Part shown: positions 1 to 64,000 of the stretch, piece by piece
Layout: every line of letters begins with the position of its first letter
Position numbering within the stretch: the first letter of the stretch is position 1
Source: Candidatus Moanabacter tarae
GTDB lineage: Bacteria; Verrucomicrobiota; Verrucomicrobiia; Opitutales; UBA2987
Assembly: GCA_003226295.1 (NCBI GenBank)
Contig: CP029803.1
Location: 1,793,477-1,857,476 of the forward strand
Direction of reading: 5' to 3'
Length of the DNA stretch: 64,000 bases
Notes under the pieces: model-generated
Databases searched by the model: none
Seen by the model: only the letters and a program-made list of their open reading frames with translations
Told to the model about the DNA's origin: nothing
Translations under genes and position numbers: made by a program

Positions 1-217
1 TCACAACCTCGGCAATTCCTGGAATGCCTGGCGATTTACAATTCGACTGGTAGAACAGAACAAGGTCGCCCTTTTTCATTTCATCCCGGATGAAGTTTCG
101 AGCCTGATAATTGCGTACCCCCCTCCACTTGCCGGTACTATTAGGTCGGTCGGTCTTGAGCTCGTCAAAGGAACACTCTTCCAACTCACATTTCATTAAC
201 CAATACTGCCTCGCCAT
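1..217 (-). CDS. EVE-domain protein (N-terminal part, cut by window edge)
   Basis: Translating the minus strand from the ATG at 217 gives 72 residues that run off the window start. The start has AGGAGG two bases upstream, an unusually short spacing. The protein begins MARQYWLMKCE and contains WRGVRNYQARNF, KKGDLVLFYQSN and SPGIPGIAEVV. These are hallmarks of the EVE domain (PUA-like fold, as in thymocyte nuclear protein 1). Family members are small single-domain proteins thought to bind modified bases in DNA or RNA; the exact ligand here is unknown. About half of the usual 150 residues is visible. It has no operon partner in view. Confidence 0.85.
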   Translation of the reverse strand, partial: MARQYWLMKCELEECSFDELKTDRPNSTGKWRGVRNYQARNFIRDEMKKGDLVLFYQSNCKSPGIPGIAEVV

Positions 218-511
218 AACCTCCTTATTCTTCCAGATTATATCACATATAAAAATCCCTACAGGCCATCAAATTTTTGTCATTCCCAAAATCAGGCCAA
301 ATCAAAAATATGCTTCCACTTCGAGTACTTAAGCACTGGCACTAAAACGCAAGTACAGTATCCGACGAGGATGGAGCCGTGGCTTAAACTGATTACAGGA
401 CACCGTTATCTCGCAAAAGATCGGGATGGAAATGCAGTGGAGACGGGCAAATTGAAAGTACATTTTTATTGGAAACTTAATCCCAAAAAGGTCAGGGCAA
501 TAAAGAAATTC
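218..511. other. Intergenic gap, nothing recognised
   Basis: AT-rich spacer between the divergent-side end of the EVE gene and the stop of the HAD phosphatase gene. I see no tRNA, clear terminator or convincing small gene. Confidence 0.5.
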
Positions 512-1336
512 TCAACTAGTCCAAATCTCCACAGCTTCGGCAAACCCATCTCTATCGTAGCCCGCAACTACTGTAAATCTTCTGCGCAACTCTGCCGGAG
601 CATTCGCTACAACAACAGAACGGTGGCTCCACTCGAGGAGATCCAGATCGTTGTAATCATTACCTACGGCGAAGGATGATCTTCGCTCCATTCCCAGATA
701 CCGAGAAAGCCAGTCAGCAGCTTTGGCCTTCGAAACCAAAGGAGGGAAAATTTCTATCCAGCAAGAACGTTGATCTAATGGCGAAGTCGTCCGTATTACA
801 GAGAGTTTCGGAAATAGATCCTGAAATACACGATGCTGGTATTCGGGATCCTTATCAGGCGTTACCACGATGAGAAATTGCGAGGCTTTCTTGCTTCCAG
901 AATGATTCGGGTCCAATGGTGAACAAAAATCTCTGTACCTTTCGCAACGACTTGAAAAATCGTGATTCTCGCCTCCACTCCTATGGAATACAAAATTATG
1001 ATTATCCGGAACCGGTGCGTGGACCATGAAGTCGACTTTCAGGGAAAGGAGGAGTTCAATGGCTGCGGCTGTTGTTTCTTGAGAAAGGTAATATGAGGTG
1101 ATCAATTCACCTGATCTGAAATCGAAAATCCCGGCACCGTTAGAAGTAATAAGATATTCTAGCGGAAATCCCTTTTTAAGTGCCTGTTGTGCTGAAAAGA
1201 GGCTCCGTCCCGTCACCGCCACTCTCAGGAAACCACGGTGACCGAGGTTCCACAGCGCCTTTCTGTTTCTCCAGCTCAACTTAGAATCTCTATCGAGAAG
1301 GGTCCCATCAAGATCCGTGAACAGTATTGATTTCAC
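512..1336 (-). CDS. HAD-superfamily phosphatase, Cof type
   Basis: This 274-residue protein has HAD motif I at the N-terminus (LFTDLDGTLLD, nucleophile D8 and acid/base D10), motif II with the threonine of VAVTGRS, and motif IV (GNDYNDLDLLEW) near residue 230. A long cap domain between motifs II and III is typical of the Cof/IIB subfamily, which dephosphorylates sugar phosphates and similar metabolites in the cytoplasm. Length fits the family (about 270). The substrate cannot be told from sequence. The gene stands alone on the minus strand, with gaps of about 290 bases on both sides. Confidence 0.85.
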   Translation of the reverse strand: MKSILFTDLDGTLLDRDSKLSWRNRKALWNLGHRGFLRVAVTGRSLFSAQQALKKGFPLEYLITSNGAGIFDFRSGELITSYYLSQETTAAAIELLLSLKVDFMVHAPVPDNHNFVFHRSGGENHDFSSRCERYRDFCSPLDPNHSGSKKASQFLIVVTPDKDPEYQHRVFQDLFPKLSVIRTTSPLDQRSCWIEIFPPLVSKAKAADWLSRYLGMERRSSFAVGNDYNDLDLLEWSHRSVVVANAPAELRRRFTVVAGYDRDGFAEAVEIWTS

Positions 1337-1626
1337 GACCTAAGAGTTTAATGGACCTGCCATTAGCCCGTTTATGAGGCACCAATCTAGGCTCAACAAA
1401 CTCCTAGCCTCCAATTGTGGAAGGTTAGTCTTTGTTAAGGTAATTCCTCCTCTACCAACTGGAAAGTGATAGAGAAATGTTGGTACAGGAAACAGTTTCA
1501 AAGTGATGAGGATTCCTAGTAACAAACTTAGTCAAAATCTGAATCCAATACTGTTTCTTGGACTTTTAAAAATTTCCCTTTTTATGAAGCAATTTCAAAC
1601 CAAAGACAAAAAATTCTTAGGGAAGC

Positions 1627-3537
1627 TCACACTATTGTAACCAGGGCTTCACTTATAGGTCCTTGTAAAATTCCGTCGATGTAAACCTCTGCAGTTATGA
1701 GCCTACGCTGAGAGTCGGAATCATTAGGGGCCTCTCCCTTAAGACTCAACTTACCGTCCTCGCCGGGCTCCAACTCGATCGATTCGAGGGATTCAGAGAC
1801 CTTCCATCCGGGAGGGGGAATTAGACGAGCAGAAAACCTTGCCGTACGCTCAACATTATTGCGCAAAAGAACAGTAAATTCAATCGACCCTCCAGCCTCA
1901 ACGGTGGAAATATAAGGAAGAAGACGGACCCAAAAGAGGTCAACAAAATGATCGGTAGGTTTATCCACCAGGTTCCGAATTACCCTCTCTTTGCGATCTA
2001 TAAAATCGACGTACTCTGCAAGACGCTGTCGGTCAAATGAATAGACATGCCGGTGTCCAGGACAGATCAGGTCAGGCTGTACCGTCTGCATCACTTCGGC
2101 ACATCGACGGTGCATACCAAGCTGAAAACTGTTTCGAAGAACGGTGGTCTGAAAAGGCCTTTGGACAACCTGATCAGCTTCAAGAACGTCGTGGAAAAAA
2201 AGGTTGTCTCCTGTAAATGCCACCTTTTTCCCATCGATTTGTGCGGCAAGAACACTGTGGTACTCCGTCTGTCCAGGAGCAAAATAGATGTCAAAGGTAT
2301 ATTCTTCCCATTCAAATTGCTCCCCATCGGAGAGAATTCTGTCAATTCGAATCGGTTTGTGGAAAGTACACGGAGTCGAGGCCCAAGCCTCCGGATCGGT
2401 CAGCACACGAGCGACAGAATCGAGGGCGTAGCAGCGAGTCCCGTAATGCCGCTGGAGATGAGGAATGCCAGCAGTGTGGTCATCGTGGATATGGGTGGGA
2501 ACAACTAAATCGAGAGATTCAACTCCCCAGCGCTGTCGAAGCTCCTTAAGATGGTGTTCAACAAAACGCATGCGATCTCCGAGCATTCCATGTTCGGATC
2601 CAACCTGCATATGTGCCCACTGGCCGTGACCGTAATCAATGAACATGGCCTTACCCGATTCACTGAGGAGGACGTAAAAGAAGGAACAAGTCCAGTTGCC
2701 TCCCCATAGAAGGTGACGAGAAACGGGTACTAACTTCGGTTCCGGTAGATAAAATGGCTCCAAAACCGCAGTGCTTCCTGCGGCAAGTACGTCACGCCCA
2801 AGTGTATAGAGATCGATTAATCGCATCTCGAGTCGATCGATGTCGCCTAGAGGATCGTCTATCACCTCACCGTGGGAAGGCATGAAACAAGCACCATCCC
2901 TACTAGGGAAAAGCTTTCCTCCCACCGACTCCCCCCTGATAAGATCGCGCAGAGATTGGATCGACTCAAGAGTTAAAATTGCACCTGACATATCCCCATA
3001 TCGATTTTCCATCGCATGAAGTTGATAGAGGAGCCCACCTTTTCTCATGAGATCGCCTGTAAATCCTACTAACCGTCCATCGATCGTAACTAAAAGTGAA
3101 GAAGATCCTCCGGTGTGCCCTCTAGCCGGCAAGACAAAGAATTCGTAGTCGTGCCATGTAAAGAATTCGTAGTCGTCGAGTGTGGCATCGACCGAAATAT
3201 TAAATCCCACCGAGAAAAAATTGTTCCTGCAGTCATAATTGTCGTAGATCCGCCGCGCTTGCCAAAATAATTCGGCCTGATCGAAAAGGTGCCGCTCGTA
3301 CTCTGGAACCGCCACCTTTGCATCCGCTTCCTGCAAACGCAAATCACCCGAACACTGATCCCTGTGATGGTGAGTATGGAGAATCCATTCTACCCTCCTA
3401 ACACCAATTTCGTCCAAATGATCTAAAACCTCCCCGGATCCGGTATCAATAAGCAAGGCTTCGTCCCCTTCTACCAGAACATAAACGTTACAAATATCCT
3501 TATAACTAAAAAGATGGTCCGATAATTGTGTGAGCAT
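1627..3537 (-). CDS. Tandem metallo-beta-lactamase-fold hydrolase with C-terminal beta-sandwich
   Basis: The 636 residues contain two MBL-fold units. Unit 1 (about 1-260) has THHHRDQ at 55-61, a GHTGGSSS histidine, FTGDLM and MPSHGE; the usual histidine after the Asp is Gln61. Unit 2 (about 275-530) has a complete THIHDDH, then PGQTEYHS, FTGDNLF and CPGHRH, so it should bind two metals. The last 90 residues (IEFTVLLRNNVERTARFSARL and on) look like a NEW3-type or other Ig-like beta-sandwich. The substrate is unknown; glyoxalase-II-like or lactonase-like hydrolysis is possible. It begins 91 bases downstream of tRNA-Gly on the same strand. Confidence 0.8.
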   Translation of the reverse strand: MLTQLSDHLFSYKDICNVYVLVEGDEALLIDTGSGEVLDHLDEIGVRRVEWILHTHHHRDQCSGDLRLQEADAKVAVPEYERHLFDQAELFWQARRIYDNYDCRNNFFSVGFNISVDATLDDYEFFTWHDYEFFVLPARGHTGGSSSLLVTIDGRLVGFTGDLMRKGGLLYQLHAMENRYGDMSGAILTLESIQSLRDLIRGESVGGKLFPSRDGACFMPSHGEVIDDPLGDIDRLEMRLIDLYTLGRDVLAAGSTAVLEPFYLPEPKLVPVSRHLLWGGNWTCSFFYVLLSESGKAMFIDYGHGQWAHMQVGSEHGMLGDRMRFVEHHLKELRQRWGVESLDLVVPTHIHDDHTAGIPHLQRHYGTRCYALDSVARVLTDPEAWASTPCTFHKPIRIDRILSDGEQFEWEEYTFDIYFAPGQTEYHSVLAAQIDGKKVAFTGDNLFFHDVLEADQVVQRPFQTTVLRNSFQLGMHRRCAEVMQTVQPDLICPGHRHVYSFDRQRLAEYVDFIDRKERVIRNLVDKPTDHFVDLFWVRLLPYISTVEAGGSIEFTVLLRNNVERTARFSARLIPPPGWKVSESLESIELEPGEDGKLSLKGEAPNDSDSQRRLITAEVYIDGILQGPISEALVTIV

Positions 3538-3645
3538 GATTATATCCTTTCAAAGATTCCCATTCCTCTGGCAAGCTCCACTGAAGGATTGGAAGTTATC
3601 CCAATAAAACTTATACTCAGAATTAAGTTTTCGCTACACAACATC

Positions 3646-3716
3646 TGCGGGCGGCGGGAATCGAACCCGCGATTCAAGCTTGGGAAGCTCACGTATTACC
3701 TCTATACTACGCCCGC
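3646..3716 (-). tRNA. tRNA-Gly (anticodon CCC)
   Basis: The minus strand folds as a full cloverleaf: acceptor GCGGGCG / CGCCCGC, D-arm GTATAGAGGTAATAC, anticodon loop TTCCCAA (anticodon CCC, reading GGG), T-arm GCGGG-TTCGATT-CCCGC and discriminator A. The anticodon stem contains two G-T wobble pairs. The 3' CCA is not encoded, so it must be added by the CCA-adding enzyme. Length is 71 nt. Confidence 0.96.
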
Positions 3717-3955
3717 GGCAGTTGTGCCTACGGACCCTAACCGCCCATTGAATTTGGTGACGGATGGAAAGGCTGTCGAGTCTGGAGTGGCGGTAAGACT
3801 GGAAGGCTCACTCTTTATAACTCCAATCTCAATTGGAAGATGTTGGGGGGGAATGAAACTATAAAATTTGCCAAAGTCTCCAAACTTTTCTATCTCCGCG
3901 TCTTTTGATTCCTATCCCTCATTTTCTCGATAACTGATCAGGGAATACTAAAAAC

Positions 3956-4954
3956 TCACACCTGCAGATTTGTCCATCGGGGCAACTCAAGCACTTCTGG
4001 ATTAACGACGGACTCCGGACGCCGGTTGGAGAGGATCGCAGCGACATTCTCCGCGGCCAACCTTTGGAGATCAAGAACAGATTCTTCAGAGTAAAAAGCG
4101 ACATGCGGAGTCGCAATCAGATTTGGCGCATCGAGAAGAGGATGGTCATCAGGAAGGTGTTCGGGTTCAAAAACATCTATAGCAGCACCCCCGATCCACC
4201 CTTCCTTGAGGGCAACAGCGAGGGCTTCGAGGTCGATGATTCCTCCTCTAGCTGCATTGAGAACAAAAGACCCCGGCTTCATTTTTCGGAGGCGCACTTC
4301 ATTTATGAGATGTCGGGTATCTCGATTCAAAGGAGTATGAATGCTGAGAAAATCCGAACGTGAAACAATCTCGTCCAGACTAACTGGTTCCACCCCACCT
4401 TTACGTATCGTTTCGTCGTTAATGAAGGCATCATGAGCAATTATTTTTAGGCCAAATCCAATGGCTTTCTCTGCCAAGGACTGGCCAATCTTCCCGAACC
4501 CGAGTATGCCAAGGGTTCGCCCTCGGATCCGGTATATAGGCCTTCCCGAGGCTAAATCCCAATTCCCCTTCCGAATAGAAGAGTCGTAACGACAAATGCT
4601 GCGCCCGCAGGCTAGAAGAAACGCCATGGCATGCTCGGCAACTTCATCCAAACAGTATGCGGGAACATTGGTAACGGGAATACCGAGACGAGTGGCAGCC
4701 TCAATATCAATGTTATCTACACCAATCCCATAACGACCGATTACCTTAAGTTTTTTTCCGGCCTCAATCACGGACGACGTTATGTTCCTGAAGCAAGTCA
4801 AAATACCATCAGCTTCGGAAACCAAGCGTATCAATTCTTCTTCCTCGCCTGTCCCAGCCTCCACTAGATTGGCTCCAGCTTTCTGCAACACTGTCGCCTC
4901 TGGCTCTATCGACGGCCATGTGTAGTCAGTTACGATTACTAATTTGTCATTCAT
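3956..4954 (-). CDS. D-isomer-specific 2-hydroxyacid dehydrogenase
   Basis: The 332 residues fit the D-2-hydroxyacid dehydrogenase/CtBP family. The Rossmann motif GILGFGKIGQSLAEKA lies near residue 150. The catalytic Arg is in NAARGGIID, the Glu in DVFEPE and the His in ATPHVAF. The N-terminal substrate lobe includes GRYGIGVDNIDIEAAT. Such enzymes reduce 2-oxoacids to D-2-hydroxyacids with NAD(P)H, or the reverse, for example with glycerate, phosphoglycerate or lactate. There is no ACT domain, so this is not a long-form SerA. It is monocistronic, and the substrate cannot be assigned. Confidence 0.9.
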   Translation of the reverse strand: MNDKLVIVTDYTWPSIEPEATVLQKAGANLVEAGTGEEEELIRLVSEADGILTCFRNITSSVIEAGKKLKVIGRYGIGVDNIDIEAATRLGIPVTNVPAYCLDEVAEHAMAFLLACGRSICRYDSSIRKGNWDLASGRPIYRIRGRTLGILGFGKIGQSLAEKAIGFGLKIIAHDAFINDETIRKGGVEPVSLDEIVSRSDFLSIHTPLNRDTRHLINEVRLRKMKPGSFVLNAARGGIIDLEALAVALKEGWIGGAAIDVFEPEHLPDDHPLLDAPNLIATPHVAFYSEESVLDLQRLAAENVAAILSNRRPESVVNPEVLELPRWTNLQV

Positions 4955-5835
4955 TTATCTAGGTTTCTGAATTCTAGGTTTATACTTGTAGGTGTCCTGG
5001 GATAATGGGACTAATTTTTCAATTTCTCCGCCACGAATCTGGGTCAAAGGGAGCCTGGATTTCACAGGTCATTTCTCGATGTCGATTCAGTTGCCATTGT
5101 CCTTATGATGGCTTTCTAGCAAATTTTGTCGATTCCACTTTTTTCGATCTTTCTGAAAGACTTGAAGGATTTCTTATCTGCCCTCTTAAAATCGCGAGCA
5201 TAAGCACTTCCAGTCTCATTAAATATTCTTAGTTCGATCAAAGTCTGTTTGTCCCTCTCTTGGTGTCTCTTTGAGACAACTCTTGAATTTTAGAAATCGA
5301 CATTCATCACCTTGGACTCTCCGGTCCAATAATCATAGATTCTCCCCTAACGAGAACATATGCTGCTAGAAATATTTCTTCCCAATCAAGACTGTTACCA
5401 TTAAAGAATTCCAACTAGATACTCTCTATATTTCGGGATTCACTGCAGTTTTTTCTGCTGCCAATAGCAGATGTCCTCCATTGATCATGGGAAAGAAATT
5501 AATCGGCCTCTGATTCCCAGAAAGTTTGCTTATCGACTCTCGAAAACTGGGGATCTCCAACAAGTCTAACTCGCTATTCCGCGGATTAAAGCTTCGAATA
5601 AAAAGAGTGCCCCGTATCCGAACCTTCTGCAAGTCACACGCGAGTATGCACTTCTCAAGAGGCCCTCGTTGGATCAAGGTACCCCGCATGGCGAAACTCT
5701 AAGAATTTTAAGGTTCACGGTTCAGCTTTCCGAATGCCATAGTGCATAAAACACATACTATCACACTGAAAGTTCATGGATCCTTTTGACTTATCTGGCC
5801 TTTATCCGATTAACCGCGCCTAGGGAATTTTAAAA
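4955..5835. other. 880-base gap, no convincing gene
   Basis: AT-rich region between recR and the 2-hydroxyacid dehydrogenase gene. An 87-codon open frame on the minus strand (5426-5689) has no clear ribosome binding site and no family I recognise; I do not call it as a gene. No tRNA-like structure was seen. Confidence 0.45.
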
Positions 5836-6432
5836 CTAGAGATATTCTCTCCTCCCCTCCAGAGCACTTTTCAAAGTCACAGAATCTGCGTAGACAATTC
5901 CACCACCACTCGGGATACCAAATCCGATTCGTGTTACTTTTACGCCACATTCGTCCAGAAACGATTCTTGCATGTAATGGCAGGTAGCCTCCCCTTCAAT
6001 GTCATTGCTGAGGGCGAGAATGACTTCGACGACCTCATTCTCGCGGAGACGTTTTTCCAAGGAACGGATATTGATGTCATCGGGACCAATTCCATTGATC
6101 GGAGATAGTTTACCGTGAAGAACATGGTACAGGCCACGGTATTCACCGGAGTTCTCGATTGCGATAAGATCCGGAACATGCTCCACCACACAAATGAGAT
6201 TCGGAATTCTCTTAGGATTAGAACAAACCAAACATTCCTCTTCTTCGCACAGATTGCCGCATTTTTGGCACCTTCTAATCCTCTCAGCTGCCAGCTCCAG
6301 GATTGTGACAAGCTCCGGAAGGAGTTTGGGTTGTTCCACCGTCAAGTGCAACGCTATGCGTTCCGACGAACGGTAACCTAGCCCTGGCAGCTTCTTTAGA
6401 ACGCCCTGGAGTTTTTTAAATGCAGGAGTCAC
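5836..6432 (-). CDS. recR: Recombination mediator RecR
   Basis: RecR acts with RecO/RecF to load RecA at single-strand gaps during recombinational repair. The 198-residue protein shows the N-terminal helix-hairpin-helix (LKKLPGLGYRSSERIA), the four-cysteine zinc motif (CQKCGNLC ... CLVC), and a Toprim domain beginning LICVVEHVPDL with ALSNDIEGEATCHY further on. Length matches the family (about 200). Unlike in many bacteria, no ybaB or dnaX gene lies next to it on this side; it is bounded by gaps on both sides. Confidence 0.97.
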   Translation of the reverse strand: MTPAFKKLQGVLKKLPGLGYRSSERIALHLTVEQPKLLPELVTILELAAERIRRCQKCGNLCEEEECLVCSNPKRIPNLICVVEHVPDLIAIENSGEYRGLYHVLHGKLSPINGIGPDDINIRSLEKRLRENEVVEVILALSNDIEGEATCHYMQESFLDECGVKVTRIGFGIPSGGGIVYADSVTLKSALEGRREYL

Positions 6433-6836
6433 TATCCAGTTAGAAGCGCCAAAAACCTTCCTTTAGAACTTCCAGAAAAATACTAATATAACTCATGGCC
6501 AAATATTTAAATCTTACGATATTCCTCCTTATTCATTAAGCATTTTTCAGTAAGATGAGATTAGAAATTTACATATATTTCGATGCTAAATGAGACCTTC
6601 CTTAGCCCAGTTGAAGCTTTCCCAATTTTTTCTCCATATTCTGCGCTTGTTTAAGCAATATCCTCGGATCCCAATATGTCCCATTCTAAGATTGTTTTCG
6701 CTGTCGCAATTATTCCGTATAACTGCCTCATTGAAAAGAATAAACTATTCAAAAGATGGCTGATTCCCAATCTTTCTAAACACAATATCAAAACTGTTTA
6801 CTGTTTACCTTTCACTACCTATTCTGCTGCCCAATT
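6433..6836. other. Intergenic region between recR and hemF (divergent genes)
   Basis: About 400 AT-rich bases separate the divergent recR and hemF, so promoters for both genes must lie here. I cannot pick out a convincing -35/-10 pair, operator or RNA gene. Confidence 0.4.
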
Positions 6837-7748
6837 ATGGAAGCTATCGAAATGGATAGAGTTCGGACCTACCTCCAGGAGCTCCAAGAATCTATTGTCA
6901 CATCAATTTCTGATATGGACAGCTCAATCACTCCAAGACGGGACAATTGGACTCGAAAAGAAGGCGGCGGCGGCCTATCCATAATCGTGGAAGAAGGATC
7001 CGTTTTTGAAAAAGGAGGGGTGAATTTTTCCGACGTTACTGGACGAAGGCTTCCGCCTTCGGCAACAGCCAAGCGCCCGGAGCTTTTGGGAGCTGGCTTT
7101 GGAGCGGTTGGAGTTTCGGTTGTCTTGCACCCGCTCAATCCCTATGTGCCGACAACTCATATGAATGTACGATTCATAAGTGCCACAAGATCAGGAGCAC
7201 CACCAGTCTGGTGGTTTGGAGGAGGTTTTGATCTCACTCCATTCTATGGTTTTGAAGAAGACGTCATCCACTGGCATAGAATGGCAAAGGCGGCCTGTGA
7301 CCCTTTTGGTGGAGATCTTTACCAACGTTTGAAGGGACGTTGTGACCAATATTTCTACTTGAAACATCGTAGCGAATCTCGTGGTGTCGGTGGTCTCTTT
7401 TTTGATGACTTTAATGAGTTGGGCTTCGAAAAATCCTTTTCTTTTTTACGTCAAATCGGGGACTCGTTTATCCCTGCCTATAAACCAATTGTTGAGAAGA
7501 GAAAAAATCACCCTTATTCCAGTCGGGAACGTGAGTTTCAGCTCTATCGCCGTGGGCGCTACGTGGAATTCAATTTGATCTATGATCGAGGAACCCTTTT
7601 CGGTCTCCAATCGGATGGCCGTACTGAATCCATTCTAATGTCGCTTCCCCCAACTGTAAAGTGGCGCTACGATTGGAAGCCCGACCCGGGATCAGCCGAG
7701 GAAAAACTCTATACTAAATTCCTCAAGCCTCGTCGATGGGTAGAATAA
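6837..7748 (+). CDS. hemF: Oxygen-dependent coproporphyrinogen III oxidase
   Basis: HemF converts coproporphyrinogen III to protoporphyrinogen IX using O2. The 303-residue sequence carries the family landmarks in order: [59 protein letters not shown] and [17 protein letters not shown]. Length matches the family. It is the first gene of the haem cluster; hemE starts one base after its stop codon. The enzyme requires oxygen and no oxygen-independent HemN is seen in this window. The ATG at 6837 is used; an in-frame ATG at 6852 is also possible. Confidence 0.98.
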
Positions 7749-7749
7749 A

Positions 7750-8838
7750 ATGAAGATTTCAAGAATGAATTCACGCGAACGTTTCCAACGTGCCTGCAGT
7801 TGTTTATCGGTCGATCGGACTCCCGTTTGGATAATGCGCCAGGCGGGCCGATATTTGCCCGAGTACTTAAGGCTGAAGGAACGGTACACGTTTAGGGAAT
7901 TGGTTTCCACTCCAGAACTCGCCACCGAAGTAACCCTCATGCCACTGCAAAGGTTTGACTTCGATGCCGCCATCATCTTCAGCGACATCCTTATTATTCC
8001 AGAGGCTCTGGGGCAACCTTATGAGTTCCAAGACAAAGGTGGGATTAGTATGAAGTATCGGATCGATAGTCGATCAGACGTCGCCAAATTAGACTCATCC
8101 AATACAAGAGAGAAACTGAACTATGTAGCGGATGCGCTGCGTCTCGTCCGAAAAGAAATCGACAACAAGAAAGCACTTATTGGTTTCGGGGGATCCCCAT
8201 GGACTCTGGCAGCCTACATGCTAGAAGGTGGTTCCTCCAAAACTCTTTCCCGTACCAAGAACCTATTCTACCAAGATCGGTTATGCTTTGATCATCTTCT
8301 CTCAAAAATCACGGAGGCCTTGATTGAGAGCTTCAACCTTCAGATCGAGGCGGGAGTCGATGCTTTACAAATTTTTGACTCGATGGGTAGTTTTTGCCCA
8401 GCATCTGATTTTGATGCGATGTCTTTGCAGTGGGTAAAACAAATCGTCGACGAGGTGAAAGGGAAAGTCCCACTTATTTTCTTTTCTAAGGGAATGGCCC
8501 ATCACACGGATCTTTTAGTCACAACGGGAACCGAAGTTTTGAGTATCGACTGGACAGTTTGCCTTCGGCAATTTGCCGACAAACTACCGGCTAAGCTTGC
8601 GGTTCAGGGAAATCTAAATCCAGATTTGCTTACAACCGATCCGGCAACTGTAAAAGAAGCAACTAATAAAATCCTGCAGAAAATGGAAGGAAGACTAGGT
8701 CACATATTTAATCTGGGGCATGGAATCACTCCCAAAGGAAAGATAGAATGTGTCCAATCTATAGTTGAAGCGGTACATGAATTCACACCTAGCTCCTCAA
8801 CCTCCTTTGGTAATTCGGAAAGTTCCAGACCCGAATGA
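7750..8838 (+). CDS. hemE: Uroporphyrinogen decarboxylase
   Basis: HemE decarboxylates the four acetate side chains of uroporphyrinogen III to give coproporphyrinogen III. The N-terminal signature (TPVWIMRQAGRYLPEY) and the FDAAIIFSDIL region with the catalytic Asp are present. Further signatures are GFGGSPWTLAAYM, IFDSMGSFCP and FNLGHGITP near the C-terminus. Length (362) is normal. It sits one base after hemF and overlaps hemG by four bases (ATGA), so hemF-hemE-hemG is probably one transcript with translational coupling. The gene order places the substrate-supplying enzyme next to HemF. Confidence 0.98.
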   Translation: MKISRMNSRERFQRACSCLSVDRTPVWIMRQAGRYLPEYLRLKERYTFRELVSTPELATEVTLMPLQRFDFDAAIIFSDILIIPEALGQPYEFQDKGGISMKYRIDSRSDVAKLDSSNTREKLNYVADALRLVRKEIDNKKALIGFGGSPWTLAAYMLEGGSSKTLSRTKNLFYQDRLCFDHLLSKITEALIESFNLQIEAGVDALQIFDSMGSFCPASDFDAMSLQWVKQIVDEVKGKVPLIFFSKGMAHHTDLLVTTGTEVLSIDWTVCLRQFADKLPAKLAVQGNLNPDLLTTDPATVKEATNKILQKMEGRLGHIFNLGHGITPKGKIECVQSIVEAVHEFTPSSSTSFGNSESSRPE

Positions 8839-10205
8839 AAAAAGTAGCAATCGTTGGTGGCGGGATTACCGGATTAACCGCTGCTCACAGGCTTCGCCAA
8901 AACCATGTTGAAGTCACTCTCTTCGAATCCAGTAGTCGCGTAGGAGGTGTCGTGCGGACCGAAACCAGTAACGGCTTTCTTGCTGAAACAGGTCCAAATT
9001 CTATCTGGCTAAAAGAAAAAAGAATCCTCTCTTTTTTTCATGAACTTGGCCTGGAGTCCGAGATAATTGAAGCGGATCCTAATATCCGTAAGCGGTTCAT
9101 TGTCCGTGAGGGTAGACCCGTAGAAATTTCCTCTACTCCTCTTTCCCTCCTAACCACTCCAATTCTTTCCCTTTCCGGAAAGTTTCGCTTGCTCCAGGAG
9201 CCCTTTATCAAATCCGGGGGCCTATCCCAAGACGAGAGCCTCGCTAACTTTGTGCGACGACGGATTGGCAAGGAAGCGCTTGATTATGCCATTGACCCTA
9301 TTGTTTCCGGTATTTTTGCTGGGGATCCAGAAAAGCTCTCAGCTCGATTCGCCTTTCCAACCCTGTGGAACCTTGAAAAAAAATTCGGTTCACTCGTCGG
9401 AGGACAACTTAAGAGAATAAAACACTCAAAATCGACGGGCAACCGCATGAAAAGGCGAAGTGTCACTTTTAAAAAGGGTATTCAATCGCTTACTGATGCC
9501 ATCCGTGCGTCGCTCGGAGATTCGATTCGATTGAATTCAGACGTCAATCGCCTGCTTTCAGAATCCAACTGGCGAGTTTTATGGTCGAACGGCAAATCGG
9601 GCTCGTGTGGATCAGAGAAATTCGATGCGCTAGTCTTGGCCCTTCCCGCCTATAAATGCTCACGTCTACTTTTTTCCGATAACGCCGTACAACCTCTGTC
9701 CTTTCTCAAGGAGATTGAATATCCTCCATTGGCGGTACAAGTAATGGGCTTCGAAAGATCCAAAATTAAGCATCCTTTAGACGGGATGGGAATGCTTGTG
9801 CCTGCTGTTGAAGGATTGAATATCCTCGGTACCTTCTTTTCATCAACCGCCTTTCCTGGACGTTCACCGGCTGGACATGCCACCCTTACAACCTTTATCG
9901 GAGGTGCCCGGAATCCTAACTTAGGTCAAAATTCCTCAACCCAACTTCAATCGCTTGTTCTGCAGGACCTTGAAAGGCTTCTAGGAGTGGGGGGAGAGCC
10001 GGTCTTCTCGCGATCCTACCTTTGGAATAATTCTATTCCTCAGTACAATATCGGGTACGGTAAAATCCTCGCAAAAATCAGCGAATTTGAATCATCCAAC
10101 TCGGGAATCTTCCTCTCCGGAAATTACCGTAATGGGATCGCTCTAAGACAATGCATAAATTCTGGTCTCGATACTGCAGATAAGGTGATGTCTTATCTTG
10201 GGTAA
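8835..10205 (+). CDS. hemG: Protoporphyrinogen oxidase, FAD-dependent (HemY type)
   Basis: This enzyme oxidises protoporphyrinogen IX to protoporphyrin IX with FAD and O2. The 456-residue protein starts with an FAD-binding Rossmann motif (IVGGGITGLTAAHRL) followed by VGGVVRTE. It ends with a second flavin-contacting region (IFLSGNYRNGIALRQCINSG), as in HemY/PPOX enzymes and not in flavodoxin-like HemG. Its ATG overlaps the hemE stop codon. The -4 overlap and matching strand make it the third gene of the hemFEG unit. The alternative coproporphyrinogen oxidase role of Gram-positive HemY is unlikely because HemF and HemH are encoded here. Confidence 0.95.
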   Translation: MKKVAIVGGGITGLTAAHRLRQNHVEVTLFESSSRVGGVVRTETSNGFLAETGPNSIWLKEKRILSFFHELGLESEIIEADPNIRKRFIVREGRPVEISSTPLSLLTTPILSLSGKFRLLQEPFIKSGGLSQDESLANFVRRRIGKEALDYAIDPIVSGIFAGDPEKLSARFAFPTLWNLEKKFGSLVGGQLKRIKHSKSTGNRMKRRSVTFKKGIQSLTDAIRASLGDSIRLNSDVNRLLSESNWRVLWSNGKSGSCGSEKFDALVLALPAYKCSRLLFSDNAVQPLSFLKEIEYPPLAVQVMGFERSKIKHPLDGMGMLVPAVEGLNILGTFFSSTAFPGRSPAGHATLTTFIGGARNPNLGQNSSTQLQSLVLQDLERLLGVGGEPVFSRSYLWNNSIPQYNIGYGKILAKISEFESSNSGIFLSGNYRNGIALRQCINSGLDTADKVMSYLG

Positions 10206-10538
10206 AATTCATTAGGTTTCCCTAAGAGACTCAACGACTCGGAATTTTTTGGAATGCAACCCTGGCTTTATTCTGCAACTTTCTTATAGCATAGTCGCTC
10301 AAGATACCGCATATCGCATTTTCCTAAGCCAACACCAAAAATCGGGACAAAACCCAAGGAAGGATATTCTAGTTAAATCTGAAGATAGAAGCCTCGATGA
10401 TAAATCTAGTTTTCTGAGTATACTAGACTGATAGGAAACCTTGAGTTCGGTGGACTTTCTCATTTAACCCTTGTTTCTCTTATCAGTTTCTTATTGCTGA
10501 TTATCTTCAGATTGAGATACGAATGTGCATCTTTAAAA
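10206..10538. other. Gap between hemG and hemH, nothing recognised
   Basis: About 330 AT-rich bases with short open frames only. It probably holds the end of the hemFEG transcript and a separate hemH promoter, but I cannot place either element with confidence. Confidence 0.4.
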
Positions 10539-11561
10539 ATGACTTCTAAAGCCGTTATTCTTCTTAACTTGGGATCCCCTGACTCTCCCACCATAAAGGA
10601 CGTGCGGCGCTATCTCAAAGAATTCCTCTCCGATAAACGCGTGGTCGATCTCCCTTTGCCTTTTCGTTTATTGGTCCTCTACCTGAAAATCCTTCCCTCT
10701 AGACCCAAGAATACTGCCGAGGCTTATTCCAAGATTTGGACTGAAACAGGCTCTCCTCTTATAACGATGAGTAAACGGCAGCGGGAACTGGTCCAAGAGC
10801 AATTGGATATCCCAATCGCTTTGGCAATGCGCTATGGTAGGCCTTCTGTTCAGGAAACGATTGAGTCTTTAATAGCCCAAGGCTGCAAAGATCTATTCGT
10901 CATCCCACTGTACCCACAATATGCAATGTCGAGCTATGAAACTGCAAGTGTTCAGGTTTCATGCGTGGTTAATAAACTCAAACCTGACCTGAAGGTAACC
11001 ACCCTTCCTCCATTCTATCGCGATCCGGATTATATCGAAGCTATCTATAATAGAATCTCACCTTCGCTCTCGTCAGAATTCGACATGCTCCTCCTAAGTT
11101 TCCATGGTGTCCCTGAAAGACATCTGCATAAGACCGACCCTTCCAATACCTACTGCCTTTCCTTCCCGGGCTGCTGCTACCAGTCCCATCCAGCTCATGC
11201 TACCTGCTATCGCCATCAATGCCTCCATACCGCTGCAGCACTATTTCAAAAAACGAATTTGCCAAAATCCAAGTGTTCCATCGCTTTTCAGTCCCGTCTT
11301 GGTAAAAAACCATGGCTGACACCCTACACCGACTTGGAGTTGGAGAGATTGGCTCATCAGGGCGTTAAAAAGCTACTCGTCGCTTGCCCGGCTTTTGTCT
11401 CAGATTGTCTCGAAACACTTGAAGAAATCGGTATTCGAGGTAAGGATATTTTCGAAAGTGCGGGAGGTGAATCTCTGACCCTTATCCCCTGTCTTAATGA
11501 CCATCCTTCCTGGATCCGATTCCTCGTAAATAAGATAGAATCGTGGCTAGATTCAGGTTAA
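10539..11561 (+). CDS. hemH: Ferrochelatase
   Basis: HemH inserts Fe2+ into protoporphyrin IX to make protohaem. The 340-residue protein has the start MTSKAVILLNLGSPDSP, the active-site motif LLSFHGVPERHLHKTDPS with the metal-binding His, and VACPAFVSDCLETLEEI with the conserved Glu. The frame is open 15 codons further upstream (10494), but the ATG at 10539 aligns with family N-termini. A cysteine-rich stretch around 11146-11230 (YCLSFPGCCYQ...CYRHQC) differs from the E. coli enzyme and recalls the cysteine-containing insertions of some ferrochelatases; its role is unknown. Confidence 0.97.
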   Translation: MTSKAVILLNLGSPDSPTIKDVRRYLKEFLSDKRVVDLPLPFRLLVLYLKILPSRPKNTAEAYSKIWTETGSPLITMSKRQRELVQEQLDIPIALAMRYGRPSVQETIESLIAQGCKDLFVIPLYPQYAMSSYETASVQVSCVVNKLKPDLKVTTLPPFYRDPDYIEAIYNRISPSLSSEFDMLLLSFHGVPERHLHKTDPSNTYCLSFPGCCYQSHPAHATCYRHQCLHTAAALFQKTNLPKSKCSIAFQSRLGKKPWLTPYTDLELERLAHQGVKKLLVACPAFVSDCLETLEEIGIRGKDIFESAGGESLTLIPCLNDHPSWIRFLVNKIESWLDSG

Positions 11562-11833
11562 GTTAATTGCTCCTAAATCTGGTTTTTCCCACGCAGTAAG
11601 CTGTCTCTGTTAGGATCATTTGCTTGCCAATTTGCGATACCATCCGATCCACGCTCTACATCTTTTGGGACGATGTATTAACAGAAAAGCTTCTACCCAT
11701 ACTAATGTTGAGAAAGAGCCAAATTCATTAATTCGGCATTAACCTTTGGCGAAATCTAAACTTTTTCGATTGTCGCCATGCAATTCGAAGCACAGTCTGC
11801 AATCGCTTCAAATCGGAGATACTCTTGCTAGAT

Positions 11834-12688
11834 ATGCTATCTAACCTTTCAGACGAACGAACAATACTCTGGGTCTCGACACTATTCTACTGTTCGGGGT
11901 TTGCCTACATCTTCATATGTATAGCTAGAAAACGATTACATTTGTCTATATTTAGACTCCTATTGATTGGGACAGGATTCATTCTCCAAACATTCGCCCT
12001 TTATCTTCGCGGTCACGAAGTAAAAAGCTGCCCCCTTGGAAACCCCTTTGAGGTCTTACAGTTCCTCGTCTGGTCCGCCATCCTACTCTATTTTCTAGTG
12101 GGCCCCGTATTTCGAATCAGTTTGTTAGGCTTCTTCTGTGCAGGTCTTGCTGCAGTTATCAGTATGATCTCTCTTCTGGTACCGGCATGGGACAGTTCTT
12201 ATGAACTGGCTCAACCTGCATCTGGTCCTTGGATTGAGACTCATGCCGCAACTGCAATGTTTAGCTATGGAGTATTTTGTATTCTTGCCCTTACATCAGC
12301 CATGTTCATTCTACAGAACTTTGGGCTCAAGGAAAAGCGGATTAATATTTTTTCTTCTCTCCTCCCTTCGATCGTCCAACTGGACCAGATTAATATACGG
12401 CTGCTCCTTACTGGCGTAATCGTCATGTCTTTTTCATTATTTGTTGGGGCCTATTATTGGGTTGGGAACGGGGAGTTGGTACGACTTCCGAAACTTCTCA
12501 CAACAAGTTCGATCTGGGTTGCTTACCTCATTATTCTCTGCCTCCACCGAACCAATAGACTCCTTCCTCTAAAATTTGCGTGGTATTGTATTCTCCTTTT
12601 CGCAATCGCTCTAATCTCAATATGGCCAGTTGCTTCAAATAGAACTGAAAATGGTCGAGAAATCCCGTTCGCTACCTCAGGCGAATGA
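11834..12688 (+). CDS. CcsA/CcmC/HemX-family cytochrome c assembly membrane protein
   Basis: The 284-residue protein has about eight predicted hydrophobic membrane segments. Conserved features of the family are GNPFEVLQFLVW (the xNPxE element near residue 75), WIETHAATAMFSYGV with a histidine, and GAYYWVGNGEL followed by IWVAYLI. Relatives either handle haem for cytochrome c maturation (CcsA, CcmC) or lie next to hemA and affect GluTR levels (HemX of Bacillus). Position directly before hemA, which overlaps or abuts it, favours a HemX-like assignment, but no ccs genes are visible to test this. An upstream TTG at 11825 is in frame; I prefer the ATG. Confidence 0.8.
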   Translation: MLSNLSDERTILWVSTLFYCSGFAYIFICIARKRLHLSIFRLLLIGTGFILQTFALYLRGHEVKSCPLGNPFEVLQFLVWSAILLYFLVGPVFRISLLGFFCAGLAAVISMISLLVPAWDSSYELAQPASGPWIETHAATAMFSYGVFCILALTSAMFILQNFGLKEKRINIFSSLLPSIVQLDQINIRLLLTGVIVMSFSLFVGAYYWVGNGELVRLPKLLTTSSIWVAYLIILCLHRTNRLLPLKFAWYCILLFAIALISIWPVASNRTENGREIPFATSGE

Positions 12689-12699
12689 CCGGAGCAAGC

Positions 12700-13740
12700 A
12701 TGAGTAAGAAGGGAAGCTTAAATATCTACCTTTGCGGTAGCAATCATCGATCTGCAACACTGGAGATCAGAGAGAAATTCTCCATTACTGGAGATCGAAT
12801 TAAAACATTTTACGATCAACTCAAGAACATTGGAAGCCTGCAAGAAAATCTATTTTTGAACACATGTAATCGTGTTGAATTGTATTCCATCTCTCCAAAC
12901 CCTTCCGCATCCGACTTAATGGAAGATCTTATGAGTGACTTTTATTCCTTCGATCGCCAAGAATTCTCTCACCACAATTTTAAAAAAAAGGGTGCGCAGG
13001 CAGTCAGGCACCTATTTGAGGTTTCAGCAGGTTTGGACTCTCAGCTGATAGGGGAAACTGAAATTTTCGGCCAAGTTAAGGAGAGCTACCAATATGCCAA
13101 AAAACTATCGACCGTTGGACCTCTCCTACACCGAGTCGTGCAAAAAAGCTTTCAGGCATCAAAATGGGTTCGCACCCACACCTCGATTGGACGGGGACAT
13201 GTTAGTATCGGAAATGTCGCGGTCGATCTAGCTTCCCGGATTTTCGGCCCAATTCGGACCACCAATATTCTCCTAATAGGAACAGGAAAAGTCGGACGAT
13301 TGACCGCGAAAGCCTTGAGGAGCCATGGAGCTTCTGCAGTTACAGTCACCGGGCGGACGAAAAAGAAAGCAGAAGATCTTGCTCAAGAAATCAACGGTCA
13401 GTCTTTGCCGTTCTCCCGACTTAATTCTTCCCTTCATGAATTCGACATAATCATCAGTTCTGCTTCCGTTAGAAAAAGTCTCTTGGGAAAGCGTGAACTC
13501 GCCCAAGCCATTAGAGAAAGACCCCTCAAGCCTCTCTTTCTCATAGATCTTGGCGTCCCCCGTAATTTTGAAGCAGAAACTGGTACAATCGAGAACGTTT
13601 ATCTATACAATCTCGATGATCTAACTGAAATTGCCAACCAGAACCTGAGAGCCAGAATGATAGAAGTCGAAAGGTGCAAAAAAGTCCTAGATGAAAGGGC
13701 CGACTCCTTGTCGCGCTCATTGGGAATCTGTCTCTCATAG
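12700..13740 (+). CDS. hemA: Glutamyl-tRNA reductase (short form)
   Basis: GluTR reduces glutamyl-tRNA(Glu) to glutamate-1-semialdehyde, the first committed step of C5-pathway haem synthesis. Visible are CGSNHRSATLEIREKF, the catalytic Cys56 in LNTCNRVELY, HLFEVSAGLDSQLIGE, GRGHVSIGNVAVDLA and the NADPH motif LIGTGKVGRLTAKAL. GGAG lies five bases before the ATG at 12700, favouring it over the in-frame ATG at 12685 that overlaps the previous stop. The protein is 346 residues, about 70 shorter than the E. coli enzyme. It ends just after the spinal helix begins, so most of the C-terminal dimerisation domain is missing. Confidence 0.95.
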   Translation: MSKKGSLNIYLCGSNHRSATLEIREKFSITGDRIKTFYDQLKNIGSLQENLFLNTCNRVELYSISPNPSASDLMEDLMSDFYSFDRQEFSHHNFKKKGAQAVRHLFEVSAGLDSQLIGETEIFGQVKESYQYAKKLSTVGPLLHRVVQKSFQASKWVRTHTSIGRGHVSIGNVAVDLASRIFGPIRTTNILLIGTGKVGRLTAKALRSHGASAVTVTGRTKKKAEDLAQEINGQSLPFSRLNSSLHEFDIIISSASVRKSLLGKRELAQAIRERPLKPLFLIDLGVPRNFEAETGTIENVYLYNLDDLTEIANQNLRARMIEVERCKKVLDERADSLSRSLGICLS

Positions 13741-14006
13741 ACTTATCGATCGAGCAAAAGTCGATGCTAGCGAATACGCAAATGAACCACGGATACCCAT
13801 TAAACTTCATTCTGTATTATGATCATCTGAAACGCCCACAGAGAAACCGACGTTGGTCTATACAATTCTAAAGCAATTCGAGCATCTTGGTACACTAATC
13901 CAACATAGGCATAAGGCAGTAAGTATTCCGAATACGGAATACCTCCAGATAGTAGTGTTTCCTTTCCGGTTAGACTACCTAATCCCGAACTTCCCCCCTC
14001 GAATAC

Positions 14007-15203
14007 TCACGAATCATTGAGAGCTCGGGCTCCCTCTCCCTCCATCAGTTCATGAAGCCATACCGATGAAGAGGAATTCTCGCTCGTATCTAAATGCTCC
14101 CAAATCTTCCTTGAAGATTCTCTCGTGTTCTTCTGCGAAACATCCGAAAACAAGGCCTGATGGAGTCCTCTTTCCAAATTCTTTGCTGTTGCCCGTGCTT
14201 GAATATATTCTGGGTAAATTTCAGAGTTAAGAAGCAAATTGGCGATTCCCAGGTAAGGGAGCTTCGTCAACATCCTACCAAGTAGGAAAGTCACGGGATG
14301 GGTGCGATAGACAATACACCCTGGAATTCCAGCCAGCCCACATGCCAACGACATTGTACCGGAACTCGCCAATGCAGCCCGACCTGGACTTTGCACGCCT
14401 GCGCGCGCCAATCGAATCCGTAAATCCTCAATATTTAAATCAACCAGAATCTCTTCGATTACTTTACGTATCTCATCATCGGGGTAGATGACCAGAGCAT
14501 GGAGATCAGGATGTTGCGATCGTAGCCGCAAAAATGCCTCAAGTAAAATTGGGAAAATTCGAGAGACCGCTATTTTCCGACTTCCGGGTAATAGAAGAAT
14601 GGGGCCGTCAAATTCGAATTTGAGTGGAAGTTCCGACATTGTGACAAAGGGGTGGCCAACAAACCGAACCCGAAGATTAGTATCCTTATAACAGTCAACC
14701 TCGAAAGGAAAGATCACCCCGAGCCCATCGAGACACCGAGCCATTTGAAATCTTCGCTTCGCCTTCCAAGCCCAGATTTGAGGTCCGATATAATAAAATA
14801 CCTGTATTTCACCACCTCCTTTCCGACTCAATCTCCGTTTCTTAAGCTTTCTCGCCAATCGAAGATTAAATCCCGGGTAGTCCACTAAGCAGATATGACG
14901 GGGACGATGTTTTTCGATCCAATTAATAGTAGCATCAAAGATCTTCTTATAGAGACCAAATTTACTTACGACTTCGACAAATCCAACAACCGAGTACTGT
15001 GTAAGATCAAAGAGGAGCTGAGCTCCTTCCCTTTTCAACTGACTTCCACCCACTGCCGCTACTGTCAAATCGGGTCTCAACTCCTTTAAGCCGAGAAGTA
15101 GACGAGCCGCATGCTGATCCCCAGAGTGCTCACCCGCTACAATTAACAGATCTATCGGTGATGCATCCGGTTCCGGAAACTCTGAAGAGAGAAGAGAAGA
15201 CAT
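14007..15203 (-). CDS. lpxB: Lipid-A-disaccharide synthase
   Basis: LpxB (GT19) joins UDP-2,3-diacylglucosamine and lipid X to form the lipid A disaccharide at the cytoplasmic membrane. The 398-residue protein starts with LLIVAGEHSGDQHAARLL. It then shows GSQLKREGAQLLFDL, SVVGFVEVVSKF, FYYIGPQIWAWKAKR, VRFVGHPFV, LLLPGSRKIAVSRIFPI and ALASSGTMSLACGLAGIP, all in the family order. Length is normal. It is separated by 310 bases from the next upstream gene, so it may have its own promoter. It supports a lipid-A-containing outer membrane. Confidence 0.97.
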   Translation of the reverse strand: MSSLLSSEFPEPDASPIDLLIVAGEHSGDQHAARLLLGLKELRPDLTVAAVGGSQLKREGAQLLFDLTQYSVVGFVEVVSKFGLYKKIFDATINWIEKHRPRHICLVDYPGFNLRLARKLKKRRLSRKGGGEIQVFYYIGPQIWAWKAKRRFQMARCLDGLGVIFPFEVDCYKDTNLRVRFVGHPFVTMSELPLKFEFDGPILLLPGSRKIAVSRIFPILLEAFLRLRSQHPDLHALVIYPDDEIRKVIEEILVDLNIEDLRIRLARAGVQSPGRAALASSGTMSLACGLAGIPGCIVYRTHPVTFLLGRMLTKLPYLGIANLLLNSEIYPEYIQARATAKNLERGLHQALFSDVSQKNTRESSRKIWEHLDTSENSSSSVWLHELMEGEGARALNDS

Positions 15204-15513
15204 ATTCGCCTCAAAAATCTGTTTTAAGGTATGTCGAAATAGTCACGAAATGAGTGCCGCTAATTTCTTAGCTGCATCTGTTCTGGACTCTCCAAAGGCG
15301 AATTCAAAGTTTACGCCTTGACTCCTTCTAAATCATCGGGGGAAGCCCCATAGACTTCCGATATAATCTTTCTTTCCTCCGATAACTTTCTAATTCCTCA
15401 ATCTACCGTCTGCGAAACAGAACGACCCTGAACTAGATCCCCTAACTTATCCACTGGTAGCCTGCTCCTCATATTACACTAATTTAGCCATTATTTCCGA
15501 TGAGGTTTCAAGG
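15204..15513. other. Gap between the Gfo/Idh gene and lpxB, nothing recognised
   Basis: 310 AT-rich bases; no tRNA, repeat or convincing short gene. A minus-strand promoter for lpxB is expected here but was not located. Confidence 0.4.
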
Positions 15514-16455
15514 CTAATTACATTTAATTTGCTCGGTAATCCTAATTGCTACTTCCAGTGCCGAAATTCCGAGATCGACACCGACCTTTGGTCGGCCAGA
15601 CCTTGAAACACAATCGATAAACGAGGCAATTTCGAGATCAAGAGGTTCGCCCTTCTTGATCGGTATTTCCTCCCGGGAAAGTTTTAGCCCTTCCTTTCGT
15701 AGCAAATGTCCACGTTGTGCTATGAAATCGAGCGAAAGATATGTATTCTCTTGAAAAACACGGATTTCACGGGTCTTTTTCTCGCTCACTCGACTTACAT
15801 TGATGTTGGCAACACATCCTGAGCGAAACACGATTCGGGCATTCGCTATATCTTCAGACCTCGAGAACACATTTACGCCAATCCCCTCAATGTTTAAAAT
15901 TGGGGATTTAACCAACGCTAAAACAACTCCAATATCATGAATCATCAGGTCGAGAACTACCCCCACTTCTGTTCCCCTTAAATCATATGGAGCAAGCCGG
16001 TCACACTTAATAAACCTTGGACGGGTTACCACCTCTTCGAGAAATCCCATTACAGGATTGAAATGCTCAACGTGCCCAACCTGGACGATAGCGCCAGTTT
16101 TATTTGCAGCATCGAGTATCCTCTCCGCTTCAACAAGATTGTGGCAAATCGGTTTCTCAATCAGAACATGGCAACCCGCTCGTAACAGTGGTAGAGATAC
16201 TTTGCAGTGTTGATCAGTGGGCACTGCGATGCTGATGGCATCGCACGCAGATCCCAATTCTTCCAATGACTCGAAAGGTTTGGAACTACAACGGTCTGCA
16301 ATTTTTTCTGCCCTTTTGATATCGATATCACAGATCCCAACTAGGTCACACTTCTCATGCGCCGCTAGTATACGGGCGTGATGCTGCCCCAAGTGCCCAA
16401 CACCGACAACACCACATTTCAACTTCTTCGATTCGCCCATAGCAACATCAGGCAT
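15514..16455 (-). CDS. Gfo/Idh/MocA-family oxidoreductase
   Basis: A Rossmann dehydrogenase of 313 residues. GVVGVGHLGQHHARIL binds NAD(P), HVLIEKPICHN carries the catalytic-site Lys of the EKP motif, and VVLDLMIHDIGVVLALV matches the conserved D-x3-H-D/H element. The family acts on sugars, nucleotide sugars or inositols. The start (16455) overlaps lolD by eight bases, so it is coupled to the lol genes. With lpxB downstream on the same strand, a role in envelope sugar metabolism is plausible: relatives next to lpx genes oxidise UDP-GlcNAc on the way to the 2,3-diamino sugar. That is inference only. An internal ATG at 16440 is an alternative start. Confidence 0.88.
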   Translation of the reverse strand: MPDVAMGESKKLKCGVVGVGHLGQHHARILAAHEKCDLVGICDIDIKRAEKIADRCSSKPFESLEELGSACDAISIAVPTDQHCKVSLPLLRAGCHVLIEKPICHNLVEAERILDAANKTGAIVQVGHVEHFNPVMGFLEEVVTRPRFIKCDRLAPYDLRGTEVGVVLDLMIHDIGVVLALVKSPILNIEGIGVNVFSRSEDIANARIVFRSGCVANINVSRVSEKKTREIRVFQENTYLSLDFIAQRGHLLRKEGLKLSREEIPIKKGEPLDLEIASFIDCVSRSGRPKVGVDLGISALEVAIRITEQIKCN

Positions 16456-17128
16456 TTTTCTGAAGCACTCCGTTTCTAAGAATCATCCCACGATCGGTTC
16501 GGTTCGCAAATCTACGGTTGTGAGTTACCAGAACGAGGCTTGCCCCTTCAGCTCTGCAGATCTCAAGAAGCAAATCAATGACACTGATTCCAGTTTGTTC
16601 GTCGAGATTACCGGTCGGTTCATCCGCCAGTATAACATCGGGCCGATTCATAAGCGCTCGGGCTAAAGCTACCCTTTGCCGCTCACCTCCGGAAAGATTC
16701 AAAGGTGAACTGTGAAGTCGCTCAGTCAACCCCACCCGCGCCATTAATTCCCTTGCGCGGCGTTTTTCCGAATCTCCCAAACGGCCGGCTATTTGGGCAG
16801 CCAAAATAACATTATTCAAGGCATCAATTTCTGGAATTAGATAGTAGGCTTGAAAGACCATACCGATAGTATCGGCTCTAATGACCGCTCGCTGTGATGG
16901 ACTCATCTCTTGGATTTCTTTTCCCCGCCACCAAACAGACCCCGAATCCGCCATTTCCAGACCGGCTAAGATATTAAGGAATGTTGTCTTCCCACTGCCC
17001 GACTCTCCTGTGATGCTGATACTTTCACCTTTCCATATTTTCAGGTCGATGGAATGCAATACCTCTACCGTCTTTCCTCCAAGGACGAACGATTTCCCCA
17101 AACCATTAACCTGAATTACTGGGCTCAT
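16448..17128 (-). CDS. lolD: ABC transporter ATP-binding protein, LolD type
   Basis: LolD energises release of outer-membrane lipoproteins from the inner membrane. The 226-residue ATPase has Walker A (GESGSGKTT, about residues 38-46), a Q-loop (GMVFQAYYLIPE), the ABC signature LSGGERQR, Walker B (VILADEPTGNLD) and the H-loop (VTHNRR). The MacB/LolD subgroup is indicated by the short length and by the neighbouring FtsX-type permease, whose stop it overlaps by four bases. MacB-like or FtsE-like roles are less likely given the LolC-type partner. Confidence 0.88.
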   Translation of the reverse strand: MSPVIQVNGLGKSFVLGGKTVEVLHSIDLKIWKGESISITGESGSGKTTFLNILAGLEMADSGSVWWRGKEIQEMSPSQRAVIRADTIGMVFQAYYLIPEIDALNNVILAAQIAGRLGDSEKRRARELMARVGLTERLHSSPLNLSGGERQRVALARALMNRPDVILADEPTGNLDEQTGISVIDLLLEICRAEGASLVLVTHNRRFANRTDRGMILRNGVLQKNA

Positions 17129-18354
17129 TCAATTCTAAGAGCATCAGCCACATTCAACCTAGTTGCCCGCCAGGCAGGAATCAATCCTGCCACAGTAGTC
17201 AGGACGAGAGTACTGCAAGAGATTACGATGAAGTCGAACTTCGCATAATGAACTGGAAGTTCGGAAAACTGATAAAATTGAATAAGTACTTCTTCGCTAC
17301 GCAAGGCCCCTGCAATCCAGTGGATGATGATGCCTCGATAGTGTAAAAAGACTAGGGCAAAGGCTATTCCAAACCCAGTTCCCAAGCCTCCAATTAGGAA
17401 TCCTTGAAAACAGAAGCAGGCAATGAGGTGTCTCGGTTTCCCACCTAGAGCACCCAGAAGCCCAATTTCTCGGGTCTTACGTGTTACGGTTAGCAGCTGC
17501 GCGTTGGCGATGGCAAATGCAGCTACGACAATGATTGGAATCATCAGAAAAAACATCATTACTTTTTCCAATTTTAGCACCCAAAGGAGATTCTCATACA
17601 TTTCCATCCAGGTGAGGACTTGGTTTTCAGGTGACAGCTCTGCCCTCAATCGTTCTGCCACCTCGCTTTCCTTCTCTCCGGGGTGGAGAGCTATCGAGAT
17701 TCCATGAATCCCCCGCCCCAGGTTATAAAGGTCTTGCATCAAGCGGAGAGTACCAAGAATCGTGTTACTGTCGGTTTCGTGCCACCCAGTCTCGTAAATT
17801 CCAGCAACCCTGAGCTCAACCGGCAAGAGAACTTCATCTTGCTTGAGTCTTTCTAACATTAGCGGTGTGTAGACTTCAACCATCGATCCCAGCTCAACAC
17901 CAATCGATGCAGCAAGGGAGCGGCTCAGAAACAGGGAATCGTCATCCAAATCCGCTACACTGCCGACAATAAGGAATTCTTCAATTGGAACGATCTCTCC
18001 TTCCTGTTTGGGATCGATCCCTCTTAGAAATGGAAACTTTGGCCGATTGTGAAAGGTCAGCATCACAACTCCTTGGGCATAAGGGGCTGCCGCCTTAACC
18101 GCGGAATCCTTTCGGATCATTTCTAGCAATGGTTCATAGGTCGAAATCACCTTTCCCGTTTCGATCCTAATATTCCCGTTGATTTCGACGATTTTCTCAC
18201 GATAGGTCATTCCAAACCCACCCATAACACTCTGTACCACCACGAGAATCCAAACTCCAAGCATGACCCCGCTGACCGAGATCACAAAAAAGAAAGAAAC
18301 CCTCTTCCCCGCAGGGGAAAGCTGCCGCAATGCCCAGTATATGTACCAAGGCAT
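17125..18354 (-). CDS. lolC: Lipoprotein-releasing ABC permease, LolC/LolE type
   Basis: The 409-residue membrane protein has the LolC/E architecture. One N-terminal transmembrane helix (about 20-45) is followed by a large periplasmic domain of about 220 residues and three C-terminal helices. GLLGALGGKPRHLI and the final GLIPAWRATRLNVADALR are the conserved FtsX-domain ends. Together with LolD it would extract lipoproteins and pass them to LolA. Only one permease gene is present here, so the complex may be a LolCD/LolF-like homodimer, or a second permease lies elsewhere. It overlaps lolD by four bases and starts three bases after the lysS stop. Confidence 0.88.
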   Translation of the reverse strand: MPWYIYWALRQLSPAGKRVSFFFVISVSGVMLGVWILVVVQSVMGGFGMTYREKIVEINGNIRIETGKVISTYEPLLEMIRKDSAVKAAAPYAQGVVMLTFHNRPKFPFLRGIDPKQEGEIVPIEEFLIVGSVADLDDDSLFLSRSLAASIGVELGSMVEVYTPLMLERLKQDEVLLPVELRVAGIYETGWHETDSNTILGTLRLMQDLYNLGRGIHGISIALHPGEKESEVAERLRAELSPENQVLTWMEMYENLLWVLKLEKVMMFFLMIPIIVVAAFAIANAQLLTVTRKTREIGLLGALGGKPRHLIACFCFQGFLIGGLGTGFGIAFALVFLHYRGIIIHWIAGALRSEEVLIQFYQFSELPVHYAKFDFIVISCSTLVLTTVAGLIPAWRATRLNVADALRIE

Positions 18355-18357
18355 TCC

Positions 18358-19824
18358 TCAGTCCCGATCGGGCCGTAACGAAGGAAACAAGATGGTATCT
18401 CGAATATTTGGCGCTCCTGTCAAAATGATGCAGAGTCGATCGATTCCCAAACCCATTCCACCTGCCGGGGGCATACCATGTTCCAGGGCTGCAATAAAAT
18501 CGAGGTCTAATTTTTGCGAATTTTCGCCTACCTGAGCACGAAACATTTCCAATTGGGCAAATGGGTCATTTTGTTCAGAAAAAGCAGGAGCGAGTTCCTG
18601 CCCTCCAACACAAAGTTCGAAGACTTCAACCGTTTCCGGATCCTCCTCACTTATTTTGGCAAGTGGCTCTAGTTCTTTTGGAACATGCGTGACAAATGTG
18701 GGTTGAATGAGTTCTGGTTCAATCACTTTCTCGAACACATCATTTGTAATATCAACATCATCCAATTCCGGATTAACTTCTATTCCTAGGTCACTGCATT
18801 TTCTAATCTTCTCTTCTCTAGGCCGGGAAAACCAATCCGTGTCACCAACCGCCTCTAAGATGAGATCTTTGTACTTTGCTCTCCTCCACTCCCCTTCGAA
18901 ATTAATTTTCTTTCCATCATGCATCTCGATGTCTGTCCTACCCAGGACGTCTCGGCAAACTGTCAGAATCATTTCCTGGACTAAATCCATCATACCGAGG
19001 TAGTCCGAGTAAGCCTGGTACACTTCGAGCATGGTAAACTCCGGATTATGACGTCGAGATAACCCTTCGTTTCGAAAGATCCTTCCAATTTCGAAAACGC
19101 GGTCGAAGCCTGCTACCAGAAGGCGCTTAAGGTGCAACTCGGTAGCAATCCGCAAATAGAAATCGCAATCCAATGATGCGAAATGTGTTACAAAGGGTTG
19201 AGCCGAGGCCCCACCGGCCTCCCCTAAAAGAACTGGAGTTTCTACTTCCATGAATTCCCGTTCTTCTAGAAACGAACGTATTCTTGATACTATTTCCGAC
19301 CTTTTCATGAATCGCTCACGTGACTCAGGATTTCCGATCAAATCAAGATATCTTTGCCGGTAGATTTGCTCGCTGTCCCGCAAACCGTGCCACTTTTCTG
19401 GAAGGGGACGGAGGGCTTTCGACAAAAGTTTGTATTGTTCCACCCGGACTGTGACCTCACCTGTCTTGGTTTTGAACAGCGGTCCTTCTGCACCAATTAT
19501 GTCTCCCAGGTCGAGTTTTTTGAATTCAGAGTAGATCTCGTCTCCAACCACGTCCCTTCGGAAGTATAGTTGAATCTGACCATCTCGATCTAGGATTTTT
19601 ACGAACGCAGCCTTTCCCATTAGCCTCATCACCATCAATCGACCCGCAACCCGGACCCGCTCGGCCTTCTCATCGTCAGTATAGATCGATTTCGCCTGGG
19701 CCGAAGTATGGGTTTGATCACTGTTGGCACGGAAAGGGTCCTGCCCCTTTTCACGTAAATCCTTGAGCTTATCTAAACGAACCTTAAACAGCTCGTTCTC
19801 ATGTTCTGTCTTCTCGTCCGTCAC
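18358..19824 (-). CDS. lysS: Lysyl-tRNA synthetase, class II
   Basis: LysRS charges tRNA-Lys. The 488-residue protein has an N-terminal OB-fold anticodon-binding domain (about 55-160, containing RVAGRLMVMRLMGKAAF) and a class II catalytic core. The core shows motif 1 (around VETPVLLGEAGGASAQPF), motif 2 (FEIGRIFRNEGLSRRHNPEF) and motif 3 (PAGGMGLGIDRL). Length is standard. It is the first gene of the lysS-lolC-lolD-Gfo/Idh run, with three-base or overlapping junctions, so one transcript is likely. Confidence 0.98.
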   Translation of the reverse strand: MTDEKTEHENELFKVRLDKLKDLREKGQDPFRANSDQTHTSAQAKSIYTDDEKAERVRVAGRLMVMRLMGKAAFVKILDRDGQIQLYFRRDVVGDEIYSEFKKLDLGDIIGAEGPLFKTKTGEVTVRVEQYKLLSKALRPLPEKWHGLRDSEQIYRQRYLDLIGNPESRERFMKRSEIVSRIRSFLEEREFMEVETPVLLGEAGGASAQPFVTHFASLDCDFYLRIATELHLKRLLVAGFDRVFEIGRIFRNEGLSRRHNPEFTMLEVYQAYSDYLGMMDLVQEMILTVCRDVLGRTDIEMHDGKKINFEGEWRRAKYKDLILEAVGDTDWFSRPREEKIRKCSDLGIEVNPELDDVDITNDVFEKVIEPELIQPTFVTHVPKELEPLAKISEEDPETVEVFELCVGGQELAPAFSEQNDPFAQLEMFRAQVGENSQKLDLDFIAALEHGMPPAGGMGLGIDRLCIILTGAPNIRDTILFPSLRPDRD

Positions 19825-19888
19825 TGAATTCCGTTTTGATCACTAAAATACAATTGGAGATAACCAAATACACTCATAAAGACGCCCG

Positions 19889-20239
19889 TTACTCGTTCGG
19901 CCAAGATTCATCATTTCGAATATAGCGTCCGTTTTGAAATTCACGAAAAAAATGCTCGATCAAAGGATGCCGAATAGGCGTTCCAATAGCGTCAAGCTTA
20001 AGGTTACACTGTGCTACATAAGTCGTCTGCTGGCTGCCATCAATCAAAACATGATACCAGGGCTGATTCCGTTCAGGCTGCGTCTGATTCGAATGGTACC
20101 ATTTGTCACTTGCTTGACAGACTTCATCGACCTCAACCACAACCCCACGGTATTCGTATCGGATATGATACACAAGCTCTCCGGGAGCAAATTTGGGACT
20201 CGGAGACGACAACTCATAATATTCCCTAAGACCTATCAT
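19889..20239 (-). CDS. hspQ: HspQ/YccV-like hemimethylated-DNA-binding-domain protein
   Basis: The 116-residue protein contains the YccV-like domain: KFAPGELVYHIRYEYRGVVVEVD, then WYHSN and QPWYHVLIDGS, with YVAQCNL near the end. In enterobacteria HspQ is a small heat-shock protein that binds hemimethylated oriC DNA in vitro and acts as a specificity-enhancing factor for Lon. The N-terminus is short. Its stop is 64 bases from the lysS start on the same strand, so it could lead the lysS transcript. Domain assignment is confident; function here is by analogy. Confidence 0.85.
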   Translation of the reverse strand: MIGLREYYELSSPSPKFAPGELVYHIRYEYRGVVVEVDEVCQASDKWYHSNQTQPERNQPWYHVLIDGSQQTTYVAQCNLKLDAIGTPIRHPLIEHFFREFQNGRYIRNDESWPNE

Positions 20240-20345
20240 CCTTTCTCATCCCCTCCTGGCTAACTGAAGACCGCCCACCCCATTGTCAATTGAGAATAGC
20301 CCAGGGCCAGGGTTCATATTTCGCGTTTTACTGATTGGAGCTGCA

Positions 20346-20373
20346 TTGAAATGAGTGCACACAACCTTGTAAA
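20346..20373 (+). promoter_or_regulatory. Possible sigma-70-type promoter for the DUF456 gene
   Basis: TTGAAA (20346-20351) and TGTAAA (20368-20373) are separated by 16 bases, about 30 bases before the preferred ATG at 20403. The -10 matches only four of six consensus bases, so this is a weak prediction. Confidence 0.3.
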
Positions 20374-20402
20374 GTGACCTATTGATAGTAATCGATAAAT
20401 CC

Positions 20403-20900
20403 ATGCCTTACGAAGGACAAATCGCTTTAGCGGTCGCCATTTTCTTTTTTGCAGTTGGGCTGGCAACATCCTTTCTGCCTATTATTCCGGGATCCTTAAT
20501 TACCTGGATCGGGGTCCTGATACACAAACTCTGGCTCTGGGAAGAGTCAGTCTCGTGGACGTTCTTCTGCATCGCAACATTCCTTGTGATACTGGCGCAG
20601 CTTGTGGATGTCGCTTTTACCTACTGGGGTGCGAAAAGATTCGGCGCCACTTGGCGAGGGGGAATGGGTGCCATCTTTGGTAGCATACTGGGAATGATCT
20701 TTTTCAATACCTCTGGCCTCATCTTCGGCCCAATCGTTGGTGCTATCTTAGGGGAACTCCTAGGAGGCCGAAAATTTATAGAGGCTGGAAGGGCTAGTAT
20801 CGGCACCCTTGTAGGTGGAATAGCCGCATTTTTTTTCAACCTGATGATTACCTTAATCGTAATTGGTGGTTTCATCATAGAACTTTCAAATGTTGTTTGA
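20403..20900 (+). CDS. DUF456-family small membrane protein
   Basis: The 165-residue protein has about five hydrophobic segments and glycine-rich packing motifs (GSILGMIFFNTSGLIFGPIV, then GAILGELLGGR and GTLVGGIAAFFFN), typical of DUF456. The LPIIPGSLITWIGVLIH element near the N-terminus is a family landmark. The function of DUF456 is not known to me. A TTG seven codons upstream (20382) is in frame, but the ATG fits the predicted promoter better. No operon partners are evident. Confidence 0.85.
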   Translation: MPYEGQIALAVAIFFFAVGLATSFLPIIPGSLITWIGVLIHKLWLWEESVSWTFFCIATFLVILAQLVDVAFTYWGAKRFGATWRGGMGAIFGSILGMIFFNTSGLIFGPIVGAILGELLGGRKFIEAGRASIGTLVGGIAAFFFNLMITLIVIGGFIIELSNVV

Positions 20901-21133
20901 ATCTAAACGAGGAATGGGGAAAAGACTCAATCTATACTGATCGGTGAAAATACAGAGCCCGTCGGATAATTCATTTTGTTGTGCTCCTATTAACAGATCT
21001 CCTGTTTCCGTACCTGTTTCATTCTCTTTTCTTGACCCCAGCAATTAGAGTACATTCTTCTGAGACCGAAACAGTATCACATAATTTATTCTTTAAACTC
21101 TTCTGTTCGCATCGAGTTTTGGCCTCTGCCACC

Positions 21134-21547
21134 ATGGATTTAAGTAACTTCGAAACCAGACCTCTACCCTTTGCTCCAGACGTAACAGCACCTGATGGTT
21201 CGGATGTCAGAATCCTCCTCACGCTGGCTGGGGGAAGCATGGCCCACTTTGAGCTGAGTCCTGGAGAAACATCAATCGCAGTAGCACACCGTACGGTCGA
21301 AGAGATTTGGTACTGTCTGCAAGGCCATGGTGAGATGTGGAGAAAACAACCAGATCGCGAAGAAGTCGTTGCTCTAAAACCAGGTATCTGTCTGACCCTT
21401 CCAACCGGTACCCATTTCCAATTCCGAACCATAGGGGAGGAACCCTTCTCTGCCGTCGGGATTACTATGCCTCCTTGGCCTAATGACGATGAAGCCTATA
21501 GGGTTACCGGAAAATGGGAAAACACTTTCTTACAAGCAGAGAGGTAA
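21134..21547 (+). CDS. Cupin-domain protein
   Basis: From the ATG at 21134 the protein is 137 residues and forms a single cupin barrel. Motif 1 is seen around VAHRTVEEIWYCLQGHGE and motif 2 around LKPGICLTLPTGTHFQFR. Motif 1 has H and E ligands (AHRTVEEIW), and motif 2 keeps the final His of PTGTHFQF, so metal binding is plausible. Catalytic or sensory roles are both possible and the sequence does not decide. The open frame extends 51 codons further upstream, but that extension looks non-coding. Confidence 0.8.
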   Translation: MDLSNFETRPLPFAPDVTAPDGSDVRILLTLAGGSMAHFELSPGETSIAVAHRTVEEIWYCLQGHGEMWRKQPDREEVVALKPGICLTLPTGTHFQFRTIGEEPFSAVGITMPPWPNDDEAYRVTGKWENTFLQAER

Positions 21548-21659
21548 TGGATCCAAGTTTAATATTCCTGCCTCCTCTTTTTAAACAAACCGGGACAAAC
21601 AATTTTCAGATTTCGATCTGGTTACAATTCTACCTAAAGGCCATTCCGTTAGAGCTCCA

Positions 21660-22964
21660 GTGAAACAGGATTATCCAAGGCCCAAAGAATTTTTAGAGCA
21701 CCTCGGTCCTTTTCCCTCAGTGCCAAAACAAGGGAAGGTTCTCAATGAAGAGGAATTTCACGCTAACCTCACCTCATTTCGCGAACTCAATAAGACAACG
21801 ACTGTTTTAAAATTCCCAGGACCAGAATTGGATATACCAATGTACGTCAACGAGTTTTGGACTTCGAGACAGCGGATGGGGCACTCCCTTCACGAGATCT
21901 CCTACCGGGCCTGCTTTAAACCACAACTTCCTCGTTTTTTCATCGAACGGCTAACCCGATTCGGCGACGTGGTTTACGACCCTTTCATGGGTCGAGGCAC
22001 CACCCCAATCGAAGCTGCACTGATGGGTCGCAAACCGTTTGGGTCCGACATTAATCCTCTTGGGGAAATTCTGGTCAATCCGAGATTGCATCCTCCGGAT
22101 CTTTCCGAGATCGAGTGCCGCCTCTCACAAATCGATCTAGAATCCGAAGCGATCATTCAAAGGGACCTGTCCGCCTTTTACCATGATAAGACGCTGAAGA
22201 GAATCACTAACCTGCGCAGCTATCTCGCAATTAGAAGAAAAAAAGGTGAATTCGACTATGTAGACGACTGGATCCGAATGGTTGCAACTAACAGACTCAC
22301 TGGTCATTCGCCGGGTTTCTTTTCAGTCTATACGCTTCCTCCGAATCAAGCAATCTCCATCAAATCTCAGTTAAAGATAAATAGAGACCACGGACAAATT
22401 CCACCGGACCGTGACGTGAAAGAGATCATCCTTCGAAAGAGCCGTTCAATGCTCCGAAAACTAGACGATTTCCAACGACTTCAACTCTATAATTCGAAAA
22501 AGGATGCCATTTTGATTACAGGGACCTCCGAAAACACTCCTGAGATTAGGGACGAAAGTGTTCACCTCGTTGTCACATCTCCTCCTTTTCTCGATGTTGT
22601 CTCCTATCAAAAGGACAATTGGCTCCGTTTTTGGTTCAACGATATAGATCCAACCACAATTCCCATCTGGCAAATTCGAAAAGCGGAAGAGTGGCAATTA
22701 AAGATGACTAAGGTCTTTCACGAGCTAAGACGTGTTCTTGTTCCAGGCGGGTTCATTGCTTTTGAGGTTGGGGAAGTAAGGAAAGGAAAATTATTGTTGG
22801 AGACCTTGGTTATCCCGGCTGCCATCAATGCTAACCTTGAGCCCCTCCTTATCATCATCAACGACCAGCGTTTCACTAAAACTGCTAACTGTTGGGGTGT
22901 TTCCAATTTGAAAAAAGGTACCAACACAAATCGAATCATTTTAATCCAAAAATCCATCAGATAG
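21660..22964 (+). CDS. Orphan DNA methyltransferase (N4-cytosine or N6-adenine)
   Basis: The 434-residue protein (GTG start) carries the AdoMet-binding motif I as DPFMGRGTT at 107-115, followed by FGSDINPL. The catalytic motif IV is TSPPF at 306-310. A target-recognition-like stretch of about 190 residues lies between them, so the order is I - TRD - IV. Next come a WLRFWF segment and VLVPGGFIAFEVGE near the C-terminus. No restriction endonuclease or specificity gene is adjacent, so it is probably a solitary methylase that marks DNA for regulation or replication, or a relic. The recognition site cannot be read from sequence. Confidence 0.85.
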   Translation: MKQDYPRPKEFLEHLGPFPSVPKQGKVLNEEEFHANLTSFRELNKTTTVLKFPGPELDIPMYVNEFWTSRQRMGHSLHEISYRACFKPQLPRFFIERLTRFGDVVYDPFMGRGTTPIEAALMGRKPFGSDINPLGEILVNPRLHPPDLSEIECRLSQIDLESEAIIQRDLSAFYHDKTLKRITNLRSYLAIRRKKGEFDYVDDWIRMVATNRLTGHSPGFFSVYTLPPNQAISIKSQLKINRDHGQIPPDRDVKEIILRKSRSMLRKLDDFQRLQLYNSKKDAILITGTSENTPEIRDESVHLVVTSPPFLDVVSYQKDNWLRFWFNDIDPTTIPIWQIRKAEEWQLKMTKVFHELRRVLVPGGFIAFEVGEVRKGKLLLETLVIPAAINANLEPLLIIINDQRFTKTANCWGVSNLKKGTNTNRIILIQKSIR

Positions 22965-23020
22965 GAAATAATTGTCAAAATCAGTTAAGTTGTTGATAAT
23001 TATAGACACCTAATAGGACG

Positions 23021-23899
23021 ATGACCTCGCAACAGAAACCTTCTTGGCTCCGGGCCCGTCTACCCAGTGGGCCGCGCTACCAGTTTTTGAGACAGGTTGT
23101 CGACAGCAATGATCTCCACACTGTCTGCCAGAGTGCAATATGTCCAAATATGGGCGAGTGCTGGTCCAGGGGTACAGCGACGTTGATGATTCTCGGGGAT
23201 ACCTGTACCCGCTCCTGCTCTTTTTGTGCCGTACAAACCGGCCGCCCTCTAGAATTGGATCTTGGAGAACCTGCCCGGGTTGCTCAAGCAGTAGCCAAAA
23301 TGGGGCTGAAACATGCAGTCATTACATCGGTTGCTCGCGATGACCTGGCCGATGGCGGCTCTGGAGTATGGGCTGCCACGATTCGAGCGGTTCGGAACCA
23401 TAATCCAGAAACTTCGATCGAAGTCCTGATACCGGACTTTCAAGGTAGCATAAAAGACCTCGATCGGGTTCTGGATGCTAATCCAGACATCTTGAATCAT
23501 AATATGGAAACGGTCCGGAGACTACAACGACCGGTTAGAAAAACCGCCACTTACGAAAGAACTTTAGGAGTACTAGAACATGCCAAAATCAGAGGATATT
23601 TAACCAAATCCGGGCTCATGCTTGGAATTGGCGAAAAGCAAGATGAGATTTCTGACACGCTACTGGATCTTAGACAAGTCGGGGTTGAAATCATCACAAT
23701 CGGACAATATCTCCAGCCTTCAGCCCAGCATTCCCCGGTCGATCGTTGGGTTACTCCAGAAGAATTTCATGAGTGGCATGAGTTCGGTGTCTCGGCAGGC
23801 TTTGGGGTGGTCGAGTCGGGTCCACTTGTCCGCTCCTCCTATCACGCAGAAGAACAGTCGGAAAAATACGGCCATTCCACAAGGGATGTGTCGGCGTGA
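23021..23899 (+). CDS. lipA: Lipoyl synthase
   Basis: LipA inserts two sulfurs into protein-bound octanoyl groups using radical AdoMet chemistry. The 292-residue protein has both iron-sulfur motifs: the auxiliary cluster CQSAICPNMGEC (CX4CX5C) and the radical-SAM CTRSCSFC (CX3CX2C). ITSVARDDLADGGSGVW, NHNMETVRRLQ, GLMLGIGE and the C-terminal GPLVRSSYHAEEQ (Ser ligand region RSSY) follow in order. Length is normal. No lipB lies next to it in this window; it is apparently monocistronic. Confidence 0.98.
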   Translation: MTSQQKPSWLRARLPSGPRYQFLRQVVDSNDLHTVCQSAICPNMGECWSRGTATLMILGDTCTRSCSFCAVQTGRPLELDLGEPARVAQAVAKMGLKHAVITSVARDDLADGGSGVWAATIRAVRNHNPETSIEVLIPDFQGSIKDLDRVLDANPDILNHNMETVRRLQRPVRKTATYERTLGVLEHAKIRGYLTKSGLMLGIGEKQDEISDTLLDLRQVGVEIITIGQYLQPSAQHSPVDRWVTPEEFHEWHEFGVSAGFGVVESGPLVRSSYHAEEQSEKYGHSTRDVSA

Positions 23900-24177
23900 A
23901 ACTAAAAATCTAATTCATCCCCTCTTGAGGAGTGTTCCTCAGTAAAAAGTTAACCTTTCATAAATTGCTTGAATTTCGCCGAATCCAATGGCAGTGCCCT
24001 ATCTATCCTAATCGCCGTCTACACTTTTTAGCCCTGCACAAGTTCTAGTCGGATTATTTCAGTTTCACCTTTAGTAGCTTTACAGGTTAAGAGGATCCTC
24101 TTGCGAATTTCTTCCCGTATAATTTCTTGCCAAAAAGCTTTGAATCCGGAAACCTCAAACCTCTCTTAGCATTTGTT

Positions 24178-25014
24178 ATGCAGATTTCTATTGAAGACTT
24201 CTACGAAGATATCATCGATAAAGCTCAGTCGGGATTGGGACTGAATGATGTCGAGGTCGTTAATCGGGCGGGAATTTCAAAAAATGAACTTGAGATCGCA
24301 AAATCAGGCGAGTTTCGGGAGCAGGTTGCTCGCGCTCTAGCACCAATTCTTAATTTGGACGCTAACTCTCTCGTCGAGGCGGGACTGAAAGCCTGGTATC
24401 CTGATCCCATCAATATTAATGGTCTACTGGCTTTTAATACACCCTTTCCTGTTCCAGGATACGCTGAAATGACTGTTAATGCCTACCTGGTATGGGACAA
24501 AGGAACCAAGAAATCAGTTATCTTCGATACGGGAGGAGACGCTACCAAACTGCTCCAATCGGTACAGGAATTAGATCTATCGGTTGATCTTATCCTCCTC
24601 ACTCACACTCATGGTGATCACATCGCTGATTTAGAACGTGTAGGTCGGGAATGCGGAAATCCTCCCATTCGGGTGCATAAGAATGAAACGGCCAGGGGAG
24701 CAGAGGGGATCGAGGAAGGAGCTAAGTTTTCTGTTGGATCGCTTAAAATCGAGGCACTCCTTACCCATGGCCACTCCCCAGGAGGGACCACTTATATCGT
24801 TTCAGGTCTTGAGAGACCGATTGCAATCGTTGGCGATTCTCTCTTTGCGAATTCTATGGGAGGGGCTAGTGGCTTCCACCAACAAGCACTAGGAAACAAC
24901 CGCGATAAGATTCTCTCACTTCCGGATAATACCGCGATCTGTCCCGGCCATGGACCTATGACTACGGTCTCAGAGGAAAAAGCGCACAATCCATTTCACC
25001 CAGAATTTAAGTAG
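24178..25014 (+). CDS. Metallo-beta-lactamase-fold hydrolase with N-terminal HTH-like domain
   Basis: From the ATG at 24178 the protein is 278 residues. The first 75 (IEDFYEDIIDKAQSGLGLND, then NRAGISKNELEIAKSGEFRE and ARALAPILNLDANSLVEA) have the spacing of a Cro/CI-type helix-turn-helix. Residues 80-278 form an MBL fold with all metal ligands: LTHTHGDH, THGHSPGG, IVGDSLF and CPGHGP. Hydroxyacylglutathione hydrolase-like activity is possible. The fusion suggests either DNA binding or a dimerisation use of the HTH fold. An in-frame TTG at 24127 would add 17 residues without family support. Confidence 0.8.
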   Translation: MQISIEDFYEDIIDKAQSGLGLNDVEVVNRAGISKNELEIAKSGEFREQVARALAPILNLDANSLVEAGLKAWYPDPININGLLAFNTPFPVPGYAEMTVNAYLVWDKGTKKSVIFDTGGDATKLLQSVQELDLSVDLILLTHTHGDHIADLERVGRECGNPPIRVHKNETARGAEGIEEGAKFSVGSLKIEALLTHGHSPGGTTYIVSGLERPIAIVGDSLFANSMGGASGFHQQALGNNRDKILSLPDNTAICPGHGPMTTVSEEKAHNPFHPEFK

Positions 25015-25095
25015 TACAGATTCTCAAACCTTTGGCCCACTCTGTTGGTGAGCCCTTTGAAATGATGGGATATATTGAGTTCTAACAGAAAAAAA

Positions 25096-26001
25096 ATGGC
25101 AAAAAAGAAAATAGGATTCGTCGGCACAGGGAAGATGGGAGCAAACATGGCTCGACGCCTCAAGGACCGAGGCTACCGGATTTCGGCAATCTATGATGTC
25201 CGGAAAGATATCGCCCAGGCTTTGGGTGAAGAACTCAATTCAATCAGTTGTGACAAACTTTCGCAAGTCACGGCAGCATCGGATGTCGTGATTACAGTCG
25301 TGACTGATGACACATCTATGAAGAAAATCTACATGGGCAAAAAGGATAGTCTGCTCACTGATGCGGCAGGCAAAATATTTATTAATTGTGCAACAGTTTC
25401 ACCCCGAACTCATATCGACGTGGAGAAAGCTGCGAAAAAAGCGAAAGCTGCCTCGCTGGAAGGATGTATGGCATCCAGCATTACACAGGCTAGAGACGGC
25501 ACCCTCTACCTCATGGTGGGTGGTGAGAAAAGCACCTTCAATCGGGTTCGAAATATACTCGGGGAACTTAGTCAAGAAATACGCTACATTGGGAAATCAG
25601 GCAAAGCGGCGGAAGTTAAAGCCCTGGTCAATATGGTTATGAATATCAACACCGCAGGACTGGCTGAGGGTCTGGGCTTGGGGCAAGCCCTTGGGCTCAA
25701 CCTTGACATGTTAAGGGAAGTCTTTTCTCAAACGGGAGCCAATTCGCGCGTCTTGGAAACGGACGGAGAAGATATGCAGATTCGGGACCACGATTGTTAC
25801 TTCTCAGCTGCACATGCCGCTAAGGATTCTAGTATCGCCGGCACTTTGGCGAAAAAGGCAAAAATTAAACTGCCCCTCAATGATGCCACTGTTTCACAAT
25901 ATCGCCTGATGATCGCAGAAGGACTCGGCGAGCTCGACAAATCCGGCGTGGCCGAATTCACCTTTAAAAATCGACACTTCGCTAAGAGAAAAAAGAGCTA
26001 G
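25096..26001 (+). CDS. Beta-hydroxyacid dehydrogenase (3-hydroxyisobutyrate dehydrogenase family)
   Basis: The 301-residue protein begins with an NAD(P) Rossmann motif (IGFVGTGKMGANMARRL). It has the family Ser/Thr substrate-loop region (EGCMASSITQARDGTLYLM) and the helix with catalytic Lys and Asn (EVKALVNMVMNINTAGLAEG). Family members reduce semialdehydes such as tartronate, succinate or glyoxylate semialdehyde, or oxidise 3-hydroxyacids. The substrate cannot be assigned. The ATG at 25096 follows a run of A bases; a TTG at 25075 is less likely. It is probably transcribed with the DUF1015 gene 53 bases downstream. Confidence 0.88.
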   Translation: MAKKKIGFVGTGKMGANMARRLKDRGYRISAIYDVRKDIAQALGEELNSISCDKLSQVTAASDVVITVVTDDTSMKKIYMGKKDSLLTDAAGKIFINCATVSPRTHIDVEKAAKKAKAASLEGCMASSITQARDGTLYLMVGGEKSTFNRVRNILGELSQEIRYIGKSGKAAEVKALVNMVMNINTAGLAEGLGLGQALGLNLDMLREVFSQTGANSRVLETDGEDMQIRDHDCYFSAAHAAKDSSIAGTLAKKAKIKLPLNDATVSQYRLMIAEGLGELDKSGVAEFTFKNRHFAKRKKS

Positions 26002-26054
26002 AAATGCCTAACCCACTTTTCAGTTGGTAGAAAGCAGCAAGAAACGTAAAAACG

Positions 26055-27272
26055 ATGCGACTTAGAGCATTTAGGGCGTGGCGCCCCATCGAGTCGCTGG
26101 CGCATAAGATCGCCTCCCCTCCCTATGATGTAATTACAACCGAGGAGGCACGAAGCCTGGTTCAGAATAATCTTCTAAGCATGCTTCGAGTTATTCGTGC
26201 GGAAGTCGATTTCCCACCAAAAACCGACCCATTTTCCGACGCTGTCTATAAAACAGCATGTCGCAACTTCGATGATCTAAAAGAGAAAGGATCTCTCATA
26301 AGAGATCCAAATCCGTGTCTCTATTTGTATCAGCAACAGATGGGCAATCATATTCAATGTGGCGTTGTCGCCCTCTGTCATATCACGGATTACGAAAAAG
26401 ATCTAATCAAGAAGCATGAAAAAACACGGCAGGATAAAGAAGATGATCGGACCCGATTGATGAGCGACCTTAGTGCCAATCCTGGCCCTGTTTTTCTCAC
26501 CTATCATGACCGTCCTGAGGTCGACTCTATAATTTCAAACACTAAGAAAGCCTCACCCCTTTATAACTTCACGGCTGAAGATGGCATACACCATTCGGTC
26601 TGGCAAGTGCCTGAGCCCGATAAACTGATAAATGTTTTTGGATCTGTGCCTCGTCTTTATGTAGCAGATGGTCATCATCGTACCGCCGGCGCCACCCGAG
26701 TGGCCAAAATGCGGCGAGCGGCCAATCCGCATCACACCGGCTTGGAAGACTATAATTGGTTTCTTTCTGTCCTCTTTCCAGCCAGTCAGCTGATGATACT
26801 CCCTTACAACAGAATTGTTAAAAAACTAAATGGCTTGTCAGCTAAGGATTACTTAGAAAAGGTCAAAACGAGCTGCAAAATACAACTCGGGGCTAACCCT
26901 AAACCGAACCGGTCTGGCACTGTAGCTATGTATCTAGAAAGGGAATGGCACCTACTATGCCTTGGCCCACCAAAATGTGATAGCCCTGTTTCACGACTTG
27001 ATATGAGTATCCTCGAACATCGCATTCTTACTCCTATTCTCGGCATCGACGACCAACGCAGCAGCACCAACATCGAATTTATAGGTGGCATCGATAGCAT
27101 CGAAAAAATCATGTCCAAGGTTGATTCCGGAGAAGCCGCTGCCGGATTTTCCCTGTTCCCAGTTGATATCAATCAGCTGATGGAAATCGCTGATTCGGGC
27201 AAGAATATGCCCCCCAAAACAACTTGGTTTGAGCCCAAACTAAGGTCGGGGCTATTCATCCATACATTCTAA
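26055..27272 (+). CDS. DUF1015-family protein
   Basis: The 405-residue protein opens with RAFRAWRP and ASPPYDVIT, the DUF1015 signature, and has KKHEKTRQDKEDDRTRLM and YVADGHHRTAGATRV (about 205-220). The DGHHR motif recalls ParB/sulfiredoxin-like nucleotide-binding folds, and a distant relation to the free-serine kinase SerK has been proposed for this type of fold. No established function is known to me. It follows the beta-hydroxyacid dehydrogenase, which is compatible with a role in serine or 3-carbon metabolism, but that is inference. Confidence 0.88.
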   Translation: MRLRAFRAWRPIESLAHKIASPPYDVITTEEARSLVQNNLLSMLRVIRAEVDFPPKTDPFSDAVYKTACRNFDDLKEKGSLIRDPNPCLYLYQQQMGNHIQCGVVALCHITDYEKDLIKKHEKTRQDKEDDRTRLMSDLSANPGPVFLTYHDRPEVDSIISNTKKASPLYNFTAEDGIHHSVWQVPEPDKLINVFGSVPRLYVADGHHRTAGATRVAKMRRAANPHHTGLEDYNWFLSVLFPASQLMILPYNRIVKKLNGLSAKDYLEKVKTSCKIQLGANPKPNRSGTVAMYLEREWHLLCLGPPKCDSPVSRLDMSILEHRILTPILGIDDQRSSTNIEFIGGIDSIEKIMSKVDSGEAAAGFSLFPVDINQLMEIADSGKNMPPKTTWFEPKLRSGLFIHTF

Positions 27273-27469
27273 CAATATCGTTATCTTCTGGTTCAGGAAA
27301 ATTGAAGGAAGTGCTGCGATCTGCATTTATTAAATCGTTCCTACACCCTCCACTTTTATCAAATACCAGCCGCACTTACGGGCTGACCTCGATTTTCCCA
27401 CTTCACAAACCAGCCCGCTGCTGGCGTTTGAAATTAAATCTCAGGCTGTCGTTCAGGCCCGCTTTATTT

Positions 27470-27724
27470 TCAGCGCTTCCGGTTGAATTTCCTTTGGAAC
27501 TTTTCCACCCGGCCCGCGGTGTCGACAAATCGTTTTTCTCCGGTATAGGCTGGGTGAGAATCGCTGGTAATATCCCGAACCACAACAAAGTACTCTTGCC
27601 CATCAATTTCTTCTTTCCTGTTCGACCTCATGGTCGAACGAGTGAGGAACTGTTTGCCTGTCGAAACGTCGACAAAACAGACGGGATTCATGCTTGGCTG
27701 GATCGACTCTTTCTTCTTTGCCAT
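27470..27724 (-). CDS. rpmE2: 50S ribosomal protein L31, type B (no zinc cysteines)
   Basis: The 84 residues match L31. SMNPVCFVDVSTGKQFLTRS is the conserved N-terminal part, DGQEYFVVVRDITSDSHP the middle, and YTGEKRFVDTAGRVEKFQRK the diagnostic C-terminal part. The CxxC zinc motif of the C+ form is absent; a single Cys remains. Type B paralogues replace the zinc form under zinc limitation in some bacteria. The gene is alone on the minus strand. A 150-codon frame on the other strand is its shadow. Confidence 0.95.
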   Translation of the reverse strand: MAKKKESIQPSMNPVCFVDVSTGKQFLTRSTMRSNRKEEIDGQEYFVVVRDITSDSHPAYTGEKRFVDTAGRVEKFQRKFNRKR

Positions 27725-28066
27725 TATATACGAGGATCAAAAGTAGCTGTGTAACGAATACATTTAACCTTGGCGAGCCTTGAATCGAGGATCCGTTTTA
27801 CAAATAACGTAAATCCGACCCTTGCGCCTAACTACTTTACAGTTAGGATGCCTGTTCTTCAGACTCTTTATACTGGATACGACTTTCATTGCTCCTTATC
27901 TTCCTGGCAACCCATAAAGGGAATTCTAGCGGTGCCCTATCCCTCATGTCGAAAGGTAGGTACGCCCAATCACACAGAATGAAGCCGAAAGCATCGCACG
28001 ATTCTTCAGCGCTGCAAGCCAAAAATCTGGACCGCTCCTAATGGTTCTTGAACTATCACTAATATC
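27725..28066. other. Gap between rpmE2 and the antiporter operon end
   Basis: About 340 bases; should contain the rpmE2 start region and the end of the antiporter transcript. No RNA gene, repeat or strong terminator was recognised. Confidence 0.4.
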
Positions 28067-29836
28067 CTAAACAAGAAAGAGGAGCGCAAGAAATAGAACT
28101 ACCAGATATACTGAAATCCCTATCGGCATGGTGCTAGTCCGCACATAGCTTCGAAGGCCTTCCATTCTCCGGGAAAACTCCCTCTCGTCGATTTTCCCCA
28201 ACCGCCATATAGGTATAGCGATTGCGCTAGGAATACGCAAAGGAAGCTGACTAGAAAAATTTGCTAGAAATGGGATTAATCGCCCGACGAAAACTCGATG
28301 AAAAAGCTGGTTGATTCTGTTCAGCACCAGATCTGCCATTCCATAGATGAAACGTCCCCCTTTCCGGTACACCCAATCGAAATCAATGTTCATGGATCGC
28401 AACTCAGGCGGATAGACCTTTGTTAACATGAGAACAGTAAAGGCGAGGGCAGAAAAGACAAGCAATTGAGTTTGGGTAATTATATGAGTAAGTGTGTAAG
28501 GCACATATTCAACTGGATAAGGCAGTCGATTGTATAGCACTGAAGGAAAGCTTCCGATAAAAATACAAATGACCGCAGCCAACCCCATGGCAACAAGCAT
28601 ATGGAAAGGCGCTTCCTTTGTTCTAATACCCGAATCGTGGGCAAAAAAAGCGAAATACGGAATTTTTATTCCAGCATGGTGGAAGACACCAGCAGATGCG
28701 AATAAAAGGCAAAGCCACACACCGATACGGCCCTCAGTGCCAACTGCCGTCATTACCATTGATTTGCTTATAAACCCACTAAAGAGCGGAAAGGCCGAAA
28801 TCGACGCTGCGCCAACAATACAGAACCCGGTCGTCCACGGCATTGACTTGTAGAGTCCGCCAAGATCGCTTCCATTAATCCTACCAGTTCGGTAAAGGAC
28901 TGCCCCCATGGACATAAATAGAAGGCCCTTGTAGATCACATGTACAAAGGCAGTGGCCACCGCCCCATTCAGTGCCATCGGAGTTCCGATCCCAATTCCG
29001 ACTACCATGAAGCCTATTTGATTGATCATGCTGTACCCAAGGACGCGCCTAAGGTCGTTTTCAATGACAGCATAGAAAATAGGAAATATCGCCATTACGG
29101 TTCCAATCTCGACTAATATATCGGTCCCTGGAAAACCTCGAGCAAGCGCATAGACCGCCACTTTAGTGGTAATTACGCTTAAGAAAACAGTCCCCGTTGG
29201 AGTCGCTTCGGGATAGGCATCGACCACCCAGGTGTGGAAAAGGGGGAAAGCGCATTTAATTCCAAATGCAAAGAAAAGGAAAAAGGAAGCAATACTATGC
29301 AACTCCATCCTTTCGAAAAGGATGGATCCGGTTTGGTTGTACTGCATCGCAATTCCTGCAATCAGCAGCAACCCCGATGCTATTTGCATTAGAAGATAAC
29401 GAATTCCGCAGAAGATTGAATTCTGCCTTCTCCTTGCCCAAATCAGGAAAACTGAAGTGATCGCCTGAAGTTCCCAGAATATGGACAAAGTGATGAGGTC
29501 TCCCGCAAACACTACTCCGATCGCACTACCTACGTACATGGAAGCCGTAACGAGCTGGGTAGTATCTCTTACTCGAAAAGAGAATATGGCTCCAATAAAG
29601 GCCGCAATATGAAAGAGGTAACCAAAAAGAAGGCTCAATTTGTCGACCCGGATCACCACCAGCTCGAATTCCATGAATGAGAGTGTGAGACGACTACCTT
29701 CCTCTAGACCCAGCAGATTGAGAAACCCTAGTATTGGAAGAAAGAGGTAGACGAAGCGTCGTTTAGAACCAGAGAGGATGGGCAGCACCAAGGAGCCGAG
29801 AATAAGAATCAGCGCCGGATGGATACTAATGGTCAT
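28067..29836 (-). CDS. Antiporter-like subunit (NuoL/M/N, MrpD-like), third copy
   Basis: This 589-residue membrane protein of the proton-conducting transporter family has about 14-16 hydrophobic helices. The conserved Glu of the fifth helix is in LSIFWELQAITS, the pump Lys in IKCAFPLFHTWVVDAYPEATP, and GYSMINQIGFMVVGI follows. A polar C-terminal tail of about 90 residues (from about DFDWVYRKGG) ends in one last helix, reminiscent of a NuoL lateral arm, though short. It is the last gene of the operon and overlaps the 109-residue gene by 11 bases. It probably provides one ion channel of a multi-subunit cation/proton antiporter. Confidence 0.88.
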   Translation of the reverse strand: MTISIHPALILILGSLVLPILSGSKRRFVYLFLPILGFLNLLGLEEGSRLTLSFMEFELVVIRVDKLSLLFGYLFHIAAFIGAIFSFRVRDTTQLVTASMYVGSAIGVVFAGDLITLSIFWELQAITSVFLIWARRRQNSIFCGIRYLLMQIASGLLLIAGIAMQYNQTGSILFERMELHSIASFFLFFAFGIKCAFPLFHTWVVDAYPEATPTGTVFLSVITTKVAVYALARGFPGTDILVEIGTVMAIFPIFYAVIENDLRRVLGYSMINQIGFMVVGIGIGTPMALNGAVATAFVHVIYKGLLFMSMGAVLYRTGRINGSDLGGLYKSMPWTTGFCIVGAASISAFPLFSGFISKSMVMTAVGTEGRIGVWLCLLFASAGVFHHAGIKIPYFAFFAHDSGIRTKEAPFHMLVAMGLAAVICIFIGSFPSVLYNRLPYPVEYVPYTLTHIITQTQLLVFSALAFTVLMLTKVYPPELRSMNIDFDWVYRKGGRFIYGMADLVLNRINQLFHRVFVGRLIPFLANFSSQLPLRIPSAIAIPIWRLGKIDEREFSRRMEGLRSYVRTSTMPIGISVYLVVLFLALLFLV

Positions 29837-30155
29837 AGTAATCTTCCCTTCTCCTGACCAGTTTTCGAAGTAGATATTTGGCCGCCAAAACTAGGACCAC
29901 ACAGGCTACGAACCCATAAATGCCATAGAATCCAAACCAACCCTCCAACGGGAACAACCCCTCTTGGAAACTCAAATGCTTGTGAAGGATGAAAAAAAGC
30001 CCATCGAATAGAAAGAGCACTACACATACCGCAACCAAAATTCGGATGACCTTCCGAACATTCTTGGGATCATCAAAAAAGTGTTTCCGCCCATCATCAG
30101 GAAGCAATACTACTCCTTTCTTCTCTGCCTCCATCTGTTCCTCGGGCCTTTTCAT
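29826..30155 (-). CDS. Small two-helix membrane protein of the antiporter operon
   Basis: A 109-residue protein with a charged N-terminus (about 1-35), a hydrophobic helix (about 36-57), a short amphipathic linker with GWFGFYGIYGF, a second helix (about 78-95) and a basic-acidic end VRRREDYYDH. It overlaps both neighbours (4 and 11 bases) and so is translationally coupled between two antiporter-like subunits. I recall similar small proteins with WFGFY and EDYYD endings in Mrp-like operons of proteobacteria. They have no standard name, so it may be an accessory subunit. Confidence 0.7.
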   Translation of the reverse strand: MKRPEEQMEAEKKGVVLLPDDGRKHFFDDPKNVRKVIRILVAVCVVLFLFDGLFFILHKHLSFQEGLFPLEGWFGFYGIYGFVACVVLVLAAKYLLRKLVRRREDYYDH

Positions 30156-31627
30156 TTCGCCCCCCCCATCAAACTAGCAAGATGCAGAAAAAGGTCGGGA
30201 TAAATAAAAAGGAGGAAACAAGAAGTAGCAGTGAATATCAACGGAATCAAACAGGCCAGCGGTGCCTCGGAAATACCTACTCTTCCCTGCTTGGGATCTG
30301 TCGGTACAAAATAGGCATTTGCGACAATCGGAAGTAAGTAAGCTATGTTTAGCAGCGAACTCAAAATTAGGATAGCGGTAAGAATTACTTGCCCCGTATC
30401 GAGAGTCGCTAAAATCAGATACCACTTACTCCAGGCCCCTCCAAAAGGAGGGAGACCGATAATACTGAGCGATCCAATAAAGAAAGCAAACATTGTAAAA
30501 GGCATCTGCCGTCCGATCCCAACCATCTCGCTAATCTGGCGCTTTCCAGAGACAACATAAATAGCTCCGGCACAAAAAAATAGAGTGATTTTTCCGACTG
30601 CGTGCATTCCTATATGCAGCATGCTTCCGGACAACCCGTTAGGAGAAAGCATCGAGATTCCAAACACGATATAACCGAGCTGACTGATGGTAGAGAAAGC
30701 CAGCCGCCTTTTAAGGTCATCTTGAGTCAGGGCAATGAGAGAGGCAGTGAGGATAGTGAAGACGGCTATCCAAAGAACGAACTTCTCTCCACCAATTGTA
30801 TCGAGAAATTCCAACCCAAACACTCCCGTAAAAACGCGAATAATGCAAAAAACTCCGACTTTGACAACGGCCACGGCATGGAGCAGTGCACTCACCGGAG
30901 TCGGCGCTACCATTGCTCCCGGTAGCCAGGAGTGAAACGGCATTAATCCCCCCTTCGCAAAACCGAAAACAAATAGAAGCAGCAAAATCGCGGTCTCGGC
31001 ACCCGTTACCTTTCCTGATAACCCCCCCCCATTGCTGAAATCCATGTTTCCTCCACTCCTCAGGTATACAAAAATCATCGCCGGCAAGGCGAAGCCAATG
31101 GAGGTACCAAGCAGATAGGTTAGGTAGGTTCTCCCCCCAGTACGAGCTTTCCCGTCCTGGTGATGAGCCACAAGCGGGTAGGTTGATAATGAGAGGAGTT
31201 CATAAAAAAGATACATCGTGAGCAGATTGGCAGAAAATGCCACCCCCATAGTAGCCGAAATAGCAACGGCAAAGAATACAAAGAATCTCGTTTGAGAGTG
31301 CTCTCTAAGTCCCCTCATGTAGCCCAGTGAGTACACCGAAGTTACTATCCACAGTATCGATGCAACCAATGCAAATAGAAGTCCAAGACCATCAACCCGG
31401 AACTGGATCGGAAGCCCACTTATAATATTCCATACTGTGAATTCCAGTAGTCTCCCCTTCAAGACCTCTGAAATCATCGATAGGATTACACCCAATTTAA
31501 TTACTCCGGCTATAAAGGTCCATGCCTCCCGAAGATTAGGTCGCCTTCGAGAAATGATGATTGGCAATACTGCCGCCAACGATATGAGACAGACGACGAG
31601 AGGCTTAAGCGACTGGACGGTGTTCAT
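30152..31627 (-). CDS. Antiporter-like subunit (NuoL/M/N, MrpD-like), second copy
   Basis: The 491-residue protein has about 14 helices. Conserved charges are the Glu in MYLFYELLSLSTYP and the Lys in AKGGLMPFHSWLPGAMVAPTP. TQDDLKRRLAFSTISQLGYI is the usual helix-8 region, and GLPPFGGAWSKWYL the helix-12 region. It should translocate protons or Na+. It overlaps the next gene by four bases and lies 153 bases after the first MrpD-like gene, where a weak break in the operon is possible. Confidence 0.9.
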   Translation of the reverse strand: MNTVQSLKPLVVCLISLAAVLPIIISRRRPNLREAWTFIAGVIKLGVILSMISEVLKGRLLEFTVWNIISGLPIQFRVDGLGLLFALVASILWIVTSVYSLGYMRGLREHSQTRFFVFFAVAISATMGVAFSANLLTMYLFYELLSLSTYPLVAHHQDGKARTGGRTYLTYLLGTSIGFALPAMIFVYLRSGGNMDFSNGGGLSGKVTGAETAILLLLFVFGFAKGGLMPFHSWLPGAMVAPTPVSALLHAVAVVKVGVFCIIRVFTGVFGLEFLDTIGGEKFVLWIAVFTILTASLIALTQDDLKRRLAFSTISQLGYIVFGISMLSPNGLSGSMLHIGMHAVGKITLFFCAGAIYVVSGKRQISEMVGIGRQMPFTMFAFFIGSLSIIGLPPFGGAWSKWYLILATLDTGQVILTAILILSSLLNIAYLLPIVANAYFVPTDPKQGRVGISEAPLACLIPLIFTATSCFLLFIYPDLFLHLASLMGGAK

Positions 31628-31780
31628 CTGATCGAGGCTCGTTGTGTAAATAAAGTTCGTACCATAGCTAGGAATTCGAAATGAACTATTCAGAATTTGA
31701 GACTGCAGCTAAATATTCCACACCTATCCTTTGGGGTAGTAACGAAAACTGGCCCATATTCCCGCAACAACCATTAGATT

Positions 31781-33280
31781 TCAATTCAGTCCGAATTGTT
31801 TCGCTGTCTCGCCAATAAATAACGTGATGGGTTGATTGAGGAGTCCGACCGCAATAATAATGAGAGCTGATAATACTAACGGGACAAGCATCAATGGAGG
31901 CACCTCATCAATGATAACAGCCCTTTTCTCCACACGTAGATGTTCTGACTCAATCTTATGAAAAAACGCAGTTTCAATAATCCTAAAAAACAGAACAGCA
32001 ATCAGCAAACTGGATAGAAGAAGGGCCCCAACATAAACCCATTGTCCCGATTCGATTCCCCCACGGATAAGATACCATTTACTAAAAAATCCACAAGTGG
32101 GGGGGATCCCTATCATCGAAAGACCTCCTACCGTTATTGCGCCCATCGTTATCGGCATGGTACGGTAAAGACCAGATAACTGCCGAATCTCAAGATTCCT
32201 CAATCTCGATCCGATAACGGCGGCTCCGAGAAAGAGACATAATGTCATAAAAGCATCACTCACCACATGATAAACGGCTCCTACAAACCCCGCCTCATTC
32301 ATCATCCAAACACCTCCCACAATATACCCAATCTCCGCAACAATCAAATAGGTCAGCATACGACGTATATTCGCTTGAATAAAAGCAAGTATCGATCCCG
32401 CTGAAATCGCAATCACAGCCATGAAAACAACCACTTCGGTCCACCCTAGATGCACGATGATATACTGTGCACCAAAAACTGTGAACATCATTCTTATCAT
32501 TACGTATACACCGACTTTTGTCATTAATGGAGCGATCAGACAACCGGCCGCGCTTGGGGCGAAGTAATAGGCATTTGGGAGCCATCCATGAAGAGGGAAG
32601 AAAGCCATTTTTATCCAGACTCCAATCATGATAAAAATGAAGGAAATCATGATCGTGATGGAACCGTAAAGCCCTCTGGCCTCTATTATCTGCTGAATGT
32701 CCACCATGTTAAGAGATCCCGTCTTAATAAAGAGATAGCCCACCCCAATTAGATAAAAGGAAGCTCCTATCGTTCCCATAATAAGGTAATTAAAAGATGA
32801 AAAGGGTGCTTGTTTTCTTCCCATTGCAATAAGTGCGTAACTAGTTAAGGAAGAGACCTCCATCAGAACATAGAGGTTAAATGCGTCCCCCGTTAGACAC
32901 ATTCCCATAAGGCCAGTTACAAGCAGCAGATAGAGAATGTAGAATGACGGAAGCTTGTCTGAATTCTCTCGCTCCACCGACTCCTTAGAATATAGAGCGG
33001 CCATAAGCGCCACCACCAAAATAACAAGTACGAGAAGAATATTGATAGAATCAATGCGAAATTCTATACCATAGGGACGGGGCCAATTTCCCAGAAGATA
33101 GATGATCTCACCTTGTTGTACAACGTTCCACAGTACCGCTAATCCTGCACCCGTCGAAATTGCCAAACTTGCAACTACAATAGGCAGGCAAAATTTTTTC
33201 CTCCAACCCCCAAATAAACTAATCAGCAATGCCGAGAAAAAGGGAAACAGGAGCGTGATCGCTGGATACTGCTCACTCAT
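31781..33280 (-). CDS. mrpD: Cation/proton antiporter subunit D (MrpD/MbhH)
   Basis: The 499-residue protein fits MrpD in length and position directly after mrpC (eight-base overlap). It keeps the helix-5 Glu (YVLMEVSSLTSYALIA), the helix-7 Lys (IKMAFFPLHGWLPNAYYFAP), QANIRRMLTYLIVAEIGYI and GIPPTCGFFSKWYL. MrpD is one of the two large antiport subunits of Mrp complexes; its homologue in archaeal hydrogenase modules is MbhH. Confidence 0.92.
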   Translation of the reverse strand: MSEQYPAITLLFPFFSALLISLFGGWRKKFCLPIVVASLAISTGAGLAVLWNVVQQGEIIYLLGNWPRPYGIEFRIDSINILLVLVILVVALMAALYSKESVERENSDKLPSFYILYLLLVTGLMGMCLTGDAFNLYVLMEVSSLTSYALIAMGRKQAPFSSFNYLIMGTIGASFYLIGVGYLFIKTGSLNMVDIQQIIEARGLYGSITIMISFIFIMIGVWIKMAFFPLHGWLPNAYYFAPSAAGCLIAPLMTKVGVYVMIRMMFTVFGAQYIIVHLGWTEVVVFMAVIAISAGSILAFIQANIRRMLTYLIVAEIGYIVGGVWMMNEAGFVGAVYHVVSDAFMTLCLFLGAAVIGSRLRNLEIRQLSGLYRTMPITMGAITVGGLSMIGIPPTCGFFSKWYLIRGGIESGQWVYVGALLLSSLLIAVLFFRIIETAFFHKIESEHLRVEKRAVIIDEVPPLMLVPLVLSALIIIAVGLLNQPITLFIGETAKQFGLN

Positions 33281-33740
33281 TTTCAGAATCTATTCGCGCT
33301 AGAATTTCGTTTTCCTCAATTGCTCCGTATTCTAAATAGATCTTCTGAACAATCGCGAGCCCAACGCCAAGAGTACTAACACCGACGACGATCGCGGTCA
33401 GCATCAAAACATGAGGCAACGGATTGGAGTATCTTTTTGCTTCGACGTGACTACCAGTATCTCTAAGAACCCTGGGTTCGTGGTTCTGTTCGGATTGAAC
33501 GAATTGATTAGCCACCTCATCCTCCAGAATCGGAATGGTGGCATTTTCTTTTACTCCGACTGATACATAAAAAAGGATGATTGCGGTTTGAAAGATAGAC
33601 ATTCCTATGAGCTTTTTGATCAGGTTCTTTTTCGCAATCATGGCAAAGAGTCCCATCATCATTAGCACTATGTAGACCCAATAATTGAATCGAACGACAA
33701 CTGAATCCAACAACTGCTCCCACCCATTCATATAGTCCAA
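33273..33740 (-). CDS. mrpC: Cation/proton antiporter subunit C (MrpC/MbhG, NuoK-like)
   Basis: This NuoK-like subunit has three helices (about 20-36, 45-62 and 108-133). GMSIFQTAIILFYV and HVLMLTAIVVGVSTLGVGLA are the family signatures. At 155 residues it is longer than the usual 110-120. The extra length is a polar insert (about 64-106, rich in Glu, Asn and Gln) between helices 2 and 3, and a charged tail. The insert occurs where some Mrp and Mbh homologues also have extra residues. It overlaps mrpD by eight bases. Confidence 0.9.
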   Translation of the reverse strand: MDYMNGWEQLLDSVVVRFNYWVYIVLMMMGLFAMIAKKNLIKKLIGMSIFQTAIILFYVSVGVKENATIPILEDEVANQFVQSEQNHEPRVLRDTGSHVEAKRYSNPLPHVLMLTAIVVGVSTLGVGLAIVQKIYLEYGAIEENEILARIDSENE

Positions 33741-33828
33741 AATTCTTTGTTCTCAAATCTTACAAACCTCTGTTCTAGATTCGAGATTAGAAAGGAGAAC
33801 CAGAAATTCCATAACATCATTTACTTAT

Positions 33829-34584
33829 TTAGAGCCCATCCTGAAGCCGACCTCTTGATGAAAGATTTGCGAAGATAACAAACATTACTGTCGCGACTGT
33901 AAATCCGACTCCAACCTCGACACCGAAAATACTAAGTGAGCGTGCTTGAATACTAGGAATATTCAGAAGCTTTCCCAAGATCGAGTAATCTAAGAAATTA
34001 GATCCGAGGATCAGGCAGAGCAATCCGATCCCCGCATAAATTAGAACCCCGACCGTCGCAAACAGTACCGCTCGACTCTGAGACAACCTCCGTAGAGTAT
34101 AAGGTAGATTCCGGGCTAGAGATAATAAGATGAGACTAGAACCAAAAATGATGCCCCCTTGGAACCCTCCCCCTGGGCTGGAATGTCCATGAGCAATTAC
34201 GTAAAGACCAAAAAGCTGAATTACAGGTACGATCAGTCGCACCGTTGTATCAATGATCAAGTCTTCTCCCGACACATCTAATTTATCTTGTTCACCGAAT
34301 AGAGTTTCGGTCTTTTCTCTTGTTCCTAGAATGGCAAGAATAGCGATTCCAGCAGCAAAGATGACAACTGTTTCAAAAAGGGTGTCGTACCCCCGGTAGT
34401 CAGCTAGTACTGCGGTAACGAGGTTAGGAACAGAAGTTTCCGCAAATGATTCTGTGATATAATGATTGGAAACACGATAGCTACTAGCCGGCGACGCCGG
34501 ATCGCCCCAATTCGGAAAGTCTGAAACAGCGATAATCAACAAACTGCCAGAAATCAGTACCGTGATCAATCCGATGAATTTCAA
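33829..34584 (-). CDS. mrpB: Fused MbhE-like / MrpB antiporter subunit
   Basis: The 251 residues join two units. The N-terminal part (about 1-95) has a helix, a periplasmic loop and FETVVIFAAGIAILAILGTR, matching the last part of MrpA/MbhE. The C-terminal part (about 110-251) is MrpB/MbhF: QLFGLYVIAHGHSSPGGGFQ is the hallmark motif and GVEVGVGFTVATVMFVIFANL the last helix. The pieces are separate genes in archaeal Mbh clusters, and in classical Mrp the first belongs to MrpA. It overlaps the DUF4040 gene by four bases. Confidence 0.88.
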   Translation of the reverse strand: MKFIGLITVLISGSLLIIAVSDFPNWGDPASPASSYRVSNHYITESFAETSVPNLVTAVLADYRGYDTLFETVVIFAAGIAILAILGTREKTETLFGEQDKLDVSGEDLIIDTTVRLIVPVIQLFGLYVIAHGHSSPGGGFQGGIIFGSSLILLSLARNLPYTLRRLSQSRAVLFATVGVLIYAGIGLLCLILGSNFLDYSILGKLLNIPSIQARSLSIFGVEVGVGFTVATVMFVIFANLSSRGRLQDGL

Positions 34585-34826
34585 TCCGAAGATCTCCTCT
34601 CTGTCGAAAAGACCGTAGAGATAAGGAAAACGGTACTTACACCCGCTCCCACCGCAGCTTCCGTAAAGGCAACATCGACAGCTCCCATCTCAGCCCATAA
34701 CAAGCAGATTAAGAAGCTATAGGTACCCAATACGATAGCTGCCCCAAGCAGATCTTTCAGGCACAAAGTGATACTCGCACTAACAATCAGTAAAACGAGA
34801 ATCACAACATTAAATTGCCAGATCAT
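34581..34826 (-). CDS. DUF4040 (MbhD-like) small subunit
   Basis: An 81-residue three-helix protein. LKDLLGAAIVLGTYSFLICLL and AEMGAVDVAFTEAAVGAGVS match DUF4040/MbhD, which elsewhere forms part of the MrpA C-terminus. It is encoded between mrpG and mrpB with four-base overlaps on both sides. That is its expected position in an Mbh-ordered module (E-F-G-D-E/F-C-D). Confidence 0.9.
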   Translation of the reverse strand: MIWQFNVVILVLLIVSASITLCLKDLLGAAIVLGTYSFLICLLWAEMGAVDVAFTEAAVGAGVSTVFLISTVFSTERRSSD

Positions 34827-35167
34827 GGGTCCCGGCTTCCTTTACCAGGATCTCCCTTTCCCCACGGTTTAACTCCATCATCATAACCAGCTCGCATGAG
34901 GGCGTGTGTACTAGTCGGGCTCGTGATAGCGATGAAACCGCAGATAGCTAGGATCTTTGCTCCTACTAGAAGTCTAGGGAGTGAAAAATCCTGCAGATAG
35001 TGGACAAGAAACCCCAAAAGGATGAGAAGAGTCGACAGGGTATCTCCTTTTCCTGCCGCATGCATCCTGGTGTAGAAATCAGGGAATCGTAATAATCCGA
35101 CGACAGCTCCTAGGAAAAACAAAAGCCCGATCAAGATTAGGGTTATACTGACCAATTCTGCTATCAT
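34823..35167 (-). CDS. mrpG: Cation/proton antiporter subunit G
   Basis: The 114-residue MrpG has three helices and the conserved RFPDFYTRMHAAGKGDTLS between helices 1 and 2, then an ILAICGFIAITSPTSTHALM helix. MrpG is a small structural subunit of the antiporter. The last 20 residues are polar and Gly/Lys-rich. Four-base overlaps with both neighbours imply coupled translation. Confidence 0.95.
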   Translation of the reverse strand: MIAELVSITLILIGLLFFLGAVVGLLRFPDFYTRMHAAGKGDTLSTLLILLGFLVHYLQDFSLPRLLVGAKILAICGFIAITSPTSTHALMRAGYDDGVKPWGKGDPGKGSRDP

Positions 35168-35484
35168 TTGTGCTCTGAGACACTTGGTGACACTTCTCGA
35201 CTACGAGCAATCTTCACCTTATGGAAGTACTTCGCCGCAGCCAACGCGGCTATAAAATTCAAAAGAGCATAGGCGAGAGCAAAGTCGATGAACATCTCAA
35301 GGCGGGCGAATAGACTACCGATGATTACTAAAATTACGGTCGTCTTGGTTCCAATTAAATTAACCGCTACGATACGATCCAACGCGGTTGGGCCAGATGC
35401 CACCCGATAGAATGCCGGAATCATTAGGACAAACAGAAAAAGACCAGAAAAGATAAAGAAGTTGTGCACCTTGCTTATTACCAA
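35164..35484 (-). CDS. mrpF: Cation/proton antiporter subunit F
   Basis: A 106-residue three-helix protein with the MrpF core YRVASGPTALDRIVAVNLIG, then FARLEMFIDFALAYALLNFI. It overlaps mrpE by seven bases and mrpG by four. A polar C-terminal tail of about 20 residues is present. Confidence 0.95.
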   Translation of the reverse strand: MVISKVHNFFIFSGLFLFVLMIPAFYRVASGPTALDRIVAVNLIGTKTTVILVIIGSLFARLEMFIDFALAYALLNFIAALAAAKYFHKVKIARSREVSPSVSEHK

Positions 35485-35972
35485 TTATCTCGTTCGAAAA
35501 CGTTGCTGACTCGTTTCTCCATCTCCCCGCCCACACCAGCCGCCGTCTTCCTACTAATGGCATGAATGAGCAGGTGGTCCCCATCAATTCGCACAGTCAC
35601 GGTTCCTGGTGTCAGGGTAATGGAATTGGCTAGAGCATATTTGGCAAAGTCCGTGCGAAAAGCTACCTTGTGCCGAATGATCCTAGGTTCGATTGACGCA
35701 AATCCCTTAGGAGACAGAGCCAACCTTAAGATATGGATGTTTGCAAGAACTACCTGATAGAATAGCCATACCATGTATCCCGGAACCTGCATGCCTTCAC
35801 GTATCCGGGAGGAAAATCGTTTCGAAGTTTGGGCAAACAGCAAATCGGCAGAAATTAAACTAATGAAAATAGACGAGAACAATCCAAGTAAAAGATGAAA
35901 AGGGTCAAACAATCCAGATAAAACGACCCAAACCAGAAAGAGTATTAAGAAGGAGAAAAAACGGATCTTCAT
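35478..35972 (-). CDS. mrpE: Cation/proton antiporter subunit E
   Basis: A 164-residue protein with two N-terminal helices (about 4-46) and the MrpE soluble part: VAFRTDFAKYALANSITLTP is the diagnostic element, followed by GTVTVRIDGDHLLIHAIS. It is the first antiporter gene and lies 32 bases after the YqgE gene, which may share the transcript. The E-F-G-DUF4040-B-C-D order follows the Mrp module of archaeal membrane-bound hydrogenases, but no hydrogenase genes are present. Confidence 0.93.
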   Translation of the reverse strand: MKIRFFSFLILFLVWVVLSGLFDPFHLLLGLFSSIFISLISADLLFAQTSKRFSSRIREGMQVPGYMVWLFYQVVLANIHILRLALSPKGFASIEPRIIRHKVAFRTDFAKYALANSITLTPGTVTVRIDGDHLLIHAISRKTAAGVGGEMEKRVSNVFERDNW

Positions 35973-36004
35973 TTATCCCAAGTTCTTATATCTCCAGCCT
36001 ATTC

Positions 36005-36577
36005 TCAGTTCATCGATGGATCGATCGGTGCTCGAGCGATAAAATCGACCAGAAACTCCATCTCGGGACAGAGACTATCGAGAATTCCTTTCCACAGATC
36101 AATACCTTTTAGATTTTCTATTAAGGTTCGGATAATTGGACTGACAATCCAGGTGTCTTTCCCCAACTCCTCTTCAATCTGCCCCGGTTTCCATCCAGCA
36201 TACCCTATAAAACCCCGCACTTCCAAATTTTGATTCTCTTCAAGTAAACTCTCTGCTCGGTCAGTGGTTACCGCAAAGTCCCCCCTAAACTCGCCCGAGT
36301 CTCCCCATTTCCAAGCTGTAAGGATCAAGCTTCCCGAATCCACAGGCCCCCCACTGTAAAGCGGCACCTTCCCTAGTGGACTATTGGCAAATTGCTTATT
36401 GTAACACCCGAGGGTCGTCCCCAGCGGACGATTGATAACCACCCCGAGAGCACCTTCTTCATGTGAATGATTGTTAATCAAAATCACCGTCCTTCCAAAA
36501 TTGATATCCCGTAATTTAGGGTGGGCTACCACTAGAGATCCCGAATGGTTGGCTGGAAATTCACCTAGATCTTTCAT
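36005..36577 (-). CDS. YqgE/AlgH family protein (UPF0301)
   Basis: The 190 residues show the UPF0301 pattern: GSLVVAHPKLRDINFGRTVI, GALGVVINRPLGTTLG, PLYSGGPVDSGSLILT and GFIGYAGWKPGQIEEEL. The family is widespread; AlgH of Pseudomonas affects alginate regulation, but a biochemical function is not established. Its stop is 32 bases before mrpE on the same strand, so it may be the first gene of the antiporter transcript. Confidence 0.92.
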   Translation of the reverse strand: MKDLGEFPANHSGSLVVAHPKLRDINFGRTVILINNHSHEEGALGVVINRPLGTTLGCYNKQFANSPLGKVPLYSGGPVDSGSLILTAWKWGDSGEFRGDFAVTTDRAESLLEENQNLEVRGFIGYAGWKPGQIEEELGKDTWIVSPIIRTLIENLKGIDLWKGILDSLCPEMEFLVDFIARAPIDPSMN

Positions 36578-37206
36578 CGTTTTAGACTGCCTTATTTTTT
36601 AACCTTTCAGGAAACGCAACTCTGCCCGGGACCCCTTAATTTCTCCCAATGGACCCCCATCAAGGATTCACCTAGGAATCGGAGATCTACCTTTCCCATT
36701 AGAATACGATCTTCAAAGTGAGTACGTAATGAAAATTAAGAGTTATTTCTGGACGAAAAGCGCCCGTCTCAAAGACGTTAAAATAGCAAAGATTCCCTCT
36801 ATTCGTGTTCCTGAAATATTCTCTAGCCGAAGGATAGAGTCGATCTGGAAGTGTCTTGGGGTTTGTCACTTTTCCGTACTCATTGCGAGCATGATTTTCA
36901 TCAAGTCGGGTCCCCTGAAGTTCAACCCAAGTAGAATTTTTTTATTCCCGTTCTATTTTGACCAAGGGAATAGCATACAATAGAATCTATACACTTCAGC
37001 ATATCCTCTCCAAAGCAACCTGGTCCAATCGAATGATGATGCTCAATCTAGCAATCAGACTCGAGGCCAAATTAAACTCCTAGCATCACCGTTCCACTAG
37101 AGTAGAGAAATCTATCGGACCTTCCACACTGCAAGTCCACAAAACATCAGGTTGGACTTTGCTAATCTTAGACTTTACCAAAGCTATTCAATCGACCTTT
37201 CTTCAA
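36578..37206. other. 629-base gap, no convincing gene
   Basis: Lies between the start of the YqgE gene and the rhomboid gene (divergent). An 84-codon frame at 36729-36983 on the plus strand has no ribosome binding site or recognisable family; I treat it as chance. No RNA gene was seen. Confidence 0.4.
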
Positions 37207-37773
37207 ATGAGTAGATCCCACATTGATTACAACGCTCCCTTAGTTCTCTCATTCACCCTAGCCTGTGGTGCCATCTTCGTTCTGGACCGACTAGTCCATG
37301 GATGGCTCATTTTAAATTTCTTCTCTATAAGCCGTGCCTTTTCGTTTCTCGATCCCATCTCTTACCTGACCCTAGTCTCTCACGTATTCGGTCACGCTAC
37401 ACCTGAACATCTCATTCTTAATCTCTCAATTATTCTTCTGGTCGGCCCCATTTTAGAAGAAAAATACGGGACCAAGTCGTTGCTAACCATGTGCCTTGTG
37501 ACCGCGCTCATCACTGGGATCCTAAACAACCTCCTTTTTAGCACAGGTCTTTTGGGCGCCAGCGGACTAGCCTTCATGTTCATTGTCCTCAGCTCTTTTG
37601 CAAACGCCAAGGCTGGAACCATCCCTCTCACCTTTATCCTGGTCGCCCTCATTTATATCGGAAACGAGTTTTTCCAGGCATTTCAGGAAAATAACATCTC
37701 AGAATTCGCCCATATTCTTGGAGGTATCTGCGGCAGTATCTTCGGTTACTACCGCAACCGTGGGAACCCCTAG
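37207..37773 (+). CDS. Rhomboid-family intramembrane serine protease
   Basis: From the ATG at 37207 the protein has 188 residues and about six helices. Rhomboid motifs are present: HLILN with H68 and N72 in helix 2, catalytic Ser119 in GASGLAFM (GxSG) and catalytic His169 in FAHILGGICGSIFG (HxxGxxxG). Rhomboids cleave transmembrane substrates within the membrane. The frame extends to a TTG at 37159; the ATG is the safer start. Substrate is unknown. Confidence 0.88.
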   Translation: MSRSHIDYNAPLVLSFTLACGAIFVLDRLVHGWLILNFFSISRAFSFLDPISYLTLVSHVFGHATPEHLILNLSIILLVGPILEEKYGTKSLLTMCLVTALITGILNNLLFSTGLLGASGLAFMFIVLSSFANAKAGTIPLTFILVALIYIGNEFFQAFQENNISEFAHILGGICGSIFGYYRNRGNP

Positions 37774-37933
37774 TCCATTATAAAATACTTAATTCATTAA
37801 GCATTCTCACCATCGAGCAATCACTGGTACTCCCAAAGCAAACTGTCTTTTCTTCTTTTTCACTCAGATGCCCAAGCACTGGAACCTGCAACTCACCCAA
37901 GAGAGTTGGAAGTATCCATCTTAACTAGAAAAG

Positions 37934-38404
37934 TTAACGCCTTCGTAATACGCGTTCTGCGTCCCGCATCTCCGCCTTCTTCCTCAACTCCTCCCTCTTG
38001 TCACCATGCTTTTTCCCGACGCAAACAGCGATTTCCACTTTTATCAGGGCTTTTTTAAAGTATAGTCGGGAAGGCACCAAGGCCTTTCCTCCGCTCTGAA
38101 TCTCCTTTCCCAATTGTTCGATTTCGTGCCTATGGAGAAGAAGCTCCCTTGGACGATTAGGGTCGTAGTTGTCTTCGGTAGCAAAGTCGTATTGGGCAAC
38201 GTGAGCATGATAAAGCACAACTTTCCCCTTCTCGATACGAATGAAAGCATCATTGATCTGTGCTTGTCCTCTTCGAATCGATTTTACTTCTGCGCCTGTC
38301 AGTACGATCCCAACCTCCACTCTATCCCCAACGACGTAGTCGCGCCGAAGTTTACGGTTTCGGATCTCGGTGTATCGCTCGCCCTTGTCCTGAGAAAATT
38401 TCAT
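37934..38404 (-). CDS. smpB: SsrA-binding protein SmpB
   Basis: SmpB binds tmRNA and delivers it to stalled ribosomes. From the ATG at 38404 the protein is 156 residues. Family elements are GERYTEIRNRKLRRDYVV, GIVLTGAEVKSIRRGQAQIN, HRHEIEQLGKEIQSGGKALV and the basic C-terminal tail. An in-frame ATG eight codons upstream (38428) is possible but unsupported by family alignment. No ssrA gene was recognised near it. Confidence 0.97.
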   Translation of the reverse strand: MKFSQDKGERYTEIRNRKLRRDYVVGDRVEVGIVLTGAEVKSIRRGQAQINDAFIRIEKGKVVLYHAHVAQYDFATEDNYDPNRPRELLLHRHEIEQLGKEIQSGGKALVPSRLYFKKALIKVEIAVCVGKKHGDKREELRKKAEMRDAERVLRRR

Positions 38405-38537
38405 GGCTTTGCATCTTGAAGAAGCCACCAGGGATTGCAGCCAAAACAGAACTCAGGAGAAAGGGTCTTCTCGTATCATGAGCTAAACGACAACTTAGTG
38501 TGGATCTCTAAGCCAAGGCGTGTGTAGGTTCGAATCC

Positions 38538-38756
38538 TCACTCCTCTTCTTCTGAATCCGAATCGTAGAGATCGAAATCGATCTTGCCTTCAATAACCTC
38601 ACGAAGGGCGATATCTTCTGGATTCAACCTTTCCAAAGACTCAACCAAAGGCCTTTGGCCGAACTTTAGCTGTTTCACACGTCTCGACACAACGTTTATC
38701 AGAACATTGGGATCCGGAATGATCTTCTGTGCTTCCTCTATATAGTCGTCTCTCAA
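38538..38756 (-). CDS. rpoZ: RNA polymerase omega subunit
   Basis: The omega subunit helps assemble RNA polymerase. The 72-residue protein has YIEEAQKIIPDPNVLINVVS, VKQLKFGQRPLVES and PEDIALREVIEGKI, then an acidic tail. I choose the TTG at 38756: it is preceded by GGGAG with a 7-base spacing and gives the usual omega N-terminus. The ATG at 38804 would add 16 unrelated residues. It lies 134 bases upstream of smpB on the same strand and may share its transcript. Confidence 0.88.
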   Translation of the reverse strand: MRDDYIEEAQKIIPDPNVLINVVSRRVKQLKFGQRPLVESLERLNPEDIALREVIEGKIDFDLYDSDSEEEE

Positions 38757-38933
38757 TGTAGCGCTCCCGGTTTGAGATGGAATGTAAAATAAGCTGATTA
38801 GCAAAATGTCTGGGCCGGAACCATCTTCATGTCCGACTCAGCAATCGCCAAAAAACGGAAAACCCGCCACAGTGGATCTTTTATCTCCGAATTTCAATCG
38901 GAATCTTAGAAGTTTTTTAATACTATTAAAAAT

Positions 38934-39251
38934 ATGAGCAACTTGCGAATCGGTATCACAACCACTGAGACATTTTTAGATGCGAAAAAATTGGCTTCCG
39001 CTGCTGTAGAAAAGCGGCTTGCTGCTTGTGCCCAGATTGACGGCCCCATAACTTCGATCTACTACTGGGAAGGAGAAATCCAGTCGGACAAGGAATTCCG
39101 AATCCTCCTCAAGTATCCCGATGAACGTTCCGTAGACCTACAAGATTGGATCCTCGATGAACATCCCTACGAAACTCCTGAGTGGGTGATAATTAACCCC
39201 GAATTCGTATCCGAAGAATACGAAAAGTGGGTTTTCCAGATGTGCAGGTAA
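38934..39251 (+). CDS. cutA: CutA-family divalent-ion tolerance protein
   Basis: A 105-residue PII-like trimeric protein. Family landmarks are AKKLASAAVEKRLAACAQI, ITSIYYWEGEIQSDKEFRIL and DEHPYETPEWVIINP. CutA binds Cu2+ in vitro, but its physiological role is unclear. Strong AT bias precedes the ATG; no ribosome binding site is obvious. It is monocistronic or precedes the small basic protein gene by 87 bases. Confidence 0.95.
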   Translation: MSNLRIGITTTETFLDAKKLASAAVEKRLAACAQIDGPITSIYYWEGEIQSDKEFRILLKYPDERSVDLQDWILDEHPYETPEWVIINPEFVSEEYEKWVFQMCR

Positions 39252-39338
39252 CCCGTCATCAACTATTTTATAATCGAGTTGGTTTAATTTCCTCCTTGAA
39301 TCCCATCGAAAAATCTCTCTAACTCGCCCCTTTTCAAA

Positions 39339-39497
39339 ATGTCTCAGCATAATAGTTTTAAGAAATCAGGAGGCACCTCAAGGAAACGGAGAAACGTCCT
39401 GAAACGTTTCGAACGTATTGCCCTTCTTAGAAAACGCAGCCAGTGGAAAGAAGGGGATTCCGTCTTCTCCCTCCGCAAAACCAAGCCGGAGGAATAA
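39339..39497 (+). CDS. PVC small basic protein (Chlamydiae/Verrucomicrobia/Planctomycetes family)
   Basis: This 52-residue, very basic protein was found by direct translation. Its order matches the PVC-group small basic protein family (TIGR04137-like, from memory): MSQHNSFKKSGGTSRKRRNV, a LKRFERIALLRK core, then WKEGDSVFSLRKTKPEE. The consensus I recall is RHRNVLTRAERI, W-EG-SVFGLPK. Function is unknown, though its charge suggests RNA or ribosome binding. It converges on ftsH, with five bases between stop codons. It is a strong taxonomic marker. Confidence 0.85.
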   Translation: MSQHNSFKKSGGTSRKRRNVLKRFERIALLRKRSQWKEGDSVFSLRKTKPEE

Positions 39498-39502
39498 GAA
39501 TG

Positions 39503-41509
39503 TTAGGCAGGAACTCCTGCTGGCCGCGTGCCCGGTCCTAGGTCCTCGCCCTCTTCTTCAGAGGACTCCTTTTCGCCTTCAGCAACAGGACTAGGTTCCT
39601 TAATTTTGAGAGCGGGTGAAGTATCGACTACGGGAGATTGGATTTTCCCGTGTTCTAGAATCTCATGAACGTGCTTCCCTTCGATTGTCTCGTACTCGAG
39701 AAGAGCTTCTGCAATTAGATCAAGTTTTTCCCTTCGGTCCTCTACAATTTTGTACGCTCTCTCGTACTGTTCATCAATCAAACCTTTAATCGCGCTGTCG
39801 ATCTTTTGAGCCGTCTCTTCGCTATAATTCTGGTCTCGGGTTATTTCCTTTCCAAGGAAAACGTGATCTTGATTTTCACCGAATGCGACCGGGCCCAATT
39901 CGCTCATTCCCCAGTCGCAGACCATATGGCGCCCTAGTTTTGTTGCCATCTTAATGTCTCCAGCTGCACCGCTGGTAATATCGTCAAATTCGAATTCTTC
40001 TGCTACTCGCCCCCCCATTGCCCAACAAATCTGATTTAGAACCCGCTTCTTGGCGTGGTTCAAAATGTCCTTTTTCGGCATGAACATCGTGCTTCCAAGA
40101 CTCTGACCACGGGGGATTATTGTTACCTTGTGAATCGGTAATTGATCGTCATCAATAACAGCCGCCACAAGAGCATGTCCCGCCTCGTGAAAGGCTGTAA
40201 TTCTTTTATCCTCGGCATCCATCAAACCACGACGTTCCCGGCCAAATGCTATTTTTTCACGCGCGTTATCTAGGTCGGACATATCGACCTCCTTCTTCTC
40301 GTAGCGAGCTGCCAGCAATGCTGCTTCATTAAGAAGATTGGCTAAATCGGCACCGGAAAACCCTGGTGTGTTGCGGGCAACAATACTAAGATCCACCGAT
40401 TCCACTATTTTAATCTCTTTAGCGTGAACTTGCAGAATCTCTTCCCTTCCTGTAAGATCAGGCATACCGATAACGACTTCTCGATCGAACCTCCCTGGTC
40501 GCAACAGAGCATTGTCTAAAACGTCGGGCCGATTCGTAGCAGCAACAATGATCACCCCTTCATGTGCATCAAACCCATCCATTTCCACCAATAGCGAGTT
40601 CAGCGTTTGTTCTCGCTCATCGTTACCCCCGCCAAGGCCCGCTCCTCGCTGTCGGCCTACAGCGTCAATCTCGTCGATAAAGATAATGCAAGGCGCATTT
40701 TTTCGGCCCTGTTCAAACATATCCCGAACGCGTGCTGCCCCAACTCCGACAAACATCTCAACGAAATCGGAGCCACTAATACTAAAAAATGGTACATCCG
40801 CCTCACCAGCCACCGCACGTGCCAATAAGGTCTTTCCCGTCCCAGGTGGCCCTACTAGTAATACACCTTTGGGGATACGTCCTCCAATCTTCTGAAATTT
40901 CTTAGGATCCCTCAAAAACTCGACGACCTCCTGGACATCCTCTTTGGCCTCTTCGCACCCCGCAACGTTTTGGAAGTTCACCTTCTCGCGCTCCCGGGTG
41001 AGCATCTTTGCGCGACTCTTTCCAAAACTCATAGCTCCCCTCCCGGCCATCCTCAACTGACGCACAAAGAGAAAATAGAGAACTCCAATTATGATCACGA
41101 AGGGAAGAAGAGTGAGAAGGACCTCGGTAAATAGCGTGCTAGCAGGATTCTCTGTAAAAAGCCCCGTTTCTTGCAAACGTTCCAAATTCTCGTCCGTGAG
41201 ACGCCCTTTCGCCACATAGACATGCTCCTCATGAGGCGCATCTTTAAGAGAAACTGAAATCTCAGTCCATTGGGGACCTCCTGTGGGGTCAGACTTTATA
41301 CTCCCGTTTGCAATCCGATCTTCCTCAGCCGCTCGAATTACATCCTTAATGGTCCAAGCATCGTTAGTTCGCGGCCTCGGATCAGAGAAGAAGTAGAGGC
41401 TGAATAAGACACTAATAACAACCATCCAAATAAGAATCGGTTTGAAGCGATCCGCATTAGGTCCTCGCTGCGTATTTGAGCTTCGGTCTGGATGTTCTTC
41501 GTCAGACAT
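39503..41509 (-). CDS. ftsH: ATP-dependent zinc metalloprotease FtsH
   Basis: FtsH is a membrane-bound hexameric protease that removes misfolded membrane proteins and regulatory targets such as LpxC in some bacteria. The 668 residues have a first helix (about 23-41), a periplasmic domain, a second helix (about 130-150), Walker A GPPGTGKT, Walker [32 protein letters not shown] and the zinc site HEAGH near 445. The N-terminus before helix 1 and an acidic, Pro-rich tail are typical of verrucomicrobial forms. tilS lies 36 bases upstream on the same strand. Confidence 0.98.
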
Positions 41510-41545
41510 AATTATTCATCTCCGGATAAGTACGGTACAAGACGA

Positions 41546-42997
41546 TCATAATCTGTTTAGAGATCTGCAGTAAGTCAACCTAAGAGCAAATCGGGAATCT
41601 GGCCTTATTTTGTAAGCATTAGAAGGGGGGATACCCGGACACCATATAATCTCGTCATCGTTAAGAGAGACAATCGGCAGAAGATTCCGTTCCGTGCGGG
41701 CAATTTTTCTGTTTGTGAAAAGATCTTGTAGTTTAATACGGCCAGGTGCTCCAAGTGGACGGTATCGATCACCTGGTTCCCACCTTCTTACCACTAAGTC
41801 GGGTGTTTCTGCCTTTTCTAGATGCAAGAAGACTTCCTTCTGTTCATCGAAATTACCCTCCCTTACTTCAGTACGTTTCGACTCGCCCAAAGACCCTACG
41901 GAAACAGAGAGAGAGGCACCGCATGGAAGATAGACGACTGCAGGAACCCTCACTCTCAACTTCGTCCACTTGAGCTCGGGCTTTCTTTTTCTTTCCTCTA
42001 TCACCAACTGGCATTTTTTGGTTAAAACCACGACTTCTTTCCCCACCTCCAGCCTCAGGAGGTCTCCTTCTATTGCTGCCTGAATCAACTTTTCGACCTG
42101 GTGACGGCCCAATATCGGCCGTACTTCATTTGTCCAAAGAAAGCTCTCGACGGCCCGACGGATTAGAGCCCTCGGCTTGCACCGAAGGGGAGAAAGATCA
42201 AAGATTCTCCCTTCCCGGACCCCTCCGACCATCGAGTTTAGCCACCAATTAAGCGCTTCGTCATCTTCCTCCAGAAGTTCGCGGGTTCGCCCTGCTCCTT
42301 TGATCGCATCTTGGGGCGACGCTCCACGCAGCAACGGAACTACTTCATTCCGTATGCGGTTACGAGTGTACTTTCCACTTCGATTGGAAGAGTCCTCTCT
42401 CCACTCCACACCCGCCTTAGTTAAAGCAACGACAATCTCAGAATGAGAGAGCTCCAAAAGGGGACGCAGATGGAAAATCCCGTCACGGAATTGGTGAACC
42501 GGACGTGGCGCAGCTAGTCCGCCTGTACAACTTCCCCTAGCCATTCGCATCAGCATCATTTCCACTACATCGTTTAATTGATGTCCCAGAAAGAGAATTC
42601 TCGAATTACATTCATTCTGAGTTTTCCGGAGGAATTCAAATCGTGCTCTCCTGGCATTTTCCATCGAAACTCTGTCTTGGCTTTTCCGTTTCCACTGCTT
42701 CTGCGAAAATTTTAACTGGAGCTCTAGCGTCATGTCTTCAACAAATCGCTTATCTTCATCAGATTCCTTAGAACGAAGACCGTGATTGAAATGGGCTACT
42801 CTCATTAGTCCTCGTTGATGCGGAAAATGTGCAAATAGTAACAACACCATACAGACCGAATCCGATCCGCCCGAACAGGCAAGAACCCAACTCTCTTCCT
42901 TCATTCTAGAATTCAGAAATTCGCCTACCTCCGTTTTTAACCGATCGAGGGGAAGTACCCTACCTAGACGCATCGCTTTCTCTTGCCATTCGCTCAT
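41546..42997 (-). CDS. tilS: tRNA(Ile)-lysidine synthase
   Basis: TilS converts C34 of tRNA-Ile(CAU) to lysidine so that AUA is read as Ile. The 483-residue protein has the PP-loop SGGSDSVCMVLL near residue 40, VAHFNHGLRSKESDEDK, FLGHQLNDVVEMMLMRM, REDSSNRSGKYTRNRIRNEV and a C-terminal TilS domain with RRWEPGDRYRPLGAPGRIKL and LQDLFTNRKI. Length and order are standard. It is probably co-transcribed with ftsH, as in many bacteria. Confidence 0.97.
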   Translation of the reverse strand: MSEWQEKAMRLGRVLPLDRLKTEVGEFLNSRMKEESWVLACSGGSDSVCMVLLLFAHFPHQRGLMRVAHFNHGLRSKESDEDKRFVEDMTLELQLKFSQKQWKRKSQDRVSMENARRARFEFLRKTQNECNSRILFLGHQLNDVVEMMLMRMARGSCTGGLAAPRPVHQFRDGIFHLRPLLELSHSEIVVALTKAGVEWREDSSNRSGKYTRNRIRNEVVPLLRGASPQDAIKGAGRTRELLEEDDEALNWWLNSMVGGVREGRIFDLSPLRCKPRALIRRAVESFLWTNEVRPILGRHQVEKLIQAAIEGDLLRLEVGKEVVVLTKKCQLVIEERKRKPELKWTKLRVRVPAVVYLPCGASLSVSVGSLGESKRTEVREGNFDEQKEVFLHLEKAETPDLVVRRWEPGDRYRPLGAPGRIKLQDLFTNRKIARTERNLLPIVSLNDDEIIWCPGIPPSNAYKIRPDSRFALRLTYCRSLNRL

Positions 42998-43073
42998 CGA
43001 ACAAACCCAATGTATTGATAGAGGAATTCGTCAGCCTCTCGCCAAGTTCCACTGGCACTTAGCAGGGTCACGA

Positions 43074-44342
43074 TTAGGTAAATGTTAGCGTCTCCTCCCG
43101 AAAGTATTCTTGCAGACTTTCCGGTACTCTGATCGATCCATTCTCAAGCAAATTATTCTCAAAGAGAGCAGCAAGGGTACGTGGGAGCGCCAGGGCTGAT
43201 CCATTCAGTGTGTGGACAAAGTTAAAGTCCCCGTTTTCAGCTCGGTAGCGTATTCCGGCTCGGCGCGCTTGGAAATCAGTGAAATTGCTGCAACTCGAAA
43301 CTTCCATCCAACGCTTCTGGCCACCACACCAGACTTCTAAGTCATACTGCTTTGCATGGGGAAATCCGATTTCCCCTGCGCACATTAACAAAACACGGTA
43401 AGGAAGTTCCAGCTTCTGCAGGAGCCCTTCGACGTGCTTCAGTAGATCTTCCAACTCATTATAGCTACTCTCAGGATTCACCCAATTAACCAACTCTACC
43501 TTATCGAATTGATGCACACGGTTCAGTCCACGTACATCCTTTCCATAACTTCCTGCCTCGCGCCGAAAATTTGGAGTGTACCCACACATCCGAACCGGGA
43601 GTTCGGATACTTGTACCGTCTTCCCTCGTAGTAGATTCGTAATTGGCACCTCTGCGGTCGGGATTAAGAAAAACCGATCCCCCTCCAGTTCGTACATTTG
43701 TTTTTCCTTGTCCGGGAGTTGCCCCGTTGCCATCGCACTCTCCGCATTCACTAGCAGTGGTGGATGGACCTCCGTATAACCTGCTTTCATCGCCTCATCG
43801 AGAAAAAAGCTGATCAGAGCACGAATAAACCGCGCTGTATTTCCCACAAAAAATGGAAATCCCGCCCCCGTTACTCGGGTACCCGATTCAAAGTCAACCG
43901 CACTATCAAAACCGGGAATCTCATAGTGTGGCTTCGCTAACGCTGAAACTTTTTCCGGTTCCCCCCAACTTCGGACCACTAAGTTCTCCTGTTCACTCTC
44001 TCCTTCCGGCACAGTCTCATGGGGCAAATTCGGTACCAATCTCAACTTCTCTTCCCATTTACTTTCGATCTCCTGCTGCTCCGCCTGCAGACCCTTAACC
44101 ACCTGAGATAGCGATTTCATCTCTTTCAACCGGGAGTGAAATTGAGCCGAGTCCCTTTCCATCTTTGCCATCTCAGCATTCGCTTTTTTTTGTTCGGCGC
44201 GGGCTGTTTCGGCTTTCGTAATTAAGACCCGTCGCAACCGATCAATTTCGAGAAGAGCTTCAAGATCGCATTCGAACTTCTTTAGTTCAATTGCCTTACG
44301 CACCCGATCCGGATTGGCACGAAGAATTCTAATATCGATCAT
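43074..44342 (-). CDS. serS: Seryl-tRNA synthetase
   Basis: SerRS charges tRNA-Ser. The 422-residue protein has the N-terminal coiled coil (about 25-105, with the heptad-rich AEQKKANAEMAKMERDS) that grips the long variable arm. The class II core follows: FFLIPTAEVPITNLLRG, PNFRREAGSYGKDVRGLNR (motif 2), EVSSCSNFTDFQARR and LNGSALALPRTLAAL (motif 3). Length is standard. It lies 76 bases upstream of tilS on the same strand. Confidence 0.98.
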   Translation of the reverse strand: MIDIRILRANPDRVRKAIELKKFECDLEALLEIDRLRRVLITKAETARAEQKKANAEMAKMERDSAQFHSRLKEMKSLSQVVKGLQAEQQEIESKWEEKLRLVPNLPHETVPEGESEQENLVVRSWGEPEKVSALAKPHYEIPGFDSAVDFESGTRVTGAGFPFFVGNTARFIRALISFFLDEAMKAGYTEVHPPLLVNAESAMATGQLPDKEKQMYELEGDRFFLIPTAEVPITNLLRGKTVQVSELPVRMCGYTPNFRREAGSYGKDVRGLNRVHQFDKVELVNWVNPESSYNELEDLLKHVEGLLQKLELPYRVLLMCAGEIGFPHAKQYDLEVWCGGQKRWMEVSSCSNFTDFQARRAGIRYRAENGDFNFVHTLNGSALALPRTLAALFENNLLENGSIRVPESLQEYFREETLTFT

Positions 44343-44537
44343 AGAGTTAGTTCCGTTAGAAGTGTTTCGGGCTTAGTGCAAAACTTTATGCAGCGGATCC
44401 GAGAAACTACTAGCAATATTCTCAATTGGTTGTAAATGGGATTCTGAAAAGTCGTTGCGGCTCAAAGAGGAATATACTTCAATCGATATTCGTATCCAAC
44501 ACCTTCGCATTTTATTTAATATCCCGTTTCACCATTT

Positions 44538-46439
44538 ATGATCTTGTTGCTCACCATAAAGTGCGCTGGATGGCTCATTGCCCATCTCCCCGAATCAATC
44601 GTCGCATATTTGTGTCAAGGTGCTGGATTCCTTACCCTTCACCTTCATCGTCCAAGAAGGCAAACGATTCTTTCCAATCTACACCATGCTTTTCCTAAGA
44701 GAAGCGAGGAGTGGCGTCGAAGAATTGCAAGTGAATCGCTTCGGAGATTCTTCGAAACAGTTTTCTTTTCCCTTGCCTCACCTTATTTCTCTGACAAGCG
44801 CTACCGCCAAATGGTCACACTTTCAGAGGAGAGTCGGCAAATAATAACCCCCATCCTCAATCAGAATCGCGGTGGCGTTGCTATACTCCCTCACTTTGCA
44901 CTGGCAGAGGCAACTGCACTGTTTCCCTTATTGGTCCCGGAAATCCCACCAGTAGGAGTTGTCTATCGACCATTTGGCAAACCCCTTTTGGACAAATGGC
45001 TAACCCAGAATAGATCTCGCTTTGGTGCTGCTATGTTACCTCGAAATAAAGGGTTTAATACCGCATTAGCTTTAATCCGAGATGGCGGATGGATAATGGT
45101 TCTGTTTGATCAAAACGCTGGGGAAAAAGGCGCGCTCATTACCATGTTTGATCGCGTCGCTTCCGCTACTACTTTACCAGGCCTAATGGTCCGGAAGTTC
45201 CAGGTGCCGGCAGTCATACTCTTCCCCGAGCGAACCGCATTTTGGCGCGCGACAATAATTACTCGAATTCTCGAATGCGAAAAAGATGAAGCTAGCGTGA
45301 CCACCGCTTCTCACCGTTGGCTGGAACACTACCTTGCCGAGAACGATGACCATTGCGCCAATTGGCTTTGGGCACATAATCGATGGAAATTTCAGCAGCA
45401 TCCTTCGAAACAACTTTGTATAACCCACCGGAAATCTTTCTTGTTCCTGGATAATAAGAATGAAAGACAGATCTCTCGCAACACAAGGCTTTGGGTCAGA
45501 ATTCCCAATCAATTTCCTGATGCTCTGATGGTCCTCCCCTTTCTCAAAGCGATTCGTAAAAGCCGGGACGATGTTGAGTTGACCCTCATAGCACCAGAGA
45601 CAATGAGCACCTTTCTGCGTAGAACGAATCTGGCAGAAGATGTGCTTCCCATCCCAATCCAACCCAGGCTGTCCAAGCGCCTCCATTTTTTCTGGCGACT
45701 CAGGGACATGTATCCGGATATTTACATACTTTTCGACAATTCAAGCCTTACTGAGACAGAAGCATGGTTGACCGGTTGCCCCAACCGATTTGGAATCCTT
45801 AGAAACGGAAAATCTCTGAGCCTTCTTTCCCATCCGTGGGAAATCCCAAATGATCTTGAGGTATCGAACACCCATCAAACTACAATCTGGACCCGCTTCC
45901 TAGAAGAACTGGGGCTTCAGGTTGACCCCGATTTTTCTCCTCTAAATGATAATTTCCATCAGAATCCTGAAGCCAATAGAATCGGTCTCATATGTGGAGG
46001 AACTAGTCCACTTGGAATCCGCTGGCCGATTGAACATTGGCGATCCCTTGTGAAAGCCTATCTTCTAATGGTTCCGGATACTGAGTTTATTCTCTACGGC
46101 TCGAATTCGGACCGTAAAATCACGACCAAGGTTGCCGAGGGCTTTGCAGAGAAAAATGTGATTGATCGTGCTGGCAAAACCAATCTTAGTTGGCTAACAA
46201 GCGAGTTCAAAAGTTGCCGCATAGTGATTGGCGGGGATACTGGCGGTCTTCACTTTGCCAACTTTATAGGAGCCAGAGTAATGGCGATCTATGGACCCAC
46301 TAACCCAAATGCCAGAGGTCCTATTTTTAATGCACCAAGGGAGATTATTGTTCCCAAGAATTCATCTGGGAAGAGCGGTCACGCCACCGAGGAAATTACG
46401 CCCCAAATGGTGTTTAACCGTCTGGAAGCAATACTGTGA
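44538..46439 (+). CDS. Fusion of LpxL-type acyltransferase and family-9 glycosyltransferase
   Basis: The 633 residues contain two enzymes. Residues 1-290 resemble LpxL/HtrB acyltransferases: an N-terminal hydrophobic stretch, the catalytic H-x4-E as PHFALAE (H119, E124), VLFDQNAGEKG and the terminal NWLWAHNRWKF. Residues about 315-633 resemble GT9 heptosyltransferases: VRIPNQFPDALMVLPFL, GLICGGTSPLGIRWPIEHW and the donor-site IGGDTGGLHFANFIGARV (D567). The protein could acylate lipid A and add a core sugar. The stop overlaps the msbA start (GTGA), tying it to lipid A export. Each part has full family length, so this is a fusion and not a frameshift. Confidence 0.88.
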   Translation: MILLLTIKCAGWLIAHLPESIVAYLCQGAGFLTLHLHRPRRQTILSNLHHAFPKRSEEWRRRIASESLRRFFETVFFSLASPYFSDKRYRQMVTLSEESRQIITPILNQNRGGVAILPHFALAEATALFPLLVPEIPPVGVVYRPFGKPLLDKWLTQNRSRFGAAMLPRNKGFNTALALIRDGGWIMVLFDQNAGEKGALITMFDRVASATTLPGLMVRKFQVPAVILFPERTAFWRATIITRILECEKDEASVTTASHRWLEHYLAENDDHCANWLWAHNRWKFQQHPSKQLCITHRKSFLFLDNKNERQISRNTRLWVRIPNQFPDALMVLPFLKAIRKSRDDVELTLIAPETMSTFLRRTNLAEDVLPIPIQPRLSKRLHFFWRLRDMYPDIYILFDNSSLTETEAWLTGCPNRFGILRNGKSLSLLSHPWEIPNDLEVSNTHQTTIWTRFLEELGLQVDPDFSPLNDNFHQNPEANRIGLICGGTSPLGIRWPIEHWRSLVKAYLLMVPDTEFILYGSNSDRKITTKVAEGFAEKNVIDRAGKTNLSWLTSEFKSCRIVIGGDTGGLHFANFIGARVMAIYGPTNPNARGPIFNAPREIIVPKNSSGKSGHATEEITPQMVFNRLEAIL

Positions 46440-48166
46440 AAAGACTACTTCCTTACTTTGCTATACTTTCAAGCGTTAAAATGCAATTCTCTGCCGCGGT
46501 ACTTTGCGGAGTAATTTTCGCTGCAACGAGCGGATTCGGGCTTGCCGCGGTCCTTCGTGAGATACTCTCCAAGCTCGGCGAAGATGCAACATTGACTCGC
46601 ATGAGCGTTTTTCTCCTCGTGCTTCAACTTCCCACTCTCATCGCCCTACGCGCTCTCTCCGGATTCTTCAACGCTTACCTTATTACCTTTTGTGGATTAC
46701 GAGTCCTAGAGGTAATTCGTATGAGGGTATTTGAGAAATTGCAGAAACTTCATCTTGCTTTTTTCGATAAGCATACCAGCGGCGACCTTCTAAGCCGAAC
46801 GATGAACGACACCCAGGTCCTCCAGAAAACCATAACTGATGTTTCCAACGACCTTATAATTCAGCCGGCCACGCTTATTGCTTCGATAGCTTTCCTCGCT
46901 TGGATGACGGTACAGAAAAGTAGCATCGCATTTCTCCTTCTTTTTCTTCTTTTCCTTCCCATCTGCATTCTTCCCTTACGCTACTTAGCGAGACGACTCC
47001 ATCATCGCGCCCTCCAGTTACAGCGGCAGATGGCGTCAGTAACCGAATTTGTAAGGGAGAACTTAAGTGCGATCCGAGAAGTCAGGGCTTTTACCCTCGA
47101 AGATAGGCAAGCCCGATCCTTTCTTGAAAAAATCCAATGGTTTTTCATCCTCCAGATGAAAGTTGTAAAGTATCTAAAAGCAATCTCACCCAGCATCGAC
47201 TTTATTACTTCTATCGGGATCGCGCTTGCTATCTACTACTCTTACTATTCTGAGATCGGGCTTGACGAAGTCGTCCCCCTCGCCATGGCCCTTCATTTCG
47301 CCTACAATCCGGTTAAGAAACTCGGAGTAATTGCCGGAGAACTCCGAAAAGGAATCGCCTCGATCGAGCGAATCGAAGAACTGTTGGATGAGCACGTCTC
47401 AATCGATGATAGCAGTGACGCCTTTGTTATGGAAGAGATTTCTGGAAAAATCGAATTCCGTGATGTTTTTTTCAGCTATGGTGATGCTCCCGTTCTTTTC
47501 GACATTAATTGTTCGATAGGTCCTTCAAAATGCTACGCCTTAGTAGGACCCAGCGGCGCTGGCAAGTCGACTTTCATCAACCTAATCCTCCGATTCTACG
47601 ACGTCACTTCCGGTTCCGTTTCGATTGATGGTCACGATCTTCGCAAAGTACAGCTCGCCAGTCTGAGAAATCTGATCGCCTTAGTAGATCAGACTCCCGT
47701 CCTCCTCAACGACACCATCTATAATAATATTCTAATAAGCCGGCCCAGCGCAACAAAAGAGGAGATTTATCGAGCATCTCAGCGAGCATTTGCACACGAC
47801 TTTACGCTCTCCTTCAAAAAGGGGTATGAGACGCTTGTCGGAGAAAGAAGTACTCGCCTATCAGGCGGCCAAGCTCAAAGAATCTCGCTCGCCCGAGCCT
47901 TTCTCAAAGATGCCCCCATTATAATTCTCGACGAGCCGACATCGGCCCTCGATTCCGACTCTGAGCAAATGATCCAAATGGCTCTTGAGGACCTGGTCGC
48001 TAATCGGACCGTTATCCTTGTCACCCATCGGCCATCAACAATTCGGATGGCAAGTGAAATTCTTGTTTTCGAGACAGGACAGATCGTTGATCACGGGAAC
48101 CACGAGGAACTTTTTGACCGCTGTCCATTCTACCGTAATATCTATGAACAACAGCTAATTCAGTAA
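46436..48166 (+). CDS. msbA: ABC exporter, MsbA type (lipid A-core flippase)
   Basis: The 576-residue half-transporter has about six helices (about 12-280) then an ATPase: Walker A GPSGAGKST, Q-loop LVDQTPVLLNDTIYNN, signature LSGGQAQRISLARAF, Walker B IIILDEPTSALD and H-loop VTHRPSTI. The coupling helix region FDKHTSGDLLSRTMNDT is typical of MsbA/Sav1866. The GTG start overlaps the stop of the acyltransferase-glycosyltransferase gene, which supports a lipid A substrate. A multidrug role cannot be ruled out. Confidence 0.9.
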   Translation: MKRLLPYFAILSSVKMQFSAAVLCGVIFAATSGFGLAAVLREILSKLGEDATLTRMSVFLLVLQLPTLIALRALSGFFNAYLITFCGLRVLEVIRMRVFEKLQKLHLAFFDKHTSGDLLSRTMNDTQVLQKTITDVSNDLIIQPATLIASIAFLAWMTVQKSSIAFLLLFLLFLPICILPLRYLARRLHHRALQLQRQMASVTEFVRENLSAIREVRAFTLEDRQARSFLEKIQWFFILQMKVVKYLKAISPSIDFITSIGIALAIYYSYYSEIGLDEVVPLAMALHFAYNPVKKLGVIAGELRKGIASIERIEELLDEHVSIDDSSDAFVMEEISGKIEFRDVFFSYGDAPVLFDINCSIGPSKCYALVGPSGAGKSTFINLILRFYDVTSGSVSIDGHDLRKVQLASLRNLIALVDQTPVLLNDTIYNNILISRPSATKEEIYRASQRAFAHDFTLSFKKGYETLVGERSTRLSGGQAQRISLARAFLKDAPIIILDEPTSALDSDSEQMIQMALEDLVANRTVILVTHRPSTIRMASEILVFETGQIVDHGNHEELFDRCPFYRNIYEQQLIQ

Positions 48167-48168
48167 GA

Positions 48169-49368
48169 TTGCTCTCCTCCAACATTTGGAAGCTCCAAGT
48201 AATCCAGGCTCTGCGCTGGTTCCTCCTCATCATGCCCGTTGTCGTGCTATTCTTTCGAGAGAATGGTCTCAGCATGTTCCAGATCATGCTTCTTCAAGCA
48301 ATCTTTTCAATCTCAGTTCTTATTCTCGAAATTCCTTCAGGCTATTATGCAGACGTTTTCGGTCGCAAGAAGGCAATTGTATTAGGGACAATCCTTGGAT
48401 CGTGCGGATTTACCGTCTATTCGCTTTCCCAAGAATTCTGGGGATTCCTCATAGCAGAACTTATTCTTGGCCTGGGCAGCAGTTTTATATCTGGATCCGA
48501 TTCAGCCTTACTTTTCGAATCACTTAAGGAAACTGGGCAAGAGGCCGACTACATGAAAGCTGAGGGACAGCTGCGATCAGCCGGCAATATGTCTGAAGCA
48601 GTCGCAGCCGTCCTAGGGGGTCTCCTGGCAACAATCAGTCTGCGGACGCCGCTCTACTTTGAGACGGCCCTTTCCTTTGTCGCCATCCCTTTCGCCTTCA
48701 GTATCGTTGAACCAAAAAGCATAGGCTATGACTGTAAAGATGGTAAGCTTCGGGGACTTCTTCAAATCGTATATTTCGCTTTTTACAAACACGCTGAAGT
48801 CCGATGGTTGATCATCTATTCAGCCTCGGTTTCGGCCTCGACCCTCACCCTTGCCTGGCTAGCTCAGCCTTATCTCCAACTCGTTAACCTTCCTCTTGTT
48901 TTGTTTGGGGTTGTCTGGTTCTCCCTCAATTTCTCCGTAGGTGTATTCTCCCTCCTCGCCCATCGAATTGAAAAATTACTAGGGCGTCGACTACTCCTCA
49001 AACTTTTGGCTGTACTCATGGGTTTGGGATATTTTCTCCTCTTCTCGTTCCAATCTCTCTGGGGAATCGGCTTCTTGTTTATTTTCTATTTCGTAAGAGG
49101 TATCAATACTCCGGTTATTCGCACATATCTCAACCAACTTGTCACTTCAGATCGAAGAGCCACTGTGCTCTCCATTACAAATATGGTCAGTCGTCTCATT
49201 TTCGCCTCTCTTGCTCCATTAGTAGGTTGGATTACCGATTCCTACAGTCTTAAACATACTTTCTTTCTCTGCGCCTTGTTCTTCTGCTTCATAAGTTTCA
49301 TACCTCTCATAACTTTGATAAGAATCTCGGATTCCACTTGCGATCGAACGATTGGACATAAAAAATAA
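48169..49368 (+). CDS. MFS transporter
   Basis: A 399-residue, 12-helix permease of the major facilitator superfamily. The loop 2-3 motif appears as GYYADVFGRKKAIVLG; the second-half repeat is GRRLLLKLLAVLMGLGYFLL. EGQLRSAGNMSEAVAAVLGG resembles a DHA1-like subgroup. The start is a TTG two bases after the msbA stop; no better ATG exists near the N-terminus. Substrate is unknown; the tight link to msbA suggests an envelope or export role only weakly. Confidence 0.85.
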   Translation: MLSSNIWKLQVIQALRWFLLIMPVVVLFFRENGLSMFQIMLLQAIFSISVLILEIPSGYYADVFGRKKAIVLGTILGSCGFTVYSLSQEFWGFLIAELILGLGSSFISGSDSALLFESLKETGQEADYMKAEGQLRSAGNMSEAVAAVLGGLLATISLRTPLYFETALSFVAIPFAFSIVEPKSIGYDCKDGKLRGLLQIVYFAFYKHAEVRWLIIYSASVSASTLTLAWLAQPYLQLVNLPLVLFGVVWFSLNFSVGVFSLLAHRIEKLLGRRLLLKLLAVLMGLGYFLLFSFQSLWGIGFLFIFYFVRGINTPVIRTYLNQLVTSDRRATVLSITNMVSRLIFASLAPLVGWITDSYSLKHTFFLCALFFCFISFIPLITLIRISDSTCDRTIGHKK

Positions 49369-49395
49369 AACACCTCATAACAAGATCCTACGACC

Positions 49396-50103
49396 TTGAT
49401 TCCTTTTTCCAAGATTGCCGCCATCTCTTTCGATGCGGGAGGGACTTTGATTCGACCATATCCTTCCGTCGGCCATGTTTACTCTGAGATTCTATCGAAT
49501 CACGGGGTTACAGTTGAACCATCACTTCTCAATAGGTCCTTTCGAATCGCGCTTAAAGAAGAGACAACCAGTCGTCGCGAAAAAGTCACCGAGAGTTCGG
49601 AAAAAAGTTACTGGTGTCGCATAGTTAGAAAAACTATCGGTAGCACTGTTGATAACGGACTATTTGGAATTATCTTCGAGGATCTTTATGAGACCTTCGC
49701 CTCAGCCAAACGTTGGGAATTAATTGAGGGTGCCAAAGAAATCCTCTTCCTAGCCCGGGACCTAGGTTTTCGCCTTTGCGTCCTTAGTAATTCTGATCAG
49801 AGATTTCGAAAAGTCTTTAAAGAACTAAATATTTTACCCTTTTTCGAAGAGATTTTCCTATCCAGTGAGATCGGGATTGAGAAACCTAACACTCGTGCCT
49901 TCCGGCATGTAGAATCGGTCCTCAAACTGTCCCCGGAAGAGTTGTTGCATGTTGGAGACAGCATTGATCATGACGCCAACGGCGCAATCGCTGCCGGCTG
50001 GCACCACCTGCTTGTGGAAAGGAACCAGCTTCCCGATCCTTACCGCCAGATAGACTCACTTCAGGAATTCATACCACTACTCGAAAACAGAACCTTTTCA
50101 TGA
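49396..50103 (+). CDS. HAD-family hydrolase-like protein with a replaced second Asp
   Basis: The 235-residue protein has motif I as ISFDAGGTL (D13). The +2 acid/base Asp of DxD is Gly here. Motif II is LSNSD, motif III is GIEKPNTRAF with Lys, and motif IV is HVGDSIDHDANGAIAAGW. This is the subfamily IA pattern of the HDHD3/REG-2 group, where loss of the second Asp is seen in relatives of unclear activity. It starts with TTG (49396) 27 bases after the MFS gene, and overlaps the DUF721 gene by four bases. Confidence 0.85.
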   Translation: MIPFSKIAAISFDAGGTLIRPYPSVGHVYSEILSNHGVTVEPSLLNRSFRIALKEETTSRREKVTESSEKSYWCRIVRKTIGSTVDNGLFGIIFEDLYETFASAKRWELIEGAKEILFLARDLGFRLCVLSNSDQRFRKVFKELNILPFFEEIFLSSEIGIEKPNTRAFRHVESVLKLSPEELLHVGDSIDHDANGAIAAGWHHLLVERNQLPDPYRQIDSLQEFIPLLENRTFS

Positions 50104-50468
50104 GGCATCCACGTCGAATCGAGAATCTGATCGCTAATTTCCGCTCCCTGCCAGAGGACGAGAGCCAATCAGTTGATCGGCATCCTAGCGAATTCGACAC
50201 CCTGCTCGAAATCCTATCTGACCGATACAAAATCGGGAAACTAACACCAGAGGAAATAATCGCCTCAAATTGGAAGCTTATTATGGGGGAACCCAACGCC
50301 AATCGTTGCAAACCCCAGAGAATCGACCGCAGGAATCGTCTTATAATTCTTGTCGCAAACGCAACCTTGCGCCAAGAACTCAGCTTTCATCGCAATATGA
50401 TCCTCGAAAGAATTCGCCGGCTTAAGAACTGCAACCACATCATGGATATTATCCTTGCTCCAGGTTAG
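50100..50468 (+). CDS. DUF721 (DciA-like) protein
   Basis: A 122-residue protein with the DUF721 elements NWKLIMGEPNANRCKPQRID and LIILVANATLRQELSFHR, preceded by a basic N-terminal region. DciA-like proteins help load the replicative helicase DnaB in bacteria without DnaC or DnaI. The ATG overlaps the HAD gene stop (ATGA), so it is translationally coupled to it. Remote homology; medium to high confidence. Confidence 0.8.
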   Translation: MRHPRRIENLIANFRSLPEDESQSVDRHPSEFDTLLEILSDRYKIGKLTPEEIIASNWKLIMGEPNANRCKPQRIDRRNRLIILVANATLRQELSFHRNMILERIRRLKNCNHIMDIILAPG

Positions 50469-50781
50469 GGGGTTTATCAGATCCGAGTACTCATTTGCAC
50501 TAAAATTACTAGTTTAACTTGGAAGTCTGCTGTCTATCTCAGAAAGCTATAAAGGAACAATTCCCCGTTAAATACTGTTAATCCCATACATTTCTTTTTT
50601 CTTGCAAACCTTTGTTGTAACGCCACCCTCATATCTTTCGCGGTTGGAATCAGTCTTGGAACAACGAGGACTCTTACTCTCAACCGTAATCAATCGGCAC
50701 ATATAGGTATGGGATAGGAGCGAGAGCTGAACTTGGTCCCGCTCTTCCCGATCCCGGGTGCGGCAAAATGCAAATGAAATA
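50469..50781. other. Gap before rpsO, nothing recognised
   Basis: About 310 bases of AT-rich sequence, rich in short frames. It must hold the rpsO promoter and leader; autoregulatory structure is expected from rpsO biology but I could not identify it. Confidence 0.4.
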
Positions 50782-51048
50782 ATGACAGTTACGATCGACA
50801 AGGAATCGATTATCTCAGAAAACCGGATCCATGACAAAGACACAGGATCCAGCGAAGTACAGATTGCTCTCCTAACTGCCCGGGTCAATCACCTCACTGA
50901 ACACCTGCAAACTCATCGAAAGGACTTTCACTCCAGGAGAGGTCTAATCGGCATGACGAGTCGGCGTAGGAAGCTCCTAAACTATCTCAAGAAGCACAAT
51001 CTCGAAAAGTACAATAAGCTACTACAGCAGCTTAACCTACGCCGTTAG
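50782..51048 (+). CDS. rpsO: 30S ribosomal protein S15
   Basis: S15 (88 residues here) organises the central domain of 16S r[37 protein letters not shown] and [20 protein letters not shown] are unmistakable. I start at the ATG at 50782; eight codons upstream in frame (50758) lack family support. The gene is followed by pnp, as in most bacteria. Confidence 0.98.
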
Positions 51049-51191
51049 CAATCAGTAGGCCTATTCGTTGCCGCTTTGTCGTGCTGCGAAAATGAGTTTA
51101 AAAAATTCGTTAAATTCCTCTTAAGAATTTGACGGTGGCGTAATCCGATCTACATCAAAATGACACATTCCTGGGAAGGAAATTTCAATCT

Positions 51192-53456
51192 ATGCTAAAA
51201 CAAGCTCACGAAGTAAATGTTGATGGAATGGGTATCACCCTTTCTACCGGAACCATCGCTCGACAAGCGAATGGTTCCGTAATTGTCAGCCTGGGCGAGA
51301 CAACTGTCTTTGTCGCCGCCACCGCCGCGAATACACTTCGAAAAGGACAGGACTTTTTTCCGCTCCAGGTCGATTATAGGGAGAAATTTTCGGCAGCAGG
51401 TCGGTTTCCCGGTGGCTACTTCAAACGCGAGGGCCGCCCTTCAGATAAAGAGATTCTGACCTCACGTCTCTGTGATCGACCTCTGCGTCCCCTGTTCCCC
51501 AAAGGTTTTGTTAACGAGGTTCAGGTAGTAGGTATGTTACTTACGACCGACCTCAACCAAGATCCGGATATTCTGATGATCAACGGTGCTTCCGCAGCTT
51601 TGATGGTTTCCGATATCCCCTGGAACGGGCCAGTGGGAGGAGTCCGAATCGCAGAACTCGATGGCGTATTCGTCACGAATCCCACCCATGAGCAACTTTT
51701 CGAGTCAACTTTGGACCTGATATATGTCGGAACTGAATCCGAGATGTTAATGATTGAGGGGAGTGCAGAACAAATTTCCGAGGAGCGATTTATTGAGGCC
51801 CTCGATTTCGCACAGGCCGAGGTCATTAAACTAACTTCAGCTCAGAAAGAACTGGCCGCAAAGTGTGGAGTGGAGAAGAGAGAATTCGAACTACAAGATT
51901 GTGATCCTGAAATTCTAGAATTCGTCAAAGAGCATGTCCATGAAGATTTGGGTCAGGCTGTTTTTAAGTCCCAGAAACTAGATCGCGAGAGAGCCGTGGA
52001 GGACTTAAAGAAACAGACCGAAGACGCTCTAATCGAGAAGTTTGGGGAAGAAAAATATGATCCTGACCAGCTTCGGATGGCATTTGAATCACTACAAGAA
52101 GATCTTTATCGAGAGAACATCCTCCAACATGGCAAAAGAGTAGATGGAAGAGGATCGGCTGATTTACGTCAGATTACATGCCAGGCCGGAATCCTTCCGC
52201 GTGTCCATGGTTCTTCATTATTCCAACGGGGAGAGACACAATCGATCGTCATTTGCACTCTGGGAACCGTTTCGGATAACCAAGAATCGGATGGTTTGAC
52301 CGGAGGTCCTCGCTCGAAATCATTTATTCTACATTATAACTTTCCCCACTATTCGGTCGGTGAAACCGGTCGTATTTCCGGTCCTGGACGCCGAGAAGTA
52401 GGACACGGTGCTCTAGCTGAGAGATCTCTACTACCCATCATCCCTGGCGAGGAGGAGTTTCCCTATACTATTAGGCTTGTTTCAGAGATAATGGAATCAA
52501 ATGGGTCCACCTCCATGGCATCGGTCTCTGGCGGCTGTCTCGCCTTGATGGATGCCGGTATTCCGATCACGGGAGTCGTGGCCGGAATCTCAGCCGGGCT
52601 TGTAACGGAAAGGGATTCAACCGGAGCTATTTCTAAGCATGTAGTACTCACAGATATTATTGGGAGCGAGGATCATTTCGGTGACATGGATTTCAAGATT
52701 TCCGGAACAAGAGAAGGGATTACCGGCTTTCAGTTGGATCTCAAGATTCCAGGTCTACCGGCTGAAATCGCAAAGGAAGCTATCAGTAGGAACAAAGAAG
52801 CCCGCTGCGCAATAATTGACATTATGGAGGAAGAAATTGCTGCTCCGAGACAGGAGCTGAATCCATTTGCTCCTCGTATCCACAAATTGCAGATTGATCC
52901 GGATAAGATTGGAGCCCTCATCGGACCGGGCGGTAAGACAATCCGACGCATTACCGAAGTAAGTGGCGCAGAGATCGATATAAACGAAGATAATAGTGGG
53001 AAAGTTCTCATTTATGCCACTAGTAAAGATGCTTTGCAGAGGGCAATTGAGGAAGTGGAAATCGCAATTGGCGATATAGAGGTAGGAAAGACCTATCGCG
53101 GAATAGTACGCGGCATTAAGGAATTTGGTTGTTTTGTTGAATGCTTACCTGGGAAAGAAGGGCTGGTTCACGTTTCTGAACTAGCCGATTTCCGTGTCAC
53201 CCAAGTGGAAGATATAGCCGAAATGGGCGGTGAAATGTGGGTAAAGTGTATTGGGATCGACGATAAAGGTCGCGTTCGCTTGAGCCGACGAATCGCCATG
53301 GCAGAAAAAGAAGGACGTCAGGTAGAAGAACGGGAAAGGCCTTCGGGTAATCAATCTGGTGGAGAAAGAAGACCCCGCAGAAGGGATGACCAGGACAGGG
53401 GCCGGGGAAACGGTCCCGGCGGCCGAAATCGGAACGACCGACGAAACAATTCCTAA
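51192..53456 (+). CDS. pnp: Polynucleotide phosphorylase
   Basis: PNPase degrades RNA phosphorolytically from the 3' end, and can add tails. The 754 residues include two RNase PH domains (the first begins [20 protein letters not shown], the second [20 protein letters not shown]), a KH domain ([16 protein letters not shown]) and an S1 domain ([18 protein letters not shown]). The Arg/Gly-rich tail is basic. GGAAGGA lies about 10 bases before the ATG. It follows rpsO by 143 bases. Confidence 0.98.
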
Positions 53457-53596
53457 AAGGCTACATCAATTCTTTCTTCGTCACTCCGGAAATAGCATCG
53501 ATGCTGACTCATTTCTTCGGTGTGATGGAATTCGACTCTTCAGGCAACTCTTGATAACACTTGATAACGGTCGCTCTTGGAGCTAATGCAATATCC

Positions 53597-54820
53597 ATGC
53601 AGTGGGGAAAGTTTTATACCCAGACTTGTGCAGGAATTTTCGGCCTGATTGCTGGTCTTATCCCTGCAGAATTAGGTTCGCAAACCGATTCCAGCCCGCA
53701 ACTTGTTACCCCAGATTTTTCCGGATGGTGGATAGTTAATGAACCAGAGGGTGATACCTTTTATCTTATTGTAAAGAAAATGGGCCGCGCCTCGAGCTTC
53801 TACTCTGGTCCGGCTAGCAACGTAATAGACAAAGGCACCTGGATATTAAAAGACAATCGGCTGTTTCTGCGATGGGAGAACGGATTCCGAGATATCATCA
53901 TAAAAAAAGAGCGTCGCTATTTTAGGCATTCATACTTCCCTCATACTTCGCTTGACGCGGAACCGGACAAAATTGCTCGGGCCCACCGGCTCAGCAAAAA
54001 GCGCGTCGGTAGTCTCACGGTATCCGATAGAGATAAAAGAGCCACAACGGCGGAACCTCAAAATACCGACTCTCATACCAGTCGGAGTGAGTTCGTAGGC
54101 TTCTGGGAAACTCGAAGAGGGAAAAACAATCCTATCTTCTATTTTTTAGAACGAGGAGGGAAGATCTCTCGTTCAGAAAGCAGTCGGAAAGGTGCCAATA
54201 TTGATGAGGGGGAATGGGGGCAATACGGTTCTGAAATCAGAATCGAATGGGAAACTGATCCCCCTGAAATGATTCGTAAGAATTCAGAAGGATTCGAATT
54301 TACCGGGACTGCTGGGACCAATCGGATCTTCACGGCGCCCATTGTCCGAATCGATCCTAACCAGGGAAGAGGATATTTCAATCTTAGCCTGGGGCCAACA
54401 GCAACTTCCGATGCCTTTGTGGGCTTTTGGCGAATTCCTGACGAGAAGCAACCTTACTTCGTTCACATCGACCTCTGGAGTCATGTCACTCGAACTCGCT
54501 TTGACGGGGAGACCTCAATTCGAAAACTGAAGGGTCGATGGACCATGCTAAATGACGGAGTGCATATTGTTTGGCAAAATGGTTCTCAGGCTACCCTGAC
54601 TGAAACTCCGGATGGGAAAAGCTTCGGCTTCTCCTCCTTCCCAGAAGGCGCGTCTCTACCTCAATTCAACGAGAGCGAAATTGAGGTAGAGAAGGTTTCC
54701 GAGAAAGAATATGACAGGTACATTTCCGATATCCTTGACAAAATCCAAGCTCGGCAACAATCCGAGCCAAGCCGTTCCGCGACCGGGAAAGGGAGGAAGA
54801 AAACCGTTCCTCCCAATTAG
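53597..54820 (+). CDS. Secreted protein with three GxW-type repeats
   Basis: I do not recognise the family. From the ATG at 53597 the protein is 407 residues with a signal-peptide-like start (about 1-24, ending near GLIPAELGS). Three modules of about 75 residues follow at 41-114, 166-240 and 274-351. Each opens with F-x-G-[FW]-W (FSGWW, FVGFW, FVGFW), has a G-x-W turn about 40 residues in (KGTW, EGEW, KGRW) and then a x-W-x-x-G or x-W-x-x-D element. The spacing suggests three small beta-rich repeats. The end is Ser/Arg/Lys-rich. It is alone between pnp and the convergent ATP-grasp gene. Confidence 0.6.
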   Translation: MQWGKFYTQTCAGIFGLIAGLIPAELGSQTDSSPQLVTPDFSGWWIVNEPEGDTFYLIVKKMGRASSFYSGPASNVIDKGTWILKDNRLFLRWENGFRDIIIKKERRYFRHSYFPHTSLDAEPDKIARAHRLSKKRVGSLTVSDRDKRATTAEPQNTDSHTSRSEFVGFWETRRGKNNPIFYFLERGGKISRSESSRKGANIDEGEWGQYGSEIRIEWETDPPEMIRKNSEGFEFTGTAGTNRIFTAPIVRIDPNQGRGYFNLSLGPTATSDAFVGFWRIPDEKQPYFVHIDLWSHVTRTRFDGETSIRKLKGRWTMLNDGVHIVWQNGSQATLTETPDGKSFGFSSFPEGASLPQFNESEIEVEKVSEKEYDRYISDILDKIQARQQSEPSRSATGKGRKKTVPPN

Positions 54821-54961
54821 GTCGAGGTAAGAATTATCGCCCAAGGGAAGGATTCTGTTCTTTCCTAGAATTGAAGGCTATAGGTAATTTGACCAGAAAA
54901 GAAGAGACTCCAGACGTCTAAGGGCTGGATCTCTCTTACTTCGAAATCGATTCGAATTCTA

Positions 54962-56362
54962 TCAACCGTAGCGACAAGGGAGAAGAGCTGCATCCTTCAT
55001 TCCATGGATGATCTTTTTGTCAGCCGGACAGAATGTATTAAGGATTCCACACAAATGGGCCTTCCCCTCCCAAACAAAGAAATAGGGATTCAGGCGTACT
55101 CGTCCCTCCTGCAAAGAGAAACTGTTGCTATCTTGGTATATCGGATGTTCGAGGCGTTTTGGTTTGTGGTAGTCTTGAAGAATGTGCAGATTAGTTTTAC
55201 TTTGCTCGAGTGCATTTTTGATTCCTGCCGACCATTCGTTACGCGGCGAGTCTGTGCCCAGGACTACACTACGGGCTCCCCATGCCAACTCGTGATAACC
55301 GCTCAACTTAATGATGTAATTTCGATCTTTCTGAGACGCCTCGCCAAGTTGCTCCCAACGCCAGATTGGTTTACCTCCGATGTAGGGAGCATCCAGTACA
55401 GCACTAGGCGGAAGTTCCACCTGATCTATTATCCAGGATTGGGGTATGATCTTTTTAAGAGTATCGAAAGCCGTCCGGCTCAAATTCTCACTCCAGAAAT
55501 CTTCCAGTAAATGATGGTGAAAAAGAGCCAAACTTAGCTTTTCTTCCTGGAAATGCCTCATTGGTGGAGTCACCACTAATTCTGCTTCCTGCAGGGCCTC
55601 TAGCAGATATTCTGCAACGGGAATATTGGCCAAATCAAAGAGCTCCCAGAAACGGTACAGGATGTCAACCTGTTCCGGATTTCCATCTATCGAGGCACAC
55701 ACCGTTTTCCCCAGCGGCATTAAATCGCTGGGATGAAAACAATACACCCTTTTCCCCATCTTCTGGAGGGAATCCGCTACCCATTCCATCTCCGGCCGAT
55801 AAGTTTGGGCTTCATCGCTCACTATAATTCCTATGAGAGGGAGTCCGCTCTTCGGATAGATCGAGGCAATGGCCTTGTAGAATCCGTGAATCATGGCATC
55901 ATTCTCACCTACCACATTATCCTGCTCGTTTTCATAAAGACGGTTAAGAAATGCCGTGAGACCGATTCCGCCCGGAACCGTATCCATCTCTGTTAAAATA
56001 AACCCTTCCTCGGTAATCAACAAATCAGGACGGATGACTGGCGGCAGTAACCCACGGGTACCCCTTGCCCTGGAGTGGTTGATGAGCTTAGAGGGTTTGC
56101 CCCGGTCAAAGTACGTTGATACCCAAGGCGTTTTTAGATCCCGATTCCGTAAAATCTTTCGATCTTTTGCTGAGCGCGTATAAAGCGTCTCAAGCGCCTT
56201 ATAGAACTCTAAGCATGCATCTCCAATTCTCCCGATCTCGTCGATCTTTTCTCGAGAGAGAGACCAAGGCTCGGGAGACAGCTGCCAGGTCTTATTCTCG
56301 AAAAGAGGCTGCTGGTCGAAAATTGACCTTAGATGTCTATAGTCCAAAGATTCTTTCATCAA
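54962..56362 (-). CDS. ATP-grasp-like protein coupled to prfB
   Basis: No family is certain. The 466 residues have [20 protein letters not shown] (about 112-131) and [20 protein letters not shown] (about 353-372). These resemble metal and nucleotide-binding parts of circularly permuted ATP-grasp enzymes such as glutathionylspermidine synthase. [20 protein letters not shown] lies between. If so, it would ligate an amine or amino acid to a carboxylate. The start (ATG at 56362, or the next codon) overlaps the prfB stop by four bases, so its expression is tied to release factor 2. The alternative is a conserved verrucomicrobial protein of unknown activity. Confidence 0.55.
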
Positions 56363-57487
56363 TCTTTCCTTCTAGTAGAGGGACAGCCTGCCCGCAACCA
56401 CGCATCAATGAAATAATCGATATCTCCATCCATTACGGCCTGAACATTGGGGGAGTCTACTCCAATCCTTAGATCCTTGACCATCTGATAGGGTTGGAAT
56501 ACGTAACTTCGGATCTGATTCCCCCATCCAATTTCATTCTTTGCACCATAAAAGCGTTCCATTTTAGCACGCTTATCATCCTCTATTTTTTCGTAGAGCC
56601 GAGAACGTAAAACCGTCATCGCAGTTGCTTTATTCTTAAACTGGGAACGTTCATTCTGGCAGGCAACAACAATACCCGTGGGCAAGTGGGTTAGGCGGAC
56701 TGCCGAATCTGTCTTGTTTACGTGCTGACCACCTTTGCCACTCGAGCGAAAGGTATCAACTCGAAGATCGTTTTCATCGATCGCAATATCAACATCATTT
56801 TCCAGCTCTGCTATTACATCTACCGCACTGAACGAAGTATGTCTCCGATTGTTCGAATCAAATGGGCTAATGCGGACTAATCGATGAACTCCCCGCTCAG
56901 CCTTGGCATAGCCATAGGCATTGTCTCCTTTAAGAGAAATTGTGGCACTACTAATTCCCGTCTCATCTCCAGGTTGAATGTCCTGAATCTCCACGGAATA
57001 CTCCCGCCGCTCTGCCCACCGGAGGTACATCCGGAGCAGCATATCCGCCCAATCACACGATTCTGTACCTCCAGCTCCGGCATGAATGCTGAGAATGGCG
57101 TTACTCTTATCATGGGGCCCATTGAGGAACGACCTAAGCTCTAGCATCACTAGTTCTTTCCGAAGATCGTTAACAGATTTTGATATCTCTTCCTCCAATC
57201 CTGCTGCATCTTTATCATTCGTTTCTGCCACCAAATCACACATTATTTCCAAGTCTTGAATTCGACTCTGAAAATCGACCACCTTTTCAATTTCTCGTTT
57301 GATTTGGCTCAGCCGAGTCGATGTCTCACGGGACTGTTCTTTATCATCCCAAAACCCAGGCTCTCCCATTGCCGTCTCTAAGCAGGATGCCTCCTTCTTT
57401 CTGTCTTCTACTTCAAAGATACCTCCACAAGTATCCAGCTCGCTTGACAAGTTCCTCGACAGTGGTGCGAATTTCCGGACTAAGCAT
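56359..57487 (-). CDS. prfB: Peptide chain release factor 2, with programmed +1 frameshift
   Basis: RF2 reads UGA and UAA. The first 24 codons ([20 protein letters not shown]...) end at an in-frame TGA (57415-57413). A +1 shift over the T at 57415 continues with [13 protein letters not shown], giving 375 residues in the usual RF2 alignment (coiled N-terminus, then [15 protein letters not shown] with the SPF stop-codon motif, then [17 protein letters not shown] with GGQ). An ordinary ATG call at 57450 would cut off the N-terminus. The enzyme's own abundance sets frameshift efficiency. The 3' end overlaps the ATP-grasp-like gene by four bases. Confidence 0.96.
57413..57426 (-). promoter_or_regulatory. 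prfB programmed +1 frameshift site
   Basis: Read on the minus strand: GGAGG, then TAT, then CTT TGA. The Shine-Dalgarno-like element, the 3-base spacer and the slippery CTT-T before the in-frame TGA match the E. coli layout. CTT lies at 57418-57416 and TGA at 57415-57413; the base after TGA is A and not C. RF2 shortage should favour the shift. Confidence 0.95.
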
Positions 57488-57839
57488 TAGAGAAATGAAA
57501 AAGAGAAATATAGAATTCTTTTCAAGCTTCAAAGATCCAAATAGTTCGAGAGAGTCAACCAAACACCTCAGAATCTAAGCCAGCTGTAAAATCTCAACCA
57601 ATTCAGCCAACAGACTATTCATTGAACCCAATTCGGGTCTGACGGATGCAGACCGATACTAACCCCATCGGCTCATACTACGTTTAACCCGCAGCCCCCG
57701 TAAGGGGTCTCAGGTTACAACATCCCGCAGGATAAAATATCAACTGGCAATACCCCTTCTACAGCGGGGAGGGCCTGTCTTAATGATGCTGATCCCCTGT
57801 AACTGTGACGACCGTTGAACCTGCCCCGGGATAGACCTA

Positions 57840-57851
57840 GGCCGATCGGCC
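57840..57851. repeat. Palindrome GGCCGATCGGCC, copy 1
   Basis: Perfect 12-base palindrome; a second identical copy lies 26 bases further along at 57878-57889. Confidence 0.85.
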
Positions 57852-57866
57852 GACCGTTAGTTAAAT

Positions 57867-57897
57867 AACGATCCTGCGGCCGATCGGCCTGATCGTT
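57867..57897 (-). terminator. Extended hairpin downstream of the 111-residue gene (possible terminator)
   Basis: AACGATC (57867-57873) pairs perfectly with GATCGTT (57891-57897), enclosing the palindrome GGCCGATCGGCC (57878-57889). It begins five bases after the stop of the minus-strand membrane gene. On that strand it is followed by ATTTAAC and not a pure T run, so a role as terminator or RNA stabiliser is plausible but not proven. Confidence 0.5.
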
Positions 57898-57901
57898 CTG
57901 T

Positions 57902-58237
57902 TTATCCGCTCGCTTTCAATCCCAAACGGGAGAGAATTCTTTTTACAAGTACGGTCACCACACCAGCATAAAGAGCTACACTGATCTGTCCAACGACGGC
58001 ATCCAGATGAGCACCTATTGCTTGTATGTTGTTTAGTACATCCGCTTGCGCGGCGGCGCCAACAGCAAGGGCTACAACAAGGAAGCTTGTCGCATCCTCA
58101 GCATCGACCGCCATTGCACCATAAATCAAGCCAAGAACGACTAACGCGAGTGGCAAAATACCTCCCGAATCCACTGTCGCTAAGCCTTGAATGAGTGATA
58201 TTAGGACGATCAAACCCACTATAATTCTTGTGGCCAT
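57902..58237 (-). CDS. Small three-helix membrane protein, unknown function
   Basis: The 111-residue protein has hydrophobic segments at about 5-20, 27-45 and 78-97, with a middle Ala-rich, weakly acidic stretch (VDAEDATSFLVVALAVGAAA). AAGGA lies eight bases before the ATG, a better ribosome binding site than most genes here have. It ends next to the hairpin at 57867-57897. No family recognised; the pattern of short helices could suit a holin-like or channel-like protein, but there is no sequence support for either. Confidence 0.7.
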   Translation of the reverse strand: MATRIIVGLIVLISLIQGLATVDSGGILPLALVVLGLIYGAMAVDAEDATSFLVVALAVGAAAQADVLNNIQAIGAHLDAVVGQISVALYAGVVTVLVKRILSRLGLKASG

Positions 58238-58835
58238 TTTTCTTATCCTTAACGTTTTGTGTTAGTAGACTCCATCCTCGCCTAAAAACGGACAGGGTAT
58301 GGAGAAGAGGACTCTTCCTAACACGAGCAAAGATTGTTGTAAAGAAATAACTGTGTATCCTTTTATCTAATTTTCTAAAACTCCATGATATTTATCCACC
58401 CTAACTCCTCGGAATAATTGGCGAATTTTTGCTTTACCCCTTTTCTTGGGATTCACTCCGAATGGGAAAGGAAATATTAATCGCTCTAGGTTTCTTTTCT
58501 CGCTTAGTATCTTCTGAACTCTAGACATCCACATTAAGCTTTCTAGCAAACAGGACGAAAGCTAGTTATCGAACACGACTACCCTTCAAGCTCATATTAA
58601 ACCCGTTCTGGTTTTATCAAGGAACGGGCGAAACGCCTTGCGTCTTAGCTTGATTTAACAAGAAATCAAGGGATAGTAACAATCCTTCACCGACAAGACC
58701 CTAAACCGTTTCAATTCTCGTATTACGGTTTTCAGAACAAGAATTGTATCATTAGTTGTATTTGCAGAAAATCAAAGGCTCACCTTTATCGCTACTAAGG
58801 TCAGAAGTCACCAAATTTGAAAAAGACACCTTATA
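58238..58835. other. 598-base gap between divergent genes, with a strong hairpin
   Basis: AT-rich region holding the promoters of the small membrane gene (minus) and the aldo/keto reductase (plus). CTTGATTT (58649-58656) and AAATCAAG (58663-58670) form a perfect 8-base-pair stem with a 6-base loop. A short GGCG-AAA-CGCC hairpin lies 13 bases before it. No gene or known RNA was recognised. Confidence 0.45.
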
Positions 58836-59852
58836 ATGATTGATCCTTCCAAAGTAATTGGAATTGGGAAAACCGGCGCATCTGTAACACAACTTGGCTT
58901 GGGCGGAGCACCTCTTGCTGGGATGGAACTCCCGAATAGGATCTATGGTGGAACTCCCTTCAAACAAGCAATCGATCTGATTAGAACTGCATACGATGCT
59001 GGTATTCGATACTTCGACACTGCCCCTCTCTACGGATGTGGGCGAAGTGAAAACCGGTATGGTGTTGCATTGAAGGACCACCCTTTCGAAACCTACACCC
59101 TCTCCACCAAGGTCGGGCGGTTACTCATACCCGAAAATCCTAAGAATACCGAGCTCCTTGTCGATGATGGTATACCACGATACAAAAATATTCCTGACTA
59201 TAGCCGGGATGGCATTAGACAATCGCTAGAGGAAAGTTTAGACCGCCTTGGTTACGACAAAGTGGACATCCTTTACGTACACGACCATGACTTCACCGGG
59301 CAGCTTCCGGAGAGTACGTTCACAGAGGCCCTGACTGCCACCTCAGAATTGCAGTCTGAGGGTATTGTTAAAGCTATAGGCATGGGTATGAATGAGATTG
59401 AGATCACCGGAAGAATGATTGAACGCTTTGACCTAAACATCGTTCTCCTTGCGAGTCGCTATACCCTGCTAGACCAGTCTGCCTTATTAAATTTCCTACC
59501 CCTTTGTATTGAACGCGGGGTTCAGCTGGCCATCGGTGCTCCCTTCAACAGCGGAATTCTTTCGCAGAATATTAGTGAAACATCAACTTTCGACTATAAA
59601 AAGGCACCACCTGCAATCCTTGAAAAGGCCCGAAATATAAAAAGAGTCTGCGATCGTTACTCAGTCGATCTAAGGGCTGCAGCCCTTCAGTTTCCCTTTG
59701 CTCATCCGTCTGTCGCTACTATTGTTCCTGGAGCTAAAAATGTTGAAGAAGTGTTTCAAAACATTCAACTCCTGCAACACGACATCCCGTTTGATTTCTG
59801 GTCCGACCTCAAAAAAGAACACCTCCTACCGTGTGAGGCGCCGACACCGTAG
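58836..59852 (+). CDS. Aldo/keto reductase (D-threo-aldose 1-dehydrogenase-like)
   Basis: A 338-residue aldo/keto reductase with the catalytic Asp and Tyr in YFDTAPLYGCGRSE, Lys in LSTKVGR and His in LYVHDHD. GAPFNSGILS and VATIVPGAKNVEEV match the D-threo-aldose/L-fucose dehydrogenase subgroup, which oxidises sugars to lactones with NAD(P)+. No sugar-utilisation genes flank it, so the substrate remains open. It is the first of three plus-strand genes at the window end, separated by 248 and 287-base gaps. Confidence 0.9.
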   Translation: MIDPSKVIGIGKTGASVTQLGLGGAPLAGMELPNRIYGGTPFKQAIDLIRTAYDAGIRYFDTAPLYGCGRSENRYGVALKDHPFETYTLSTKVGRLLIPENPKNTELLVDDGIPRYKNIPDYSRDGIRQSLEESLDRLGYDKVDILYVHDHDFTGQLPESTFTEALTATSELQSEGIVKAIGMGMNEIEITGRMIERFDLNIVLLASRYTLLDQSALLNFLPLCIERGVQLAIGAPFNSGILSQNISETSTFDYKKAPPAILEKARNIKRVCDRYSVDLRAAALQFPFAHPSVATIVPGAKNVEEVFQNIQLLQHDIPFDFWSDLKKEHLLPCEAPTP

Positions 59853-60100
59853 CAACTTTAATGGTAATCCTAGCCCCTGAATCACCTTCTGGTAAAAACG
59901 GGCAATACAGAAAGTGTCAGTCTTTTAAGGAATATAACGGTGGACTCCGGTAGTATCTGGCAAATGAGGTGCTTGTTCCAACATTCCTTGCAATCCATGA
60001 TCTTGATCTCCAGTTTACGAAACAAATAAATCTGCTATGAGTCCAGAACTCGGATAACCCTCCTTGTCAAAAGAACAAAAATAACCAAATCTCTTCTCAT

Positions 60101-61195
60101 ATGGGAAACAAACCTGTCACCATCCTGGGAGGAGGCAACACCGCCTTCTCGATCGCGGCCAAACTCACAATTGAGGGCTTCGATATAACCCTTTGTGAAA
60201 TCCCAGGCTTTAAAGAAACGCTAGAGCCGATTAAAACTGACAACAAGATTCAGCTACTTGGCGCTGCTGGGGAGGGATCTGCGACGATTCATAATGTAAC
60301 ATCCAACATACAGCAAGCCGTTGAAGCATCTGATCTCATCCTTTTAATCGTTCCAGCCTACGCACATAAACCATTCGCAAAAGCCTGTGCAAGTCACCTG
60401 AGTCCAGAACACACTGTCGTCCTTATGCCAGGGACTCTTGGGGCTCTAGAATTCTCTCAGATCCTTTTCGAAGCAGGCCGATCCGGCGTTACTTTAGCTG
60501 AGGTCGACACCGCACCCTACGTCTGCCGAAAAACAGCGCCGGATACAGCTACTATCTGGGGAATCGTTGAGAGTCTGGGATTAGGGGTTTTACCAGCAAA
60601 GAAGACCGAAACCGTTCTCTCTAGACTTGATCCCCTTTTCCCTGGCATTTACTCTTACCCCGACGTAATGGCCTGCGGGCTCGCCGCTATGAACCCAGTC
60701 GTTCATCCAGCGGGGGTCTTGCTCAATGCCGGACGTGTTGAATATTCAAGAGGAGAATTTTGCTTCTATGAGGAGGGAGTTACACCTTCGGTTGCAAAAG
60801 TGATCATGGCCGTTGACTCTGAACGACGCGCTATTGCAAAAGCACTGGGCTATAATCTTTCCCCAGTCCATGATGCCTTTCACGAGGCGGGATTTGGACC
60901 TAAAGGTGACCTATGGGCCACCATCAACGGAAGCTGGATGCTCACGCGGCTCAAGGCCCCGGGAACATTGGAAAGCCGTTGGCTCACCGAAGATATTCCC
61001 TACGGCATAGCCGCTTGGAGCTCGGTGGGAAGGCAATACAAAGTCGCAACTCCTACCATGAATGCGGTCATCGATATCGGTTCCGTGGTAATGGGATTCG
61101 ACGCCAGATCGGCAGGGCGGGGTGTCGAAAAATTGGGGATTGAGAATATGTCGTTACCCGAGTTGAAGCAATTTCTTCAGGAAGGAATAAGTTAA
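60101..61195 (+). CDS. NAD/NADP octopine/nopaline dehydrogenase-family protein
   Basis: The 364-residue protein has a Rossmann motif at its start (ILGGGNTAFSIAAKLTIEGF) and the opine-dehydrogenase C-terminal region with MNPVVHPAGVLLNAGRVEY, where the His is a likely catalytic residue. The class reductively joins an amino acid to a 2-oxoacid. Partners are unknown. It is followed by the tandem Ddl gene after 287 bases. Some opine dehydrogenases take part in metallophore synthesis, but no metallophore synthesis genes (nicotianamine-synthase-like or histidine racemase) are visible here. Confidence 0.9.
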   Translation: MGNKPVTILGGGNTAFSIAAKLTIEGFDITLCEIPGFKETLEPIKTDNKIQLLGAAGEGSATIHNVTSNIQQAVEASDLILLIVPAYAHKPFAKACASHLSPEHTVVLMPGTLGALEFSQILFEAGRSGVTLAEVDTAPYVCRKTAPDTATIWGIVESLGLGVLPAKKTETVLSRLDPLFPGIYSYPDVMACGLAAMNPVVHPAGVLLNAGRVEYSRGEFCFYEEGVTPSVAKVIMAVDSERRAIAKALGYNLSPVHDAFHEAGFGPKGDLWATINGSWMLTRLKAPGTLESRWLTEDIPYGIAAWSSVGRQYKVATPTMNAVIDIGSVVMGFDARSAGRGVEKLGIENMSLPELKQFLQEGIS

Positions 61196-61482
61196 CTGAG
61201 TGCCTATAATTTCCCTTTCTAATCAGTAGCACATATAACCCTAAGTAGTCCGGACTCTCGCCGAATATCTATTCTCCGACACTGCATTTTATCGGCCCTT
61301 AATTCCGTTGCCCTGTCTTCATTCGTTGGCATTCCTTTCCATAACCCCGATCAATCTGCCCTTGCTACTTTGGTTTCGATCTTGGTGCGACCGTCCATCT
61401 ATTATTAATCCTTCATTTATATTTCCAATAGTACTGCCGAGCGTAAACACCCATTTGGTTGAGCTCGTCTAGCATTTTGGCC

Positions 61483-63906
61483 ATGCAGCAGCTTCGGAAA
61501 CTCAAAATAGCCCTCCTGTGCGGCGGGCCATCGAAGGAGCGGGGAATTTCACTCAACTCGGCGCGGTCGGTTTGCGATCACCTTCATTCGGAAAACGTCG
61601 AAATCATTCCCTTTTACATTTCCCTCAGGAACCGAATCCATCGATGTTCCCGCGCACAGCTATATTCCAATACACCCGACGATTTCGAGTTTAAGATTGG
61701 AGGCAACGGTGATTCTCTGAACAAAGTTGCACTTTCGAGACTGTTGAGAAACATCGATCTAATCTTTCCTGTCGTCCATGGAACCATGGGCGAGGACGGC
61801 CAGCTACAACGAATCCTGGAAACAATCGGCCTTCCCTTTATCGGCTCATCATCAAAAAGCTGCCGACGGTCCTTCGATAAATTCAGAGCCCGGGAATTTC
61901 TCCAAAAATGCAACTACTACACAATCCCAACGCTCCTTTTGAAACGACCCGAGAAAAACCACAGCAGGAGACTCCAGGAATTTTTTCGAAATCAGTCTCT
62001 AAAGAGAGCAGTAGTTAAACCAGCTAATGGAGGATCCAGTATTAATGTATTCTCGGTCTCTTCAGTCACCGAATGTCTCGATCGTATCCGATATATCCTG
62101 ACCGATAAACTTTGCCATCGGATCATCGTGGAACCCTTCTGTCTAGGCACCGAATTTACCGTTATCATCATCCAGAATTGTCAAGGCAAACCAGTAGCTC
62201 TTATCCCAAACGAAATTGAAACCGACTACAGTGGAAACCAAATCTTCGATTATCGACGGAAATATCTACCAACTCAACAAGTAACATATCATTGTCCTCC
62301 CCGTTTTCCGCCCAACAAGACAAAAGAAATTCAGTGCCGCGCGGAGCAACTTTTCTCTCTGTTCGAACTAAATGATTTTGCAAGGTTCGATGGATGGCTC
62401 CTGCCTGACGGCAAGATTTGGTTTTCAGATATTAATCCCATATGTGGGATGGAACAAAACAGTTTCCTCTTCATGCAAGCAGCGCGAATCGGGCTTAGTC
62501 ACCGCAACATACTACAGTACGTTCTCGAAAGTGCTTGCCAGCGTCAGGGCATTCCAGTTCCAAAATCTCAGGCTCCGAAAAGGCAACAGCGGATTCCCGT
62601 TGACGTCGTCTTCGGTGGAGATACTTCCGAACGACAAGTCTCAGTGATGAGCGGCACTAATGTCTGGCTCAAGCTCATAAATTCGCGCACCTACGAACCT
62701 CGGCCTTGTTTTCTAGACCAACAAAAGAATATTTGGATCCTTCCCTACGCCTATGCCCTCAACCACACTACTGAAGAGATTGCCACGCTCTGCCGCCGAG
62801 CAGAAACCAATGAAAGATTACTGGCTCCGTTTCGAACACGGTGTCTCAAGAAATTGGATGCCATAGAAACTCCAACTTCTGAGGAAAATTTCCTCCCCGA
62901 AAAATCCCACTTGGCTGATTTTGTGAAAAACTCCCCAGGTGTCTTTATAGCTCTCCATGGAGGAATTGGAGAAAACGGAACTCTCCAAAGCTTACTCGAA
63001 AAATCGGGAGTACCTTTCAGCGGATGCCCTGCCGAAGCATCACAACTTTGCATGGACAAAGTCAAAACGGCGAAAGCTCTTGAGCACCTTCGTTCAAAGG
63101 GAATCTCCACAGCCTTAAAAATGAAGGTCCAGATTCAACGGATAGTAGGTTTAGAACCTCGTGACTATCAGAATCTCTGGAAAGATCTCAGGGAACACCT
63201 CCAAAGTGAAACTCTGATAGCCAAACCGATCGGCGATGGGTGTTCTGCAGGAATCGCACGTCTTTTTACATCAGATGACCTCAAAGCCTATTGCCAGTAT
63301 GCTCTTCAAGGAGCCCCTCTCATACCAGATGAAACCCTCCAAGGACAAATGGGTGTCATCGAGATGCCAACCCACCGAATGCAATCAATCCTTTTCGAAG
63401 AATTCATCGAGACTGATCGAATTGAAATCATAAGGGATCGCCTTCACTGGAAAAAAAGGACCGGATGGATCGAAACCACGGTCGGCGTACTGCAAACGAA
63501 TGAATGCCTCCGTGCGTTTTCACCAAGCCTCATCGTTGCCGAAGGCAACGTTTTAAGCTTGGAAGAGAAATTTCAAGGAGGCACCGGGATCAACATAACC
63601 CCACCGCCATCCTCCCATGTCTCCCAATTCGCAATCAACAGGGCAAAAGCGCGTATAGAACAAGTAGCCTCCGTCCTAGGAATTCGCGGCTTCGCCAGGA
63701 TCGACGCATTCATGAATGTCGAGAACGGAAAACTTATTATTATCGAAGCTAACACCGTACCGGGCTTAACTCCGTCCACTGTACTCTTCCAGCAAGCATT
63801 GACCGAAATACCATCCCTCTATCCGGTTGATTTTCTGGAGAAAATTCTCGACGGCTCGCTAAATAGAGTGGCCAAATCCGCCTCAAAAAAGGAATTTTAT
63901 CAGTAA
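61483..63906 (+). CDS. Tandem D-alanine-D-alanine ligase-like protein
   Basis: From the ATG at 61483 the protein is 807 residues and contains two full Ddl units. Unit 1 (about 1-360) has LLCGGPSKERGISLNSA, VVHGTMGEDGQLQ (99-106 core), VVKPANGGSSI, FARFDGW and FSDINPICGME, where the metal-ligand Glu is Asp. Unit 2 (about 370-807) has VVFGGDTSERQVSVMSG, ALHGGIGENGTLQ (the motif GEDG is GENG), AKPIGDGCSAGIARL, FARIDAF and EANTVPGLTPS, which is fully canonical. Ddl makes D-Ala-D-Ala for peptidoglycan. A TTG at 61459 would add eight residues. The unit order suggests two active sites or one catalytic and one structural. Confidence 0.88.
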   Translation: MQQLRKLKIALLCGGPSKERGISLNSARSVCDHLHSENVEIIPFYISLRNRIHRCSRAQLYSNTPDDFEFKIGGNGDSLNKVALSRLLRNIDLIFPVVHGTMGEDGQLQRILETIGLPFIGSSSKSCRRSFDKFRAREFLQKCNYYTIPTLLLKRPEKNHSRRLQEFFRNQSLKRAVVKPANGGSSINVFSVSSVTECLDRIRYILTDKLCHRIIVEPFCLGTEFTVIIIQNCQGKPVALIPNEIETDYSGNQIFDYRRKYLPTQQVTYHCPPRFPPNKTKEIQCRAEQLFSLFELNDFARFDGWLLPDGKIWFSDINPICGMEQNSFLFMQAARIGLSHRNILQYVLESACQRQGIPVPKSQAPKRQQRIPVDVVFGGDTSERQVSVMSGTNVWLKLINSRTYEPRPCFLDQQKNIWILPYAYALNHTTEEIATLCRRAETNERLLAPFRTRCLKKLDAIETPTSEENFLPEKSHLADFVKNSPGVFIALHGGIGENGTLQSLLEKSGVPFSGCPAEASQLCMDKVKTAKALEHLRSKGISTALKMKVQIQRIVGLEPRDYQNLWKDLREHLQSETLIAKPIGDGCSAGIARLFTSDDLKAYCQYALQGAPLIPDETLQGQMGVIEMPTHRMQSILFEEFIETDRIEIIRDRLHWKKRTGWIETTVGVLQTNECLRAFSPSLIVAEGNVLSLEEKFQGGTGINITPPPSSHVSQFAINRAKARIEQVASVLGIRGFARIDAFMNVENGKLIIIEANTVPGLTPSTVLFQQALTEIPSLYPVDFLEKILDGSLNRVAKSASKKEFYQ

Positions 63907-64000
63907 GATTACAACTGACCTACTCCTAATTCCATTGGTCCTTAAGATCTTTATATCACAACAGCAACCATGCGTTCCCCCTATCTGAAACTTGATAGGA

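Follow-up and report, generated by a model that had tools for sequence, protein, structure and literature searches.

Introduction

Most walled bacteria cannot do without D-Ala-D-Ala ligase (Ddl), an enzyme targeted by the drug D-cycloserine. One polypeptide normally means one kind of active site; in CarB, the large subunit of carbamoyl-phosphate synthetase, two ATP-grasp units within a single chain carry out different steps, and the protein described here likewise has two ATP-grasp units per chain. In the superphylum to which our organism belongs, wall enzymes are found joined in one chain, as described for the Chlamydial MurC-Ddl fusion and the verrucomicrobial MurC-MurB fusion, and ddl is an essential gene of Verrucomicrobium spinosum (PMC12283558). 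Among Ddl enzymes of lactic acid bacteria, a single residue distinguishes two activities, Phe at position 216 going with depsipeptide and Tyr with dipeptide formation (PMC5996685).

Here we analyse a gene of Candidatus Moanabacter tarae that resembles these fusions in placing wall enzymes in one chain; whereas they fuse different enzymes, it fuses two Ddl units. The literature that we searched yielded no relevant description of a tandem or double Ddl; the enzyme is a known one, in an architecture that is new. An ATP-grasp protein of archaeal pseudomurein was considered as a precedent and set aside, since the authors who describe it see no firm connection with Ddl (PMC11915815).

Results

One reading frame encodes two Ddl units

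The window (the whole stretch of 64,000 nucleotides that was analysed) contains a single 807-aa frame in which a first-pass annotation, made from the sequence, had recognised two Ddl-like units (Table 1). This is borne out by profile searches, in which both Pfam domains occur twice: Dala_Dala_lig_N (PF01820, 161.9 bits) and Dala_Dala_lig_C (PF07478, 139.2 bits) each match two stretches of the protein, far over the cut-off. The whole protein also passes TIGR01205, with 311.9 bits against a cut-off of 245.65, but does so only as the sum of its halves, either of which alone misses the cut-off (scores in Table 1). The tandem protein has no CarB family match in the Pfam list or among the NCBIfam matches listed. 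The two units share ~21% identity. Each is like a standard Ddl (PF01820 + PF07478, TIGR01205) in fold, domain order and most catalytic residues, and the protein is unlike one in having two units per chain and fixed departures at positions 150, 216, 270, 275 and 281 (E. coli DdlB numbering; see below).

Translation of the tandem gene could alternatively begin at a TTG further upstream, at 61459. Downstream of the gene lies a 5S-23S rRNA operon in convergent orientation, the remainder of this rRNA region being a 5000-base masked stretch. Upstream, at a distance of ~290 bases and on the same strand, lies a gene for a PF02317 octopine/nopaline dehydrogenase-type protein (window 60101-61195). Scanning for promoters and terminators gave no signal above chance, and PADLOC returned zero matches.

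Table 1. Window coordinates of the tandem Ddl gene, its two units and selected active-site residues (residue equivalents in E. coli DdlB numbering).
Feature	Position	Strand	Evidence
Tandem D-Ala-D-Ala ligase gene, 807 aa	61483..63906	+	One uninterrupted open frame; Pfam domains doubled; orthologues in f7 and G480
Unit 1, residues 1-367	61483..62583	+	TIGR01205 197.8 bits alone; model aligned to T. thermophilus Ddl
Unit 2, residues 368-807	62584..63903	+	TIGR01205 119.6 bits alone; own model aligned to C. burnetii Ddl
Unit 1 Tyr261, kept Tyr216-equivalent	62263..62265	+	Invariant in 9 tandem proteins
Unit 1 Asp316, replacing metal ligand Glu270	62428..62430	+	Asp in 9/9 tandems, Glu in 45/45 singles
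Unit 2 Cys587, replacing Ser150	63241..63243	+	Cys in 9/9 tandems, Ser in 45/45 singles
Unit 2 Phe697, replacing Tyr216 (dipeptide/depsipeptide switch position)	63571..63573	+	Phe in 9/9 tandems, Tyr in 45/45 singles; PMC5996685
Unit 2 Glu755, kept metal ligand, Glu270-equivalent	63745..63747	+	Invariant in 9 tandem proteins

The tandem form recurs in three lineages and is the sole detectable Ddl

We searched 373 sampled genomes of the order, 344 of which gave any match, and 388 sampled from across the phylum. Within the order, the full-length tandem was found in our genome and in every one of the eight genomes sampled from a second family (f7); in the f7 genome G088 the tandem form is split across two contigs. 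The remaining ~335 matching genomes of the order gave partial, lower-scoring matches only. The phylum sample adds one tandem, in a genome of a different class (G480), and the other genomes of the order to which G480 belongs again gave only partial matches. A contig scan with the single tandem protein as query returned just one distant, single-unit relative.

These orthologues bear on two points raised in the first-pass annotation. One was that a chance assembly might have joined two genes: because independent assemblies contain the full-length form too, each unit being 46-52% identical to its counterpart in the present protein, misassembly is excluded, and the orthologues in f7 and G480 likewise rule out a frame artefact. 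The other was that a Ddl-Ddl protein would be a PVC variation, which holds to the extent that the form is kept beyond its own genome, but it is not phylum-wide and appears in three separate lineages among those sampled.

The genome of origin is a single contig of 2.63 Mb, 98% complete, and in a profile search of it the Ddl N-terminal domain was confined to the tandem gene. Further PF07478 matches in this genome fall in frames of 1065 and 482 aa without a PF01820 match, which are taken to be other ATP-grasp enzymes, of CarB and biotin-carboxylase type. No second protein with the Ddl N-terminal domain was found in this genome, in the eight f7 genomes or in G480. Looking for another ddl in the genome, as had been proposed, thus revealed none, and the tandem is the sole detectable Ddl.

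Several other members of the phylum (L094, L101, L103, L108, L111, L114 and L116) have frames of ~617-648 aa of which Ddl forms the C-terminal part, the match beginning at ~residue 320.

The usual cluster ddl has probably been displaced

In two relatives from the same family as our genome (G001 and G002), murG, a murC-murB fusion, ddl, ftsQ, ftsA and ftsZ follow one another in order (MurC, MurB and MurF were assigned by profile, and the other cluster gene names were read from translations). The fusion in these relatives fits a placement of the phylum as Verrucomicrobiota, such a fusion being described for Verrucomicrobium (PMC12283558). No ddl lies between murB and ftsQ in our genome or in the three f7 genomes read (G033, G009 and G048). 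Because the family relatives keep ddl in the cluster and the examined tandem genomes are without one there, the tandem enzyme has probably displaced the usual cluster ddl, presumably through horizontal transfer. At the two f7 loci that we read, the tandem gene stands behind purine-synthesis genes (purF, purD and purN by reading) and a GNAT gene (L062 4898-5377, L063 6081-6611), and the latter overlaps the start of the tandem ddl by four bases, ATGA. The overlap suggests that the GNAT gene and the tandem ddl are translationally coupled in f7, the GNAT family itself not being specific.

In a quick maximum-likelihood tree of 66 rows, the unit 1 sequences all fell together (SH-aLRT 99), as did those of unit 2 (SH-aLRT 100), both groups having long branches and standing apart from the cluster Ddls of the order. 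Descent of unit 1 of our genome from the family's cluster ddl was rejected (AU p 5e-78), and a grouping of all unit 1 sequences with the single Ddls of the order was weakly rejected (p 0.026). The arrangement of units 1 and 2 as sisters, on which the distinction between an internal duplication and a fusion of two paralogues turns, had a support of 56. Any two of the three tandem lineages are separated by a similar distance (44-52% identity per unit). From the patchy distribution, along with the tree and these equal distances, we infer an origin by horizontal transfer and loss of the old gene; the alternative is a tandem that was ancestral and then lost many times.

As to the surrounding pathway, MurF is present in five of five tandem genomes checked, and canonical alanine racemase (alr) in four f7 genomes checked and in G480. 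Because our own genome has this masked stretch beside the rRNA operon and may have others, two absences from it are provisional: canonical alr, for which only weak matches appeared (G000:C1:1730958-1731629, 884073-884750 and 1381566-1382213), and a separate murC, in place of which only an Mpl-type protein (338 bits to mpl and 237 to murC, under both cut-offs) and matches read as MurD and MurE were found. Two longer racemase-like proteins of this genome carry a D-serine-dehydratase-type C-terminal domain. In its wall cluster (L140 7510-8490, L147 8381-9829), murB stands alone where the family relatives have the murC-murB fusion.

Both active sites are conserved, each with its own departures

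Active-site positions were mapped onto E. coli DdlB by multiple alignment, and nine tandem proteins were compared with 45 single Ddls of the order. Ser150, Tyr216, Glu270, Pro275 and Ser281 occur in 45/45 single Ddls, and the changes that the units show at these positions are fixed in 9/9 tandems and found in 0/45 singles. Unit 1 has Asp270, Ser/Cys275 and Phe282 in every tandem, and Gly at 69 in seven of the nine, and keeps Ser150 and Tyr216; unit 2 invariably has Asn69, Cys150, Leu212, Phe216, Thr281 and Val282, and keeps Glu270. The motifs named in the first-pass annotation were read correctly, namely D316 of unit 1 (= E270 of E. coli DdlB) and GENG (N498) and GCSAG (C587) of unit 2. Its statement that the units differ holds, but it overlooked F697 and T766 (Thr at the Ser281 position) in unit 2 and C321 (the Pro275 position in this protein) in unit 1.

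The ATP/metal set (K97, K144, E180, E187, K215, D257, E270 and N272) is complete in unit 2, and complete in unit 1 except for the replacement of E270 by Asp. The Glu15-Ser150-Tyr216 set is intact in unit 1 and reads Glu/Cys/Phe in unit 2. Across the nine tandems, invariance at 19 pocket positions (17/19 in unit 1, 18/19 in unit 2) exceeds a background of 29-31% (p 3e-8 and 4e-9), which argues, at the level of sequence, that neither half is simply decaying and that both pockets are constrained. Since every functional enzyme family conserves its catalytic positions, such invariance points to constraint and to no particular function.

In 9/9 tandems, unit 2 has the Phe at 216 that defines the D-Ala-D-Lac (Phe-type) ligases, and unit 1 keeps Tyr. 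The D-Ser ligase VanN combines Tyr at 216 with Arg at 282, and the VanM row also has Arg at 282. Arg at 282, which we take to be diagnostic of VanN-type D-Ala-D-Ser ligases, was found at the Leu282 position of neither unit: unit 1 has Phe there and unit 2 has Val. Because unit 2 has Phe216 and neither unit has Arg282, a D-Lac-like unit 2 appears to fit better than a D-Ser one; because the rest of its pocket is unlike both the D-Lac and the D-Ser types, the acceptor of unit 2 cannot be named from sequence. It had earlier been suggested that the tandem might make a peptide of different composition, or that one half might be regulatory. Both are possible readings, and the idea of altered specificity gains a published basis because unit 2 has the Tyr to Phe change at the switch position (PMC5996685).

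Predicted structure

The full-length AlphaFold2 model has a pLDDT of 81.6 and a pTM of 0.82, and alignment of unit 1 in this model to T. thermophilus Ddl gives Z 31.7 and rmsd 2.3 over 319 residues. Modelled alone, unit 2 has a pLDDT of 71 and a pTM of 0.67; its alignment to C. burnetii Ddl gives Z 23.6 and rmsd 4.4 over 315 residues. The alignment of each half to known structures, also proposed in the first-pass annotation, was made at fold level: unit 1 is predicted with high confidence to have the full Ddl fold, and the prediction for unit 2 is of lower confidence. Compared with the D-Ala-D-Lac ligase LmDdl2 (PDB 1ehi), unit 2 is alike in having Phe at 216, and its model aligns with Z 23.0 and rmsd 5.2 over 342 residues; it is unlike LmDdl2 in adding Cys150, Thr281 and Val282 and in being half of a tandem.

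Discussion

We consider the best explanation, at a probability of about one half, to be a D-Ala-D-Ala ligase with two active sites that has replaced the usual single Ddl and supplies the terminus of the stem peptide, with unit 2 altered in acceptor specificity. Both units would bind ATP and Mg2+. Unit 1, with its normal Glu15/Ser150/Tyr216, would make D-Ala-D-Ala, perhaps slowly owing to Asp270. Unit 2, with its metal and ATP site intact but with Phe216 and an acceptor pocket that contains Cys, Thr and Val, could use another acceptor or a broader range of them, such as D-lactate or some other D-residue. The two halves would probably sit together like the subunits of an ordinary Ddl dimer, here built into one chain, and the D-Ala-D-Ala (or D-Ala-D-X) from the tandem enzyme would be added to the stem peptide by MurF. 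Several points count against this explanation: the Glu to Asp change at the metal ligand may cripple unit 1, a loop of unit 2 differs (EEKFQGGTG), the Tyr/Phe rule comes from another lineage, no half alone reaches the TIGR01205 cut-off, and the genome itself yields no canonical alr match.

The main rival, a somewhat unlikely one, is that catalysis falls to one half, the other being a pseudo-subunit, regulatory or structural, which binds ATP or D-Ala without ligating, so that the fusion fixes a heterodimer. Either half is altered at positions invariant in the 45 single Ddls, a dimer arrangement recurs in Ddl crystal structures (PMC6899670), and unit 2 is modelled with lower confidence in isolation (pLDDT 71) than as part of the whole protein, although the two alignments differ by one sequence. 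A scaffold would however be expected to lose some of the ATP and metal residues, and these are present in both halves (with Asp for Glu270 in unit 1), in pockets that are similarly constrained.

A more specific version of the two-site explanation is that the halves make two termini, D-Ala-D-Ala from unit 1 and D-Ala-D-lactate or another D-Ala-D-X from unit 2, and that the gene has spread between distant Verrucomicrobiota lineages, displacing the native ddl; we regard this full version as doubtful.

It is improbable that both halves make D-Ala-D-Ala, with the tandem adding only dose or stability and the residue changes being neutral or mutually compensating. The E. coli Y216F enzyme retains dipeptide activity and the tandem gene is the sole Ddl, as this would have it, but neutrality poorly predicts the same unusual residues fixed in three lineages at 44-52% identity. 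Least probable is that the tandem is a ligase of another pathway and not the housekeeping Ddl, leaving a wall without, or with a changed, D-Ala-D-Ala terminus, for although the f7 gene lies outside the wall cluster behind purine-synthesis genes and a GNAT gene, and our genome is without murC in the cluster and without a canonical alr match, MurF occurs in the tandem genomes checked and canonical alr in four f7 genomes and G480, and no other Ddl is available for the job.

The tandem enzymes offer a natural experiment on the residues that set dipeptide/depsipeptide specificity, on the reason for the Ddl dimer, and on the displacement of an essential wall gene. If it is true that the two halves make different products, mixed stem peptides would be built from one gene.
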